IMG/VR virus record: IMGVR_UViG_3300047562_004041
Location: 1-53,324 of that record
DNA from: a virus
Strand: one strand, 5' to 3'
DNA length: 53,324 nt
The notes below the pieces were generated by a model. The model was not told the origin of the DNA, did not search any database, and was given only the letters and a program-made list of their open reading frames with translations. Position 1 is the stretch's first letter. The number at the start of each line of letters is the position of its first letter. The position numbers and the translations under genes were made by a program. Shown piece after piece: positions 1 to 53,324 of this stretch.

Positions 1-283
1 CTTGAACACCTTGTGAACCTTGACTTCCTCTAGTGCCTTGTGTACCTTGTGCGCCTTGATTTCCAGTGCCACTTATACCTTGAACACCTTGTGAACCTTG
101 ACTTCCTCTAGTGCCTTGTGTACCTTGTGCGCCTTGATTTCCAGTGCCACTTATACCTTGAACACCTTGTGAACCTTGACTTCCTCTAGTGCCTTGTGTA
201 CCTTGTGCGCCTTGATTTCCAGTGCCACTTATACCTTGAACACCTTGTGAACCTTGACTTCCTCTAGTGCCTTGTGTACCTTG
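1..283 (-). repeat. 78-bp tandem repeat inside the collagen-like gene (about 3.6 copies)
   Basis: Near-identical 78-bp units start at 1, 79, 157 and 235. The last matches for 49 bases and then diverges at 283. Each unit encodes 26 residues, so the frame is preserved but the Gly-X-Y phase is interrupted once per unit by the ISGTGN segment. The array probably continues to the left of the window. DNA-level identity points to recent expansion by unequal recombination or slippage. Confidence 0.9.
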
Positions 284-1993
284 AGTGCCTTGTCTTCCAT
301 CAGAGCCTTGAGTGCCTTGAGTGCCCTGTAGACCTTGTGAACCACCTTCACCACCTAATCCTTGGGTTCCTTGAGTGCCCTGTAGACCTTGTGTACCTTG
401 ACTTCCTAAAGTGCCTTGAGTACCTTGAGTGCCCTGTCTTCCTTCAGCACCTTGAGCGCCTTGGATGCCTTGGCTTCCTTGGGCTCCACCTGTACCACCA
501 AAACCTTGAGTTCCTTGGATGCCCTGGAGACCTTGAGTACCTTGAGTACCTTGTCTTCCTTCAGCACCTTGTAGACCTTGTGTGCCTTGTCTTCCTTCAG
601 TGCCTTGTGTGCCTTGAGTGCCTTGGATGCCTTGGCTTCCTTGAGCTCCACCTGAACCACCGAAACCTTGAGTTCCTTGGATACCCTGAAGACCTTGAGC
701 TCCTTGAGTTCCTTGAAGACCTTGAATTGATTCTCCCTGGAGACCTTGTGTACCTTGAAGACCTTGAGTGCCTTGTGTACCTTGCACATTTCCAGCAAGA
801 CCTTGAATTCCCTGAGTTCCTTGGGCTCCCTGAGTGCCCTGAAGACCCTGAGTGCCCTGAAGACCTTGTGTACCTTGGGTACCTTGAATTGACTCGCCCT
901 GGAGACCTTGTAGACCCTGTGTACCTTGTAAACCTTGAGTACCTTGGGTACCTTGAATTGATTCTCCCTGGAGACCTTGTGTGCCTTGAAGACCTTGAGT
1001 TCCTTGTGGTCCCTGTACATCTCCAGCAAGACCTTGAATTCCCTGAGTTCCTTGGGCTCCCTGAGTGCCCTGAAGACCCTGAGTGCCCTGAAGACCTTGT
1101 GTACCTTGTGGACCTTGTATAGATTCGCCTTGTAGACCCTGTGTACCTTGTAAACCTTGAGTGCCTTGTGTACCTTGAATTGATTCTCCCTGGAGACCTT
1201 GTGTACCCTGAGTACCTTGTAGACCTTGAGTACCTTGTGTACCTTGAATTGATTCGCCCTGGAGACCTTGAGTACCTTGAGTACCTTGTGATCCTTGTGC
1301 TCCTTCTTGTCCGCCAGTTCCCTGGGCTCCCTGGATGCCTTGAAGTCCCTGTAAACCTTGCGTTCCCTGTAAACCTTGCGTTCCCTGTGGACCTTGAGTG
1401 CCCTGTAGACCTTGTGAACCTCCCTGTCCACCAAGACCTTGTGTTCCTTGTACTCCTTGTGGTCCTCTTATTTTTCCTACATTTACCCACTGTTCTGATG
1501 GATTTATCCATACCCAAAATTCATCTGTGGCATCATCAATAATTCCATCGCCTGGCAATGTTGTATATGTGCCAATTGGCTCCACATTATTAATTACAAA
1601 ATCATTTAAAACTAAGTCTTCATTTCCTGGCCCAAAAGCTAAAACATCTGGCACCAAACCGATAATTTTTATAGTAGGACCAGAAGTTCCTTGTGTTCCC
1701 TGTGTTCCTTGAGTGCCTTGAGCACCTTGGGTTCCCTGAGTTCCTTGTACTACTAAATCTAAACTTGGAATCCAAAATCTTTGTCCAGTGTATCCTTGAA
1801 CCGCAGTTAATATATAATGTTCTTCAGTTAACTTTGATCCAGGTGGAAATGGATTTGTACCTATAGAAGATACTCCAACAAGAGGATCCCCAAGATCTGG
1901 TTCAGCTTGCTCCAAACCTAAAAATTGATATCGATCTGAAGTGATTCCAGATTGTGGGAATCTCTTTACTCTTCCTGAAGTATACTTAGTCAT
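1..1993 (-). CDS. Collagen-like tail fibre protein (3' end outside the window)
   Basis: An open frame runs from ATG at 1993 to the left edge without a stop, so at least 664 codons are present. The first ~75 residues form a globular start (begins MTKYTSGRVKRF, a probable attachment domain). A short Gly-X-Y stretch follows, then a second compact domain (residues ~105-175, containing WVWINPSEQW), then ~480 residues of uninterrupted Gly-X-Y triplets dominated by GTQ, GVQ, GLQ and GESIQG. Collagen-like triple helices of this sort form trimeric shafts in phage fibres, so a fibre role at the cell surface is inferred. The frame is kept across all repeats. The stop of the upstream gene lies 6 bases before the ATG. 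The C-terminal tip is not visible. Confidence 0.85.
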   Translation of the reverse strand, partial: MTKYTSGRVKRFPQSGITSDRYQFLGLEQAEPDLGDPLVGVSSIGTNPFPPGSKLTEEHYILTAVQGYTGQRFWIPSLDLVVQGTQGTQGAQGTQGTQGTQGTSGPTIKIIGLVPDVLAFGPGNEDLVLNDFVINNVEPIGTYTTLPGDGIIDDATDEFWVWINPSEQWVNVGKIRGPQGVQGTQGLGGQGGSQGLQGTQGPQGTQGLQGTQGLQGLQGIQGAQGTGGQEGAQGSQGTQGTQGLQGESIQGTQGTQGLQGTQGTQGLQGESIQGTQGTQGLQGTQGLQGESIQGPQGTQGLQGTQGLQGTQGAQGTQGIQGLAGDVQGPQGTQGLQGTQGLQGESIQGTQGTQGLQGTQGLQGLQGESIQGTQGTQGLQGTQGLQGTQGAQGTQGIQGLAGNVQGTQGTQGLQGTQGLQGESIQGLQGTQGAQGLQGIQGTQGFGGSGGAQGSQGIQGTQGTQGTEGRQGTQGLQGAEGRQGTQGTQGLQGIQGTQGFGGTGGAQGSQGIQGAQGAEGRQGTQGTQGTLGSQGTQGLQGTQGTQGLGGEGGSQGLQGTQGTQGSDGRQGTQGTQGTRGSQGSQGVQGISGTGNQGAQGTQGTRGSQGSQGVQGISGTGNQGAQGTQGTRGSQGSQGVQGISGTGNQGAQGTQGTRGSQGSQGVQ

Positions 1994-1999
1994 TTACTT

Positions 2000-2368
2000 T
2001 TATTTCTTAGCAGTTTCGAGGACACTTAGAATTAATTCGAGAACACCATTTTCATTACCTTGAATTTTAATCACATCATAAGTTTCTAATGCAAGTCTAC
2101 CATCTGGTATTAATGATACACTATCATTAGGTGGGATATCCACTTCATTTGCAAATTTATAATCAGCTTTTATTTCTGATGGTTGTATGACAAGATCACG
2201 AGAATGGACAGCAGTTACATTATATGTAGTTCCTGCAGTAGAAACATTTGTAACTTGAGATAAAATTATGATTGAAGCAACTCCAATGGGACATGTATAT
2301 ATGCCAACCATTTCGGTTGTAACTCCAACTCTAATTGTTTTAAATCTATTAAGAGCAATTGCTGCCAT
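2000..2368 (-). CDS. Small conserved virion/fibre-region protein (122 aa)
   Basis: Starts MAAIALNRFKTIRVG and ends LELILSVLETAKK. It is mostly beta-strand in character, with no signal peptide or membrane segment. Proteins with this N-terminus and the LSVLET ending are common beside fibre genes in marine T4-like phages, where they are treated as virion proteins; I recognise the type but not a demonstrated function. It sits between the 1323-aa beta-rich protein (1-base gap) and the collagen-like fibre, so it is probably co-transcribed and could act as a joint or collar piece. It could equally be an accessory decoration protein. Confidence 0.75.
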   Translation of the reverse strand: MAAIALNRFKTIRVGVTTEMVGIYTCPIGVASIIILSQVTNVSTAGTTYNVTAVHSRDLVIQPSEIKADYKFANEVDIPPNDSVSLIPDGRLALETYDVIKIQGNENGVLELILSVLETAKK

Positions 2369-2369
2369 T

Positions 2370-5300
2370 TTACTTACCTAATGCAATGATTAAAGGTGTT
2401 ATAGTATTTAACAAACTTTGATCGAATGATCTTCCTGTGATGGTTCCAGTCAATTGATTTACTGTTATATCATCTCCAATTTTAAAGTTACCCGCTTGAT
2501 TTGTACTCGTATAAATTACTTGTCCGCCTTCTATTTTTACCACTTCATTGTCTGGATTTGTAATACCACCCAAGGCAGGTTTTGCGGTATCAATATTTGT
2601 TCCGGCTCCAACCCACTCAAATGAGATTGTTGTTGCAATTTGCAAGCTCAATCTACTAAAGTATACTGTAGTTCCGGATCCAACTGTATTATTTAGAGTT
2701 TGAGTTAAAACGATAGTTGAGACGCCATTTACTGGCTCAGTTGCAGTTGCGATGTTATAATATGTTGGATATAATGTTGCTCTAGCTGTAGCCTGTATGC
2801 CAATTCCCCCATTAGGAGGAGCAATTTCCACAGTAGGAATTCCTTTATATTGACTTCCAGTACTGATCACATCAATAGAAGTGACTCTACCAAATTGATC
2901 TACATTTGCGGATGCTTCTGCGCGAATTCCGCTTGGTCCCTCTGGGAATCCAATTGTTACTCTAGGTGGTAATCCAGGAAGATATCCAAGTCCTGGTTCA
3001 TCGACTACTATAGTTTGAACTGTATTGTATAGCTCGCCGAAGTACAATGCCTGTCCATCATAAGGACGATTGGTCCCAACACCGGAAACAACTATAGTGT
3101 CAGTTTCAATTGGGGCAGTGTCAACTATTTTTCCAGTATAGCGATAAATTGATTTTGATGTTTTATCTCCAACACCATTTGAATATAATCCATAATTACC
3201 AAATGAAGCATTTGAGTTTGTAAGATCGCATTGTCCACCAGATCCTGTATATATCGCAATATCATCACAAATAGTAAAGATAGATACTAACTGAGCATAA
3301 GCACCATTAGTAATAGATACGCCGATTCCATTTTGATTATATTGAGTATATGAGTCAACACTCATAGTTCCAGTTACACCAATGTCAGTTTGATCTCCTG
3401 GCTCAGCGGCAAATCCATCAACTTTCATTCCAATACTATCACCAATAAAATTAGTGCAGTTTCTTACATATGGACCCTGGGTGATTGGTCCAACTCCTCT
3501 GGAAAATTCTGGAATTGCTACGCCACCGGAAACATAAGTATGTGGGATCGTTGATGGTCCAACATTAATAGTAAATGTGTCATTAGCAGTATTTGTTCTA
3601 TTAATTGCAATTCCAGTTGTAGGAATGTATGTATGTGGTATTGTAGATTCTCCTACATTAACAGTAAATGTAGATCCAACAGAAGTTAATACTCTAAATT
3701 TATATCCATTATTTCCTGTTGGATAAGTTAAGTTTGGTGGACTATCAGGACAGCTGAATAATAAATCTCTTAATTCCACCAAATCATTATATTCTAAGTT
3801 TATTCCAGGAGCGGTAATGGTAGCTATTCCACTTATATTATCATATTCTGCATCTGTTACATTAAATGGCTTATCAGTTACAATATCAATAACTCTAAAC
3901 TCAAATCCATTATTTCCTGTTGGGTAAATTGTAGTTGTCCCACTTCCACTTGGACAAGAAAATTCTAAATCTCTTATTTTAACAAGATCTCCAGTTTCTA
4001 TCGATAGACCTTCGGCTGTGATTGTAGTAATTCCAGTGGCATTATCATATGTTGCGGTTGTTATTGCTACAACTCTATCTAGAGCTATTCCACCACCAGC
4101 ATAAGTATGTGGTAATGTTGATGCACCAACATAGACTTCAAATGATTGATCATCGTTTATCTTATCAACAAAGAAATCATATCCATATCTACCAGATGGG
4201 AACATTTGAGTTGATATGCCACCACCAGAATTACAACTAAATGATAAATCTCTCAATTCTATAGATTCGCCCTTTATAGCCTTTAGTCCAGGAGAAATTA
4301 TAGTTAATTTACCAGATACTTCATCGTAAACTGCAGAAGTAATTCCAATTGTACTTGTAAATCCAATACCAGAATTTCCAGGGTATGTAGTTCTGATTCC
4401 AACTGTTGTAAATGCCTCGGATCCAAATCCAACAATGCTAGTAACAACACCAACGCAAGATCTCATTGCAGAAACAACATTAGCACAACCATTTATACCA
4501 TTATTGAATCCAGTCAATGGATCAACTTGCATTCCCAAATCTTTTATTTGTGTAATTTCATCTTGGAAACTAGTGTATTTTTGTATTGTTCCACCAGAAT
4601 CATAAGTATGTGGAAGAGTAGACTGTCCAACAATAACTTCAAAGTGGTCGTCATCTACGACTTTTAGTACATTAAATATGTAACCTAGAGAACCTGATGG
4701 ATAAGTCACAATACCTGGTCCAGATGGGCAAGTAAATTCTAATCCAACAATCTTTACTGCATCATCTAATTCCAATCCATGGTTAATTGCAGTAATCGAA
4801 GTAACTCCAGTTATATTGTCATATACTGCATTTGTAATTTCCGTGCCAAGACCAACTGGATATCCACCCCAAGTTACATTGTTTATCACTGCACGAGCGA
4901 CATTGAAAGAGTAATCTACAGTTGCAATAGTTTGTTCAACTTCTTCTGGATTTTTTAGTATTTGTGGAATTAAATTCCAATCAGAATCGTAATATGCCTT
5001 TCCTGCATCAACTGAACGAGAGTTTCCTCCTCTTGTAATATCATGTATAGCACACTTCCAAATGTCTTTGATATCGTCTGCGCAATCATTGCTTTCTAAT
5101 CTTACTCCAAATTTAATTGGTGGGAGTACACTAGTGCTTCCGGCTCCAATTGCTGATGTGACAATCCCTACAAGTTGAGAAATAGTAGTTCCAACTGCAA
5201 CGCAGCCACCAGGAACAGTTATTATAGAAGGATTGAAAGTTTGTGAGACCTCACTTTGATATGATGTAGGAGGTGCAACATTATCTATAACTGATTTTGC

Positions 5301-6341
5301 TATACCTGCAGCATAATCTAGTGTTGCTATTGTCGCAGCTGAAACTCCTACTCCTGTAATATGAACTAATGCGCCAGAATCACTAAAGTATGACAATGCC
5401 GCTCCAACAGATTTACGATTACTATTCGCTTTTAAGTCATAAGAAACAGATCGGAAAATATCTCTAATGTCATCTGCACAATCTTCGGTTGTTCCTGGTC
5501 CAGGAACTGTAAAGTTGAGTCCAGATGGGGAGGTTAAAAATCCAACTGCTTCTGCTGCAATATAATCAATATTTGAATCGATCAATCTTGCTGCATCTTG
5601 TTCTCTATGATTTCCTGCAAACCCACTAAAACCACTTGTCAAAAATCCAACAGATTCTCTTGCAATGTAATCAAGATTAATTCTGACCATTCTTGCGGCA
5701 TCAAAGAATCTATCTACCGCAACACCTTGAAGTGGTTGAAGTGCAACGACAGCAGCACCATCGGTCATTTTTGGGCCAATGAAACTCATGTCAGTAATAT
5801 GACAACCATTATTTACATGGAATAGGTCTAGGTATGGAAATTTTGGTGTGACAACGCAGTTTCTAAGTTCAGTTCCTTCTACAGAAACAGTTTTTTTCAA
5901 TACTATTGGATTTTCTTCAACATAAACTCCTGGGTATACTTTAATAGTATCTCCAAATACAGCTACATTGGCTGCTCCTTTAATAGTTCTTTTAGCGTGA
6001 CTTTCAGTCAACCCAGTATTATTGTCATCTCCACTTTGAGTAACAAAAATTGTTTTGCCTAGTGGCTTATATGCCTGTACTTTTACTTCACCTTTATTTC
6101 CAGGAGTTTGAGATGGAAATAAATCAATTCCAATACCAGGAACTAAGTTAGTTACAATACCAACTAAATTTACGCCATCTCCATAATAATCCAATGCAGT
6201 TACAGAACTTCCAACACTTAAGTTGGTACTGATTGCAACTTTATTTGCAAAAATGTTCAAGTCATTTTGACTTGTAATGTTCGGAACCTCTTGTCCGCCA
6301 ATCAGATTTATTCTTCTTGCACCAAAGCTTTTATCCGACAT
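2370..6341 (-). CDS. Large beta-helix/repeat structural protein, probable tail fibre (1323 aa)
   Basis: Residues ~90-190 look like the start of a right-handed beta-helix (pectin-lyase-like): TIFVTQSGDDNNTG is followed by DTIKVYPGVYVEENPI. Residues ~200-500 carry two copies each of two helical motifs (DAARxxxxNxDYIAxExVGFLT, and CADDIxDI with ATxDYxxxxAxxVIxNV). Residues ~505-950 contain about four tandem ~85-90-residue beta domains (YDNxTGxxTITA...SxLPHTY). The C-terminus ends with a metal-free beta-rich tail (TGRSFDQSLL). Similar long proteins in marine T4-like phages are virion components. Function as a fibre or baseplate-peripheral adhesin is inferred from architecture and position between the subtilase and the collagen-like fibre. 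Confidence 0.8.
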   Translation of the reverse strand: MSDKSFGARRINLIGGQEVPNITSQNDLNIFANKVAISTNLSVGSSVTALDYYGDGVNLVGIVTNLVPGIGIDLFPSQTPGNKGEVKVQAYKPLGKTIFVTQSGDDNNTGLTESHAKRTIKGAANVAVFGDTIKVYPGVYVEENPIVLKKTVSVEGTELRNCVVTPKFPYLDLFHVNNGCHITDMSFIGPKMTDGAAVVALQPLQGVAVDRFFDAARMVRINLDYIARESVGFLTSGFSGFAGNHREQDAARLIDSNIDYIAAEAVGFLTSPSGLNFTVPGPGTTEDCADDIRDIFRSVSYDLKANSNRKSVGAALSYFSDSGALVHITGVGVSAATIATLDYAAGIAKSVIDNVAPPTSYQSEVSQTFNPSIITVPGGCVAVGTTISQLVGIVTSAIGAGSTSVLPPIKFGVRLESNDCADDIKDIWKCAIHDITRGGNSRSVDAGKAYYDSDWNLIPQILKNPEEVEQTIATVDYSFNVARAVINNVTWGGYPVGLGTEITNAVYDNITGVTSITAINHGLELDDAVKIVGLEFTCPSGPGIVTYPSGSLGYIFNVLKVVDDDHFEVIVGQSTLPHTYDSGGTIQKYTSFQDEITQIKDLGMQVDPLTGFNNGINGCANVVSAMRSCVGVVTSIVGFGSEAFTTVGIRTTYPGNSGIGFTSTIGITSAVYDEVSGKLTIISPGLKAIKGESIELRDLSFSCNSGGGISTQMFPSGRYGYDFFVDKINDDQSFEVYVGASTLPHTYAGGGIALDRVVAITTATYDNATGITTITAEGLSIETGDLVKIRDLEFSCPSGSGTTTIYPTGNNGFEFRVIDIVTDKPFNVTDAEYDNISGIATITAPGINLEYNDLVELRDLLFSCPDSPPNLTYPTGNNGYKFRVLTSVGSTFTVNVGESTIPHTYIPTTGIAINRTNTANDTFTINVGPSTIPHTYVSGGVAIPEFSRGVGPITQGPYVRNCTNFIGDSIGMKVDGFAAEPGDQTDIGVTGTMSVDSYTQYNQNGIGVSITNGAYAQLVSIFTICDDIAIYTGSGGQCDLTNSNASFGNYGLYSNGVGDKTSKSIYRYTGKIVDTAPIETDTIVVSGVGTNRPYDGQALYFGELYNTVQTIVVDEPGLGYLPGLPPRVTIGFPEGPSGIRAEASANVDQFGRVTSIDVISTGSQYKGIPTVEIAPPNGGIGIQATARATLYPTYYNIATATEPVNGVSTIVLTQTLNNTVGSGTTVYFSRLSLQIATTISFEWVGAGTNIDTAKPALGGITNPDNEVVKIEGGQVIYTSTNQAGNFKIGDDITVNQLTGTITGRSFDQSLLNTITPLIIALGK
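3510..4850 (-). repeat. Tandem protein-domain repeats (~85-90 residues each, about four copies)
   Basis: Within the 1323-aa protein, a domain with YDxxTGxxTI near its start, LExDDxVxIxxLxFxCPSG in the middle and STLPHTY or STIPHTY at its end recurs about four times, with one extra half-copy. The copies have diverged at DNA level, so this is an old domain duplication, unlike the nearly identical collagen repeats. Limits are approximate. Confidence 0.7.
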
Positions 6342-6358
6342 TTCTTTTTTTTAAATAT

Positions 6359-8347
6359 TTATTCTATTGAGATTCCGAATAATGAAAGTCCATCACCCTC
6401 TATAGTTAATTTAGTATATATGTCATCTACAGCTGGACCTGGTGGACCAGGAGGAGGTGGAGGTGGAGTTGGACCAGGAGGAGGTGGAGGTGGAACAAAA
6501 AAAGTCGAATATGGGTTGTAAATTATTCTTTTTTCAGCTCCTCTCATATTATATCTACCGGACCAATATGTTAAAGTATTTGGATCTGGATATTGGTCTA
6601 AATATTCATTGGTTAAAGTCACAGAACCTGATGTAAATAGCCAATCTTTAACTTGACTGGATGTCGAAGTTGGATTTAATTGTAAGTGTATTGCAACAAT
6701 TCCAGCCACAACTGGTGCAGCTGCACTTGTCCCGTTAAATAAACAATCACGAAATAATCCGTTGTCAGCTCTAACATATGGATCTAATCCTATACATCCT
6801 GCAGCTAAAGTTTCATCTGCAGGTGCCCAAACATCTACTCCTGGTCCGTTGTTAGAATAAAAAGCTTTTCTTTCTGCTCCATCAGATAGGCTAAAATCAT
6901 CCATCGCACCAACACATATTACAGGATGAAAATCTGCCACGGAATCATATCCCATTCCAGATGGTGTCAACCAATTTCTATGTCCACTAGGAATTGTTCC
7001 AGCTGGAAATTCTGGATTCGGGTCAAATGGAAATATAATATCAGTAAAATAATCTAACAAATGTGGATCATCAAGACCAATTCCCAATCTTTGATTGCTA
7101 TTTCCAGCTGATGCAACAAAAATTGCACCAGAATCCATGAGCTCACTTCCAGCCAAATCTGTACTAGCACTACGAGAACTACTGACATAGTTCCTATATT
7201 GTTCAGGTCTTGGAGTTAAAGATTCTTTAGCATATAATACAGGTTTAGTTGGATCTGCCGCTGGAGAGTTACCAATAAATGTTCCTACTTGCCCTTCAAA
7301 GCTATAAGAAACTACTGTAGTACCATCAAATCCACCAAGATATACCCAACTTCCACTAATAATAGTTGGATTTTTTATTCCAGTTGCTGGATTTATTGGT
7401 TTATATAGATGAAATACTTTCATCAAATCAAAAGTAAGTTCTATAGGAACACTAAATTTTCTATTTCTTGATACACAATAAATGCTCCAAATATTGGCAT
7501 TAAATGCAGTACCAAAATTTTTACCCGCAGAAAGAGATGCACATGAAGTCCCATGTGAATCTGTCAATCCATTTGAACCATCCAAATTTGTACCCAAAGT
7601 ATCATTTTCATTGTATGCAGCTGGTATTGTAAAGGTACCAATCGAAGAAAACTGTGGGGATCTAAGAGATGAGTTTTGCCACCAATTTTTTGCAGCAAGT
7701 TCCGTAATTCCTATTCTTCCATCTGGTTTTATGGTTGTCAATCCATTTATATTAAAGTATACTGGATCAATATAATATGGTCCATCTAAAATTACATCTC
7801 TAACTCTAGATTTTCCAGTGGAATCTAAAAATTCTGGATGGTATTGTAAAACACCAGAATCTTGTATTATAATGTCAGTGTTTGATCCATCAATTGTATA
7901 ATCTACATTTCCTAAAACAGGAGGTATGAATTCTCCAGTTTGTGTCCAAAAATCAGAACTTTTTTGCAGTACCGTTCTTTTGATTGCCCAATTAGTTCTG
8001 TTAATTTCTTCTGGTGTTGGGGTTGGAGAAATAGATGTATTTAAATCTCTGTATATTTTTACATCAGTTGGCCATCTTTTTGTACATTGAACTGGAGTGG
8101 GATACACTTCTGGGTGATGTATTGGGGACAATTCTATCCATTTTACATTAGGATGATTTAATAATTCTTGAACTTCCTCCTCGGACAATAAGAATGTACC
8201 TCTAGTTTGACTATGTTCTTTTTCATCAGAACATTCGACACATCTATTTGGAACATGTTCACACTCCGATTCATGGCATAATTGATTGTGAATCTCTTGC
8301 CAATATTCAGGTTGAGTTACACTTAAAGTATAATGCTTGTATTCCAT
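6359..8347 (-). CDS. Subtilisin-like (S8) serine protease with proline-rich C-terminal linker
   Basis: This 662-aa protein carries the full S8 triad in order: Asp near 164 (IIQDSG), His near 265 (DSHGTSCASLSAG), oxyanion Asn near 416 (SAGNSN) and Ser near 541 (NGTSAAAPVVAG). Residues ~1-85 resemble an I9-type propeptide (FLLSEEEVQELL, then NVKWIELSP). There is no Sec signal. Residues ~618-638 are two polyproline blocks, and a ~24-residue acidic tail ends GLSLFGISIE. The gene lies 17 bases upstream of the 1323-aa fibre-like gene and 1 base downstream of a fibre-like gene, so it belongs to the late structural operon. A role in processing fibres, or as a virion-borne enzyme attacking host surface protein, is inferred; all catalytic residues are present. 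Confidence 0.9.
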   Translation of the reverse strand: MEYKHYTLSVTQPEYWQEIHNQLCHESECEHVPNRCVECSDEKEHSQTRGTFLLSEEEVQELLNHPNVKWIELSPIHHPEVYPTPVQCTKRWPTDVKIYRDLNTSISPTPTPEEINRTNWAIKRTVLQKSSDFWTQTGEFIPPVLGNVDYTIDGSNTDIIIQDSGVLQYHPEFLDSTGKSRVRDVILDGPYYIDPVYFNINGLTTIKPDGRIGITELAAKNWWQNSSLRSPQFSSIGTFTIPAAYNENDTLGTNLDGSNGLTDSHGTSCASLSAGKNFGTAFNANIWSIYCVSRNRKFSVPIELTFDLMKVFHLYKPINPATGIKNPTIISGSWVYLGGFDGTTVVSYSFEGQVGTFIGNSPAADPTKPVLYAKESLTPRPEQYRNYVSSSRSASTDLAGSELMDSGAIFVASAGNSNQRLGIGLDDPHLLDYFTDIIFPFDPNPEFPAGTIPSGHRNWLTPSGMGYDSVADFHPVICVGAMDDFSLSDGAERKAFYSNNGPGVDVWAPADETLAAGCIGLDPYVRADNGLFRDCLFNGTSAAAPVVAGIVAIHLQLNPTSTSSQVKDWLFTSGSVTLTNEYLDQYPDPNTLTYWSGRYNMRGAEKRIIYNPYSTFFVPPPPPPGPTPPPPPPGPPGPAVDDIYTKLTIEGDGLSLFGISIE

Positions 8348-8348
8348 A

Positions 8349-9539
8349 TTACATTAAGGTACTTCTTGTAAACATGTAAGTTACTATTCCAACAGTTCCA
8401 GTTACAGGAGTAGCTAAAACACTACATGTGTTTCCAGATATTGTGGCGCCAATTGAAACTACTATACCAGGATTGTACATAATAGCATACTCCTCTGAGA
8501 ATGCTGTTGTTCCGTTTTGCATTAACAAAAGTTTTTGAGATTGTATGTTTTCTCCATTCTGTATATAAAATGTATATTCTGCTACTTTGAAATTTGATGT
8601 CAATAAATTATATGAGTCAATTGTTGCTGCAACGCCAACAGTCGCAGAAAATGTTGATGATGAATTTAAAAAGTTATAATTTTCTATTTGAAAATTAGTA
8701 ATAGATGGTGGACCACCAATTCTAAACGCAGTTGCTTCTATAGTTGAAGCAAAAACATTTTCTAGATTTGTGTCTCCGGGAGTTACAGTTAAAGATGTTG
8801 CTTCTGCTGAGGCAAGAGTAGACTCTGTAGTTACATCTAAAGCATCTACAGTCGCAGTTCCAGTAATTGAAGCATCTCCACTCACATCAAGTTCAACATT
8901 TGGAGTTACTCCAATTCCAAGTTTATTTGAAAATGGATTATACACTAACCCATTTGAATCGACTTTAAGAGTATTTTCTACTCCATCTTCTGGGTTTCCA
9001 GCAAATACTACATTATAATTTACATCATCATCATTTTGTTCAGTATTTATAGCTATTATATCTTCTATTTGCTTCCATTCTGGTCCCTCAAATTCCCCTC
9101 TAGATACCAATACATTATTTTCATTTCCACTAGTTACTCTTCTGTTAATACTAATTGTAAGAGTGGTTGAACCAATTCCATTTTTATGAGCTACATTTAA
9201 ATTTACAATAGAGGCTCCAATTGATACTACCCTAGTCGATGGTTCAAAGTATACATCATTTGATTCAGTTAAAGAATCATTTATTCTTATTAATGAAGTG
9301 TCAATTCCACTAATTACTCCAGGTGAAGTAGCTGATGCAATTCCAGTGGTAACTTTTACTAATGAACTAGTTACACCAACTAAAAAGAGATCGTCTAGTG
9401 CTAAATCACCTCTTACATCAAAATTATATTCCGGTACAGTAGATCCTATGCCAACCTTCTTTGTTGCCGAATCTGCATAGATTAAATCTAATCCTACCTC
9501 AAGACCATTTCTTATGACGAAGTTTTTGGTTAATGCCAT
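8349..9539 (-). CDS. Tail-fibre-like structural protein (396 aa)
   Basis: Begins MALTKNFVIRNGLEVG, an N-terminus typical of fibre proteins in marine T4-like phages, followed by DSATKKVGIGST and many short GIGST/VSIGA-type beta repeats. No enzymatic motif is visible. A ribosome site (AAAGGAG, 5 bases upstream) supports the ATG at 9539. It sits between the glycine-rich adhesin (39-base gap) and the subtilase. It probably forms a trimeric fibre segment or attachment piece; the exact place in the particle is unknown. Confidence 0.78.
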   Translation of the reverse strand: MALTKNFVIRNGLEVGLDLIYADSATKKVGIGSTVPEYNFDVRGDLALDDLFLVGVTSSLVKVTTGIASATSPGVISGIDTSLIRINDSLTESNDVYFEPSTRVVSIGASIVNLNVAHKNGIGSTTLTISINRRVTSGNENNVLVSRGEFEGPEWKQIEDIIAINTEQNDDDVNYNVVFAGNPEDGVENTLKVDSNGLVYNPFSNKLGIGVTPNVELDVSGDASITGTATVDALDVTTESTLASAEATSLTVTPGDTNLENVFASTIEATAFRIGGPPSITNFQIENYNFLNSSSTFSATVGVAATIDSYNLLTSNFKVAEYTFYIQNGENIQSQKLLLMQNGTTAFSEEYAIMYNPGIVVSIGATISGNTCSVLATPVTGTVGIVTYMFTRSTLM

Positions 9540-9578
9540 ACTTCTCCTTTAAAGGTTCACTATCCCCTTTTTTATTAT

Positions 9579-11915
9579 TTAGTTGAATGTCAATGTTGCC
9601 GCTCCAGTGAAAACATGATATGCATAATTGATTGTTGGAGTTGTTCCGCCATTATTTGAAGTTCCATATGTTATGGTATTCGTGCCAGTATTTGTACTAG
9701 TAGCAGCTCTGGCACCGTTAGGCGCTGGATATCTCACTACAACAATTCCTTGTCCACCACTAGCTCCAAACCTGTTGCTGCCAGGAGTTGTTCCAACTAG
9801 TGCTCTTGATACTCCACCGCCACCACCACCACCAGTAAATGCTGCTCCCCCAGTAGCATTTACTAAGTTTGTTGCTCCACTTCCACCACCATTTTGACCT
9901 GGAGCTCCTGAAGCTCCTTGGTTGGCTGCTCCTCCACCACCTCCACCAGCAAATCCACTTGTTAAACTAAGAGATGCTAATGCTGTGCCAAAAAATTGTA
10001 ATCCTCCTCTTCCAGGACCTCCAGTGCCACCGGCTGTTGCCCCATTTACTAAACTTCCTCCAGCTCCAGAATCGCCACCACCGCCACCGCCAAGTCCAAA
10101 TCCAGCTGGGTTGTGTGCTCCATTTCCACCCCTTAAACTAATGCAGCCACCGACACCGGAATTTAAATTATTTGGTCCGCCACCACCACCACCACCACCA
10201 GATTGATTATCAGTGACGCAGTTTCCACCCGCCGCAGCAACCGGTCCGATAAATAATAAACTTCCAGTTCCACCACCTCCTCCTCCAACTGCTGTAAATG
10301 GTAAAGCTACTCCACTTACTGTAACAGTTGTAGTTTGACCATTTCCTCCTCTTTGTGATGGAGAACTAGAGCCAGCACCACCACCTCCAACAGTAGCACT
10401 AATAGTTCTATTACTGCCAGGTCCTGTGAGTGTAAATGCAACTGCAGAACCTGCGCCACCACCTCCACCACCTCCTCCAGCACCACCTGGAGCTGTACCG
10501 GCATCAGAAGAAGCATAGCCTCCACCACCACCCCCACCAACATAAAATACTTCTACTGTGAGTGGATATGTGACAGTTGGTGTAGGTGGTGGTGGTACAA
10601 CTGGTGGTGGTACAACTGGTGGTGGTACAACTGGTGGTGGTACAACTGGAGGTGGTGCAGGATCTGCCTGTGTAGTGATTGACCAAACTTGCTGACTCGT
10701 AGTTCCAACTGTAGCTGTAGTAGTGACTGCTGTACTATAAGTACTAGAAGATGTTAGTCTGACTCTAATAGCATCGCCATTGATTATCTGTATTGGTGGG
10801 TCGTCATATCCTTTTATTAAAGTTCCACCAGATGGTCTTCTAACTTCATAAGAAGCCCCAGATGTAAATGTAATATCAGTGGCTAAGCCAACATTTAGAC
10901 CATTAATTACAAAGGCTTCAGCTCGATTAGCTGGATAAGCACCTGTTGTATTATATAATGTGCTTATGGCTCTGTTAGTTAACGGAGTAAAGTTACTGAT
11001 TCCAGTGGTCTCAAATACTCCAGTCACAACATTTTGCTTGAAAAATGTGAAAGTGGCAGACAGATCTAATGGTTGGGTGGTTACATTCCAAGTTGTGGAA
11101 TATGTTCCAACACCAAAATTAATTGGTTTAGTTTGACCATAATCAGAAGAAATGGTATCTAAGTTAATAATATCTCCATTTCCAATCAAAGCATTCGTTA
11201 CAGACGGAGTAATTCCGTCGATAATTATACCACCATTCCCATCTACAATTGATGCAGAAAATTTAATGTTTGGCTCAAGTCCTGTGATGGTATATGATAA
11301 TGTTGTTACGCCTACGCCAGCAAGTACATCAAGAGAACTTGGTATTATTATGGGATCGGGTACACTATCGACATCTCTAACCTGTATAATCCAGTCTTGT
11401 ACACTTGTACCAATTGAAACTACAGAAGTATATGTTGACCCAAAAACATCAGGAATTATGTCTGTAGGTAAAACACTTTGACTTAATCTTGGATTGAGTT
11501 GATCGAATGTTATTAGATTTGAATCGAATGAAGCTGGAGGGAAAATTGGAGAAGGTATAGTTCTAGATAGCCTTATAGATTGATTGTTTCTAATAAAAGT
11601 AGAATCAGTAGTAAATCTAAGACTGGGATCTAAATCTTGTGAGAAATTTGCTTGTAAAGGAAAATCATTATCAAATGCAAGAGAATTGACATTTTGGTTG
11701 TCAAATACGGAAGCAAAAAGAGAATAGGAAGCACCAGGTTCTATTGTGACTCTGAGTTGACTTTTAATCCCTGTAATTTTTACATAGTCACTATAATAGG
11801 TCAATCCAGGATCAACATCAAATAAATCAATAAAATCAAATGGATCTGGAGAACTAACTAAATTTGAACGATATGCATATTCAGATGCATTTCCTATTGC
11901 TCCTATAATTGGCAT
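9579..11915 (-). CDS. Glycine-rich adhesin with polyproline hinge (778 aa)
   Basis: Three parts can be read. Residues 1-~420 are beta-rich, with Ig-like or FN3-like sandwich character (repeated WxxxT and ITxTSGxxYEV segments). Residues ~422-445 are a PPPVV-type polyproline hinge coded by a 15-bp DNA repeat. Residues ~455-760 contain long glycine runs (blocks of 5-9 Gly separated by hydrophobic segments), the pattern of gp38-type phage adhesins that fold as polyglycine-II helices. The C-terminus ends YHVFTGAATLTFN, almost the same as the 267-aa protein at 19000-19803. This suggests a receptor-binding tip at the host surface. It starts 3 bases after the stop of the 1800-aa gene. Confidence 0.82.
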   Translation of the reverse strand: MPIIGAIGNASEYAYRSNLVSSPDPFDFIDLFDVDPGLTYYSDYVKITGIKSQLRVTIEPGASYSLFASVFDNQNVNSLAFDNDFPLQANFSQDLDPSLRFTTDSTFIRNNQSIRLSRTIPSPIFPPASFDSNLITFDQLNPRLSQSVLPTDIIPDVFGSTYTSVVSIGTSVQDWIIQVRDVDSVPDPIIIPSSLDVLAGVGVTTLSYTITGLEPNIKFSASIVDGNGGIIIDGITPSVTNALIGNGDIINLDTISSDYGQTKPINFGVGTYSTTWNVTTQPLDLSATFTFFKQNVVTGVFETTGISNFTPLTNRAISTLYNTTGAYPANRAEAFVINGLNVGLATDITFTSGASYEVRRPSGGTLIKGYDDPPIQIINGDAIRVRLTSSSTYSTAVTTTATVGTTSQQVWSITTQADPAPPPVVPPPVVPPPVVPPPVVPPPPTPTVTYPLTVEVFYVGGGGGGGYASSDAGTAPGGAGGGGGGGGAGSAVAFTLTGPGSNRTISATVGGGGAGSSSPSQRGGNGQTTTVTVSGVALPFTAVGGGGGGTGSLLFIGPVAAAGGNCVTDNQSGGGGGGGGPNNLNSGVGGCISLRGGNGAHNPAGFGLGGGGGGDSGAGGSLVNGATAGGTGGPGRGGLQFFGTALASLSLTSGFAGGGGGGAANQGASGAPGQNGGGSGATNLVNATGGAAFTGGGGGGGVSRALVGTTPGSNRFGASGGQGIVVVRYPAPNGARAATSTNTGTNTITYGTSNNGGTTPTINYAYHVFTGAATLTFN
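10588..10647 (-). repeat. Four exact 15-bp tandem repeats encoding the polyproline hinge
   Basis: The 15-mer GGTGGTGGTACAACT (plus-strand reading) occurs four times in a row at 10588, 10603, 10618 and 10633. On the coding strand each unit gives five residues (P-P-P/V-V). Exact identity makes copy-number change by slippage likely, which would alter hinge length without changing frame. Confidence 0.95.
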
Positions 11916-11918
11916 ATT

Positions 11919-14900
11919 TTATCTACCGTAAGTTGATTGTGATGCTAATATTGTATATTGATCGTTTATAGTCCCAGTTATAGATTTTCTGAGTATAACA
12001 TATGTATACACATCAATTCCATTCGGATATCCAGAAGTGTATTGTGCACCACCATAATAATAAACATTAGTGAATGGATTCCCATCAATAGTTATATTAT
12101 TATTATATCTAGCAGTTGGTCCAATAGTTGCTAAGAATGCCACTGTAATTGACTGTCCAACCTCCAGCACATCACCCAATAAAGAAGTCGGACTTCCAGT
12201 AAAGTTTATAGTCCAATCACTTGAAGATGGTCGAGTATAATAGTAAACATTATTGTCACCAAGGTAAATGTCAACTGGCTCTAATGTTGGTGCGAGAATT
12301 GGCCAATCTATATCAACTATTGTGGCTTCTTCTATAATCTCAGTTACATTTAATAGTCCTTTTACTTTCAATTTCGACTTAGAATCAGCAGTAGTACCAA
12401 TTCCAACATTTGATCCAGTATAAATTCCAACTCCAGATTGAACAACCCATGTTGATTCCAATCCACTTAGTGATGATCCATCACCATAGAATGTTCCGCT
12501 CCATATTCCAACATATCTCCCATTTGAATCTTTAACTGGAGCAAATTCTCTCCATTGATTTTGGTTGGTAAACATCCAACCTGCAGATCCACCTTCATTT
12601 GGATTTGAATTAAATTCAATATCTCCTGCGTTTCCAATCAAAGTTGGAGTGGAAATCCCAACAGTAATTCTTCTAGATACATTTGCAGAACCCTGCAAGA
12701 ATAGAGAATTGACTTCAACTCCCTTATCGGAGGTTGAAGTTATTTTGTTGCTAAACACAACTGGACCATCAAACTTAGAAATAATATCTTTCCCAACTCC
12801 ACCTTCAATTTTAATAGACTTTCTTATGCTAATTTCTGATGTTGAAATGAGATCAACTTTATCTGATGTTAAGTCTTCGCCAGTTACAGTAGGAATTGGC
12901 GCATCATATATTTCTTCTTGTCCAGTTGCTGAACTTATTTTTTTATTTCCAATATAAAAATCACCATCATTATTCATTCCAGTAAATACTGTAATTCCAC
13001 CATCAGATTTAAATGATTGTGAGAGTAGCTCTTCTTGTGGTGAAATTAATCTATCTTGTGAGTCAGGGAGTGATGTAGAATAATTTCCTGGTCCAAATCC
13101 AACATATTCAAATGTATGTCCAGATGCTCTTAGAATTGAGTGCCTTCTAAACTCAATTGGAATTGGTGATACTTTTCTAACTACCGCACCAGACAAATGA
13201 GTCTCAATTACACTACCCAGTACACCCCTAATTACAGGAATAATATTAGAATTTACAGTAGAAGATATCTTAACAATCTCATTATCAATCAATAAGAAAT
13301 CACCAATCTTAAGTCCAGTATTTACTGCATTATTGATTGTAATTGTTGTGTTCGATAGAAGGACATTCGCTCCAAGAGTTCTTGTATTTCCATCATAAAT
13401 TGGGATCAATCTTGAACTAACTTTTTCATTTTCAGCAGAGATTGAACCAAAATTAGATGAATATGTATGAGGATATGAGTATATTGAAGATAATGTTGTA
13501 TTAGTTGTAGTGGTAAATCCAATATTCAACTCAAAAGAGGTCAAACTATTAATTTTTGATACGATAAAATCTTGATTATATTGTGATAATGTACTACTAT
13601 AAAGTCTAATTTTTGAATTTACTTTAAGACCATGTGCAGTTGTAGTGGTAACAATTCCAGTTGTAGCCTCTACAGGATGTAACAACGATGATACTAACAG
13701 CGATTTTGGTCCAAGTTCAGAAATTAAATTCGATGTAGAGGTTAATGTTGAAATTCCATTTGTAACTACATTTGAAATGTTGTTGGAAGAAATTACATCT
13801 ATAGATCTACTTGTTGTGATTCCACTAATTCTATAGAGATTATTATATCCTAGTATGGAATCTTCTTTGATTCCATCTACAAAGATCGTATCATCAATCG
13901 AATCATTGATATTATCGACTCTAACAACACCAATCACATGTGAGCCTGTAGTTGCAACCCCAACAACAGATAGTGTATTTCCTATTCCATAAGCACTACC
14001 TGGATTGATAACTTTTACATTGGAAATTGCGCCAGAGTTTACTCTAATGACTGCACTTGCTCCTTCACCAACAGTTGATCCAGCAAATCCAACCAAACGA
14101 GCGTTGTAAAGATCTCCAGTAAACCCAGCAATTGGACCATATGCACTTCCAGCATCAACAATACTGAGTCTAGTAATTCCATTTAGTCCATGATCAACAT
14201 CAGTATATATTGTATGTGATGTTCCAGATAATGATCTAATATTTGTTATATTGAATGTAGATTTGAAATCAGTTCTAAATTTCTCAAAGGTTTCTTTTGT
14301 AATGCTATTTTGTGTATCATCAATTACAACTTGTCCAATTGTATCTGATAGAGCATATGAAGTTGTAGACTTTGGATCAGATATTGGATAATCTCTATTT
14401 TCTTGTGGATATAAGTATTGAACTGGCTGAGTGAATTTTAGATCCGAAAATTCAACTACATTAGGGGAGTTGGAAGAATTCAAAACAATCAAATGATATA
14501 TTCCATCCTGTATATTTTGAATATAAGGTTGAATTTCTTGTGTTCTATAAATTATATAAGTTTGATTATATCTTTTACGACTAAAATATGGTAAGGAAGT
14601 GTCTCTAGAGGAAGTATTGTTTAAAAATGTTCCAGGAGATTTAGTAGTATCAAATGTAAATTCAATTGAACTTGGTACAGAAGTTACTGTATAGAGTCCA
14701 TTATATCCAGAATCGTATTCTGCATCAACATTATCGGATGAAGATACTTGTTGAATTTTTACTTGCGATCCAATCGAAAGATTGTGAGGAACTTCTGATG
14801 TTATTGTTACAACTCCACCAGAGAATGTTGCATTTGAAATGATCCTTATATTTTTTATGTTGTCTACTCTAGTCAACACATTGGTGTCAAAATCAAATTG

Positions 14901-17321
14901 AGATGACAATTCAAAATTAGACCCTATATTACTACTAGATTCTTGGATAACATATCCATCTAATGGTGGTCTTGCTTTTGTTTGTGAATCTTTAGGGATA
15001 ACATATCTAAATTTAAATATCTTATCATCCAAACTTCTTGTATCAACAGTTCTTTTAATGTAAGTTCTTGGAGTCACATCAAATGAATATGTTGATAGAG
15101 CGTTCCAAATTGGATTTGCACTCTGTACTTTCAAGTACCATTGTAGATTGGTGGGATCCCATTGCACTGGATGTCCAGGATCTCCTGAATTTTTATCAGA
15201 AACTCTACTAACAATTTTTAAATTCCCAGTTTCGATACTATAAATTGTTATGGCAGAATTTACATTAGCTCCATTTATTGCATCATTAAAAGTCTTAGCT
15301 AATCTAATCTGATTTTCCCCAAGAGAAGTAAATGTCGAATTCGTAATTACATAGTATAACTTATTATTTTCAATTCCGCTTGGTAGAGATCCATCTGAGC
15401 TTAGTATTCTTACAGATTCTCCGTTGATGAAATTGTGATTTTCAGTTAAAGTTATAGTGTTAGTATTAATTTCATTACTAATTCCATCTATTTTCTTTTT
15501 AACTTTAGCCGTTTTTTCATAGCTTGTTTGTGTGGTGCCTTGCATGACAATTGTAGCACCATACTCTTGGCCAGATAGCAGTACATTTAAGGTATCATTA
15601 GGCTTTGCTCCAATTCTATACCCATCGACAACAATTTGTGGTCTGACAGATTCATTTAATTGATTATAAAGATATAATCTATCTGAACTACCAACCAATA
15701 TGGTCTTGGCCTTATCAATAGAATTAAACTCGATAAAGGGAGATATTATTGTTTCTTGTGATCCTATTCTTTGTGGTGGTATAATATGTGTAATGTATCC
15801 AACATCATCTCGTGCAAATGAATCTTCTCTATATCCTCTAGCAACTAGTGACTTTGCACCAAAGTTGGAGTTCGAGTTGGTGATGGATTGATCTCCACCT
15901 GATTCAGCAACAAAATGCTCAGCATAACCAATAGCAAAAATTGATACAGCCTGAATAATTGCATCATTACTCGCTTTTACATGGTAATTTAAATAATTGC
16001 TTTTATATCTTGATCTAGAATTTGAATATAAGTTTGCAGTTGATGAATTAGTTCTATCTTCATATAATCCAGTCACTGGATTATAAATCACAAAAGCATT
16101 ACTATCTTTTTGTAGGGAAATTCCCGTAAACTGTGCAACTACAATACTCTTAAATCCATCTGCTTTCCTTCCATCCGCATGTAATCCAGACATTCCATAT
16201 ACCGAACGCAATGAAATATTAAAGATATATGGAGAAGCAGATGTCACTGTATCAACTACAACACTCAATGTTCCACCAGATCCACCATTTGTGATTACTG
16301 GTGCAACAGAAACATTGTATTGAATTTTATTCAAATCGACAACGGCAGAAACAACATATTGTCCATTGTAACCTTCTGTCAATACTCCGTCTATACGAAT
16401 GGGAGTATCTACCTGTAAATCGGGAGCATCTTCATCTAGTGTTACTGTAACTTTAGTTCCACTTGAAGTGATGCTAGTAATTCCAATTTGATTTCCTTTG
16501 GACCCTACAATTCGATATTCATCAATTTTTGGTTGAATGTCAATTGTATTTGGGTAAGTGGGTTCAATTCTTCTTCCACTTGAGTCACCATATGCGATAC
16601 TAATTTTTTCATAGTACATTTCAAGATCAGTTCTATCGAATGTACCAATATCTAAATCAACTTTATTCACACCATCTGCATATTCAAATGCAGTCAATTT
16701 GTGGTGAGAAAAATTAGGAACTGCTTTTGCAATCGAATAGTTATAGAAGCATTGTCCATTAGGATCAGCATCAAAAACTGTAAATTGCCACAGATAACAT
16801 GCACCAGTGACTCTAAATATCGCAGATCTATCAATTAAATCATTAGTTGGATCTGGAACATATTTTGGACGAATCTTTGTCTTACGAAGATCCATTCCAA
16901 CTATAGAGGTTCCTCTGGGAATTATGACCCCACCATTGACTGAATTTAGTTTATATAACTCATTATTGTCAGTAGTAATATCAAAATTACTTTGAGCTGA
17001 GAACTGAGTAAAATCTGTTGTAGTAGATCCGTTTCTAAAAAGAAAATTAGAACCATTGGGAATTAATCCAGGACGATTGTCAATTATGTGGTCTCCTGGA
17101 TATAGTAAAATACTAGTATTTCCAAATTTATCGTTATCTTGTCCAGGTAAATATGAAAATCTAGCTGCCTCTATCAAAGCTCTTTGAAGAGTTTTAAATG
17201 GTCGAGCAAGAGAAGTGCCAGTGTTCTCAATTGCATCTGTAGCATCTAGTGCATTAGGATCAACATATATTATATTGCCTCTAATACTACGAATAAAATT
17301 CTCTAGGCGACTTAATCCCAT
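11919..17321 (-). CDS. Giant structural protein, probable beta-helical fibre or whisker (1800 aa)
   Basis: Begins MGLSRLENFIRSIRGNIIYV, followed by a pectin-lyase-like passage (RPFKTLQRALIEAARFSY, then SILLYPGDHIIDNRPG) well known from very large virion proteins of T4-like cyanophages. The middle (~250-1400) consists of diverged beta repeats with ITSxGTxVTVTL-like strands and isolated GSAYG motifs. Residues ~1560-1700 resemble fibre shafts (VGISTPTLIGNAGDIEFNSNPNEGG; GSNVGIGTTAD). The last ~120 residues form a compact beta domain. A T4-type late promoter (17350-17357) and the ribosome site AAGGAAC precede the ATG. It is the first gene of the late block reading down to the left edge. A fibre or baseplate-appended role is inferred; no enzyme motif is seen. 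Confidence 0.82.
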   Translation of the reverse strand: MGLSRLENFIRSIRGNIIYVDPNALDATDAIENTGTSLARPFKTLQRALIEAARFSYLPGQDNDKFGNTSILLYPGDHIIDNRPGLIPNGSNFLFRNGSTTTDFTQFSAQSNFDITTDNNELYKLNSVNGGVIIPRGTSIVGMDLRKTKIRPKYVPDPTNDLIDRSAIFRVTGACYLWQFTVFDADPNGQCFYNYSIAKAVPNFSHHKLTAFEYADGVNKVDLDIGTFDRTDLEMYYEKISIAYGDSSGRRIEPTYPNTIDIQPKIDEYRIVGSKGNQIGITSITSSGTKVTVTLDEDAPDLQVDTPIRIDGVLTEGYNGQYVVSAVVDLNKIQYNVSVAPVITNGGSGGTLSVVVDTVTSASPYIFNISLRSVYGMSGLHADGRKADGFKSIVVAQFTGISLQKDSNAFVIYNPVTGLYEDRTNSSTANLYSNSRSRYKSNYLNYHVKASNDAIIQAVSIFAIGYAEHFVAESGGDQSITNSNSNFGAKSLVARGYREDSFARDDVGYITHIIPPQRIGSQETIISPFIEFNSIDKAKTILVGSSDRLYLYNQLNESVRPQIVVDGYRIGAKPNDTLNVLLSGQEYGATIVMQGTTQTSYEKTAKVKKKIDGISNEINTNTITLTENHNFINGESVRILSSDGSLPSGIENNKLYYVITNSTFTSLGENQIRLAKTFNDAINGANVNSAITIYSIETGNLKIVSRVSDKNSGDPGHPVQWDPTNLQWYLKVQSANPIWNALSTYSFDVTPRTYIKRTVDTRSLDDKIFKFRYVIPKDSQTKARPPLDGYVIQESSSNIGSNFELSSQFDFDTNVLTRVDNIKNIRIISNATFSGGVVTITSEVPHNLSIGSQVKIQQVSSSDNVDAEYDSGYNGLYTVTSVPSSIEFTFDTTKSPGTFLNNTSSRDTSLPYFSRKRYNQTYIIYRTQEIQPYIQNIQDGIYHLIVLNSSNSPNVVEFSDLKFTQPVQYLYPQENRDYPISDPKSTTSYALSDTIGQVVIDDTQNSITKETFEKFRTDFKSTFNITNIRSLSGTSHTIYTDVDHGLNGITRLSIVDAGSAYGPIAGFTGDLYNARLVGFAGSTVGEGASAVIRVNSGAISNVKVINPGSAYGIGNTLSVVGVATTGSHVIGVVRVDNINDSIDDTIFVDGIKEDSILGYNNLYRISGITTSRSIDVISSNNISNVVTNGISTLTSTSNLISELGPKSLLVSSLLHPVEATTGIVTTTTAHGLKVNSKIRLYSSTLSQYNQDFIVSKINSLTSFELNIGFTTTTNTTLSSIYSYPHTYSSNFGSISAENEKVSSRLIPIYDGNTRTLGANVLLSNTTITINNAVNTGLKIGDFLLIDNEIVKISSTVNSNIIPVIRGVLGSVIETHLSGAVVRKVSPIPIEFRRHSILRASGHTFEYVGFGPGNYSTSLPDSQDRLISPQEELLSQSFKSDGGITVFTGMNNDGDFYIGNKKISSATGQEEIYDAPIPTVTGEDLTSDKVDLISTSEISIRKSIKIEGGVGKDIISKFDGPVVFSNKITSTSDKGVEVNSLFLQGSANVSRRITVGISTPTLIGNAGDIEFNSNPNEGGSAGWMFTNQNQWREFAPVKDSNGRYVGIWSGTFYGDGSSLSGLESTWVVQSGVGIYTGSNVGIGTTADSKSKLKVKGLLNVTEIIEEATIVDIDWPILAPTLEPVDIYLGDNNVYYYTRPSSSDWTINFTGSPTSLLGDVLEVGQSITVAFLATIGPTARYNNNITIDGNPFTNVYYYGGAQYTSGYPNGIDVYTYVILRKSITGTINDQYTILASQSTYGR

Positions 17322-17349
17322 CTTATTTTTTTATGAGTTCCTTATGACT

Positions 17350-17357
17350 TATTTATC
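17350..17357 (-). promoter_or_regulatory. T4-type late promoter (GATAAATA)
   Basis: Minus-strand GATAAATA lies 28 bases upstream of the ATG at 17321, with a ribosome site in between. It is in the gap between the early-type small-gene island and the 1800-aa structural gene, where late transcription has to restart. Confidence 0.7.
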
Positions 17358-17379
17358 ATAAGAAAAAAGAATAAGATGA

Positions 17380-17547
17380 TTATTTTTCTTTACTCATCAT
17401 GTATTCTACGGTGGTTGCAACATCATTCATTGCAGCACGAAGGTCTGGTCGTTGGCCAGATTCTTGTCTTATGATAGTCCTAGAGCTATCAGTGAGAGTC
17501 CAGCGCCACTGCTTCATTCCCTCACAATACCAGAGCTTAATGTTCAT
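17380..17547 (-). CDS. Conserved small phage protein (55 aa)
   Basis: Start placed at the internal ATG (MNIKLWYCEGMKQWRWTLTD); a longer frame upstream would overlap most of the preceding gene. The CEGMxQWRWTLTD core is familiar from small proteins in marine T4-like phages. No function is known to me and no catalytic or membrane motif is visible. It overlaps the previous gene by 11 bases and is last in the island served by the promoter at 18573-18601. Confidence 0.7.
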   Translation of the reverse strand: MNIKLWYCEGMKQWRWTLTDSSRTIIRQESGQRPDLRAAMNDVATTVEYMMSKEK

Positions 17548-17695
17548 TTTTGAAATATTCGAGTTCGACCCAGTTAAGGAGTGTTTGGAATGCTGTGATG
17601 GAAGCATCCGTACAATTATCGTCCTTTAGTTTTTGAACATAATATTCGAGAGCCTCGATGGCCATTTCGCGGTCTTTTTGTGAAATTAATGACAT
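17537..17695 (-). CDS. Small helical hypothetical protein (52 aa)
   Basis: Start placed at ATG 17695 (MSLISQKDREMAIEALEYYV); the longer frame from 17725 would begin inside the tRNA-Thr gene. It is predicted to be almost wholly alpha-helical (EALEYYVQKLKDD, then ASITAFQTLLNWVELEYF). No recognised function. It lies directly downstream of tRNA-Thr and overlaps the next small gene, so tRNA and mRNA are probably cut from one transcript. Confidence 0.68.
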   Translation of the reverse strand: MSLISQKDREMAIEALEYYVQKLKDDNCTDASITAFQTLLNWVELEYFKNEH

Positions 17696-17715
17696 TTGGA
17701 GTTTTATAGAACTCA

Positions 17716-17789
17716 AGCCCCCCATCGGACTCGAACCGATGGCCGCCGCTTTACAAAAGCGGTGCTCTATCCAACTGAGCTAGAGAGGC
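17716..17789 (-). tRNA. tRNA-Thr (anticodon UGU)
   Basis: A full 74-base cloverleaf reads on the minus strand: acceptor GCCTCTC pairing with GGGGGGC (two G-U), D arm GCTC/GAGC with GTTGG in the loop, anticodon stem CCGCT/AGCGG around TTTGTAA (anticodon TGT), five-base variable loop, T stem ATCGG/CCGAT with TTCGAGT. Discriminator is U; CCA is not encoded. It would read ACA codons, which suit an A/T-rich genome. Confidence 0.95.
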
Positions 17790-17791
17790 AT

Positions 17792-18061
17792 TTAATCAGT
17801 AGGTAACATTTCTGGATTTTCAAGATCCAATTCAAACATAAGAGGGTGACATTCTTCTAACATCAAATAATATGATGTTTGATAAAGATCTTCTGGTTCA
17901 AATCTTCTTTCGTTGTCTGCTAATTCAATTAGTTCTAAGTCGAAAAGACCATCATCAGGAACATCATCAAAAGTGAATGGAATTTGGTTTATGAAATACA
18001 TCAGAACAATTTGTGCTCCTCTATTATACCAAACATATCTGGTATCGATTCTGTACTTCAT
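17792..18061 (-). CDS. Hypothetical acidic protein between two tRNA genes (89 aa)
   Basis: Begins MKYRIDTRYVWYNRG and has an acidic, Glu/Asp-rich second half (FELDLENPEMLPTD at the end). No signal, membrane segment or recognised domain. It is placed exactly between tRNA-Leu (45 bases upstream) and tRNA-Thr (2 bases downstream), so the whole island is likely one transcript processed at the tRNAs. Coding character looks genuine; function unknown. Confidence 0.7.
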   Translation of the reverse strand: MKYRIDTRYVWYNRGAQIVLMYFINQIPFTFDDVPDDGLFDLELIELADNERRFEPEDLYQTSYYLMLEECHPLMFELDLENPEMLPTD

Positions 18062-18105
18062 AGGATTGTTCCTATTACTTTTGTTTATTTAGAGGTTAAA
18101 CCTGA

Positions 18106-18179
18106 TAGGCGTGGTCGGATTCGAACCGACACTTTATTGATTTTAAGTCAATTTTCTCTGCCTGTTGGAATACACGCCC
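18106..18179 (-). tRNA. tRNA-Leu (anticodon UAA) with a short variable loop
   Basis: A minus-strand 74-base fold: acceptor GGGCGTG/CACGCCT (first pair G-U), anticodon stem ATTGA/TCAAT around CTTAAAA (anticodon TAA), T stem GTCGG/CCGAC with TTCGAAT, discriminator A, no encoded CCA. The anticodon and discriminator A fit leucine. The variable region is only five bases, although bacterial Leu tRNAs normally have a long variable arm, and the D stem (around TTCC/GAGA) is weak. It is called Leu by anticodon; charging identity is less certain. Confidence 0.85.
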
Positions 18180-18187
18180 ATAAAAAC

Positions 18188-18367
18188 TCAAAAAAGATTG
18201 AGTTGACTACCTGATTCTACCACATAAGTAGCAGGATGTAAAGTACAGTATTCATTAAATGTAATCTTCATTTCCTTGTTAGTAAGATTACAGTTTTTTG
18301 CTGCGGTTGGAATGTTCCACTTTGCAGTGAAAAGCATTTCCATTGATTCTCTTGTTTCTGGTCTCAT
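18188..18367 (-). CDS. Conserved small protein MRPETRESMEML type (59 aa)
   Basis: Reads from ATG 18367 to TGA 18188. Start MRPETRESMEMLFTAKWN, a middle with PTAAKNCNLTNKEMK and end SQLNLF. This pattern (AAKNCNLT, then ...LHPATY) matches a short protein I know from many T4-like cyanophages, where it has no assigned function; it may be a helix-turn-helix-like fold (inference). It overlaps the upstream gene stop by 4 bases (ATGA) and ends 8 bases before tRNA-Leu. Confidence 0.75.
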   Translation of the reverse strand: MRPETRESMEMLFTAKWNIPTAAKNCNLTNKEMKITFNEYCTLHPATYVVESGSQLNLF

Positions 18368-18546
18368 AAGGGACTTACATAAGACAGAGTATCTTCATCA
18401 ACTGTCGAACGAACAAACTCTAGCACATTCATAAATTCTTGTACTGTCTCACAGGACACTTGCTTTTCTGTCCCTTCACTTGAATATAGGTAAACAATTC
18501 GCTTGATGGGATCAATTACACACCTTGACAGATATTCGTCTTGCAT
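18364..18546 (-). CDS. Small hypothetical protein, first gene of the early-type island (60 aa)
   Basis: Begins MQDEYLSRCVIDPIKRIVYLY, mixed alpha/beta with an acidic C-terminal half (STVDEDTLSYVSPL). No motif recognised. Its ATG lies ~20 bases downstream of the predicted start of transcription from the promoter at 18573-18601, and its stop overlaps the next ATG. Function unknown; probably expressed early with the two tRNAs. Confidence 0.7.
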   Translation of the reverse strand: MQDEYLSRCVIDPIKRIVYLYSSEGTEKQVSCETVQEFMNVLEFVRSTVDEDTLSYVSPL

Positions 18547-18572
18547 TCGATTCGTTTCGTGATTGCCCAGGT

Positions 18573-18601
18573 ATCATACCACGGTGAAATGGGAATGTCA
18601 A
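18573..18601 (-). promoter_or_regulatory. Sigma70-like promoter TTGACA-17-TATGAT
   Basis: Minus strand: -35 TTGACA (18596-18601), exactly 17 bases, then -10 TATGAT (18573-18578) preceded by TGG. The -35 box overlaps the stop codon region of the late gene at 18598-18987. It is well placed to drive the small-gene and tRNA island at 17380-18546. Confidence 0.85.
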
Positions 18602-18987
18602 GTGGTTGAAGGAAGTTCGTGGAAGTCCCAGGAAATAGATTGTTCATTCCAAATATAATATCCTTTTTGTGGATCAAATTCTGGCATAGGAACTGGTGCT
18701 TCCCAATTGCAAGTTTCGGTATTTAAAACCCAAGAATTATGTGGTTTTGGTGGGATGAATGCATCTAGTGATTCATCATATGTATATCCACTTCCAGCAT
18801 AATTTTTTCTAAAATTAGCATTGTAACTGGTTTGTTTCCAGATTGTTTGTTCGCCATATAAAGATTTGCAGAAAGCGATGCCTATTTCTTCGCTTTCTTG
18901 TTTTTGTTCATTGAGAATAACTTGATTGTTTACTACAATAACACGAATAACAGTATTATTGCGATCGAGTTCTACAAAGTGTGCCAT
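18598..18987 (-). CDS. Marine-phage conserved structural-region protein (129 aa)
   Basis: Begins MAHFVELDRNNTVIRVIVV and contains GEQTIWKQTSYNANFRKNYAG, GYTYDESLDAFIPPKPHNSW and paired aromatic W-x-x-P modules. This type is very widespread next to fibre genes in marine phages and is found there in single or multiple copies. A fibre accessory or capsid-decorating role is inferred only from location. It follows the glycine-rich 267-aa adhesin by 12 bases and shares its transcript. Confidence 0.75.
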   Translation of the reverse strand: MAHFVELDRNNTVIRVIVVNNQVILNEQKQESEEIGIAFCKSLYGEQTIWKQTSYNANFRKNYAGSGYTYDESLDAFIPPKPHNSWVLNTETCNWEAPVPMPEFDPQKGYYIWNEQSISWDFHELPSTT

Positions 18988-18999
18988 GGTGTTTCTATA

Positions 19000-19803
19000 T
19001 TAATTGAATGTGATTGTACCTGAACCTAAAAATTCATACACATGATATCCAGTTCTAGTTGCAGTTCCTCCAGTGTATAAAATAGGATCTCCAGTAGTTG
19101 TTGCCAAAGGAAGTGTGTCTGGATATGCAATAATTACAACTCCACTTTGCCCTGCTGATCCGGTATTTGCTCCACCAAAACCTGTACCATTACTTCCATT
19201 ATTAACTATACCTCTTCCGCCTGCCCCTGCTCCATAAAAATAACCAGGACCCTTTATGATTGAAATTGCACCAGATCCACCACTGCCGCCTTGTACACCG
19301 CTAATATCAGCGCCGCCATTTGTTCCAGGTGAACCTGCTCCGCCACCACCACCAAAATTAGATCCCGAAAAACTTACTACTCCTCCTCCATCATTACCAC
19401 TACTTATAATATTAGTTGCATTTAATACATCATTTACTGAATATGTTCCAACAGTAGGAAATACTGCTCTACCAATGGGATTCCCCCCACCACCCGATCC
19501 GCCGGATGCAAGTCCGGCACCACCACCTTGTGAAATTAATGATCCAAAAGTACTATCACCTCCATTTGCAGATAAACCCCCTGCTCCACCTACGGTAATA
19601 TTATAAGTTACATTTCTTTCAACCAATAAATTGAATGCTTGTACGACTCTTCCACCAGCTCCACCAAAAGCATTTATAAAACCACTAATTCCATTACCAC
19701 CGCCACCAGCGACAATCAATGCATCAATATAAAATGCAGTATCTTTAATTCCAAGAGGTAATTTACTACCACTACCACCATAAAATTGACTTAGAGTGCT
19801 CAT
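19000..19803 (-). CDS. Glycine-rich adhesin, gp38-like (267 aa)
   Basis: After a short head (MSTLSQFYGGSGSKLPLGIK) the protein is dominated by glycine blocks (AGGGGN, GGAGG, GGGGGAGSPG) separated by short hydrophobic strands. It ends GYHVYEFLGSGTITFN. Such glycine-rich blocks form the polyglycine-II sandwich of T-even gp38-type receptor-binding tips (known family feature). The C-terminus matches that of the 778-aa adhesin, so they are paralogues. It has its own late promoter (19829-19836). Likely a receptor-recognition protein at the fibre tip. Confidence 0.8.
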   Translation of the reverse strand: MSTLSQFYGGSGSKLPLGIKDTAFYIDALIVAGGGGNGISGFINAFGGAGGRVVQAFNLLVERNVTYNITVGGAGGLSANGGDSTFGSLISQGGGAGLASGGSGGGGNPIGRAVFPTVGTYSVNDVLNATNIISSGNDGGGVVSFSGSNFGGGGGAGSPGTNGGADISGVQGGSGGSGAISIIKGPGYFYGAGAGGRGIVNNGSNGTGFGGANTGSAGQSGVVIIAYPDTLPLATTTGDPILYTGGTATRTGYHVYEFLGSGTITFN

Positions 19804-19828
19804 TTAAATTATTTCCTTTTTTTTTATA

Positions 19829-19836
19829 TATTTATA
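19829..19836 (-). promoter_or_regulatory. T4-type late promoter (TATAAATA)
   Basis: Minus-strand TATAAATA 25 bases upstream of the ATG at 19803, in the 57-base gap before the glycine-rich gene; an A-rich ribosome site (AAAGGAAA) follows. Confidence 0.8.
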
Positions 19837-19860
19837 TTGTAGTTTTTATATCTGACTCAC

Positions 19861-20871
19861 TTATCTAAAAGCATATATTATTACTCTTCCATTTCCTCCA
19901 TTTGCACCTGAATCGCCAAGTCCTCCTCCACCACCTCCTCCAGGAGATTGTCCAGATGTATTTGTGGCACCACCAGCACCCCCATAAGTAGATGGTCCAC
20001 CGTTACTTGGGGCTCCAGCGCCTGCACCTCCACCACCACCTCCCCAAAGAGAACTTCCACCAGAAGCAATGCTTCCAGACGCACCCAAATAACCTCCTCC
20101 TCCACCACCAAATACACTATCTCCGCCATTCTGAGAAGGATTAAGTCCACTTGCTAAATTGCCTCCACAAGCACCTCCACCATAAGAAGATCCTGCTAGT
20201 TTTACGCTAATAGTAATTGGTTGTAATTGAGTATATCCGACAATATCCGATCTAATTCTCGATATTCCTCCATCAGGTCCACCACCTCTTGGACTTCCGT
20301 CACCACCATAAACAGCTGTAGGAGCACTTAGAGTTCCACCGCCAGGACCACCAAATGATGGGTTACCAAAAGATCCTGGAGAATATGATGTCGATCCTCC
20401 AGCTCCGCCATATGCTATTACAAATGAACCAAAAGAAGAACTGCCACCAGCAGTTCCATCACCGCCACCGAGTCCAATAGATCCACCAGTACCTCCCTGA
20501 CCAACTGTTACTGTTACTGTGCTTGGTATGGATGAAGCAGGAATTTGAATATAATTACATGCACCCCCACCGCCGCCGTTACCACCGGGTCTAGGTCCAG
20601 CTGAAATATCTGTAGATTGTCCTCCCCCACCACCACCAGCTCCCCAAACACGAATTAAATAAAACTTATCAAGTGGATCTTTAGTGAAAGTAAAAGTACC
20701 AGGTGTAGAGTATGTAGTTGTTACTATGCCAATGCCACTAGAAAAAGTGGTTAAATTGTTTCCATCACCAAAAGTAGTGTAGAGTTCTTCAAAATTACTA
20801 TTAATCTTTAGTGCTCCCTGATATAAACTATCGGCACTACCTACATCAGTAGTTATTCCTTGATATGCCAT
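19861..20871 (-). CDS. Glycine-rich adhesin with fibre-attachment head (336 aa)
   Basis: The N-terminal ~40 residues (MAYQGITTDVGSADSLYQ, then KINSNFEELYTTFGDG) form the head common to this phage group's fibres and shared in kind with the 140-aa protein upstream. Residues ~70-330 are glycine blocks of 3-6 residues (WGAGGGGGG, GGGGGACNY, LWGGGGGGAGAG) ending GGNGRVIIYAFR. It is predicted to be a gp38-like polyglycine-II receptor-binding protein. It lacks the YHVY...TFN ending of the two related proteins. It has its own late promoter at 20895-20902. Confidence 0.8.
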   Translation of the reverse strand: MAYQGITTDVGSADSLYQGALKINSNFEELYTTFGDGNNLTTFSSGIGIVTTTYSTPGTFTFTKDPLDKFYLIRVWGAGGGGGGQSTDISAGPRPGGNGGGGGACNYIQIPASSIPSTVTVTVGQGGTGGSIGLGGGDGTAGGSSSFGSFVIAYGGAGGSTSYSPGSFGNPSFGGPGGGTLSAPTAVYGGDGSPRGGGPDGGISRIRSDIVGYTQLQPITISVKLAGSSYGGGACGGNLASGLNPSQNGGDSVFGGGGGGYLGASGSIASGGSSLWGGGGGGAGAGAPSNGGPSTYGGAGGATNTSGQSPGGGGGGGLGDSGANGGNGRVIIYAFR

Positions 20872-20894
20872 CAGACTATGTTGTTAATTAATTA

Positions 20895-20902
20895 TATTTA
20901 TT
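20895..20902 (-). promoter_or_regulatory. T4-type late promoter (AATAAATA)
   Basis: Minus-strand AATAAATA 23 bases upstream of the ATG at 20871, in the 44-base gap between two fibre genes. Confidence 0.65.
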
Positions 20903-20915
20903 TGTAAAAGCATAA

Positions 20916-21338
20916 TCAAGCTATTCTCCAATCAAAACTACTTGGAGTGCCAGAAATAGTTTGAATTCCAACAAGTGTAACAGTTACATTCGATTGATCT
21001 ATAGTCAAATTTTCTGCTAGACCCATGATTTTCACTCCATCACCAAGACCAGGAGGTCTAAGTATTGTAGTGTTTGTGTATGCTCCTGCAATACAAACTT
21101 GAACGGTAGATCCATTAGTTTGAACTGATGGCAAAGATAATTGCACATTTGATGCAGTTACTGTACAAAATTCATTCAAACCAAGAACTTTACTAGTATC
21201 AGTAACAGTGTAATTTTTTACTCCAACACTAGCATATAATTCTTGGAATTGTTGATTTATTTTTACTGCGCCATCAATTAAAGTATCACCCGTTCCATCA
21301 TTTGGTGTAGTTCCAGTATTAATTCCTATGTATGGCAT
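20916..21338 (-). CDS. Short fibre/adhesin base protein (140 aa)
   Basis: Starts MPYIGINTGTTPNDGTGDT, then GAVKINQQFQELY, a head motif common in phage fibre or baseplate-attached proteins. The remainder is a small beta domain (VQLSLPSVQTNGSTVQV, ending SFDWRIA). No glycine blocks, unlike the next gene downstream, which carries a similar head. It is likely a fibre segment or an adhesin adaptor; no enzymatic motif is visible. Confidence 0.72.
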   Translation of the reverse strand: MPYIGINTGTTPNDGTGDTLIDGAVKINQQFQELYASVGVKNYTVTDTSKVLGLNEFCTVTASNVQLSLPSVQTNGSTVQVCIAGAYTNTTILRPPGLGDGVKIMGLAENLTIDQSNVTVTLVGIQTISGTPSSFDWRIA

Positions 21339-21360
21339 TTTATATTAACACTTTTATAAG

Positions 21361-21615
21361 TTATTTAGGTTGCGCAAACACATGATAGTAACATTGAATT
21401 GGAATATTTCCGTTTGACTGTATGACAACTTCTTCCGAATCTGCTCTTTTTACAATCAAATTCTGATGTGATCCAATTGGCGTCAAACAAACAGTGATTG
21501 TTCTTGGGTCTACTAAATCTTTCCAAGATGTGGGCAATTCAATTTTATTTGAATGTCTTAATTTACCTCTAACTGATACAGTATTTTCTGTGACTTCGTA
21601 AATTGTATTTTTCAT
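21361..21615 (-). CDS. Stand-alone copy of the fibre C-terminal RGKL/LVDP domain (84 aa)
   Basis: Contains SVRGKLRHSNKIELPTSW, then DLVDPRTITVCLTPIGSHQN, then a beta strand and CYYHVFAQPK. The same order of motifs (YYRGRL...LPDYW...GLVDPESISVQLTPHECYQ...CSYVVFGKRK) forms the C-terminus of the 304-aa protein at 23066-23980, so this is a free-standing single-domain paralogue. It begins on the last base of the upstream gene's stop and is translationally coupled to it. Probably a capping or trimerisation domain of a fibre or spike. Confidence 0.75.
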   Translation of the reverse strand: MKNTIYEVTENTVSVRGKLRHSNKIELPTSWKDLVDPRTITVCLTPIGSHQNLIVKRADSEEVVIQSNGNIPIQCYYHVFAQPK

Positions 21616-23063
21616 TATTCTACGCAGTTGGATGACGATTTACCATCAATGATGGGTGAACTCTGTTCTAAGTATATATCAAGAGCCTCTAATTCATCTA
21701 GTTCATTATTTTGATTTCCAATGGATTGTCTCATTCCCCATATTCTAAGAGCATATTCACTTCTTTCATTTCTCATTGCATTTGCCGCGTCCTCTATATT
21801 TGCAACACATGGACCAGATATAGAAGACTCTTTTGCTGCTTGATTTGAAGCTGCTGTATTTACAGCATTATTCACTGCAGCCGTACAAGATGGAGTTGAC
21901 TCATAATAATTTGCTAATAATGCAATATCAATTCCACTAAGACTAGTTCCTTTTGATGCTGGTACTCCTGGCGAAACGACTGGGCGATATGCAAAACCAG
22001 TAGGGAAAAATATCTTACCACCACCAACATTAGGTTCTTTTATCGTTTCTCCTCCAATTTCGGATCCTTTTAATTCTGGTTTCCATTCTTGAGTCGCTGA
22101 AGGACTTCCAGAATTATCTAGTTTTACTTTGTAACCAGTTCCTGCTGTGGTTGTATCTAAAATTCCAATTGTTTCTGGTGAAAATGGATTCTTAGTGAAT
22201 TTTTTTCTTTTATTGCTATTTTTAGATACCTTAAGTTCATATTTAAATCTTGGTTTCTCTGCTTCAAAGTCATCAGGTGAAATCACAACGGTATAATCAA
22301 CATAAGATCCATCGGCTTCTGGTAGAGAAGAAAATCCAATCGTAGCGTCTTTTAAAATAAGAGAGATAGTATAAAATGGATCTGTTGAAATTCCAATAAG
22401 TTCATTCAAAGAAGTAGAGATTCCACTTATTGTTGTTGTACCAAATCCTACAATTGTATTTGTGGTTGAGGGAAAGACTCCTTGCTTTGAACATGTGATT
22501 ACATTTCCAGTATCAAATCCAACAATAAGTTCATCTGGATCTTGAGTTATGATTGTAAGTACAGTTGAACCAAGTCCAATTTGACCAACAAAAGTTCCAA
22601 GTGTTGTATCTCCAATATCTTTAAGGTATGGTTGATCAAAATATTTTAAACCATACAAATTTTGAGTAGTAAGTCCAACTTTTGCATTTTCTTCATATGA
22701 GATGATGTTGCCGGTAACTGGCTCAATGTAAAAAACTGGCTCACCATAGCCAGATCTAGTAGATTGATCTACAACAATATCAACTGTAAGATCTCCTATA
22801 GTATAGTTTACTGCTCTCCAAAATAAATCACTATAACAACCAGAATCCATTCTAGCTTGATATGCCGCCTGAGTGTCATACATTGATTGATTGACTACTT
22901 CAATAGAAGCTAGTATATCAAGATCTAACTGTCTAGTTGCAATATCATAAGGTTCTTTTTCTGCATCAACAACTAATAATTCTTGTTTATAATTTTCAAT
23001 ATTTTTTTCTTTTTGTTTTCTTTTTTTACTAATATCGTCTTTAATTTTTTTTGATACTGCCAT
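21615..23063 (-). CDS. Baseplate/fibre-region structural protein (482 aa)
   Basis: Starts with a strongly basic helix (MAVSKKIKDDISKKRKQKEKN). A helical region contains DTQAAYQARMDSGCYSDLFW, then a long beta-rich centre (residues ~100-330) with repeated SxLTIITQDPDELIVGF-type strands, and a helical end with ALRIWGMRQSIGNQ and LEALDIYLEQ. No known enzyme motif. It is placed between the spike-associated fibre protein and the small domain protein, inside the baseplate operon, so it is probably a baseplate-peripheral or short-fibre component. I do not recognise a T4 counterpart. Confidence 0.7.
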   Translation of the reverse strand: MAVSKKIKDDISKKRKQKEKNIENYKQELLVVDAEKEPYDIATRQLDLDILASIEVVNQSMYDTQAAYQARMDSGCYSDLFWRAVNYTIGDLTVDIVVDQSTRSGYGEPVFYIEPVTGNIISYEENAKVGLTTQNLYGLKYFDQPYLKDIGDTTLGTFVGQIGLGSTVLTIITQDPDELIVGFDTGNVITCSKQGVFPSTTNTIVGFGTTTISGISTSLNELIGISTDPFYTISLILKDATIGFSSLPEADGSYVDYTVVISPDDFEAEKPRFKYELKVSKNSNKRKKFTKNPFSPETIGILDTTTAGTGYKVKLDNSGSPSATQEWKPELKGSEIGGETIKEPNVGGGKIFFPTGFAYRPVVSPGVPASKGTSLSGIDIALLANYYESTPSCTAAVNNAVNTAASNQAAKESSISGPCVANIEDAANAMRNERSEYALRIWGMRQSIGNQNNELDELEALDIYLEQSSPIIDGKSSSNCVE

Positions 23064-23065
23064 TA

Positions 23066-23980
23066 CTATCTCCTTTTCATTTCAGTTCCAATATATTCTA
23101 TTTCTAAATCTGGTACATCCTTTCTCTTACCAAAAACGACATAACTACAATTAACTGGACCACCTGAATTATTAGTTATAATAATTTTAGATCCCCATTG
23201 AATTTCTTTTACATATAGTTCTTGATAACATTCATGCGGTGTCAATTGAACTGATATTGATTCTGGATCGACCAATCCTCTCCAATAGTCTGGTAAAGAA
23301 ATTATATGCTCATTATTTAATCTTCCACGATAATAAACTCCAATTTCAGGTCCCTCTAGACATGCATGAGCCAATCTATGATTTGCTTTTGTTGGATGTG
23401 GAATATCAAATTCTTTCCATCCTTGAACATTGATAGTACCAACCAGATCAACATTTCTACAAAATAAGCTACCAATGACATCTAGATTTCCATTAATGAC
23501 CGTAGATCCATTGATTGCCTTTAATCCAGACCTTGCTTCTGCTCCAGTTTGAGCTTTTGCTCCAGTGATTGTTTCTGCACCAAGTAAGTTTTTAATTCCA
23601 GTCCAATTAGACAACGGAGAAGCAACATTAATCGAAGAAGCATTTAATATATTAATAATCAACGAATTGACTGCAATTCCAACTGGACCAACTGGATCAC
23701 CTAAAACAACATCTCTTGGTGTTGGTGGATCTGGTGTGCTTCTAACATAAAGCATCGGTAATGCTTTTAATTTTAGATCGGAACTCCGACCAATCATCAC
23801 ATTTCCTAGTGGTGCAGGATATACCAAAGGATTTCCAAGTAGAGATGCAGTACTTACATGTAGAAATCCACTTAAAGTATTAAATGTAATTGGAATAGGA
23901 ATTGGTGGTCCAATACCAGTTGGGTTTGCTGATATTGATAGTTGATCGCTAACATTAATCGCGCAATAATCTGCTGACAT
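23066..23980 (-). CDS. Tail-spike/fibre protein with EGPE-type C-terminal domain (304 aa)
   Basis: Residues ~1-150 are Pro/Gly-rich and irregular; ~150-185 are short Gly-x-x repeats (GAKAQTGAEARSGLKAINGS). The last ~120 residues carry the conserved run FDIPHPTKANHRLAHACLEG, then PEIGVYYRGRL, LPDYWRGLVDPESISVQ and CSYVVFGKRK. This C-terminal domain is common on fibre-like proteins of T4-like marine phages; I know it as a conserved block rather than by a proven function. It sits directly downstream of the beta-helical needle gene, so it may join the spike complex. Confidence 0.75.
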   Translation of the reverse strand: MSADYCAINVSDQLSISANPTGIGPPIPIPITFNTLSGFLHVSTASLLGNPLVYPAPLGNVMIGRSSDLKLKALPMLYVRSTPDPPTPRDVVLGDPVGPVGIAVNSLIINILNASSINVASPLSNWTGIKNLLGAETITGAKAQTGAEARSGLKAINGSTVINGNLDVIGSLFCRNVDLVGTINVQGWKEFDIPHPTKANHRLAHACLEGPEIGVYYRGRLNNEHIISLPDYWRGLVDPESISVQLTPHECYQELYVKEIQWGSKIIITNNSGGPVNCSYVVFGKRKDVPDLEIEYIGTEMKRR

Positions 23981-23983
23981 TTA

Positions 23984-24589
23984 TTATAAAAAGGTAGATA
24001 ATATTTTCTTTATTGTTTGTATTGTTTCCAGAGGTCCAGTATTTCCAGTAAAAGATGGTGGAATTTTAACAGTTGCTGCAGTTGCATTTTTCATAAATGC
24101 TGCACTTTGATATAAAACATTACTTACTGTGATATATCCATTTCCAGAACTGACGAATTTCATTGCTGCAGTTGCTTTTACATTAACTTGCTTTCCATCA
24201 ATATTAACATTATTATTTGCTGAGATATTTATGTCTCCTTTTAATGTACCTGCTCCAGTTGCGATGATATCGACAGTTTCTCCAAATATCCTAACTCTGC
24301 CACTTGGTGCGCCAATAATAATATCTCCATCAACAGCATGTAAAACAAATCCAACTCCTTCTACTGGATAATCTCCACATTTAATCTGATATGTCCCAGG
24401 ACAACGGTTTGTAGTTCCACCAGCAAATTTTCCAGTTGAATTTAGTTGGGTATAATGTCCAATTGGAAATGGAAATCCATTACGAATGCTCACTCCAGAT
24501 AGAGTATTGTTTTTATCTACATTTCCAAATACAATTTCACCATCTTTATTTCCAACCCTATGTGCATAAACATTTTTTTCTTGTGCCAT
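23984..24589 (-). CDS. Baseplate spike/needle beta-helix protein (201 aa)
   Basis: The middle (residues ~85-150) has the short-period strand pattern of triple-stranded beta-helix needles (DGDIIIGAPSGRVRIFG, TVDIIATGAGTLKGDINISA, VNIDGKQVNVKATA). These are like the C-terminal rod of T4 gp5 and VgrG spikes. In T4 the rod is part of gp5; here it is a separate gene starting on the last bases of the gp5-like stop (TAATG). A puncturing role at the baseplate centre is inferred. The C-terminal ~50 residues are helical and end KKILSTFL. Confidence 0.8.
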   Translation of the reverse strand: MAQEKNVYAHRVGNKDGEIVFGNVDKNNTLSGVSIRNGFPFPIGHYTQLNSTGKFAGGTTNRCPGTYQIKCGDYPVEGVGFVLHAVDGDIIIGAPSGRVRIFGETVDIIATGAGTLKGDINISANNNVNIDGKQVNVKATAAMKFVSSGNGYITVSNVLYQSAAFMKNATAATVKIPPSFTGNTGPLETIQTIKKILSTFL

Positions 24590-27321
24590 TAATTTCTACC
24601 TACACAATCAATTACAGATATAATTTGTTGTCCACTATATCTATTTACATCGTCTTCCAATAGATCTCCAACTCTCTCGACACATAATTTTGGTATCAAT
24701 TGTGCATTGAATCCTGTCTTAGAATTTACTGTAATACTTGGGAATTCTAAGAATCCACTACCAGAAGAAATAATATTAACTTTTATCAAAGAACCATTTT
24801 TATCAAATGTTGGCTGCAATTGTGCCCCATTATCTGGTGTAACAGTGATTGTATCTGTTGGGGAATATGCACCACCAGCATTTAAAATTTCTACCTCACA
24901 AATGTAAAGTACAACTCCATAATCACCATTTTCAAAACTAGGTGATATCCCACGAGTTATTGTATCATATCCAAGTGGAGGTTCTGGTGTAATATATTCA
25001 GTATCTTCATCTGGTCTAAATGGATCTTCTCCTGGTGGGTTGACATAATCGCATTGATTCAATTGAACTACAGAATTTGGAGGATACGGCAAATCATATT
25101 TTCCATCTTTTCTTCTTACTATTGTATCTTCTGGATTTGCCCAAGTCCTTCCTTCCCCACCAAGACTTCCATCAGGAGTTGCAAGATATTCATATCCTGG
25201 CTCCACAACCAAAACTGAAACTACTCCAAGATCTTCTGGATCTATTTCGATTGGAGGTCTACGAGTTGAAATAAATGGTTTTAATGGGGGACATTCTCCA
25301 CTACCGCCACCATTATCACCGCCACCATTATCACCACTACCATCACTTCCTCCATTACCACCACCATCACTGCCATTATCACCTCCACCATTATCACCAC
25401 TGCCATTATCGATTTCAGAATCTATTGGTGGATTTATATTATCTGGATCTATTGTAGTGAAAATATCAGGGTCATATTCAATAGCATTATTATTGACTCT
25501 TACTAAAAGAGATTTTTGTCTGTATTGACCATATTTTCCTATTGCTTTTACTGTATATTTTGTATCTTGTGTTGGAGTAACACTGGTGGTACCAGAAAGT
25601 TCTGTTGACCCAAAATTAGTTTCAACTACTTTTGCTCGTTTTGTCTTCCATTTTAATTGTACAGCTCCACCCGAAAGTGGGGTTGCAATGAATTCCAATT
25701 CTGGTGGGATAATTCCAATTTTAGGTTTTACTACAGCACCACTACCTTTTCCGCATTCATCTACAATTGATGCAAATGGAGTGTCAGAATATCCCGATCC
25801 AGTATTAGTTATATCAACTCCTAACAATTCACCAGCAGAACTAATAATTGTGTTACCTGCGGCACCAGATCCATTGCCACCAAAGAATGTAATTTTAGGT
25901 GGACCACAAAGAAGAGGAGTTCCTTCACAACTTAAATCACTTAATACATCATTTAAATCGAAACTAAAATCGTCAATATCAACTCCCAATAATTCTCCAG
26001 TGTCTGGATCATATACTAATTTTGTAATGTCTGTAACTTGTTGCGCAAAACTTTCTGCTTGTTTTAAAATTGAATTGATATCTAATTCAAATCCTTCTGC
26101 ATTATCTCCAGCGCCCTCAAGTAAATTCCATTTATTTACATCTGGACATTTTTTTGGTGGTTCGCAATCAAATATTGACAGCAGATCAATCACAAAACCC
26201 AATACTTGATCTACTATTCCAGCAACTGCGCCGATTAATGATGCAATAGATCCTAAAACAGATGTAAGAAGTCCTAATATTTTTGACAATATAGACTGCA
26301 ATAAATTCTCAATGGCACACAATGGAACTATAATAAATCTATCAATTAAATCCTTCAATAAATTAACTATTGCATCTGTAATTTTGTCTAATATTTTATT
26401 AAAAAGACAGTATATTGCTTGCACTAATATACTTTGACCCTCTCTAATTGGGAATCTAGAATTCAATGATAAAGCATTTGCTGTCGATACGGATGCAGCA
26501 TTTATTCGTTTTAATATTTCTTCTTGTAGCCATTTTATTTTAGCTGAGATCCAACCGGAAACAATCTCTGCGTATTTGTCTATTTTTAATTGTACTTCAC
26601 CAACAAATTGCAATCTATTTTGAGCAAATTGAGCAGCATTTTTTCTAAAGTTCTCTATTTCTTTTATTGCATTTGATAATGCAGTCTTTACTTCCGTGGC
26701 ATCTTCGACTTCGCCTGCACATGGAATAGCCAAATCGGTTTCGAAAGGTTGTATATTACTATGAAAATTTTCTGTTACAGAATACTCTACGGCATTAAAA
26801 TTATAAACACTATTTCCCTCAAACCCATAATTTGGAATTACTACATTTAATGTAGGAGAAAATGAGTTTAGTGCATTTTTTGGATCAAATTCTCCATATG
26901 AATTTTCATAAAATGTTCTGCTTTTAACTCCAGTTACAACTGGTTTTGTTCTATTGCCATTTCTGAATCTTATTATAACTGAATCACCTGGAGAAATCTG
27001 TGCAATATGTCCGGTAAATAAAAATCCACTTCCACTGCTTGCTGGTGCGGTTATTTCTGCCCAAGGCAATTTATTGTTAGGTAATTTAGTTGCATCAGGA
27101 GAATGGATGCCATTTATTCTAACTCTTACTTTTCTTTTGGCAGGTTTTTTTGTATTACCAGAAGAATCTTTTTCTCGCTTCTTTTCTAACGATTCTTTCT
27201 TTCCAGAGTTTTTCTCCGAAATCCAACTACATTCGACTACAACCGCATCATAATCTCCATAAAATCCATAATCATTCGCATTTGAATATCGTCCACTTCG
27301 TATGCCACGACTAATTCCCAT
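24589..27321 (-). CDS. gp5: gp5-like baseplate hub protein without lysozyme domain (910 aa)
   Basis: ATG at 27321 is preferred over the TTG at 27327 (MGISRGIRSGRYSN). Residues ~65-140 form the OB-fold region of gp5-type hubs (PWAEITAPASSGSGFLFTGH, then GDSVIIRFRNGNRTKPVV). Residues ~205-390 are unusually helical and hydrophobic (ILDKITDAIVNLLKDLIDRF...LLTSVLGSIASLIGAVAG). A beta region and a low-complexity Gly/Asp/Asn linker (~645-690) follow, and the end has ITVTPDNG-type repeats shared with cyanophage gp5. No T4-lysozyme-like catalytic Glu-Asp-Thr pattern is visible. The neighbouring hub genes and separate needle gene support the assignment. Confidence 0.8.
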   Translation of the reverse strand: MGISRGIRSGRYSNANDYGFYGDYDAVVVECSWISEKNSGKKESLEKKREKDSSGNTKKPAKRKVRVRINGIHSPDATKLPNNKLPWAEITAPASSGSGFLFTGHIAQISPGDSVIIRFRNGNRTKPVVTGVKSRTFYENSYGEFDPKNALNSFSPTLNVVIPNYGFEGNSVYNFNAVEYSVTENFHSNIQPFETDLAIPCAGEVEDATEVKTALSNAIKEIENFRKNAAQFAQNRLQFVGEVQLKIDKYAEIVSGWISAKIKWLQEEILKRINAASVSTANALSLNSRFPIREGQSILVQAIYCLFNKILDKITDAIVNLLKDLIDRFIIVPLCAIENLLQSILSKILGLLTSVLGSIASLIGAVAGIVDQVLGFVIDLLSIFDCEPPKKCPDVNKWNLLEGAGDNAEGFELDINSILKQAESFAQQVTDITKLVYDPDTGELLGVDIDDFSFDLNDVLSDLSCEGTPLLCGPPKITFFGGNGSGAAGNTIISSAGELLGVDITNTGSGYSDTPFASIVDECGKGSGAVVKPKIGIIPPELEFIATPLSGGAVQLKWKTKRAKVVETNFGSTELSGTTSVTPTQDTKYTVKAIGKYGQYRQKSLLVRVNNNAIEYDPDIFTTIDPDNINPPIDSEIDNGSGDNGGGDNGSDGGGNGGSDGSGDNGGGDNGGGSGECPPLKPFISTRRPPIEIDPEDLGVVSVLVVEPGYEYLATPDGSLGGEGRTWANPEDTIVRRKDGKYDLPYPPNSVVQLNQCDYVNPPGEDPFRPDEDTEYITPEPPLGYDTITRGISPSFENGDYGVVLYICEVEILNAGGAYSPTDTITVTPDNGAQLQPTFDKNGSLIKVNIISSGSGFLEFPSITVNSKTGFNAQLIPKLCVERVGDLLEDDVNRYSGQQIISVIDCVGRN

Positions 27322-27323
27322 AC

Positions 27324-27536
27324 TCAATCCTCATATACTCTACATTCCAATGCATCTGGATTTTCATCACAAAATAATTCTAGTGGACTTGGAGTGTATT
27401 CTGCATCTGGATGGTGTTCAATGTACTCAAGTAGTCTTTCTAACTCATTTTCCAGATGTCTTCTTCTTTGCTTTGAACATTCCGTGTCCAATTCTTTTTC
27501 TATTTTTAGAATTGTCTCGTAGATTTTTGTTTTCAT
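27324..27536 (-). CDS. Conserved small hub-operon protein (70 aa)
   Basis: Helical N-terminal two thirds (EKELDTECSKQRRRHLENEL, then LERLLEYIEHHP), then TPSPLELFCDENPDALECRV. The PTPLEL...PDAxECRVYED ending is familiar from small proteins lying between gp27 and gp5 in marine T4-like phages. Its stop overlaps the gp5-like start region and its ATG overlaps the gp27-like stop, so production is coupled to the hub. Perhaps an assembly factor; no proven role. Confidence 0.72.
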   Translation of the reverse strand: MKTKIYETILKIEKELDTECSKQRRRHLENELERLLEYIEHHPDAEYTPSPLELFCDENPDALECRVYED

Positions 27537-28825
27537 TGATTGATTCTCCTGCCATATGAATCTCTAGTCAATTTCAATACCGTATAAGATGGACCATTAG
27601 TTGAGATCTGGTGGCATAGGTCTACTATCATATATAGGCCAGATTTCTTTGAACTAGTTTTATTGTCATTAGAAATCTCTGGAAATAAACACTCAACCAT
27701 ATCACCTGCATGTAAAGTCAAATCCGCAAATATAGTAAATTGAACTTCAATTGCAAATAATTGTTGATATCTCATCTGGGATTGATTTATTATATCTTCT
27801 ACAATTAAATTTTCTTCATTCGATCTAGCTAATTGTTCTTCTGCACTAACTCCAGGGAGCATAGTTAAATCTTTAGTTGTGAAGTTTGTTTTAGTAGTTC
27901 CAGCAAAATCTGGATCTATAAAGTCTGGCATATTTTTCCCTGCCATTGATATCCCAGATTTTTGGTCAGATTTATCAGTAGTAGTCGGTTTAACTTTATC
28001 ATATACCGGATCATATACATAAGTTAAAGAATTATATGCTCCTTGTTTTATAAGATTTACTGCATTCACTGAACTCTTAAACATCGGAGTAGTCAAAATT
28101 CTAGCATCACATCCTTTAGGAGTATCAACTGAATTCGTATATATGAATGTTCTCTTTTTTTGTTGGCCCAATAAAACATCTATTGATTTAAATTTAAATC
28201 CTTCTGATGTTTCATAAAAGAAATATCCAGCTGTTTTCCCTTTTGCTGAAGGTAAATTTGGAATAGATTGTGGGGCAAGCCAAAGTAGAGCATCTTGTGC
28301 AGTCCAATCTACGCAACCATCGAACCTCAATGGATTAATTGTTTCATCAATATATACTGGTTTTTTAGTTTTTAAATCTGCTTTTAATATTTTATTTACA
28401 GAGTCTGATATTTTTCCCTCATAAAATCCAGTTACATAATAGTCGCTATAAAATTTTTTAAGATATTCTGTGGTACATAAATTAAAAGAAAGAACTTCCT
28501 TTTTTGTATCCGATAAAACTGGATTACCATCATATATTCTAAATGCAGTCGTATCTGTATTAAATCTTATTTGATTATTATCCTCATCATAAAAAGATAC
28601 ATATATTTTTTCTGTTCCTACAATATCAAGACCATTAGACTCTGTACCAGACCCTGAATTTGCGGTGTTTCTATTTCCAGTGTCAACATAAGTTACGCTT
28701 GCTTGTATGGAGGTAGAAAGAATACTTTCCCAGTAACTAAATGTTGTAATAGAAGTCTCAGCATATTCTTCAACTTTACCGTCTCTACTTCTAATTCTAA
28801 ATTCTCTTGGGTTTATTTTATTCAT
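27533..28825 (-). CDS. gp27: gp27-like baseplate hub protein (430 aa)
   Basis: Length is near T4 gp27 (391 aa). Visible hub-type features are the start NPREFRIRSRDGKVEEY, a beta region (KIYVSFYDEDNNQIRF), a central PVYIDETINPLRFDGCVDWT and the late part LTLHAGDMVECLFPEISNDN followed by DLCHQISTNGPSYTVLKLTR. In known gp27 proteins this region builds the trimeric ring that links the tube to the gp5 spike. Position between the tape-measure-like gene and gp5 agrees with that. Confidence 0.8.
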   Translation of the reverse strand: MNKINPREFRIRSRDGKVEEYAETSITTFSYWESILSTSIQASVTYVDTGNRNTANSGSGTESNGLDIVGTEKIYVSFYDEDNNQIRFNTDTTAFRIYDGNPVLSDTKKEVLSFNLCTTEYLKKFYSDYYVTGFYEGKISDSVNKILKADLKTKKPVYIDETINPLRFDGCVDWTAQDALLWLAPQSIPNLPSAKGKTAGYFFYETSEGFKFKSIDVLLGQQKKRTFIYTNSVDTPKGCDARILTTPMFKSSVNAVNLIKQGAYNSLTYVYDPVYDKVKPTTTDKSDQKSGISMAGKNMPDFIDPDFAGTTKTNFTTKDLTMLPGVSAEEQLARSNEENLIVEDIINQSQMRYQQLFAIEVQFTIFADLTLHAGDMVECLFPEISNDNKTSSKKSGLYMIVDLCHQISTNGPSYTVLKLTRDSYGRRINQ

Positions 28826-28848
28826 TTTCTGTTCGTCTTATGTATTAT

Positions 28849-31800
28849 TTACGCAGTTTGAATTTTATTTACTACCAAAAGATGCGTATTCACAATCTGA
28901 TCTTCGGATGACTGATCATATTGTTGAATCATGTCCATTGTATTTTTTATTGGTAAAGGAGTGAATTGTGCTTGTGCAACTAAAGAAGATGGAATATTAT
29001 TTTGAATAGAAGCATTTCCACCTGCATGAAGATTTATCCACTTTCCACCTGTAAATTTATAGTAAACACCATTTGCTGCTCGTTTTATTTCTCCTTCTTT
29101 TCCTCTACCCAATCCAAAGGTTGGAATTTGTCTAAGTTGCGTATTATTTCTATCGGTCACATCTATTTCTTGATCAAATCCAAATGGACCAAGTTTATAA
29201 AACTTTCCATTTTTAAATATGACACCTTGATTTTTTATTGGTTGGTTTGGTTGTGGTGGATTTTGGGCAGGTGGTTGTGGTGGTGGATTTTGGGCAGGTG
29301 GTTGTGGTGGAGTTTGCGTTACAACTCCTCTAAATTCGAAGTGAACATCATCACCTGGAATTGCAGCATAATACCAACCATAATTTGGTCCATTAGTAAC
29401 AAACCAGTTCCAACCTTTTGTTGAAGGTCTAATATCAAGTGCTCTACCTTCACCATGCTGAGAAGTTCCTGGTGCACCTACAACTGAATATATTCCTTGT
29501 AATGCTCTTTGATGCTCTAAACTTCTGTATGCAGAGGTAAGTATCAATGTAATTCCTTGTTTACTTGCATCTGATTTTGCTTTAAGAAATTGTCTGGCAG
29601 CATCGTGTCTTAGGTATGCCCCATTACCATACCAATCGTTATAATCTGGAGGATCAGCAAGTGTACCTACTCTAGTAAGTTGTGATGGTTTTAGTCTTCC
29701 ATTTTCTCCAGTCAGAGGAAGTCCACCCCTACCAGTTTGAGTTACAGTTCCTCTAGTTTGAGATGAAACTTGAGCTGGAGATAGTTTACCTGCCTTAAAT
29801 GCAGCAATCTGTGCCCCACCAGGTTCAAATCCAAAAATATGCCCATGTCTAGTAACTTCAGTACTATCATCTAATTGATTATATAATCTATTCTCATGGG
29901 TCGTAGCTCTGAATGCATCTCTTGGTCCAACAAAAGTTCTAGCTGATCTTTGTCTATTTGTATCTAATAAAGCAGCTGCCACTGATTCTAATCCAGCTTG
30001 TGTTTTTCCATTGGATGTAGCGAATCTAATAGCGTCTTCCTTGGTTATAATTTTTGACCAAGCTGAGACACCACCATATCTACTTACTGGCGTAAATTGT
30101 GCTGGCGATAATATAGCAGCTCTCATACTCCCATTTGTCTTCCAAGGATCACCAGGAGCAGATACTCTATTATAAATTACTTGTGCCACATCAGCTGCAC
30201 CTTGAGGATCAGAATTTTCAAATAGTGCTCCAGTTGCAAGTAACCAAAAATTTGGGCTATTACTACTTACAATTATATTTCCAGGACCACCACCAGGTGG
30301 TGTACTTACTCCAGGTCCATCGCCTTTAAGTCCCATCTCTTTTCTAAGACTTTGAAATATCTGATTAGTTCTATTGTCAAGAGCATTTTTAAATGAACGA
30401 GATATTGCATCACCTAATTGCTGCCCAATTGTTGGTCCATTTTTATTAATTGTTCTTTGAACTGGAACTACACCACCTTGTGCTGCTGTAAAAATTGATC
30501 TACCAATTTGATTAACATCTTTTGCTGATTGTGCTGCGATTGCATTGTCAATCAATGCAGCAAAATTATTTTTAATTTCTTGATTCAATAGGGGATCTGG
30601 CTTTTGACCCAAAGGTAAATTTGCAGTCGCCATCATGATTCCACCAAAAAGTGGATCACGGTTTTTATTCATAATTTCTGATATAGTTTTTAATGCTCTT
30701 AGTGGATTTTTCTTTCCTGATTTTTTTGGTGATGGAAATATTTTTTTAATTTGCTTCAGCCCACCAATATTTTTTCCAGGCTGGGGTGGTTGGCCTTTTG
30801 GTTTTTGTAAAGTAGATTTTCTTCTCGAAATAGTTCTTTTGATTGTTCTATTTGGTGATCTATTGCCCCTAGTAATTGTACCTCCTGATGCTCTTTTTTG
30901 TATTTTTTCACCTTGACCTTGCATGGATGTTGCGGCATCAAATAATGATCTACCAACAATATCTCCAAGAATTCCACCCCAAATTGGACCACCAAAGGGA
31001 ATCAAAGCAGGAAAACTTCCAAGTGCTGCTCCAACGGCACCACCAACAGCACCAGCAGCAGCTCTATCTGGTCTTTCCTTAAATATCAATGTACTAATTA
31101 AAAAGTCCGCTATTGGACCTATAATTGGAATTTTGCCTAATATTTTTGTGCCAGCTTTTCCAAATAATTTTAATGATGTACGCTGCTGTATCTTTCCTAA
31201 TCCTCTTGCTCCAATTCTACCTGAAGTTCTTCCTTTTCCAGCCAATCCAGCAGCAGGAATAGCTCTTGGTGAAAATCTTTCTCTGACTGCTTCTAATGCT
31301 TTAGCTGGAGTTAATCCTTTATTAATTTTGTCTTGATATAGTCGTGCTGCATCAAATCCATATTTTTTTGTAACTGCCTCTTGTGCGCGAGTCTGACTAA
31401 AATATTGACTTAATCTTGTTGACCCACCAGGTCCACCTACACCAGATCTAGGGGAGATTCTTGTGGGTAACTTTTTACCTCCACCACCTCCAACTGCACC
31501 AGAACCAGCAATTGCCAATCCAACAATAATTGCGGTATTTAAAAATTTGTTTAGAGCAGATGAAAGGTCATCAAATTGCTTTTCAAATTTTTCTCCACCG
31601 ACCTGTTTTGCTAATGATCTTACTTTATCATATTGTTCATAACCAAGATCAATGGCATCTACAAAATTTTTAAATACAGATCCAACAAAATTTTCTGTAA
31701 ATTTTATAAAAGGATCTATAAACTTTAATGTGCTTAATATTTTTGGGAGAAACTTCACTAGTTTAGTGAATGCAAATCCCATAAAAGTATAGAGAATAAA

Positions 31801-32139
31801 ATTACGAATTGCATCTAGGAATCCAGTTTTAGGTAATGCTCCCTGTAGATATTTTAATGGATTTACGAGTTTTGGTGTTTCGGATTGCTTTTCCTGTTGT
31901 TGTCTTGTCTGCGTTATTGCTCGTCTTCTTTGTTGCTCTTTTTGGTTGGACAAAAGGGAAGAATTAAATTTAACCAAAGTTTCAATTTTCTTTAAACTTT
32001 GGTGAATTGATGTCAAAATACTCAAAGGTGCATTTCCACCTCCACCTCCACCTCCACCTGGTCCAACTCCACCTCCACCAGGTCCTCTTCTTGACCCTGG
32101 TATGATAGGTGTAGTTGGAGTTACATTATTTTGCGCCAT
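28849..32139 (-). CDS. Giant hub/tape-measure-like protein with SleB-like and VanY-like hydrolase domains (1096 aa)
   Basis: Order of parts: a Gly-rich head (RRGPGGGGVGPGGGGGGGG); helical and hydrophobic stretches at ~105-135, ~200-220 and ~335-400 of the kind seen in tape-measure proteins; a basic linker; at ~625-770 a cell-wall-hydrolase (SleB-like) domain (LLATGALFENSDPQGAADVA, QVIYNRV); at ~835-937 a D-Ala-D-Ala carboxypeptidase/M15 (VanY-like) domain with AYRSLEHQRA, TSQHGEGRALDIRP and DDVHFEF, giving the His-x6-Asp...His metal set; then a PPQPPAQN linker and an SH3-like tail. It probably measures the tail and opens peptidoglycan during DNA entry. Its neighbour is a shorter paralogue. 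Confidence 0.82.
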   Translation of the reverse strand: MAQNNVTPTTPIIPGSRRGPGGGGVGPGGGGGGGGNAPLSILTSIHQSLKKIETLVKFNSSLLSNQKEQQRRRAITQTRQQQEKQSETPKLVNPLKYLQGALPKTGFLDAIRNFILYTFMGFAFTKLVKFLPKILSTLKFIDPFIKFTENFVGSVFKNFVDAIDLGYEQYDKVRSLAKQVGGEKFEKQFDDLSSALNKFLNTAIIVGLAIAGSGAVGGGGGKKLPTRISPRSGVGGPGGSTRLSQYFSQTRAQEAVTKKYGFDAARLYQDKINKGLTPAKALEAVRERFSPRAIPAAGLAGKGRTSGRIGARGLGKIQQRTSLKLFGKAGTKILGKIPIIGPIADFLISTLIFKERPDRAAAGAVGGAVGAALGSFPALIPFGGPIWGGILGDIVGRSLFDAATSMQGQGEKIQKRASGGTITRGNRSPNRTIKRTISRRKSTLQKPKGQPPQPGKNIGGLKQIKKIFPSPKKSGKKNPLRALKTISEIMNKNRDPLFGGIMMATANLPLGQKPDPLLNQEIKNNFAALIDNAIAAQSAKDVNQIGRSIFTAAQGGVVPVQRTINKNGPTIGQQLGDAISRSFKNALDNRTNQIFQSLRKEMGLKGDGPGVSTPPGGGPGNIIVSSNSPNFWLLATGALFENSDPQGAADVAQVIYNRVSAPGDPWKTNGSMRAAILSPAQFTPVSRYGGVSAWSKIITKEDAIRFATSNGKTQAGLESVAAALLDTNRQRSARTFVGPRDAFRATTHENRLYNQLDDSTEVTRHGHIFGFEPGGAQIAAFKAGKLSPAQVSSQTRGTVTQTGRGGLPLTGENGRLKPSQLTRVGTLADPPDYNDWYGNGAYLRHDAARQFLKAKSDASKQGITLILTSAYRSLEHQRALQGIYSVVGAPGTSQHGEGRALDIRPSTKGWNWFVTNGPNYGWYYAAIPGDDVHFEFRGVVTQTPPQPPAQNPPPQPPAQNPPQPNQPIKNQGVIFKNGKFYKLGPFGFDQEIDVTDRNNTQLRQIPTFGLGRGKEGEIKRAANGVYYKFTGGKWINLHAGGNASIQNNIPSSLVAQAQFTPLPIKNTMDMIQQYDQSSEDQIVNTHLLVVNKIQTA

Positions 32140-32140
32140 T

Positions 32141-34627
32141 TTATGTCAACCCATATGCAGAAAGTGTAATTTCTCTTTCTTCTCTATTTGGGGGAATCGG
32201 AGAAAGTGCAGGGACTTGGCTTCCATTCTTAGCTCCTGGAGCTATATTTTGATTGGAAGAAACCATTACTGGTGGCAATTCTGTGATGGTAAAATTACCT
32301 TTACCTTGAACTCGTTTTCCAGGTTGCCTTACATTTGGAGTAACTGGAGCCAGTGATGCATCAGAGGTTTTAAGACCAGTAAATCTTAGAATATTATTCC
32401 ACAAAGGCTCTAAGAATCCTTGGGGTTTTGGTTTTGGTTTTGGTGGAGGTGGTGCCTGGAATTGAGCTGGAATTGGCGCAGGTTTATTTCCATAGTTTCC
32501 TTCATGGATAAAGAAATTAGAATCTTTATTTCTTAGTACATCTCCTTTGTCTGGTCTCATATGAGGTTGTTGACTTGTTCCATAAAATCCAGTTCTAGTG
32601 CCAATAAATCTCTGCGCCTGTTGCTGCAATTTTACATTCTTTAATGCTTTTTCTGTATCAGATATTTGTCTTAAAGCATCTTTCATATTCCACTTATAAT
32701 CTTTTCCTTTTGTGGAATTCATTACTGCAAGTGCGGCAGTTTTTCTGTCCACAATGTTTTGCCAGTCTGGAATATTACCAAATATTGGTTGATATTGATC
32801 TTTAGCAATAATAATATCTTTTACTGTATTTTTTCGTTGATAAAAATTTGCACCATAATTATTTGCTGCCTGCAATCGATTGTATATTGATTGGGCAACA
32901 TCTGCCCTGCCTTGTGGAGTATCATCTTCTAATGCTGAAATTGCAAGTAAAGAATTATAATCGGCTGCGCTTAATTTACCACCACCAACAATACCTCCAT
33001 CTTTTGCCATCTGAATGTTGTTGGCATATTTTGGCTTTCTTCCTGCCACAAATTGATATAAATTCAATCCAGTTTTATTTTGAATGTCCTTTGCATCTTC
33101 TGGGGTTACAACAATTTCACCTGGTCTGGCTGCAACTAATTGAGTATCAGGTCCAGCACCAGTGATATCCAATCCAGAATTACTAGTGATTTGTTGACTT
33201 CCATCCAAAGCAATCTTTTCTATTGGAGTAGAATTTCGTTGAGGAATTATACCACCTCTATTGAACGCATAAGAAGGCGGCAGTGGTTGTGGTTTTATCT
33301 TTTTTTCTTCTGGACTACTTTGTTGTTGTGGTTTTGGTTGTTTTATTTTTTCTGATTCATTTTTTGGTTTTAATAATTGATATCCACCGTATGCTGCAGC
33401 AACTGCTGCTCCAGCATATAAAGAACGAACTCCAAAGGTCTTTAATAATTTTAATATTCCTGGTATACCAATTGCACGAATATATTTTGTAAGATTTATT
33501 GCTAATCCTACTGTAGATCGTATGAATTTACCAAATCTTGTTCCAAATAATATGAATGTGCCAAGAATCGCTGGCCACCAATCTTTAAAAAATCTCTTTA
33601 AAGATTCTATTTTTTTCTTATTTTTTGGGTCAGATATCCATTTAACTAATTCAGTGAAAGCTTTTCCGAGTAAAGTATAAAATATAAAATCAAAAATGCG
33701 ATCCAATATTCCTTTTACAGGAGACATCACTTTTTGAAATGAATCATATGTTTTTTTCGCAGAAGACTCTAATTGATTTTCTGCTTCTTTTCTTTTATTT
33801 TGCTCTTGTGTTATTCTCTCAACTCTTTGTGTTCTTATGGTCGTTGCTCTCTGCGCTGAAAGAACAGCTAATATATTATCTACTGATTTTTGTATTTTCA
33901 ATAATATTTGCACTATTGGATCGTTTGATCCACCACCGCCACCACCGCCACCAACTCTTCCATTATTTCCTCCGCCCCCACCATTATCGATTACTGCACG
34001 AGATCTTTCTAGTGTTGTTCTAGCGATTCTTACATTCCTAGTCCTAAAATTAGAAGGACTCACAAAGGTACTTGCTGACCTTGAAGTTGGTCTTGTCCTT
34101 GGACCAGGTTCTTTTTTCTGTAATTGGATTGCTCCTCTTTTTATTTCACCTAAAAGATCTTCTATTTTATCTTTTATATCTTCGCAACAGGTTTCTTTGT
34201 TCTGAGTATCTACATTTGTGGACGAAGATACTTCCGAAATTGGGTTTTGATTTTTATTAGCAGTTGATTTTCTTTGTCTTTGTCGTGTAGGTGATTTTTT
34301 AGTTGGTGCTTTTGGAGGTCTTTTTGATGCGGTTGGTTTTTTATTTTTCTTCTGTTCTTTTTGATAGGCTTCTATTTCTTTTAATACTTTATCATGAATT
34401 TTTCCAAAATCTCCCTCTAAAGAATCCTCTTCAAATTCGTCATATTCATTTTCTGATATTGGAAACTCGTCTCCTGTATTCGTTTCTACATACCATTTTA
34501 TGACATAATAATATAGTTCAGGGTCAGCTGCTTCATTGATACCTAAGTTTCTAGCAAAAATTATAGCCTGATTTTTTGGCCTATTTCTAGGAAATTTAAT
34601 GCTAGCAATAGACCATTTTTTTGCCAT
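32141..34627 (-). CDS. Tape-measure-like protein with SleB-like hydrolase domain (828 aa)
   Basis: The N-terminal ~90 residues (MAKKWSIASIKFPRNRPKNQ; YYYVIKWYVETNTGDEFP) are familiar from large virion proteins of T4-like cyanophages. A basic low-complexity stretch, a Gly-rich patch (~215-235), a coiled-coil (~240-300) and hydrophobic helices (~310-330, ~350-365, ~400-420) follow. At ~555-712 a SleB-like domain repeats the pattern of its neighbour (LLAISALEDDTPQGRADVAQ, SIYNRL). The tail is Pro-rich. I infer a tail-interior or tape-measure role with a peptidoglycan-cutting module. A VanY-like part is absent here, so the pair are diverged paralogues. gp29 equivalence is possible but not shown. 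Confidence 0.78.
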   Translation of the reverse strand: MAKKWSIASIKFPRNRPKNQAIIFARNLGINEAADPELYYYVIKWYVETNTGDEFPISENEYDEFEEDSLEGDFGKIHDKVLKEIEAYQKEQKKNKKPTASKRPPKAPTKKSPTRQRQRKSTANKNQNPISEVSSSTNVDTQNKETCCEDIKDKIEDLLGEIKRGAIQLQKKEPGPRTRPTSRSASTFVSPSNFRTRNVRIARTTLERSRAVIDNGGGGGNNGRVGGGGGGGGSNDPIVQILLKIQKSVDNILAVLSAQRATTIRTQRVERITQEQNKRKEAENQLESSAKKTYDSFQKVMSPVKGILDRIFDFIFYTLLGKAFTELVKWISDPKNKKKIESLKRFFKDWWPAILGTFILFGTRFGKFIRSTVGLAINLTKYIRAIGIPGILKLLKTFGVRSLYAGAAVAAAYGGYQLLKPKNESEKIKQPKPQQQSSPEEKKIKPQPLPPSYAFNRGGIIPQRNSTPIEKIALDGSQQITSNSGLDITGAGPDTQLVAARPGEIVVTPEDAKDIQNKTGLNLYQFVAGRKPKYANNIQMAKDGGIVGGGKLSAADYNSLLAISALEDDTPQGRADVAQSIYNRLQAANNYGANFYQRKNTVKDIIIAKDQYQPIFGNIPDWQNIVDRKTAALAVMNSTKGKDYKWNMKDALRQISDTEKALKNVKLQQQAQRFIGTRTGFYGTSQQPHMRPDKGDVLRNKDSNFFIHEGNYGNKPAPIPAQFQAPPPPKPKPKPQGFLEPLWNNILRFTGLKTSDASLAPVTPNVRQPGKRVQGKGNFTITELPPVMVSSNQNIAPGAKNGSQVPALSPIPPNREEREITLSAYGLT

Positions 34628-34632
34628 TTATC

Positions 34633-34800
34633 TTAAAGCGACGCCTTCTTTAATTTTGCTTCTTCTTCTTCCAAATGTTGATTTAAGAGTGCCACATAGA
34701 TATCTCTCTCCCATGGCATCAAATTTTCAATCTCAGTTAATGAATATTTATGATATTGCATGAGAGCAAAATTTAACTTAAAGTAATTCTCAAGGTCCAT
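34633..34800 (-). CDS. Small baseplate-hub assembly protein, gp51-like candidate (55 aa)
   Basis: ATG 34800 to TAA 34633: MDLENYFKLNFALMQYHKYS, then LTEIENLMPWERDIYVALL and an acidic helix. The helix-PWERDIYVALL pattern is typical of a short protein sitting between gp26 and the tape-measure-like gene in T4-like phages. By place it could be the gp51-type hub assembly catalyst or a tape-measure chaperone. It starts 11 bases after the gp26 stop and ends 5 bases before the next ATG, so it fits the operon tightly. Confidence 0.72.
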   Translation of the reverse strand: MDLENYFKLNFALMQYHKYSLTEIENLMPWERDIYVALLNQHLEEEEAKLKKASL

Positions 34801-34811
34801 ATGGCAAAGAC

Positions 34812-35531
34812 CTATGCGAAAAAACTAGATAACCCTTCAAGAACAACTTCTGATTCAACTTTTGTATTTGGATTTTTTACTTTTACTGTATGGGATAATT
34901 TTGGCATAGTCTCAAAGAAAGTCTCAATCTGTTTAAATTGAGATGAATTCATTTGATCTAAAAATTCCACTATTTCTTTTTTGGTTACATCAGATGAAGT
35001 CCAAACTTCTTCCTCAGTATAAATTTTATCCACACAATCGGCAATCATTTCAAATGATTGTTCGGTTGCATTTTGACCGGAAAAATCAAAATTATTTTTA
35101 ATAAATTGATCCAAAGATGGGTATCTCATTTCCATCATAATTGAATCATCTACTTTAATTTTATTTGTATGATTTTCATTTTTATGAATATGAATATCAT
35201 CGATATCAATTTTAACTGGAACTGCAGTCTCTCCATCATCTGGACATATAATAGATAATTCCACTTCTTCCCCAACTGATTTCGAACGAATATTTAAAAA
35301 CAAATATTCAATATCAAATGTAGGAAGAGCTTCTACCTTTATTCCTCTAGTTTCTATACAATTTTTAATTACTGTCTTAATTGCAGTAGTAATTTGTTTT
35401 GTATCTTCTGATTCTAATGCGAGCAATAAAAGTTTTTCTTCTTTTACTAAAAATGGTCTGTACTTGATTGTTTGTCCAGTTGACGGTAAATCCAATTCGA
35501 AGACTGGTGTAGCAATTTTTGGTAAAGGCAT
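34812..35531 (-). CDS. gp26: gp26-like baseplate hub subunit/assembly protein (239 aa)
   Basis: Starts MPLPKIATPVFELDLPSTGQ, then IKYRPFLVKEEKLLLLALES; both motifs are characteristic of the T4 gp26/hub family (known family, T4 protein 208 aa). The middle holds EVELSIICPDDGET with two paired strands, and the end is helical (QFKQIETFFETMPKLSH). It is expected to help build the central hub with gp27, gp5 and the tape measure. It has its own late promoter at 35562-35569 and begins the hub operon. Confidence 0.85.
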   Translation of the reverse strand: MPLPKIATPVFELDLPSTGQTIKYRPFLVKEEKLLLLALESEDTKQITTAIKTVIKNCIETRGIKVEALPTFDIEYLFLNIRSKSVGEEVELSIICPDDGETAVPVKIDIDDIHIHKNENHTNKIKVDDSIMMEMRYPSLDQFIKNNFDFSGQNATEQSFEMIADCVDKIYTEEEVWTSSDVTKKEIVEFLDQMNSSQFKQIETFFETMPKLSHTVKVKNPNTKVESEVVLEGLSSFFA

Positions 35532-35561
35532 ATTAAATGAATAATATTAAATTCGTTTGAT

Positions 35562-35569
35562 TATTTATT
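35562..35569 (-). promoter_or_regulatory. T4-type late promoter (AATAAATA)
   Basis: Minus-strand AATAAATA preceded by AAG, 30 bases upstream of the gp26 ATG, in the 85-base gap after the gp54-like gene. Confidence 0.75.
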
Positions 35570-35616
35570 CTTAAAGTTCGAATGTATATCCACCAATAGT
35601 ATATTCTTTAAAGATA

Positions 35617-36480
35617 TTAGCTACCGGAATATAAATTTACTCTATTAATAGTCCTATTATTAGAACCATTAGCAGGACCATTAGTAACACTATTAGTGGC
35701 ACTAGTTGGGGCGGCGCTGGCAGGACCATTCGCACTAGACTCTTGTGGTTTTGGGTTTGGTTTATCTATAGTATCAATTGCACTTGGTAATAATATGTAC
35801 CTAGTATATGCAAATGATATAGTACATTTTAATAGTTGAGAAGATTCATAACTAACAGGCATTGACATAATTGATATTGGATATGCATCAATGTATTTGT
35901 ATGTTAAAGATTTTCCAGAGTTGTCCCCAGATAATCCACCATAATCTCTTTCAAATTTAGTCAAATGGATATCCGTTCTATATCCTCTCGATACATCATT
36001 GGCTTTTCCAGTTCCATCTGGGTATGCCATCCTATAAGAGTACTCGGATTTAATAAATTTTTGGTTATTATAATCTTTTGTATATTGTTCATTTGCAATA
36101 TATTGCATCCAAAATTCAAAATATTTAATAACTTCATATTCTCCATCTACATAAAAAGTAAAATCAGCACGATCATCATATACTCTTCTATATGGAATTT
36201 TTTCTGTAACTCCAGTATAATCCATTACATCATGAGTATAGAATGTGGACCCAGGCATTGTGGCATCACAACAAGACAAATAAATTAAACCCTTGTCAAA
36301 ATTCTTATTACCTTCACCAAATGCTATCCTCTTATCTGTGGTCCACCCACCAGAAACAGAAGGTGGGGGTAAAAATTCACAAGAAAAATGGGAAGTCAAA
36401 GCTGGTCTTAATAGCTTTGTCTTTATGGTGCTCATTGACTGAGGCGAATTGAAAGCAGGTTGATGTCTATTCTCTGCCAT
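35617..36480 (-). CDS. gp54/tail-tube-fold baseplate protein (287 aa)
   Basis: Residues ~60-240 carry the tail-tube-fold signature of this phage group: LSCCDATMPGSTFYTHDVMD, YTGVTEKIPYRRVYDDRADF, TFYVDGEYEVIKYFEFWMQY and late VSYESSQLLKCTISFAYTRY. In T4, gp19, gp48 and gp54 share this fold; the size and hub-side location favour gp54, the tube initiator (inferred). The last ~45 residues are Asn/Ser/Ala low complexity. A late promoter at 36508-36515 lies 28 bases upstream. An out-of-frame coding-like tail follows its stop (see findings). Confidence 0.78.
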   Translation of the reverse strand: MAENRHQPAFNSPQSMSTIKTKLLRPALTSHFSCEFLPPPSVSGGWTTDKRIAFGEGNKNFDKGLIYLSCCDATMPGSTFYTHDVMDYTGVTEKIPYRRVYDDRADFTFYVDGEYEVIKYFEFWMQYIANEQYTKDYNNQKFIKSEYSYRMAYPDGTGKANDVSRGYRTDIHLTKFERDYGGLSGDNSGKSLTYKYIDAYPISIMSMPVSYESSQLLKCTISFAYTRYILLPSAIDTIDKPNPKPQESSANGPASAAPTSATNSVTNGPANGSNNRTINRVNLYSGS

Positions 36481-36481
36481 C

Positions 36482-36489
36482 TATAAATA
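36482..36489 (+). promoter_or_regulatory. T4-type late promoter (TATAAATA), rightward
   Basis: Plus-strand TATAAATA right after the gp54-like ATG. It would start transcription near 36495 and serve the gp4-gp48-gp53 block. Confidence 0.8.
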
Positions 36490-36507
36490 TTTTTAATGTC
36501 TATTGAT

Positions 36508-36515
36508 TATTTATA
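36508..36515 (-). promoter_or_regulatory. T4-type late promoter (TATAAATA), leftward
   Basis: Minus-strand TATAAATA 28 bases upstream of the gp54-like ATG. With the plus-strand copy at 36482-36489 it forms a divergent pair whose expected transcript starts face away across one another, a compact bidirectional late switch. Confidence 0.8.
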
Positions 36516-36517
36516 GA

Positions 36518-36964
36518 GTGCCTAAGAATTATATACAAGGATTTTACTCTCCAATAAATCCAAAAAAATATTCTGGAAATCCAGCTCAAATTGTATATCG
36601 TTCCTCTTATGAATTGAGAGCATTTAAATGGTGTGATTTATCAGAAAGTATTATTTCTTGGGGATCGGAAGAAGGTTGGGTGCCATATAGGAATCCAATT
36701 ACTGGAAAAGTGCATCGTTATTTTCCAGACTTATTCATAAAAATAAAAGAATCAAATGGAGAAATAAAAAAATATCTCATAGAAATAAAGCCAAAACGAC
36801 AAACTATTCCACCAAACCCAACACCAAAAAAGAAAACAAAAACTTGGTTGAACGAAATGAAAACATACCAAATAAATCAAGCTAAATGGGAAGCAGCAGA
36901 AAAATTTTGCCATGAAAACGGAATAGTATTCAAAATAATCACCGAAAGGGAATTGGGAATCTAA
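36518..36964 (+). CDS. gp4: gp4-like head completion protein, nuclease-fold (148 aa)
   Basis: GTG at 36518 is preferred (starts after the promoter and matches the usual N-terminus near VPKNYIQGFYSPINPKKYSG); a TTG at 36503 in the same frame is possible. Motifs: GNPAQIVYRSSYELRAFKWC, then HRYFPDLFIKI and KKYLIEIKPKRQT, giving Asp...Glu-x-Lys as in PD-(D/E)XK folds. This matches T4-like gp4 (gp50/65) head completion proteins, which join head and tail after packaging. It overlaps no neighbour and leads the plus-strand late block. Confidence 0.82.
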   Translation: MPKNYIQGFYSPINPKKYSGNPAQIVYRSSYELRAFKWCDLSESIISWGSEEGWVPYRNPITGKVHRYFPDLFIKIKESNGEIKKYLIEIKPKRQTIPPNPTPKKKTKTWLNEMKTYQINQAKWEAAEKFCHENGIVFKIITERELGI

Positions 36965-36965
36965 A

Positions 36966-37574
36966 ATGTTTAAACCTTTAAGTAATCAAGCAAGAAGATT
37001 GTGGACTATATTTGGTACAGTTAGAACTTGGTTTTCTACTCTGGGAAAAGCAACGGAAAGAAAACTACAAAGAGAAGAACAGGAAATAATATTTGAAGAA
37101 CAAAAATTAAAAAAAGAAAATGCAAAAGTATATGTATATGAACAACTACAAAAAAGAAAAAGAGATTTAGAAAGACAAAAAGAAGAATTTTATAGTTTCA
37201 AAAATTTAATCGATAACTTACCCAAAAATAAATCTCCAAATTTTTACTATAATGCTCTGGTAGATATTCTTGCTAGAATGGGAAGAACAGAAGAAACAAT
37301 AGAAGTTGGAAAAATTTACACTTTCAAATACATTGGAATTACTCAAGGAAAATGGTATGATGTCCACCCAGTAAGTCTAATCACATCTAAAGAAAATAAT
37401 TATTACAAAGGAGTAAATTACCATTGGCAAAGAAGACCAGAATACATCGAAAGTCCAATAAGAACTTATAATTATTCTAGAATACAATCGATGTTTTATA
37501 GAATAAAGCCACAAGAATTAGAATATGTTTTGAGGGTACCTTCTTTTTATCCAGTATTGATTTCTAAACGATAA
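36966..37574 (+). CDS. Conserved T4-like protein of unknown role (202 aa)
   Basis: The N-terminal ~85 residues form a charged coiled coil (KATERKLQREEQEIIFEEQK ... QKRKRDLERQKEEF). The C-terminal half is a compact beta domain with VGKIYTFKYIG, WYDVHPVSLITS, YYKGVNYHW and YSRIQSMFYRIKP. The aromatic Y(Y)D-x-x-P...G-x-N-x-H pattern resembles a conserved late protein of many T4-like phages, but I cannot name it with confidence. It follows gp4 by one base and precedes gp48. In T4 the gene beside gp4 is gp2 (DNA end protection), a purely positional idea here. Confidence 0.72.
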   Translation: MFKPLSNQARRLWTIFGTVRTWFSTLGKATERKLQREEQEIIFEEQKLKKENAKVYVYEQLQKRKRDLERQKEEFYSFKNLIDNLPKNKSPNFYYNALVDILARMGRTEETIEVGKIYTFKYIGITQGKWYDVHPVSLITSKENNYYKGVNYHWQRRPEYIESPIRTYNYSRIQSMFYRIKPQELEYVLRVPSFYPVLISKR

Positions 37575-37577
37575 ATA
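37570..37577 (+). promoter_or_regulatory. T4-type late promoter (GATAAATA)
   Basis: Plus-strand GATAAATA overlapping the stop region of the 202-aa gene and 82 bases before gp48; the transcript would begin just ahead of a 20-codon leader ORF. Confidence 0.7.
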
Positions 37578-37596
37578 GATATAAAAAATAATATAA

Positions 37597-37659
37597 ATGT
37601 CTCATACTCTACAAAAAATTGAGATGATTGATCCTCTTACATTTGAGGGGGATTTCTGA
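37597..37659 (+). CDS. Putative 20-aa leader peptide coupled to gp48
   Basis: ATG 37597 to TGA 37659 encodes MSHTLQKIEMIDPLTFEGDF. Its stop overlaps the gp48 ATG (TGATG), while a strong ribosome site for gp48 (GAGGGGG) lies inside it. No clear ribosome site precedes the leader itself, so it may be weakly translated or merely an open stretch. Confidence 0.35.
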   Translation: MSHTLQKIEMIDPLTFEGDF

Positions 37660-39017
37660 TGGATTATACCTGGCAAATTTCAACGCCAAATATAGGAACT
37701 GGCATTGGTGTTGTAAGTTCTGCATATAACGATGAAGATGGGAAAAATGTACTAACAACAATAACGGCAAGTAATCCATCAGGATTCGTTAAGGCTTTTC
37801 CCAATACTAGTTCAACTGATCTGAATATAAAAAATCTTGAGTTTGTAATAAGAACTGATGGGCAAATAGTGTATAGGGTTTTAGATGGCACTCAAAATCC
37901 ACAAATATATGACAGCCTACAAGCACTAGCTAATCGGCGTGGCGGTTGGACTGGTGCAACTACTACTACAGTCCAATCGCAAATTAATTCTACAATATTG
38001 GCCAAAGTAGATGCATATAATAGAAATAATCCAAATGCACAGATAGGTCCTGGGGTAAGCAATAACAATGATGACGAACTTCCCACTGATTTAAATACAG
38101 CAGCTTTACCAGAACAAATAGATATAGTAAAAACAAAAGATTTTGATACTCTTATATATCCAGAAAAAATAGAAAAGAATGGACAAGATTTTATACAATT
38201 TAAAGTTTTTGAATACATTTCACAGAAACTATCCAGTAACAATCTTCTGTTTGACCCAAGAGGTAAATATGAAGATACTAAAGATGAAAAAAAATCAAGA
38301 GGTACAATAATTCTTCCCATACAACCAAATATAACAGATACAAACACCGTTTCTTGGGGAGATTCGAAACTTGGGATATTAGAAATGATGGGAGCAAATA
38401 TTAGCTTAAGTGGAATGAATGCTGGAAGCAATTATCTAGAAGACATGGCAAATAAATTTGGCCAAACCATAGCACCACAAGATAAAATAACTCCAGAAAT
38501 AGTTACTGCAGTTCAGAATTATTTGGCAAAAATGGCAATTAGTTCAAACACTAATTTATTATCTAGAACAGGTGGTGCAGTAACAAATCCAAATTTAACT
38601 TTATTGTTCGAATCACCAGATCTTAGAAATTTCACCTTTAATTTTAAGCTAACTCCAAGAACAGAAAAAGAAGGAACAGTAGTAAGAAAAATTATTAGAG
38701 TATTTAAACAATATATGGCTGTCCAAAGAAGTGCTGGAAATCTATTTTTAGAAACTCCAAATGTATTCGATATAAAATACATTAGAGGAGATGACATAAA
38801 AACAAAAAAAGTTGACACCCACAAGTCACTAAATTTATTTAAAACCTGCGCATTAAGAAATTTTACAGTAAATTATACACCTTCTAATACATACATGACA
38901 TATAATGATGTAGCAGGTACTATGACTTCATATGAACTATCCATGTCATTTACTGAATTGGATCCAATATATTATGATAACTACGAAGCAATAGCAGAAG
39001 ATTCAATAGGTTACTAA
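37659..39017 (+). CDS. gp48: gp48-like baseplate tail-tube cap (452 aa)
   Basis: Ends with the tube-fold pattern of gp48/gp54 (NPNLTLLFESPDLRNFTFNF, KLTPRTEKEGTVVRKIIRVF, KSLNLFKTCALRNFTVNYTP, YELSMSFTELDPIYYDNY). The first ~200 residues are a separate beta-rich part. T4 gp48 is 364 aa and sits on the hub as the platform for tube assembly. It is followed 1 base later by gp53, as expected for a baseplate pair. Confidence 0.85.
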   Translation: MDYTWQISTPNIGTGIGVVSSAYNDEDGKNVLTTITASNPSGFVKAFPNTSSTDLNIKNLEFVIRTDGQIVYRVLDGTQNPQIYDSLQALANRRGGWTGATTTTVQSQINSTILAKVDAYNRNNPNAQIGPGVSNNNDDELPTDLNTAALPEQIDIVKTKDFDTLIYPEKIEKNGQDFIQFKVFEYISQKLSSNNLLFDPRGKYEDTKDEKKSRGTIILPIQPNITDTNTVSWGDSKLGILEMMGANISLSGMNAGSNYLEDMANKFGQTIAPQDKITPEIVTAVQNYLAKMAISSNTNLLSRTGGAVTNPNLTLLFESPDLRNFTFNFKLTPRTEKEGTVVRKIIRVFKQYMAVQRSAGNLFLETPNVFDIKYIRGDDIKTKKVDTHKSLNLFKTCALRNFTVNYTPSNTYMTYNDVAGTMTSYELSMSFTELDPIYYDNYEAIAEDSIGY

Positions 39018-39018
39018 T

Positions 39019-40011
39019 ATGTCACTATACTTCAGAGATATTCCAAATTTTGATTATGTGAGTCGCCTACCAGGCGCAAAAATATCAGATTACATCACAG
39101 TAAAAAATCTCTTCAAAAGAGGGAAAATTCGTGAAGATATATTTGGTGACTTGCAATATTTTACAAAATATAAAATTATTGGAGATGAAAGACCAGATAA
39201 TGTAGCATTTAAAATATATGGCGATGAGAGATTAGACTGGTTGATATTGCTATCTAATAACATCTTAAATATCCAAACAGAATGGCCATTACCACAAACT
39301 GCTTTTGATAAAATATTATTAGAAAGATATGGATCTTATGATAATCTTTATAACGGTATTCACCACTATGAAACAAAAGAATTAAAAACTTCTTCTGGTG
39401 ACATACTATTAAAAGAAGGTATCATAATCAATGATTCTTGGGGATCCAATGGTAACTTTATTTCTGGCATAGAAACTTCTTTTGGATTATTCTTTTATAT
39501 CGAAACCGACTCTACCGTAAAAACATACCTACGACAAGCAATTCTAGGATTAGAGGTAGGCGATGAAATAGAAGTTAAAAATTTTGATGATGGCAACTTC
39601 AATGGAAAATTTAAAGTAACTAAAGTTGTAAAAAATGGAAATAACTACACTGATTATATTGAATATAAACTTCCAACAAATGCAGAAATCCCAACTTTAA
39701 ATGGAACTGAAAAAATAAACTATATTTCAACCATAGAATCTGCAATTGGAAATATATATTACTATCAGTATTATGATTACAAAATAGAAGAAGTTGTCAA
39801 TGTTCCTATTGCAAACTTCATAACACCAATAACAAATTATGAATATGAAGCAAAAATTGAAGATGATAAAAGAAATATATTTGCACTCAAATCCAATTAC
39901 TTAAATGTAATATTGAACGACATTGAAATAAATTACCCCTACAAAGAAGGTGGACAACAATATGTAAACGAAACCCTGAAAAAAGGAGAGAATATAAGAT
40001 TAATGAATTAA
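39019..40011 (+). CDS. gp53: gp53-like baseplate wedge protein (330 aa)
   Basis: The N-terminal ~110 residues are strongly gp53-like (MSLYFRDIPNFDYVSRLPGA; GDERPDNVAFKIYGDERLDW; LLSNNILNIQTEWPLPQTAF). T4 gp53 has 196 aa, so about 130 residues are added: a beta insertion with IEVKNFDDGNFNGKFKVTK between the head and the YxxPITNYEYEAKIEDDKRN end. gp53 ties adjacent wedges in the baseplate (known). It ends 2 bases before the bidirectional terminator. Confidence 0.87.
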   Translation: MSLYFRDIPNFDYVSRLPGAKISDYITVKNLFKRGKIREDIFGDLQYFTKYKIIGDERPDNVAFKIYGDERLDWLILLSNNILNIQTEWPLPQTAFDKILLERYGSYDNLYNGIHHYETKELKTSSGDILLKEGIIINDSWGSNGNFISGIETSFGLFFYIETDSTVKTYLRQAILGLEVGDEIEVKNFDDGNFNGKFKVTKVVKNGNNYTDYIEYKLPTNAEIPTLNGTEKINYISTIESAIGNIYYYQYYDYKIEEVVNVPIANFITPITNYEYEAKIEDDKRNIFALKSNYLNVILNDIEINYPYKEGGQQYVNETLKKGENIRLMN

Positions 40012-40013
40012 AA

Positions 40014-40035
40014 AAAGGAGCCTTTCGGCTCCTTT
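40014..40035. terminator. Bidirectional rho-independent terminator between gp53 and gp32
   Basis: AAAGGAGCC pairs perfectly with GGCTCCTTT around a TTTC loop; the run of A/T on both sides supplies a U tract in either direction. It lies in the 28-base gap between two converging genes. Confidence 0.92.
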
Positions 40036-40039
40036 AATA

Positions 40040-40969
40040 TTATTCAGCTAGTTTGCTAAAGTATGCTAGAGCATCATCTTCGTCTTCTTCGGTTTCAACT
40101 GAAACAGAAGAAGATTTTGTTTTGGCATAAGAAGCTTCAAGTTCTTTCATGATATCATCTTCATTTGAAGATTTGGATGAGGAAAATACTTCAAGATCTT
40201 CTTCTTGTTCACGAATAGATTTAGAAGCAGAACTAGTACCAAGAACATAGCTTAGACGCTTTTGTAGTTCTTCTGCTGGTTTAAACTTATCACGAGAAAT
40301 CAATTCTTGTAGAGAATATTCTGACTTCCATAGTTTTTCAAGTTCTTCATCATCTCCATTCATTAGAGGCGATGGCGATTCAAATACACTATCGTCATAA
40401 TTTGGATAACCAGCAACTTGCTTCACTCGAAGTCGGAAGTTAGCGCCATTCCAGAAATCAAAAGGATCAATCACTGGATCATCTTCAAATTCTGGCTTCA
40501 TAGATGATTTGATTTTATCAAATACTTTTGCGCCAAACCTAAAGATTTTTACCTGACCTTCAAGTGAGGGATCAGCAGGATTACTTACAATGTAAACATT
40601 GGCATAATAACTTAGCTTACGCTTTCGTGTGCGAGCGACTTCTTTATCAGAGTCTAGTCCAGTATTCCAAAGTTCACCATTTGACGCGCATACACAACAT
40701 TCTTCGCCAAGTGTTGTTGGGCAATTTTCAATAAACCAACGACCGTTGAATTGAAAACCATGATTATAGAGTTTAATAAAAGGTAGATCCTCATTAGGAG
40801 GTGCAGGTAGGAACCGAATTACTGCTCGTCCATTTCCTGCTTTATCAGTTTCTAGTTTAAAAACATTTTGGTTTTCTCCAGTGCTGGAGCCCATTTTTTC
40901 TGCTTCTTTTAGTAGCTTTTCAGTTAGACTACCAAGAGAAGATTGCTTCTTAAGATCTTTAAAATTCAT
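40040..40969 (-). CDS. gp32: gp32-like single-stranded DNA-binding protein (309 aa)
   Basis: Close to T4 gp32 length (301 aa). N-terminal basic helix with KKQSSLGSLTEKLLKEAEKM (LAST-like), an OB core (GRAVIRFLPAPPNEDLPF, GFQFNGRWFIENC), a Cys cluster (CPTTLGEECCVCASNGE) that fits the zinc-binding part, and an acidic tail (TEEDEDDALAYFSKLAE) that in T4 binds partner proteins. It coats single-stranded DNA at replication forks. It has its own sigma70-like promoter at 41030-41058, ends at a strong terminator, and lies next to gp59, its known partner. Confidence 0.92.
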   Translation of the reverse strand: MNFKDLKKQSSLGSLTEKLLKEAEKMGSSTGENQNVFKLETDKAGNGRAVIRFLPAPPNEDLPFIKLYNHGFQFNGRWFIENCPTTLGEECCVCASNGELWNTGLDSDKEVARTRKRKLSYYANVYIVSNPADPSLEGQVKIFRFGAKVFDKIKSSMKPEFEDDPVIDPFDFWNGANFRLRVKQVAGYPNYDDSVFESPSPLMNGDDEELEKLWKSEYSLQELISRDKFKPAEELQKRLSYVLGTSSASKSIREQEEDLEVFSSSKSSNEDDIMKELEASYAKTKSSSVSVETEEDEDDALAYFSKLAE

Positions 40970-41029
40970 TTTACGGTGGATACGGTATGTACTGTTTGGC
41001 GACTTTCTTGGGTTCCAAAGCCCATTGCA

Positions 41030-41058
41030 ATCATAGCACAGAATCAGGATTCGTGCAA
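41030..41058 (-). promoter_or_regulatory. Sigma70-like promoter TTGCAC-17-TATGAT upstream of gp32
   Basis: Minus strand: -35 TTGCAC (41053-41058), 17 bases, -10 TATGAT (41030-41035) preceded by TGTGC. The -35 box lies in the end of the DUF1825-like gene. It gives gp32 a separate transcript with a ~55-base leader. Confidence 0.7.
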
Positions 41059-41376
41059 GTCCATTTTGACCGTCTCAATAACTTTTTCGAGTTGAGAAAA
41101 AACATTGTTTACATTTTTATCTACATCCACTCCCATCATTTTCACGGATTCATTTAACCTTTCTTTCATCTCAATAGCACTTGGGTCATCAGAAAGACTC
41201 AATCTAGCGTATAATACTTTTTGTTTTTCTAATAAATCTTCTAAAACTTTTATGTAATCAACTTTTTGTTGTCTTGTCATTGAATAATATGATAAAACAT
41301 TCGAAGATAATTGCTCTTGTAAAAGTTTTATTTCATTCAATTCATTTTTTACTATTTCGGATCCAAAAAAACTCAC
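41044..41376 (-). CDS. DUF1825-like protein (110 aa)
   Basis: Starts at a GTG overlapping the gp59 stop by 4 bases. MSFFGSEIVKNELNEIKLLQ followed by a helical body (VDYIKVLEDLLEKQKVLYAR, SLSDDPSAIEM) is the pattern I know from DUF1825 proteins of cyanobacteria and their T4-like phages. Function is unknown. Its place between gp59 and gp32 suggests a replication link. It is a pointer to a cyanobacterial host. Confidence 0.75.
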   Translation of the reverse strand: MSFFGSEIVKNELNEIKLLQEQLSSNVLSYYSMTRQQKVDYIKVLEDLLEKQKVLYARLSLSDDPSAIEMKERLNESVKMMGVDVDKNVNNVFSQLEKVIETVKMDLHES

Positions 41377-41969
41377 AGCAATACCTTCCTTACAATGTCT
41401 TTGTATTTATTCAAATCTATCTTTAAAAAAGGAGAATATTTTTTTATTTTTTTAGAAGTCAGTTCCCAAACTGGATCCAACAATTTTAAATCAAATTTTT
41501 CTCTATATTTGAGCATTTGATCTAATATTACCATACTTTCTAGCATTATATTTCCAGCCAAATATTCTTTCAATATTTTTGGATGCTTATTGCCTTCAAT
41601 TTTTAAAAAATCTAAAAAATTCTTTCCCTCAAATACTTTTTTCAAATCTTGCTCAAAAAGATAACTCAATGACTGTGTTTTCTTTTGCCATTCTAAGTAG
41701 TTATCATTTCCATTTTTGATGATATCGCCAATCCACAAAGAAGATGGGTCAGATGAAGAAACAAAATTCGAAACAAAAAACTCTACAATTTCCTCGTCTT
41801 TGTTTTTTCTCGATAACTTTTCGAAAAAAATACGATCTTTTCTTTTGTGGAAAGATTCAATAGATGCTTTTATTTTACCATTATATCTAATGAAATCATA
41901 GCTTTCATTTGTAAAATGTTGTTTTAATGCAAGATAAGTCTTGTAAGTATCATGTGGCGTCACTTTCAT
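41373..41969 (-). CDS. gp59: gp59-like helicase loader (198 aa)
   Basis: ATG at 41969 (MKVTPHDTYKTYLALKQHFT) preferred over 42005, as the family starts near this motif (T4 gp59 is 217 aa). Motifs include YDFIRYNGKIKASIESFHKR, FVSSSDPSSLWIGDI and a C-terminal hydrophobic/basic helical part (YSPFLKIDLNKYKDIVRKVL). In T4 it loads the gp41 helicase on gp32-coated forks; adjacency to gp32 supports that. It overlaps the 2OG oxygenase stop by 20 bases. Confidence 0.85.
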   Translation of the reverse strand: MKVTPHDTYKTYLALKQHFTNESYDFIRYNGKIKASIESFHKRKDRIFFEKLSRKNKDEEIVEFFVSNFVSSSDPSSLWIGDIIKNGNDNYLEWQKKTQSLSYLFEQDLKKVFEGKNFLDFLKIEGNKHPKILKEYLAGNIMLESMVILDQMLKYREKFDLKLLDPVWELTSKKIKKYSPFLKIDLNKYKDIVRKVLL

Positions 41970-42549
41970 CTTTAGAATAATAGTTTTCAATTGAATAAGA
42001 TTCATCTTCAGTGAAAAAAGCAGATATTGTATATCGTATTCCTTTTTCTACTTTCTTCACACCATGATTAAACTTTAAATTTCCAGGGTGTACAACCAAC
42101 ATTCCTGGTCTGGGTTGAACTTGAATATTTAAATTAGAATAATATAGTTGGCCCCCTTCAAAATTGTCGTTTAAATATAAAACTCCACCATATGTTCTAT
42201 GTGGAGATCTGTTGGGGGTTATGCCATCTTGTTCTATATTGTCTGCATGTGGAGGTAATTCATTTCCTTCTTTCCACCTAACAAACTGAGGAGGTTCTAT
42301 AAAAATTGTTTCACAAGGAGAATTCATGCGAATAAACCTCAACATACCCTGAGAAATCTGATATAATATATTTTTTATTTTTTTATCCTTAATAGCATTA
42401 AAGTATATACATTTCCCACTCCAATATTCAACATCAGAGTTGTGTTGATCATGTAAATTGTCGTTTGTTTTTGCCCAATTTAATATATAATCAATTGCTT
42501 CTTGAGTTAAAAAATTTTCAGCAACTAAAGGAAAAATCTCATCAGTCAT
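41950..42549 (-). CDS. 2OG-Fe(II) oxygenase, prolyl-hydroxylase-like (199 aa)
   Basis: The metal triad is visible: His and Asp of PPHADNIEQDG (~101-103), distal His in FNHGVKKVEKG (~163) with Arg of GIRYTISAFF (~172) for 2-oxoglutarate. The N-terminus (MTDEIFPLVAENFLTQEAID) resembles P4H-type phage enzymes. Such oxygenases are a frequent accessory gene of T4-like cyanophages; substrate unknown. It is inside the replication gene run between gp33 and gp59, with a 4-base overlap to gp33. Confidence 0.88.
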   Translation of the reverse strand: MTDEIFPLVAENFLTQEAIDYILNWAKTNDNLHDQHNSDVEYWSGKCIYFNAIKDKKIKNILYQISQGMLRFIRMNSPCETIFIEPPQFVRWKEGNELPPHADNIEQDGITPNRSPHRTYGGVLYLNDNFEGGQLYYSNLNIQVQPRPGMLVVHPGNLKFNHGVKKVEKGIRYTISAFFTEDESYSIENYYSKDESDAT

Positions 42550-42809
42550 AAAGGTAATTTAGCTCTAGATGTCTTTTTCAAAAAGTTTAATTGAACTGCG
42601 TCCCACTTTAGTTTTTCCTTTAATGGCTTTGAAATCAGCTTGGGAACAGTCTCTATGTCAATGTTATTCTTATCGCAATACTCAACGATAGCATTAATAT
42701 AATTATACTCTGGATTCTTTTGGACCAAAGTTTCAATTTCTTGTGCAAATTTATCTTGACATAGAAATTTCTTTTGCATTTCTTGTTTTAATTCTTCAGA
42801 CGGATTCAT
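42546..42809 (-). CDS. gp33: gp33-like late transcription co-activator (87 aa)
   Basis: A short helical protein with YNYINAIVEYCDKNNIDIET, VPKLISKPLKEKLKWDAVQL and ending NFLKKTSRAKLPL, the pattern used for gp33 in marine T4-like phages (T4 gp33 is 112 aa). Its role is to link host RNA polymerase with the sliding clamp to allow late promoter activation, which fits the many TATAAATA-type sites in this window. ATG at 42809 overlaps the nuclease gene end. Confidence 0.8.
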   Translation of the reverse strand: MNPSEELKQEMQKKFLCQDKFAQEIETLVQKNPEYNYINAIVEYCDKNNIDIETVPKLISKPLKEKLKWDAVQLNFLKKTSRAKLPL

Positions 42810-43515
42810 ATTCTTTTAACTTATCTTGGGTGAATTTTTTTACATATTTTACAAGAAGTTTGATGTATTTTTCAATATCAGTTTCAATATATGTCACTAC
42901 TTCTCCATTTTCACATGCCATAATAATTACAAGTTGCTCTGCTGATTTTCCTGTCAATTCCTTTAACATGAAACAATATGCCGCAGCCTGAACAAAATAA
43001 TTTTCAATCCATTCTTTTGGTTTTGGCTTCTCAGAAGATTTATAATCAATAATACTCAGTTTTCCATCATATTCAGCAATTGTATCGACAGTTCCTGCAA
43101 TTTTAAAGTAATTGCTATACATTGAACTTTCAATTGCAATAATATTGTCTATTTTATCTAATTCAGATTTTGCAACATCAAAAAGAAATTTGGGAAGAGG
43201 AGTAGATTTTGGCAACTCATCATTTAACAAGTAGTTTTCGATGAGAGAATGCATTGCAGTTCCACGATTAGTAGAAGCTTTTGTAATTCGATTTGCCTCT
43301 TCTTCCCCTACTCTTTTTCTCCAGCTAGCAAATTTTTCTTTATTATAATGTGAAGTGACTGAAGTTACTGAAACAAATCTTTTTAATTCTGTTTCACCTT
43401 CAGTCTCAATTTTATAAAACCTAACTCCATTGATAGTTTCTCTTTCAAGTTTTGGCAGATTAATATCAATGTGTGTGAATGTTTTTTTGCTTTTTGTTTG
43501 CCAAGGACTGCTCAT
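42796..43515 (-). CDS. PD-(D/E)XK (RecB-like) exonuclease (239 aa)
   Basis: Start at ATG 43515 (MSSPWQTKSKKTFTHIDINL): the 43536 ATG lies at the predicted transcript start. Motifs: KFASWRKRVGEEEANRITKA, TNRGTAMHSLIENYL (helix with His), KIAGTVDTIAEYDGKLSIID (GT-x-D), YKSSEKPK (D-YK) and QAAAYCFMLKE (Q-x3-Y). The set D...D-x-K...Q-Y defines a RecB-type nuclease. Probable role in host DNA degradation or recombination; known in T4-like cyanophages. First gene after a perfect sigma70 promoter. Confidence 0.83.
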   Translation of the reverse strand: MSSPWQTKSKKTFTHIDINLPKLERETINGVRFYKIETEGETELKRFVSVTSVTSHYNKEKFASWRKRVGEEEANRITKASTNRGTAMHSLIENYLLNDELPKSTPLPKFLFDVAKSELDKIDNIIAIESSMYSNYFKIAGTVDTIAEYDGKLSIIDYKSSEKPKPKEWIENYFVQAAAYCFMLKELTGKSAEQLVIIMACENGEVVTYIETDIEKYIKLLVKYVKKFTQDKLKEYESV

Positions 43516-43538
43516 TTCCATTCCAAAAACTTTCATCC

Positions 43539-43567
43539 ATTATAGCAGAAACTCGACCTGATGTCAA
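43539..43567 (-). promoter_or_regulatory. Perfect sigma70 promoter TTGACA-17-TATAAT
   Basis: Minus strand: TTGACA (43562-43567) overlapping the phoH stop, exactly 17 bases, TATAAT (43539-43544). Both hexamers are the full consensus. It drives the nuclease-gp33-oxygenase-gp59-DUF1825-gp32 run. Confidence 0.93.
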
Positions 43568-44325
43568 AATCCCAAAGAATGTTTTGCGATCAAATATTCT
43601 TTGACTAGACCAGATCTTACAACATCTTCCACATTAAATTCTATAGTCTCGAATGATGGCATAACATTCAAGATTTTCATGAAATCATGAATTCCATTTT
43701 TTTCGTTTTGTCTAACTAGATCACTTTGTGATGCATCACCACTAAACATTATTTTACAGTTTTCGCCAACTCTTGTAATAATAGAATCATGTTCATGTCC
43801 ATTCATGTTCTGAAACTCATCTACAATAATAATACAGTTATCAAATGTAGTTCCTCTTAAGAAACTCGAAGACCAAAATTTAATTGTTTCTTGGGATTTC
43901 AAATTACCATAAAGCATTTCAAAATCTTCATCTGATGGAAGTTGGAACATATATTTCACCATATTTTTATATGGAATCTCAAATAATGCGCTCTTATCTT
44001 CGTGTCCACCAGGCAAAAATCCGATCTCACGAGTTTGAACTAGTGATCGAATGATATAAATTTTTTCATATGGAGTTTTTTCATTTAAAACTTCCTGTAA
44101 AGCTTTATATAAAAGAACAAATGTTTTTCCAGTTCCAGCAGCACCATAAGCTAAAATATGTTTCCCATCATCATAATAATCAAATAATTTTTTCTGATTA
44201 TCTGTGAGTGGTTCTATATCAAGTAACAACTCAGAATTAATTGGTTTCCTTCTTTTCATCTGCTTTGTTGTCATACCAACGCCAATTGGTTGATATTCAT
44301 CAGATGTCTTTCTTCTTCTTGCCAT
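43564..44325 (-). CDS. phoH: PhoH-like P-loop ATPase (253 aa)
   Basis: Start at ATG 44325 (MARRRKTSDEYQPIG), one base after the upstream stop; the longer frame overlaps that gene. Walker A GAAGTGKT at residues 61-68, Walker B IIIVDEFQNM near 165-174 and the sensor segment MFSGDASQSD near 193-202. Length and motifs match PhoH proteins of cyanophages and pelagiphages. It is a predicted ATP-binding protein, possibly RNA-linked; its benefit to the phage is unclear and no Pho box was seen. Confidence 0.92.
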   Translation of the reverse strand: MARRRKTSDEYQPIGVGMTTKQMKRRKPINSELLLDIEPLTDNQKKLFDYYDDGKHILAYGAAGTGKTFVLLYKALQEVLNEKTPYEKIYIIRSLVQTREIGFLPGGHEDKSALFEIPYKNMVKYMFQLPSDEDFEMLYGNLKSQETIKFWSSSFLRGTTFDNCIIIVDEFQNMNGHEHDSIITRVGENCKIMFSGDASQSDLVRQNEKNGIHDFMKILNVMPSFETIEFNVEDVVRSGLVKEYLIAKHSLGF

Positions 44326-44326
44326 A

Positions 44327-44584
44327 TCAATATTGCATTTTTGATTTACTTCCACCCGATTTGTCAGCTTTTTTCAAAACTTCTCCCCAACCAGGATGCT
44401 TGTTTACTAAACGATTTTTCCAATCTCCAACTTCTCCAGAACCTGGACAGGTTGATGGATCAGACCAATCTCTTTCCCAATCTGAATTATCTAATTTCCA
44501 TTTATCCCAATCATGAATACTCAGAGTAATTTCTTTTTGTTCACCAGTTTTTTTATTAATTATTGGATATGTAGGCAAAATCAA
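44327..44584 (-). CDS. Conserved protein with DWDKWK/PSTCPGSGEV motifs (85 aa)
   Basis: TYPIINKKTGEQKEITLSIH, SIHDWDKWKLDNSDWERDWS and DWKNRLVNKHPGWGEVLKK form a pattern I know from T4-like cyanophages, sometimes called FmdB-like although no Cys-pair zinc ribbon is present here. It ends GGSKSKMQY. ATG follows AAGGAG at good spacing and a late promoter (44606-44613). It directly precedes phoH by one base. Confidence 0.75.
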   Translation of the reverse strand: MILPTYPIINKKTGEQKEITLSIHDWDKWKLDNSDWERDWSDPSTCPGSGEVGDWKNRLVNKHPGWGEVLKKADKSGGSKSKMQY

Positions 44585-44605
44585 AACTCCTTATAATATC
44601 TTTTA

Positions 44606-44613
44606 TATTTATT
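44606..44613 (-). promoter_or_regulatory. T4-type late promoter (AATAAATA)
   Basis: Minus-strand AATAAATA overlapping the stop of the upstream 52-aa gene and 21 bases before the ATG at 44584. It suggests that phoH is also transcribed late. Confidence 0.65.
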
Positions 44614-44767
44614 CTATACAAATAGAAGGTGCATCATCGCATTCAATACAGTCAATACATTCATCAATATCAGGATATTTCCTTAATAATTCTTGAAACT
44701 CTTCCTCCGTAAGAAGGACTTTAAATACATGACCCGTTAAATGATCTTTGACACACCAACTTTTCAT
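44609..44767 (-). CDS. Small Cys-rich acidic protein (52 aa)
   Basis: MKSWCVKDHLTGHVFKVLLT is followed by a helix (EEEFQELLRKY) and a C-terminal Cys cluster, DECIDCIECDD (Cys spaced i, i+3, i+6). That arrangement could bind metal. Unknown function. It begins 6 bases after the thyX stop. Confidence 0.65.
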   Translation of the reverse strand: MKSWCVKDHLTGHVFKVLLTEEEFQELLRKYPDIDECIDCIECDDAPSICIE

Positions 44768-44773
44768 TGTTCT

Positions 44774-45526
44774 TTATGGAGATAGTCTTGCTCTATGTAG
44801 ACGCTTTTCTTCATAATATTTCCAAACATTTGGTGCCCACTTTTGTAGGTGGGGAACAAACTGTTCGCAAAGTGCCTGGATTTCCAATTGGGCATCCATC
44901 TTTGCTCGAAGATCCATAATATGAAGAACGGATCGTAGGTTAAAAGAAACTACAAAGTTTTGACGAATTGCTTGTGCTAAGTAATCTCTAATGTGTTCTT
45001 CGCACATTCCTTTTTCATATTTTAAAGCATAACGCTTACAACCTTCGAGAATAAAATTCAATTCATCTTGATAATCATCTTCGGTCCAATCATATTTTTT
45101 ACCATAACGATTGGTATAAAACCCAGGAGGACGAACATAAAAAACATCTTCTGGTTTTAGTTCACCACTTGCTACTTTAATGACTCTTTTTCCAGTATAG
45201 CGTTGTGATTGAACATCGAAGCTAACTCCAACTCTATGAGTTCTTGCTTGCATTGCAACATTGTGGACATACCCAGAAACAGAAAATGTAATTGAAGGGT
45301 GTTCCAGGGGTCCCCAGTGTCCCTTCTCGTTACTTAAAAGACGCTCTACCACCCAAACACCACATTCAGATGGACTAGGAATTTTTTGATTGTGAATCGG
45401 AGTTTCGGAGTAGTCGCATTTTCCCGCTTGATAAATGACTTGCTCTGGAAGTGAGTAGCATTGAAGCATTACTACTTCAAGATTTTTATCAAGTTCTAAC
45501 AGGTCTTTTGCTTTAATTGGTTTCAT
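44774..45526 (-). CDS. thyX: Flavin-dependent thymidylate synthase ThyX (250 aa)
   Basis: Signature ARTHRVGVSFDVQSQRYTGK at residues ~94-113 fits the ThyX motif (H-R-x3-S-x5-S-x-R-Y). Later NLRSVLHIMDLRAKMDAQLE carries the conserved Arg/His block. Makes dTMP from dUMP using CH2-THF, NADPH and FAD, feeding phage DNA synthesis. ATG overlaps the upstream stop by 4 bases. Confidence 0.93.
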   Translation of the reverse strand: MKPIKAKDLLELDKNLEVVMLQCYSLPEQVIYQAGKCDYSETPIHNQKIPSPSECGVWVVERLLSNEKGHWGPLEHPSITFSVSGYVHNVAMQARTHRVGVSFDVQSQRYTGKRVIKVASGELKPEDVFYVRPPGFYTNRYGKKYDWTEDDYQDELNFILEGCKRYALKYEKGMCEEHIRDYLAQAIRQNFVVSFNLRSVLHIMDLRAKMDAQLEIQALCEQFVPHLQKWAPNVWKYYEEKRLHRARLSP

Positions 45527-45714
45527 TCGTTTGTATTCTCCCAGGTATCTTTTTCTTTTTTACGAAGTTTTTTCAACTCTTTGATCATATCTTTAATTTC
45601 TTGATATGCTGTCTCTGGGCTGATTTTATCACTAATTTCAAGTCCAACAACATATTGAACTTTATCACCGAAGCGAGCAAGTGCTCGCTCGAAAGCAGTC
45701 AATTCTTCATACAT
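45523..45714 (-). CDS. Small conserved helical protein (63 aa)
   Basis: MYEELTAFERALARFGDKVQ, YVVGLEISDKISPETAYQEI, then a Lys-rich helix (KDMIKELKKLRKKEK). This ERALxRFxDKVxY...GLEIxxKISPExAYQ pattern is common beside thyX in marine T4-like phages. Perhaps a DNA- or RNA-binding helper by charge; no proof. Overlaps thyX by 4 bases and the previous gene by 1. Confidence 0.72.
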   Translation of the reverse strand: MYEELTAFERALARFGDKVQYVVGLEISDKISPETAYQEIKDMIKELKKLRKKEKDTWENTNE

Positions 45715-45890
45715 TATGGTTCCTCATAATAATCTGGTTCGTAGTCATTCGATATATCAGAGGGTCGTTTGGATAAAAGATCCTCAAATTTAATTATATT
45801 ACTTTCCTCGGTCTCTTCCATTTCCAATTTAAGGGACTCAAGTAAAAGTTCCATGTTTTTAATGATTAGATTTATTTTTTTCTTATTCAT
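45714..45890 (-). CDS. Small acidic helical protein (58 aa)
   Basis: ATG at 45890 (MNKKKINLIIKNMELLLESL) preferred to GTG 45914. Long amphipathic helix, then an acidic tail (SNDYEPDYYEEP). No recognised motif. First gene after the terminator at 45924-45950; no strong sigma70 promoter is seen in the 34-base gap, so read-through may supply it. Confidence 0.62.
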   Translation of the reverse strand: MNKKKINLIIKNMELLLESLKLEMEETEESNIIKFEDLLSKRPSDISNDYEPDYYEEP

Positions 45891-45923
45891 GATAAACGAA
45901 TCATGTCCATTCACATTCTACAC

Positions 45924-45950
45924 AAAAAAAGGGGGGTTGTCAATCCCCCC
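45924..45950 (-). terminator. Rho-independent terminator
   Basis: On the minus strand a GGGGGG/CCCCCC hairpin (with A-T extensions) is followed directly by a run of T (complement of the A run at 45924-45930). It terminates the small DUF4278 unit. Confidence 0.9.
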
Positions 45951-45977
45951 ACATGATTAATTATTTTTTTAAATTGT

Positions 45978-46079
45978 TTATGCTATTTGTGGCTGTTTTG
46001 CCATATTCAATTGTGCAATTAAAAGTAGTTTTTCTTTTTTTGCTTTTTTCTTTAAATAACTAACAAAATAGCTATTCAT
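45978..46079 (-). CDS. Small basic peptide downstream of DUF4278 gene (33 aa)
   Basis: ATG 46079 with ribosome site AAGGAGGG nine bases upstream (inside the DUF4278 gene's end): MNSYFVSYLKKKAKKEKLLL, then IAQLNMAKQPQIA. A longer frame to 46193 exists but would overlap the DUF4278 gene out of frame. Highly basic first half; it may bind nucleic acid. Ends 28 bases before the terminator hairpin. Confidence 0.68.
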   Translation of the reverse strand: MNSYFVSYLKKKAKKEKLLLIAQLNMAKQPQIA

Positions 46080-46080
46080 C

Positions 46081-46215
46081 TCATCTACCCTCCTTAACAA
46101 ATTTAATTCCGCGATAAACTTCATTATATTGTTGTGGTTGCTGTTGATTTTGTTGATGAGCTTGACGACGAACTTCGGTGTCATATTCAACACCTCTATA
46201 TACGACTTTAGACAT
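46081..46215 (-). CDS. DUF4278-like protein (44 aa)
   Basis: ATG 46215 with ideal ribosome site AAAGGAG. MSKVVYRGVEYDTEVRRQAH, a Gln/Asn-rich middle, then NEVYRGIKFVKEGR. The two YRG(V/I)x(Y/F) motifs define the DUF4278 type known from cyanobacteria and cyanophages. Function unknown. It is the first gene of a complete small unit: perfect promoter (46300-46328), ~75-base leader, two genes, terminator. That suggests high early expression. Confidence 0.8.
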   Translation of the reverse strand: MSKVVYRGVEYDTEVRRQAHQQNQQQPQQYNEVYRGIKFVKEGR

Positions 46216-46299
46216 TAGGTTTGCTCCTTTACTATTAGTAAATTTGCGTTGCTTCTCCTAATGGATACTTCCGCTGGTTGTCCAGTCAACGATAGAAGT

Positions 46300-46328
46300 A
46301 TTATACTTCCTAAATTTATATATGTCAA
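46300..46328 (-). promoter_or_regulatory. Perfect sigma70 promoter TTGACA-17-TATAAT
   Basis: Minus strand: TTGACA (46323-46328), 17 bases, TATAAT (46300-46305). A 15-bp inverted repeat lies just upstream (46343-46377). The leader downstream also has a small GTTG/CAAC hairpin. Confidence 0.94.
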
Positions 46329-46342
46329 TAGTGTAGCAATTT

Positions 46343-46377
46343 ATACTATTTTGTATAGTGTTTATACAAAATAGTAT
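46343..46377. repeat. Perfect 15-bp inverted repeat with 5-base spacer
   Basis: ATACTATTTTGTATA (46343-46357) and its exact reverse complement (46363-46377) around GTGTT. It is between the speD stop and the perfect promoter. There is no U tract after it on the minus strand, so it is less likely to be a normal terminator. It may be an operator, a 3' end stabiliser for speD mRNA, or both. Confidence 0.93.
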
Positions 46378-46394
46378 TAAGATTTGTAACTGAT

Positions 46395-46721
46395 TTATCG
46401 TTGGATAAATTCCAACTTAAATCTTTGTGGTTTCAACTGCTCAATAATCACATCACATCCAATTTTAGGGTCGCAATTTCCGCAGGTAAATATATCAACT
46501 GCAACATCGCCATTCTCTGGCCAAGTATGAACTGATATATGACTTTCAGACAGCAAACATAAAACAGTAACCCCATGTGGATCAAATTTTTTAAATATGG
46601 TTTGACAAACAGTTGCACCACTGATTGATGCAGCATTTTCTAACAAATCTACAAGAAAGTCTACATCATTTAAATGTGAATATTTACAACCATAAAGATT
46701 TAAAAGATAATGCTTCCCCAT
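46395..46721 (-). CDS. speD: S-adenosylmethionine decarboxylase proenzyme SpeD (108 aa)
   Basis: Cleavage/pyruvoyl site Glu59-Ser60 in LLSESHISVHTWPE, proton-donor Cys in DIFTCG (~Cys80) and GATVCQTIFKKFDPHGVTVL upstream. Length and motifs match the short bacterial class of SpeD. It supplies decarboxylated SAM for polyamine synthesis; known in T4-like cyanophages. ATG overlaps the upstream stop by one base; last gene in the run from 47804. Confidence 0.93.
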   Translation of the reverse strand: MGKHYLLNLYGCKYSHLNDVDFLVDLLENAASISGATVCQTIFKKFDPHGVTVLCLLSESHISVHTWPENGDVAVDIFTCGNCDPKIGCDVIIEQLKPQRFKLEFIQR

Positions 46722-46915
46722 TAGTCCACTGGATTATCTTCATATTCTTTTAGTAGTTCTGATACCAATTCTTCGGTACCGTCCATGGTTTTAATTTTAT
46801 ATATTGATGATTTCATATATTTTTTAATTTTTTTATATTTTTTGATTAAATTTTCTACTTCATCTTTATAGATTACTACATTAGTATTATCTTTGCTACT
46901 GAATCCCAAACTCAT
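46721..46915 (-). CDS. Small Lys-rich helical protein (64 aa)
   Basis: MSLGFSSKDNTNVVIYKDEV, a very basic Lys/Ile helix (LIKKYKKIKKYMKSSIYKIK), then an acidic end (LLKEYEDNPVD). No known motif. Overlaps both neighbours by 1-4 bases; co-expressed with speD. Confidence 0.65.
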   Translation of the reverse strand: MSLGFSSKDNTNVVIYKDEVENLIKKYKKIKKYMKSSIYKIKTMDGTEELVSELLKEYEDNPVD

Positions 46916-47247
46916 CTTTTTTTCTTGCTTTCTTTACCTTGAACTCCCCAAAGCCTTGGGTTTACTCTACCGTAACCAAAATCAATCTTGGTTACTTTTT
47001 TTTCTTTATACTTATCGTAATATAAGTCAAAAATATCTACTCTTTTTCTTCCTCTACAAACATCTATATGATTATCATCATCTATTTTATAATAAACAAG
47101 ATAAGCATCGCTAGGTGATGTTGTATCTTTTATTTGTTCTATTGTCGCCTTTTCATATATTAATTCACAACCATAATTTAAATTTATTTGTATCTTTTCT
47201 TCTTTTGTCCATTCTGCCATTTTATCTTTATCTACAATGGTTTTCAT
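46912..47247 (-). CDS. Conserved marine T4-like protein (111 aa)
   Basis: A strong ribosome site (GGGAGGT) supports ATG 47247. EKIQINLNYGCELIYEKATI, then DDNHIDVCRGRKRVDIFDLY, YDKYKEKK and KIDFGYGRVNPRLWG. The DVCRGxxxVDIFDxYYDKY pattern is recognisable from cyanophage hypothetical proteins. No function assigned. Overlaps its neighbours by 4 bases. Confidence 0.72.
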   Translation of the reverse strand: MKTIVDKDKMAEWTKEEKIQINLNYGCELIYEKATIEQIKDTTSPSDAYLVYYKIDDDNHIDVCRGRKRVDIFDLYYDKYKEKKVTKIDFGYGRVNPRLWGVQGKESKKKR

Positions 47248-47804
47248 GATCTACCTCCCCATTGGATGTCAGGATATGCTTCGCTAACAATAGGAAGTGT
47301 TATCTTATATTTAGAAGAAAGTTGCTTGTCTTTCGTCAAGATTAAAATCTCAGCTTCCAAAGGATGTAATCCTTCCAAAAGATTTATAAACATAGTTTCT
47401 TTTCTGAGTTTAGAAATCTGATCATTTCCACCAACAATAAAGTTGTAAAAAATACCAGCTTCTTTTCTCAATGAAGTTCTTTGTGCGTTACTGTATGTAT
47501 CTACAATTTGAGGGCTGTTTAATTGTTTATCAATACTGGAAGACAGTGTATCATTTCCAGAAGTTTGTTCTTGTATATTTGAATATGGCACTGGACCTTC
47601 AGGGATTGCAGATCGTATGCTATCATCAAAATTCCAAATTAAAATAGAAACGAGAGCATCATTGCGATACTCTCTAAGAATTTCTATTTTTTTATCTTTA
47701 GTTCTTTGCTTTGAAACAAGCTCAAGTATTTCATGTTGAAACGGATTTGGCTGCAACTGAGTGGGTTGAGCTTCATTCTTTTTATTAATTGTTTTGGTTG
47801 TCAT
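47244..47804 (-). CDS. Conserved T4-like protein, DUF6433-like (186 aa)
   Basis: Contains KKIEILREYRNDALVSILIW, NFDDSIRSAIPEGPVPY, KEAGIFYNFIVGGNDQIS and LEGLHPLEAEILILTKDKQL, ending AYPDIQWGG. I believe this is the phage family DUF6433, widespread in T4-like marine phages next to speD-type genes. The role is unknown; the helical fold and conserved WNFDDS point to a nucleic-acid-metabolism helper only by context. Start of a 4-gene unit ending in speD. Confidence 0.72.
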   Translation of the reverse strand: MTTKTINKKNEAQPTQLQPNPFQHEILELVSKQRTKDKKIEILREYRNDALVSILIWNFDDSIRSAIPEGPVPYSNIQEQTSGNDTLSSSIDKQLNSPQIVDTYSNAQRTSLRKEAGIFYNFIVGGNDQISKLRKETMFINLLEGLHPLEAEILILTKDKQLSSKYKITLPIVSEAYPDIQWGGRS

Positions 47805-47850
47805 TGTTAGTAAGTATCAATCTAAATTAAAAAAATATCAGTCGTAATTG

Positions 47851-48075
47851 TTATTCATCTTCATCATCTTCGTCTTCAAAATAATCAGGATTAAACGATA
47901 TTGCAACTACTTCATCTGGGATAATGTTACCATTATGATCATAAAATTCTGGATGTAACTTTGGAATTTCTCTGTAGTTCATCATATATTCTCTAGCTAC
48001 CCAACCCCCAATAATTCCAATAAGAAAAAACATCAAAACTAAAAAAGACCCAAAAACTAAACTAGTTGCTAACAT
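47851..48075 (-). CDS. Single-pass membrane protein with acidic tail (74 aa)
   Basis: One strong membrane segment (LVFGSFLVLMFFLIGIIGGW) near the N-terminus, then REYMMNYREIPKLHPEFYDH, NGNIIPDEVVAI and a Glu/Asp tail. This layout is common in cyanophage small membrane proteins. Ribosome site TAGGAG is 7 bases upstream. A membrane or lysis-related role is possible but not shown. Confidence 0.75.
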   Translation of the reverse strand: MLATSLVFGSFLVLMFFLIGIIGGWVAREYMMNYREIPKLHPEFYDHNGNIIPDEVVAISFNPDYFEDEDDEDE

Positions 48076-48085
48076 ATAATTTCTC

Positions 48086-48217
48086 CTAAGAACTTCTTTT
48101 TTTAAGATGTAACTCTACGCGAAAATGAAGTTCTCTTCTGAACAGAGAAACCATCTTAGCGTAAATAAAGCTAAAAATTTTTGGCTCCTCCTCTTTACTT
48201 TTTAAACTTCGGAGCAT
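48086..48217 (-). CDS. Possible small basic protein (43 aa)
   Basis: ATG 48217 to TAG 48086: MLRSLKSKEEEPKIFSFIYA, then KMVSLFRRELHFRVELHL. Its stop touches the ribosome site of the next gene, typical of real spacing here. The region also forms several hairpins, so it may instead be a structured leader. Confidence 0.45.
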   Translation of the reverse strand: MLRSLKSKEEEPKIFSFIYAKMVSLFRRELHFRVELHLKKRSS

Positions 48218-48231
48218 AAGCTCCGTACCTT

Positions 48232-48239
48232 TATTTATT
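48232..48239 (-). promoter_or_regulatory. T4-type late promoter candidate (AATAAATA)
   Basis: Minus-strand AATAAATA directly at the stop of the 114-aa gene. A CGGAGC/GCTCCG hairpin (about 48211-48226) follows immediately and would sit at the 5' end of the transcript. Confidence 0.5.
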
Positions 48240-48584
48240 CTAGGTTTTCTTTTTTCTTCCCGGTTTCTTGTCATGAATGTATTTTTCAGCGTCAGTCAAG
48301 ATAGAATGTATGTAATTACGAATCTTCCTTATAAAAGGTTTTGATAGGTGTCCATAAGCCTCTCTAAGCTGCCTATGAGCACTATCTTGTCCACCCTCTA
48401 AATACTCGTCCAATTCATCTATTAGATACTTTAAATTGATAGCAGTAATACTATCTAAAAATTGTTGAGTCTCAATTCTCTTTGCATCTTTACCTCTCAA
48501 ATATTGATAGAAATTCATTACAAATTTTTGCTCAACAAAAGCATAATCAATTGCTTTTTCTACATCATAACAATACTCGTACAT
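48240..48584 (-). CDS. Helical conserved hypothetical protein (114 aa)
   Basis: Almost wholly helical: CYDVEKAIDYAFVEQKFVMN, FYQYLRGKDAKRIETQQFLD, then RKIRNYIHSILTDAEKYIHD, with a basic end (KKPGRKKKT). No recognised domain. One-base gap after the glutaredoxin gene suggests coupling. Could bind nucleic acid through its tail. Confidence 0.7.
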   Translation of the reverse strand: MYEYCYDVEKAIDYAFVEQKFVMNFYQYLRGKDAKRIETQQFLDSITAINLKYLIDELDEYLEGGQDSAHRQLREAYGHLSKPFIRKIRNYIHSILTDAEKYIHDKKPGRKKKT

Positions 48585-48821
48585 CTATACAATTCCCTTT
48601 TCTTTTAAGTATTGAACAGTATCAGTACATCCACCAAGATGGTGTTCGTCCATTATCACTTGTGGAAATGTTGATCCTTTGCCAAATTCGGAATAAAATT
48701 CATCCCTTGTAAAATTTTCGCCCAATGTATATACTACATGATCAAGATTAGTTAATTTCATAACTTGCTTAATCTTATCACAATATGGACAACCCTGTTT
48801 TGAATAAATTGTAAATTTCAT
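48585..48821 (-). CDS. Glutaredoxin (78 aa)
   Basis: Active site Cys11-Pro-Tyr-Cys14 in YSKQGCPYCDK; TFPQVIMD gives the cis-proline, and LGGCTD the glutathione-site GG. Length matches phage glutaredoxins (such as T4 NrdC, 87 aa). It likely reduces ribonucleotide reductase or other targets to feed dNTP supply. Upstream is a 55-aa gene. Confidence 0.92.
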   Translation of the reverse strand: MKFTIYSKQGCPYCDKIKQVMKLTNLDHVVYTLGENFTRDEFYSEFGKGSTFPQVIMDEHHLGGCTDTVQYLKEKGIV

Positions 48822-48828
48822 ATCTTTA

Positions 48829-48996
48829 TTAATAGTTAGTTGGATCTAATTTTTTTACTAAATTTCCTTTCCCTTCCAATGTCTTTACAAATAATTCTGT
48901 AAATCTTTCCATCTTATCTGGATGTACAGTAGCAGGATATTCATCTATTGCATTCTTTAGTGAATTTAATTCTTCCCATTCTTCAATGGTTAACAT
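48829..48996 (-). CDS. Small conserved protein (55 aa)
   Basis: ATG 48996 to TAA 48829: MLTIEEWEELNSLKNAIDEY, then PATVHPDKMERFTELFVKTL and GKGNLVKKLDPTNY. The helical LNxLKxxIDEYPATVxxDKMExFT pattern is familiar from T4-like cyanophages. Function unknown. Ends 7 bases before glutaredoxin. Confidence 0.72.
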   Translation of the reverse strand: MLTIEEWEELNSLKNAIDEYPATVHPDKMERFTELFVKTLEGKGNLVKKLDPTNY

Positions 48997-49033
48997 AAGC
49001 CTAAGATCACATAATTACATTTATATTTAATTA

Positions 49034-49273
49034 TCAAAACATTCCACCAAAGAATGATGATCCATTATTCCCGTCTTTTTTCATTTTATCGATCATGTCC
49101 TCAAGTTTGTCAGAAAATTCTTCTGTTTTAATGATTCTATCAATAGCTACAAGAAGTTCAGAAATATTATAATTTATATTAGATTTTTCAGATCGAGCTG
49201 CATGTGCAAGAGCAGCTCGTAGAGATCCCTTTGCTTCTTCTAAATTCTCGATAACATTTTTAGATAATGCCAT
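49034..49273 (-). CDS. Small conserved protein with AAARSE-like helix (79 aa)
   Basis: MALSKNVIENLEEAKGSLRA, then ALAHAARSEKSNINYNISEL and a helical second half ending NGSSFFGGMF. Known in kind from cyanophages (small helical proteins with SLRxALAxAARSE). Ribosome site AAAGGAG; a sigma70-like promoter lies upstream (49298-49326). Confidence 0.72.
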   Translation of the reverse strand: MALSKNVIENLEEAKGSLRAALAHAARSEKSNINYNISELLVAIDRIIKTEEFSDKLEDMIDKMKKDGNNGSSFFGGMF

Positions 49274-49297
49274 AATTCTCCTTTTTTTTACATTACT

Positions 49298-49326
49298 ATT
49301 TTATCAAAAATTAAATAAAATTACAA
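49298..49326 (-). promoter_or_regulatory. Sigma70-like promoter TTGTAA-17-TAAAAT
   Basis: Minus strand: TTGTAA (49321-49326), 17 bases, TAAAAT (49298-49303), in the 68-base gap before the 79-aa gene. Hexamers deviate from consensus, but the spacing repeats that of the stronger promoters. Confidence 0.6.
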
Positions 49327-49341
49327 TAGGGAAATCCGTAC

Positions 49342-49557
49342 CTAATTAATTTCAATTTTATTATATATTTCATATATTGTATTACAAGTTTCAATTGACT
49401 CAGTTTCAAGAGATTCAATTCTTTTTTCTTGTTCGTCCAATCTTCGAATTATATTTACCATTGTATCCATTAAAGAATAATCAACTCCAGTTACTTCATC
49501 AGTAATCTTCAAGTTCACATTTTCATAATCCTTTAAAAATTTATCAAAAAAATTCAT
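49342..49557 (-). CDS. Coiled-coil protein (71 aa)
   Basis: MNFFDKFLKDYENVNLKITD, then a heptad-type helix (MVNIIRRLDEQEKRIESLET) to the end. A dimerising coiled coil is likely; no further motif. Overlaps the next upstream gene by 4 bases. Confidence 0.65.
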   Translation of the reverse strand: MNFFDKFLKDYENVNLKITDEVTGVDYSLMDTMVNIIRRLDEQEKRIESLETESIETCNTIYEIYNKIEIN

Positions 49558-49844
49558 GGTTCTTTAATTTGTCTGAATGGAATGTTTAATGTCATCTCAT
49601 ATTTAACTGGGCATCCATCAGTAGACTTATACTTAGACACCCATTTATTTAACATAATCTTAGCATATGTTGGACGAACCGAAAATGCTTTTGTTCTAGC
49701 ATTAAAATACTCCTGAGATTTTTTTGGAAAATTTTCTGATTCGACCAACAAAGAATATTCTAATAAATTTAACTGAGATTCAAACTCTTTTTTATTGGCC
49801 TCAGTTGGATGTTCTACAACTAAATCAATCAATTCTTCAATCAT
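49554..49844 (-). CDS. Hypothetical helical protein (96 aa)
   Basis: ATG at 49844 (MIEELIDLVVEHPTEANKKE) preferred to TTG 49850. Helices (FESQLNLLEYSLLVESENFP, SQEYFNARTKAF), then PTYAKIMLNKWVSKYKSTDG and a beta end (FRQIKEP). No known domain. Overlaps both neighbours. Confidence 0.68.
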   Translation of the reverse strand: MIEELIDLVVEHPTEANKKEFESQLNLLEYSLLVESENFPKKSQEYFNARTKAFSVRPTYAKIMLNKWVSKYKSTDGCPVKYEMTLNIPFRQIKEP

Positions 49845-50046
49845 TTTCAATGTAGTAAAATTTTTTCTCAGGAGTTTTTAATTGTTTTTTAATAAACTTT
49901 GTTGCTGATTCGAGTGAATAAAATTTAATCATTTTTGGAAAAATTTCCATCTCCATAAAATTCCACCAAATAAAAAACTTTTTATACTGTGGAAAAAAAC
50001 AGACTTCGCCTGATAAGTCTGATTGTTCTACTATTCGGTATTTCAT
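49837..50046 (-). CDS. Hypothetical small alpha/beta protein (69 aa)
   Basis: MKYRIVEQSDLSGEVCFFPQ, aromatic FFIWWNFMEMEIFP, then SLESATKFIKKQL. The beta-strand and aromatic pattern with a following helix is like small domains repeated in marine phage genomes; role unknown. Overlaps the membrane protein gene by 4 bases. Confidence 0.65.
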   Translation of the reverse strand: MKYRIVEQSDLSGEVCFFPQYKKFFIWWNFMEMEIFPKMIKFYSLESATKFIKKQLKTPEKKFYYIEND

Positions 50047-50267
50047 TGATTTCTATTGATTGTTGGTACAGTATACTCTACATTATTCCAATGTCGAACT
50101 ACACCAGCAACAATGAAACAATTTGTAATAAGGTAGGTAAAAAAGATTATCGATCTTACCACTGCAATTATGTCAGACTCACGATCACATTTTGATGCTT
50201 TTTCTCCTAATGCTTTTGCCCACCATCTCCAGGCATTCTTAGACTTTTTCTTTTTTTGCTGACTCAT
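50043..50267 (-). CDS. Single-pass membrane protein (74 aa)
   Basis: ATG at 50267 preferred to TTG 50273. Basic N-terminus (MSQQKKKKSKNAWRWWAKAL), then SDIIAVVRSIIFFTYLITNC with a hydrophobic segment to FIVAGVVRHWNNVEY. The WWxKALGxKA...ESDxIAxxR pattern is known from cyanophage membrane proteins. Membrane location inferred; function unknown. Confidence 0.75.
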   Translation of the reverse strand: MSQQKKKKSKNAWRWWAKALGEKASKCDRESDIIAVVRSIIFFTYLITNCFIVAGVVRHWNNVEYTVPTINRNQ

Positions 50268-50421
50268 GTCCAAGTTCCCATGCAGTTTTTAGCCATTGCG
50301 TTAAAATTTCATTTTTTTTAAATGGGTCTGGACATTTGACATCCCCAAAAAATCTTTCAGATCTAGAAGAAAAATTTTCTGATTCATAAAACCAATCATC
50401 AAACTTAGTATAATCACTCAT
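50239..50421 (-). CDS. Small conserved protein with ILTQWLKTAWELG helix (60 aa)
   Basis: ATG at 50421 (MSDYTKFDDWFYESENFSSR) preferred to TTG 50427. RSERFFGDVKCPDPFKKNEI is followed by a helix LTQWLKTAWELGHESAKKE. A familiar type in cyanophages without a known role. Overlaps the membrane protein gene by 29 bases. Confidence 0.7.
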   Translation of the reverse strand: MSDYTKFDDWFYESENFSSRSERFFGDVKCPDPFKKNEILTQWLKTAWELGHESAKKEKV

Positions 50422-50665
50422 TTTCAATTTTCCTTGGTTTTGTTTTAGTAACAGTGTAGTATTTTTTATTTAACTTATATCTAGAAATATATTTGTCCAA
50501 ATGCTCCTTACAAACAAAATAACAAACCTTCTCTTCTTTTCCATCTTTATGAACCAAAGTTAGAGGGAAAGTTTCATGAAATGGTAAGGTTTCAATTACA
50601 ACTTCTTCTTTAGGTTTTTCTCTTTTAGCCTGCGGTTTTAGTTTGACTGGCTTTTTCTTTGTCAT
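50414..50665 (-). CDS. Conserved protein with CYFVCKEHLDKYISRYKL motif (83 aa)
   Basis: Basic, proline-rich head (KKKPVKLKPQAKREKPKE), then GKEEKVCYFVCKEHLDKYIS and RYKLNKKYYTV. This core is common in cyanophage small proteins. Cys-x3-Cys/His could bind metal; not shown. Overlaps neighbours on both sides. Confidence 0.72.
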   Translation of the reverse strand: MTKKKPVKLKPQAKREKPKEEVVIETLPFHETFPLTLVHKDGKEEKVCYFVCKEHLDKYISRYKLNKKYYTVTKTKPRKIENE

Positions 50666-50795
50666 TTAAAACTGATTTGTAATAGCGATTGTAGGAAAGA
50701 AATCGATTCATACTAGGGACAACTCCCAAAGAATCGCAGCATCTAATATAAGATACAAACTCAAACCAAGGAGAGGTAGGATCTGTATCGCTCAT
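50625..50795 (-). CDS. Small conserved protein with PWFEFVSYIRCC motif (56 aa)
   Basis: ATG 50795 to TAA 50625: MSDTDPTSPWFEFVSYIRCC, then DSLGVVPSMNRFLSYNRYYK. Its PWFEFVxYxxCC...PSxxRFLxYxRYYKS pattern recurs in cyanophages. It overlaps the following gene by 41 bases and the preceding stop by 3 (ATGA), so translation is coupled. Confidence 0.72.
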   Translation of the reverse strand: MSDTDPTSPWFEFVSYIRCCDSLGVVPSMNRFLSYNRYYKSVLNDKEKASQTKTAG

Positions 50796-51022
50796 AGTTT
50801 GTATTCAACCGATCCTTCATGTACAGATCCCTCATCATCCCAACCTTCTTGTTTCTTTTTAAGATACCATCGAGTTGATCGAATACAATCTTCTTCTGTA
50901 AGGCTAGTGATAACTCCGTTACCATCTTTATCTGTACTTTTCCAAGTTCCCCAACGAGCCTTCTCTACTTTGAAAGAATCATCAATCCAATTTACTTCAT
51001 CAGAATTGTTTTGGTGTTCCAT
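50792..51022 (-). CDS. Small conserved protein with SLTEEDCIRSTRWYLK motif (76 aa)
   Basis: ATG at 51022 (MEHQNNSDEVNWIDDSFKVE) chosen; the frame upstream of this overlaps another gene. RWGTWKSTDKDGNGVITSLT, then EEDCIRSTRWYLKKKQEGWD. Known pattern in marine T4-like phages (TSLTEEDCIxxTRxYLK); no function. Overlaps the 200-aa gene by 23 bases. Confidence 0.72.
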   Translation of the reverse strand: MEHQNNSDEVNWIDDSFKVEKARWGTWKSTDKDGNGVITSLTEEDCIRSTRWYLKKKQEGWDDEGSVHEGSVEYKL

Positions 51023-51602
51023 AATAAGCTTTATCCTCTCTGTATCGTGTAATAATTGCAGATGCAAATTCAACAAAATTATCCATATTAGTTTGAATTT
51101 GCATCTCACTGTCATCAAAATTGTTAGTGATGCTTTCAATCATATCTTCTGATGGAATCTGGGACATCAAAAGGGCAAGAACTGCAATAATATACGAAGC
51201 AATGCTGTGCGCAGTACTAACATCTCGCATAGCAAGAATAGTATCAAATGTACTAGGAATTCCTTCTTCTTCGTTGCCATCTTCATCGGCACCATAAGAA
51301 GCAATTGCACCCATACCACAAATCCAGATTAGTTCAAAACACATAAAGTTTTGAACATCAGGTGAAATTAAAATCAATTCTTCTTTGGTTGGAATTTTTC
51401 CTTTTTGTAGGGTGTCAATGATATGATCCGGAACATCTTCCAACTCAAGTTCTTCAGACAGACATTCATTGAGATCATGCCTTTCCATTAGACACTCAAG
51501 AAAATCATAAGTAAAATCTGTAATCTCTTCTCCTTCCTTTTTGATTTCGTTAATCCTGGATTGAAGAGACTTTAGGTCAATTGAATTTGATTCTGTGCTC
51601 AT
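51000..51602 (-). CDS. Hypothetical protein with two hydrophobic helices (200 aa)
   Basis: ATG at 51602 (MSTESNSIDLKSLQSRINEI) preferred to TTG 51611. Acidic helical N-half, then hydrophobic MCFELIWICGMGAIASYGA and SIASYIIAVLALLMSQIP. Not recognised. The acidic character and weak membrane helices could suit a host-interaction protein; purely inferred. Confidence 0.68.
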   Translation of the reverse strand: MSTESNSIDLKSLQSRINEIKKEGEEITDFTYDFLECLMERHDLNECLSEELELEDVPDHIIDTLQKGKIPTKEELILISPDVQNFMCFELIWICGMGAIASYGADEDGNEEEGIPSTFDTILAMRDVSTAHSIASYIIAVLALLMSQIPSEDMIESITNNFDDSEMQIQTNMDNFVEFASAIITRYREDKAYYGTPKQF

Positions 51603-51607
51603 AGCAT

Positions 51608-51874
51608 TCAAGTTTCAGATTCTACCTTACCAGATTTTTCTCCGCCTGTCAACTCCTTGTGTAGCTCTCGTGCCAGTTTTTCATATTTTCTTCTCATAAT
51701 AAAATTTGTTATTGGATTTTGTGGGTGAAAACGAATCATCCAATATAACCTTTCTATTTTAATTGAGATCAACTTAAAAACTAAATTTATTCCATCGGAA
51801 ACATTTTCGTCCACAACCATCATATAAACGATGATCCCAAATATGATTAATATAGTTGATTGGTATGTGATCAT
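51608..51874 (-). CDS. Membrane-anchored conserved protein (88 aa)
   Basis: N-terminal membrane helix (TILIIFGIIVYMMVVDENVS), second amphipathic part, then IRFHPQNPITNFIMRRKYEK, LARELHKELTGGE. The RxHPxNPIT...RxYxKxARELxKEL motif is familiar in cyanophage membrane proteins. Function unknown. Confidence 0.75.
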   Translation of the reverse strand: MITYQSTILIIFGIIVYMMVVDENVSDGINLVFKLISIKIERLYWMIRFHPQNPITNFIMRRKYEKLARELHKELTGGEKSGKVESET

Positions 51875-51876
51875 AA

Positions 51877-52065
51877 TTATAATCTGGTTTGACCTTCAAT
51901 CGTTGATCTAATATTACGAAGATAATCTAGGACAAGATTCTGGTAAATCAACAATTCTTTTTCACATTGTTGATTCTTTGCTTGGATTCTAATTTTACTA
52001 TGTGGAGTTTTAAGATCTTCTATAAGAAGATCAATTGATTCTAGATTTTTATTTTGATGTTTCAT
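51877..52065 (-). CDS. Small helical protein (62 aa)
   Basis: MKHQNKNLESIDLLIEDLKT, SKIRIQAKNQQCEKELLIYQ, then NLVLDYLRNIRSTIEGQTR. Helical throughout, without a recognised motif. Two-base gap to the membrane protein gene. Confidence 0.65.
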   Translation of the reverse strand: MKHQNKNLESIDLLIEDLKTPHSKIRIQAKNQQCEKELLIYQNLVLDYLRNIRSTIEGQTRL

Positions 52066-52096
52066 TTTAGTTTATGCCTTCCATATTATCTAACAT

Positions 52097-52408
52097 TTAG
52101 TCTCTTCGCATGGAATCATCATCATTTCTAAAGAAATTATAGAGATCATCAACAGTCATATTTGAGTCTAAATGTGTAGATGGATCAGGATTTCCTAAAT
52201 CCATAATTTGCATAAATTCGTCTAAACTACCTTTTTCTCCTTCTCCTTGTACTGCTATTCTTCTTGCTTTTCTTATAATTTCAGCTGCAGATCTATTTGC
52301 TTTAGACCATTTTTCGGCAAAGATCATATCTTCTAAACTTACTTCGTCTCCCTTTTTGATGCAATCAGCAATTTTTTCCAAACGAAGTCTTACTTGAGTT
52401 GAGAGCAT
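52097..52408 (-). CDS. Conserved T4-like cyanophage protein (103 aa)
   Basis: MLSTQVRLRLEKIADCIKKG, then DEVSLEDMIFAEKWSKANRS, AAEIIRKARRIAV, DEFMQIMDLGNPDPSTHLDS and DLYNFFRNDDDS. This sequence of motifs (VSLEDMxxAxKWSxxNRxA...LGxPDPSxHL) is recognisable from many cyanophages. No known function. Ribosome site AGGAG and a late-type GATAAATA upstream. Confidence 0.78.
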   Translation of the reverse strand: MLSTQVRLRLEKIADCIKKGDEVSLEDMIFAEKWSKANRSAAEIIRKARRIAVQGEGEKGSLDEFMQIMDLGNPDPSTHLDSNMTVDDLYNFFRNDDDSMRRD

Positions 52409-52428
52409 GTTATTCTCCTGTTAAAAGG

Positions 52429-52436
52429 TATTTATC
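52429..52436 (-). promoter_or_regulatory. T4-type late promoter candidate (GATAAATA)
   Basis: Minus-strand GATAAATA 20 bases upstream of the ATG at 52408, overlapping the stop of the upstream gene. Confidence 0.5.
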
Positions 52437-52647
52437 TAGATTTTCTTTTGCTTTTGGGCTTGTTTGTATTTCCTACAAAAACTGTACCCACTCCTGCTGA
52501 TGCTGCTCTATGTGCTTCAATAAATTTTTTTGCCTGTAATTCAGTATTAACAACTTCTAATTGCTGACCATTAAAGATTATGATTAGCTGCTTTTTACCG
52601 AATGGAACTGCAGCATAATAATCTTGTGTGATAAATCCTTCTTTCAT
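52432..52647 (-). CDS. Small hypothetical protein (71 aa)
   Basis: MKEGFITQDYYAAVPFGKKQ, LIIIFNGQQLEVVNTELQAK, KFIEAHRAASAG, ending in a basic tail (NKPKSKRKSR). Compact beta then helix; basic end could touch nucleic acid. Overlaps HNH gene by 4 bases. Confidence 0.68.
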   Translation of the reverse strand: MKEGFITQDYYAAVPFGKKQLIIIFNGQQLEVVNTELQAKKFIEAHRAASAGVGTVFVGNTNKPKSKRKSR

Positions 52648-53012
52648 AACATGTTTTTACGAGGTCGATATACTTTTAATTCTTGTCTTGACAATTGAGT
52701 TCTCCATTTTTCAATTTCATTTAGCTTTCCATCTGAATAAAATTGCTGCCTATAGAACCAGTCATAAAAATCACTATGTGCTTTAGATCGATTGCAAGAT
52801 TCACATGCACAAACTACATTTGTGATATGATCTGTCCCACCTTTTGCTTGTGGTATGATATGATCTATTGTTAGATTTTCTTCAGATTCACAATAAGCAC
52901 ATTTATGTTCCCATTTTTCTTTAATTGATTTTCTCCACAATCTTCTTGCTTCTGATGGAGATGATGTTTCTAGGTTGTAAAGATAATCTTCTGATGAATT
53001 GTAAAGTTGCAT
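52644..53012 (-). CDS. HNH endonuclease (122 aa)
   Basis: Zinc-type pairs CAYCESEENL and CACESCNRSKAH frame the HNH centre LTIDHIIPQAKGGTDHITNV (Asp-His...Asn...). Length suits free-standing phage HNH nucleases, either homing-type or packaging/takeover nucleases; no intron is seen next to it. A sigma70-like promoter (53080-53108) precedes it by ~68 bases. Confidence 0.9.
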   Translation of the reverse strand: MQLYNSSEDYLYNLETSSPSEARRLWRKSIKEKWEHKCAYCESEENLTIDHIIPQAKGGTDHITNVVCACESCNRSKAHSDFYDWFYRQQFYSDGKLNEIEKWRTQLSRQELKVYRPRKNML

Positions 53013-53079
53013 TCTTTAAATGAGAACTTATAATATCTATAGTTTCTTTGATCGTAATATAGATGTAAATGAATTCTAT

Positions 53080-53108
53080 ATGATACGAAATATCTTGATC
53101 TCTTTCAA
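53080..53108 (-). promoter_or_regulatory. Sigma70-like promoter TTGAAA-17-TATCAT
   Basis: Minus strand: TTGAAA (53103-53108), 17 bases, TATCAT (53080-53085), in the 92-base gap before the HNH gene. Each hexamer differs from consensus at one or two places. Confidence 0.6.
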
Positions 53109-53302
53109 GAAATTTTTGAATTCTTTTTAGCACAAGCACTCCTCGCCCAAGCACGACTTAAACTATTTACATAAGAACAAGATTTTTGTTTTTTGCCACA
53201 ATAGGGACACATTTCATTCGGTGGATCTGAAATATATCCCTCGGGAGTATACATCTTCTTCTTTTTTTGGTTCTCTAATTGTTTTCTTTTCCTATGATTC
53301 AT
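53105..53302 (-). CDS. Small Lys-rich protein with CPYC motif (65 aa)
   Basis: MNHRKRKQLENQKKKKMYTP, EGYISDPPNEMCPYCGKKQK, then SLSRAWARSACAKK. Cys-Pro-Tyr-Cys plus two later Cys could form a zinc knuckle; a redox role is less likely with the basic surroundings. Function unknown. Start is only 23 bases from the window edge. Confidence 0.65.
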   Translation of the reverse strand: MNHRKRKQLENQKKKKMYTPEGYISDPPNEMCPYCGKKQKSCSYVNSLSRAWARSACAKKNSKIS

Positions 53303-53324
53303 ACAATCACTGGTTCTTGCGATC

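Follow-up and report, generated by a model that had tools for sequence, protein, structure and literature searches.

The window (the whole 53,324-nt stretch of DNA analyzed, source record IMGVR_UViG_3300047562_004041) encodes a subtilisin-like (S8) protease within a cluster of tail-fibre genes. On balance we favour the view that this protease is a zymogen carried on the virion at the tip of a fibre, where it would probably cut a host surface protein; a fibre-borne position is suggested by the coupling of its gene to a fibre gene, by gene fusions and by virion-protein flags in the phage S-SCSM1. The window derives from a T4-like phage of marine cyanobacteria: it carries T4-like tail, baseplate, PhoH and thymidylate-synthase genes, and its relatives are cyanophages. 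Among phage records, the fibre region had no near relative at the DNA level, and the rest of the window gave a single short match (74%) to phage-record DNA. Genes around the protease match tail-fibre families (PHROG profiles), with the following arrangement:

2370-6341, minus strand: downstream tail-fibre gene, 1323 aa (PHROG 3442/17885, tail fiber), 17 bases after the protease
6359-8347, minus strand: S8 protease gene, 662 aa, ATG start (Pfam, PHROG, AF2 model, Foldseek)
8349-9539, minus strand: upstream partner fibre gene, 396 aa, with its stop one base from the protease ATG
9579-11915, minus strand: fibre-cluster gene, 778 aa, glycine-rich (Pfam Gly_rich_2, PHROG 4924)
11919-17321, minus strand: tail-fibre gene, 1800 aa (PHROG 529, E 0)

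The original prediction placed a complete subtilisin-like protease among fibre genes, with giant neighbours of 1323 and 1800 aa. The ORF coordinates are exact, and both large neighbours are real and match tail-fibre families; the gene abutting the protease is the 396-aa one. The N-terminus of the 1323-aa fibre is common to downstream fibres in relatives. In the 778-aa protein, a proline-rich repeat (VPPP) precedes the glycine-rich domain.

The protease matches Pfam Peptidase_S8 (PF00082) at 1e-16 over residues 157-573, and the functionally unassigned family PHROG 9158 at 3.4e-72 over residues 4-608, which is most of the protein. Its AlphaFold2 model (pLDDT 88.6, pTM 0.81) recovers a subtilase fold resembling proteinase-K-like structures (Foldseek: 2b6n, E 1e-14, target TM 0.79). 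The S8 triad motifs D(S/T)G, HGT and GTSxAxP, together with the oxyanion Asn, are all present, as had been predicted:

6518-7927, minus strand: S8 catalytic domain, residues ~141-610 (PF00082 and predicted fold)
7859-7861, minus strand: codon of catalytic Asp163 (QDSG), invariant in 88/88
7553-7555, minus strand: codon of catalytic His265 (SHGTSC), invariant in 88/88
7100-7102, minus strand: codon of oxyanion-hole Asn416 (SAGNSN), invariant in 88/88
6725-6727, minus strand: codon of catalytic Ser541 (GTSAAAP), invariant in 87/87 readable sequences

These counts come from 88 distinct aligned homologues from phage records and IMG/VR, one contig being frameshifted at the Ser. With four broken or incomplete rows removed, the remaining 84 homologues (lowest pairwise identity, 20%) share 18 invariant columns out of 655, and D163, H265, N416 and S541 are all among them. 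Judged from the alignment, the invariance of these four residues is far beyond chance; with the proteinase-K-like model match, it provides strong evidence that catalysis is under selection. The protease reading frame is broken in contigs L014:7992-9683 and L088:5992-7695, reflecting either assembly error or a decayed gene.

Two segments precede the catalytic domain:

8123-8347, minus strand: predicted I9-like prodomain, residues 1-75 (predicted fold, weak profile match)
7928-8122, minus strand: conserved stretch joining the prodomain to the catalytic domain, residues 76-140 (alignment and model)

An I9-like propeptide had been proposed from the sequence, and the proposal holds for the predicted fold and not for the sequence match. 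Residues 1-73 are modelled in the order beta-alpha-beta-beta-alpha-beta, that of I9, with pLDDT mostly over 90; the Pfam I9 profile gave no match to the window even at E 10. When an N-terminal profile of 37 relatives was compared with the PDB (E up to 10), the sole hit was 8c4z_A, the propeptide chain of a related protease, at an E of 1.7 that is not significant alone. The prodomain is thus predicted to be I9-like on its modelled fold rather than on a sequence profile. Residues ~81-90 are flexible and form the least ordered part of the model ahead of the catalytic domain. Inspection by eye revealed no hydrophobic N-terminal signal in the protease, in agreement with the signal peptide having been called absent. 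In fold, catalytic residues and zymogen layout the enzyme is like the proteinase-K-like subtilases (aqualysin I, Serratia proteinase K-like 2b6n), but it differs from them as a phage gene product that has no signal peptide (by eye), is paired with a fibre and ends in a C-terminal tag. In the deposited S-T4 annotation (L002:13995-15911) the protease start is placed 150 bases late (14145), so the public protein is short by about 50 N-terminal residues, and an antisense ORF (14014-14130) is laid over the prodomain.

The protease gene is coupled to the fibre gene on one side. Of 87 loci, 13 are fusions; in 70 of the 74 that are unfused, the distance from the upstream stop codon to the start of the protease is between -4 and +6 bases. 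Contig ends or broken frames account for three of the four exceptions. On the other side, 9-46 bases usually intervene before the downstream fibre (median gap 17.5; all loci measured), and the contrast between this looser spacing and the tight upstream junction indicates that the coupling is one-sided. The upstream partner proteins vary from 254 to 1915 aa and have differing bodies. Cleavage of the giant 1323- or 1800-aa neighbours, one of two roles originally suggested, finds no support here: conservation singles out the small fibre encoded upstream (396 aa in the window) as the partner, and the 1323-aa fibre is uncoupled, 17 bases away. In seven loci (L010, L013, L033, L047, L050, L053 and L055), the product of the gene directly after the protease opens with a signal-peptide-like sequence (MKRLILAFSLFFATPVFAGEITHKI...), as in an exported phage protein, with its role unassigned.

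Most upstream partners share a C-terminal domain (CTD), which in the window is:

8352-8663, minus strand: partner CTD, residues ~293-396, predicted gp9-like (conserved C-terminus of abutting upstream genes; model)

The same ~100-aa CTD ends the upstream protein in 50/84 tree rows. It is always C-terminal in the loci analyzed and adjoins the protease in them; the exceptions to this adjacency are an extra copy in S-SCSM1 and two loci in which the protease frame is broken. Since these loci were fetched around the protease, whole phage records were searched with the CTD (n = 24), and the CTD was directly before the protease in 18 of the 24. The other six records are from S-TIM5 (twice), S-TIM61, S-TIM66 and S-SRM01 (twice), with no protease named nearby in the two phages that were inspected (S-TIM5 and S-SRM01). 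Two marine genome contigs found by the protease alone also carry the CTD. A second CTD-bearing protein, likewise flagged as a virion protein, is encoded right after the protease in S-SCSM1 (L005:14191-15864).

The best PDB match to the CTD model (pLDDT 90.7) in a Foldseek search is T4 gp9 (1qex, E 2.8e-5), the long-tail-fibre connector, followed by tailspikes and tail fibres. The likeness is one of predicted fold, covers part of gp9 at 12% identity, and differs in setting, as the CTD instead ends variable fibres. Part of the structure of Fri1 gp49 (6c72), a tailspike depolymerase and thus a virion-borne enzyme of the receptor apparatus, also matches the CTD fold; tailspike depolymerases, however, cut polysaccharide, whereas here a protease is encoded as a separate chain. 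A staphostatin-like inhibitor reading of the CTD was rejected, as its profile hits (E 0.0045 and 0.085) were weaker than a clearly unrelated hit and it was absent among the fold matches listed.

The protease itself ends in two short segments, the first of which is the polyproline linker noted in the original prediction:

6434-6493, minus strand: polyproline linker, residues ~619-638 (pLDDT below 50, predicted disordered)
6362-6409, minus strand: C-terminal tag, residues 647-662 (LTIEGDGLSLFGISIE), diverged from the family tag xSIxGVxISGISFxQS

A tag close to this family pattern occupies the extreme C-terminus of most unfused homologues. A scan of 1503 ORFs with the tag pattern matched 48 protease ORFs and no others; because the pattern was written after viewing the homologues, it serves as a description, and the divergent tag of the window itself escapes it. 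The spacer between catalytic domain and tag may be ~8 residues, polyproline (window, L057), (DP)n (L095) or a LamG domain (L072), so the polyproline linker is best regarded as a spacer rather than a defining part. The monomer model shows both tag and linker as disordered, as expected for a segment that binds in trans. Upstream fibres with other terminal domains (types B and C) are likewise followed by tagged proteases, suggesting that the tag may bind somewhere other than the CTD. A distant S-RSM4-like clade has neither the family tag nor the gp9-like CTD and has a different fibre end; this, together with the tagged proteases paired with fibre ends B and C, suggests that the docking site may differ among lineages. 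The CTD alone as tag ligand is not supported as a general rule, given that the tag pairs with other fibre ends too.

Fused proteases comprise 12 IMG/VR rows in one clade plus S-TIM54; all are without tag and upstream partner, and the tree requires two origins. Where scanned, they run on into tail-fibre modules. The S-TIM54 protein (L007:9995-16414; 2140 aa) combines an I9-like domain, an esterase (BD-FAE), an S8 domain and Ig domains, the esterase being inserted between the prodomain and the S8 domain and the Ig domains lying behind the latter. A LamG domain is present in the S-SCSM1 and L072 homologues.

These data bear on a morphogenetic role, in which the protease would trim the upstream fibre, its CTD or itself during assembly and then stay by association, much as in the tip processing of T2-type long tail fibres. 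Tight coupling to one fibre gene fits such a role, the conserved fibre domain could be the substrate, and a zymogen layout with an I9-like prodomain implies at least self-cleavage. Nevertheless, some phages keep the CTD while lacking the protease, fibre ends of several unrelated kinds are paired with the protease, and the lectin-like, Ig and esterase fusions are a better fit to an enzyme acting outside; we regard a morphogenetic protease as the main rival reading, though a less likely one.

Evidence for presence in virions comes from one phage and one study. The S-SCSM1 homologue, gp144, carries the annotation baseplate wedge subunit (virion protein); that of its partner, gp145, reads virion protein. 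We counted 47 virion-protein flags on the S-SCSM1 genome, and 45 virion proteins were reported from mass spectrometry (PMC9602691); since the flags cover enzymes that could be called virion proteins only on such data, they are taken to track the mass spectrometry, with a small mismatch (47 vs. 45). For S-CREM1, the text of the proteome paper makes no statement on detection of its peptidase. The authors of the S-SCSM1 study caution that proteins present in abundance may persist through CsCl purification (PMC9602691), and an intracellular protease, active in host takeover or lysis, could co-purify with particles in this way; no signal peptide was seen, which also suits an intracellular enzyme. 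Against this, the gene resides in fibre clusters beside a fibre gene and was fused to tail-fibre modules in two lineages, making an intracellular role improbable.

Enzyme folds sometimes serve as adhesins, but the idea of a subtilisin fold that has lost catalysis and serves for binding is very hard to reconcile with Asp, His, Asn and Ser that are invariant in 84-88 diverged sequences.

The virion-borne, fibre-tip protease that we favour would operate as follows. It would be an active S8 enzyme produced as a zymogen, with activity expected from its catalytic residues and an I9-like prodomain predicted from the fold, and would be co-produced, as the gene junction suggests, with the fibre encoded immediately upstream. 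In the virion it would then sit at the far tip of that fibre, with the C-terminal tag, on its variable linker, probably anchoring it to the gp9-like domain that ends the fibre. On the particle, it may act during adsorption by cutting a cyanobacterial surface protein, so that a receptor or protein layer is cleared or remodelled. In two lineages, docking would have been replaced by the direct fusion of protease and tail fibre. Of the two roles originally suggested, a virion-borne enzyme acting on host surface protein is thus favoured over fibre self-processing, based on the S-SCSM1 flags and the fusions with tail-fibre, LamG, Ig and esterase modules. More tentatively, the arrangement could be a modular two-part fibre, in which a protease head is clipped onto interchangeable fibres, the disordered tag sits in a gp9-like socket and the linker sets the reach of the enzyme. 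Such a fibre might, equally tentatively, represent the protein-cutting cyanophage counterpart of polysaccharide depolymerase spikes.

The gp37 long tail fibres of the T2/S16 type have a separately encoded tip protein, gp38, which is a binding protein. By gene order, the protease would be analogous, lying directly behind the fibre gene (70/74 unfused loci), but it is a protease where gp38 is a binding protein. PHROG 9158, or cyanophage T4-GC 292 (P-SSM2 gp297, S-SSM7), is the same family in the same place in fibre clusters, and the records consulted list it only as of unknown function or PF00082-containing, with partner, tag and location undescribed there. An S8 domain in cyanophages has been on record since at least 2010, both as T4-GC 292 (P-SSM2 record) and as the S8 peptidase T4-GC518, which was named in two Prochlorococcus phages with no function given in the available portion of the paper (Sullivan 2010, PMC3037559). 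Literature searches for a phage subtilisin, or a cyanophage serine protease in virions, returned nothing relevant, and no prior account of the fibre pairing, tag or fusions was found in the mostly non-subscription literature.

Little is known of the receptors of marine Synechococcus and Prochlorococcus, or of their barriers to entry. A virion protease that is conserved and has an identified fibre partner would offer a direct handle on them, as finding its target would reveal a cell-surface protein encountered by these abundant phages. If the fibre-borne reading is true, proteases would join the known kinds of fibre-borne enzymes.
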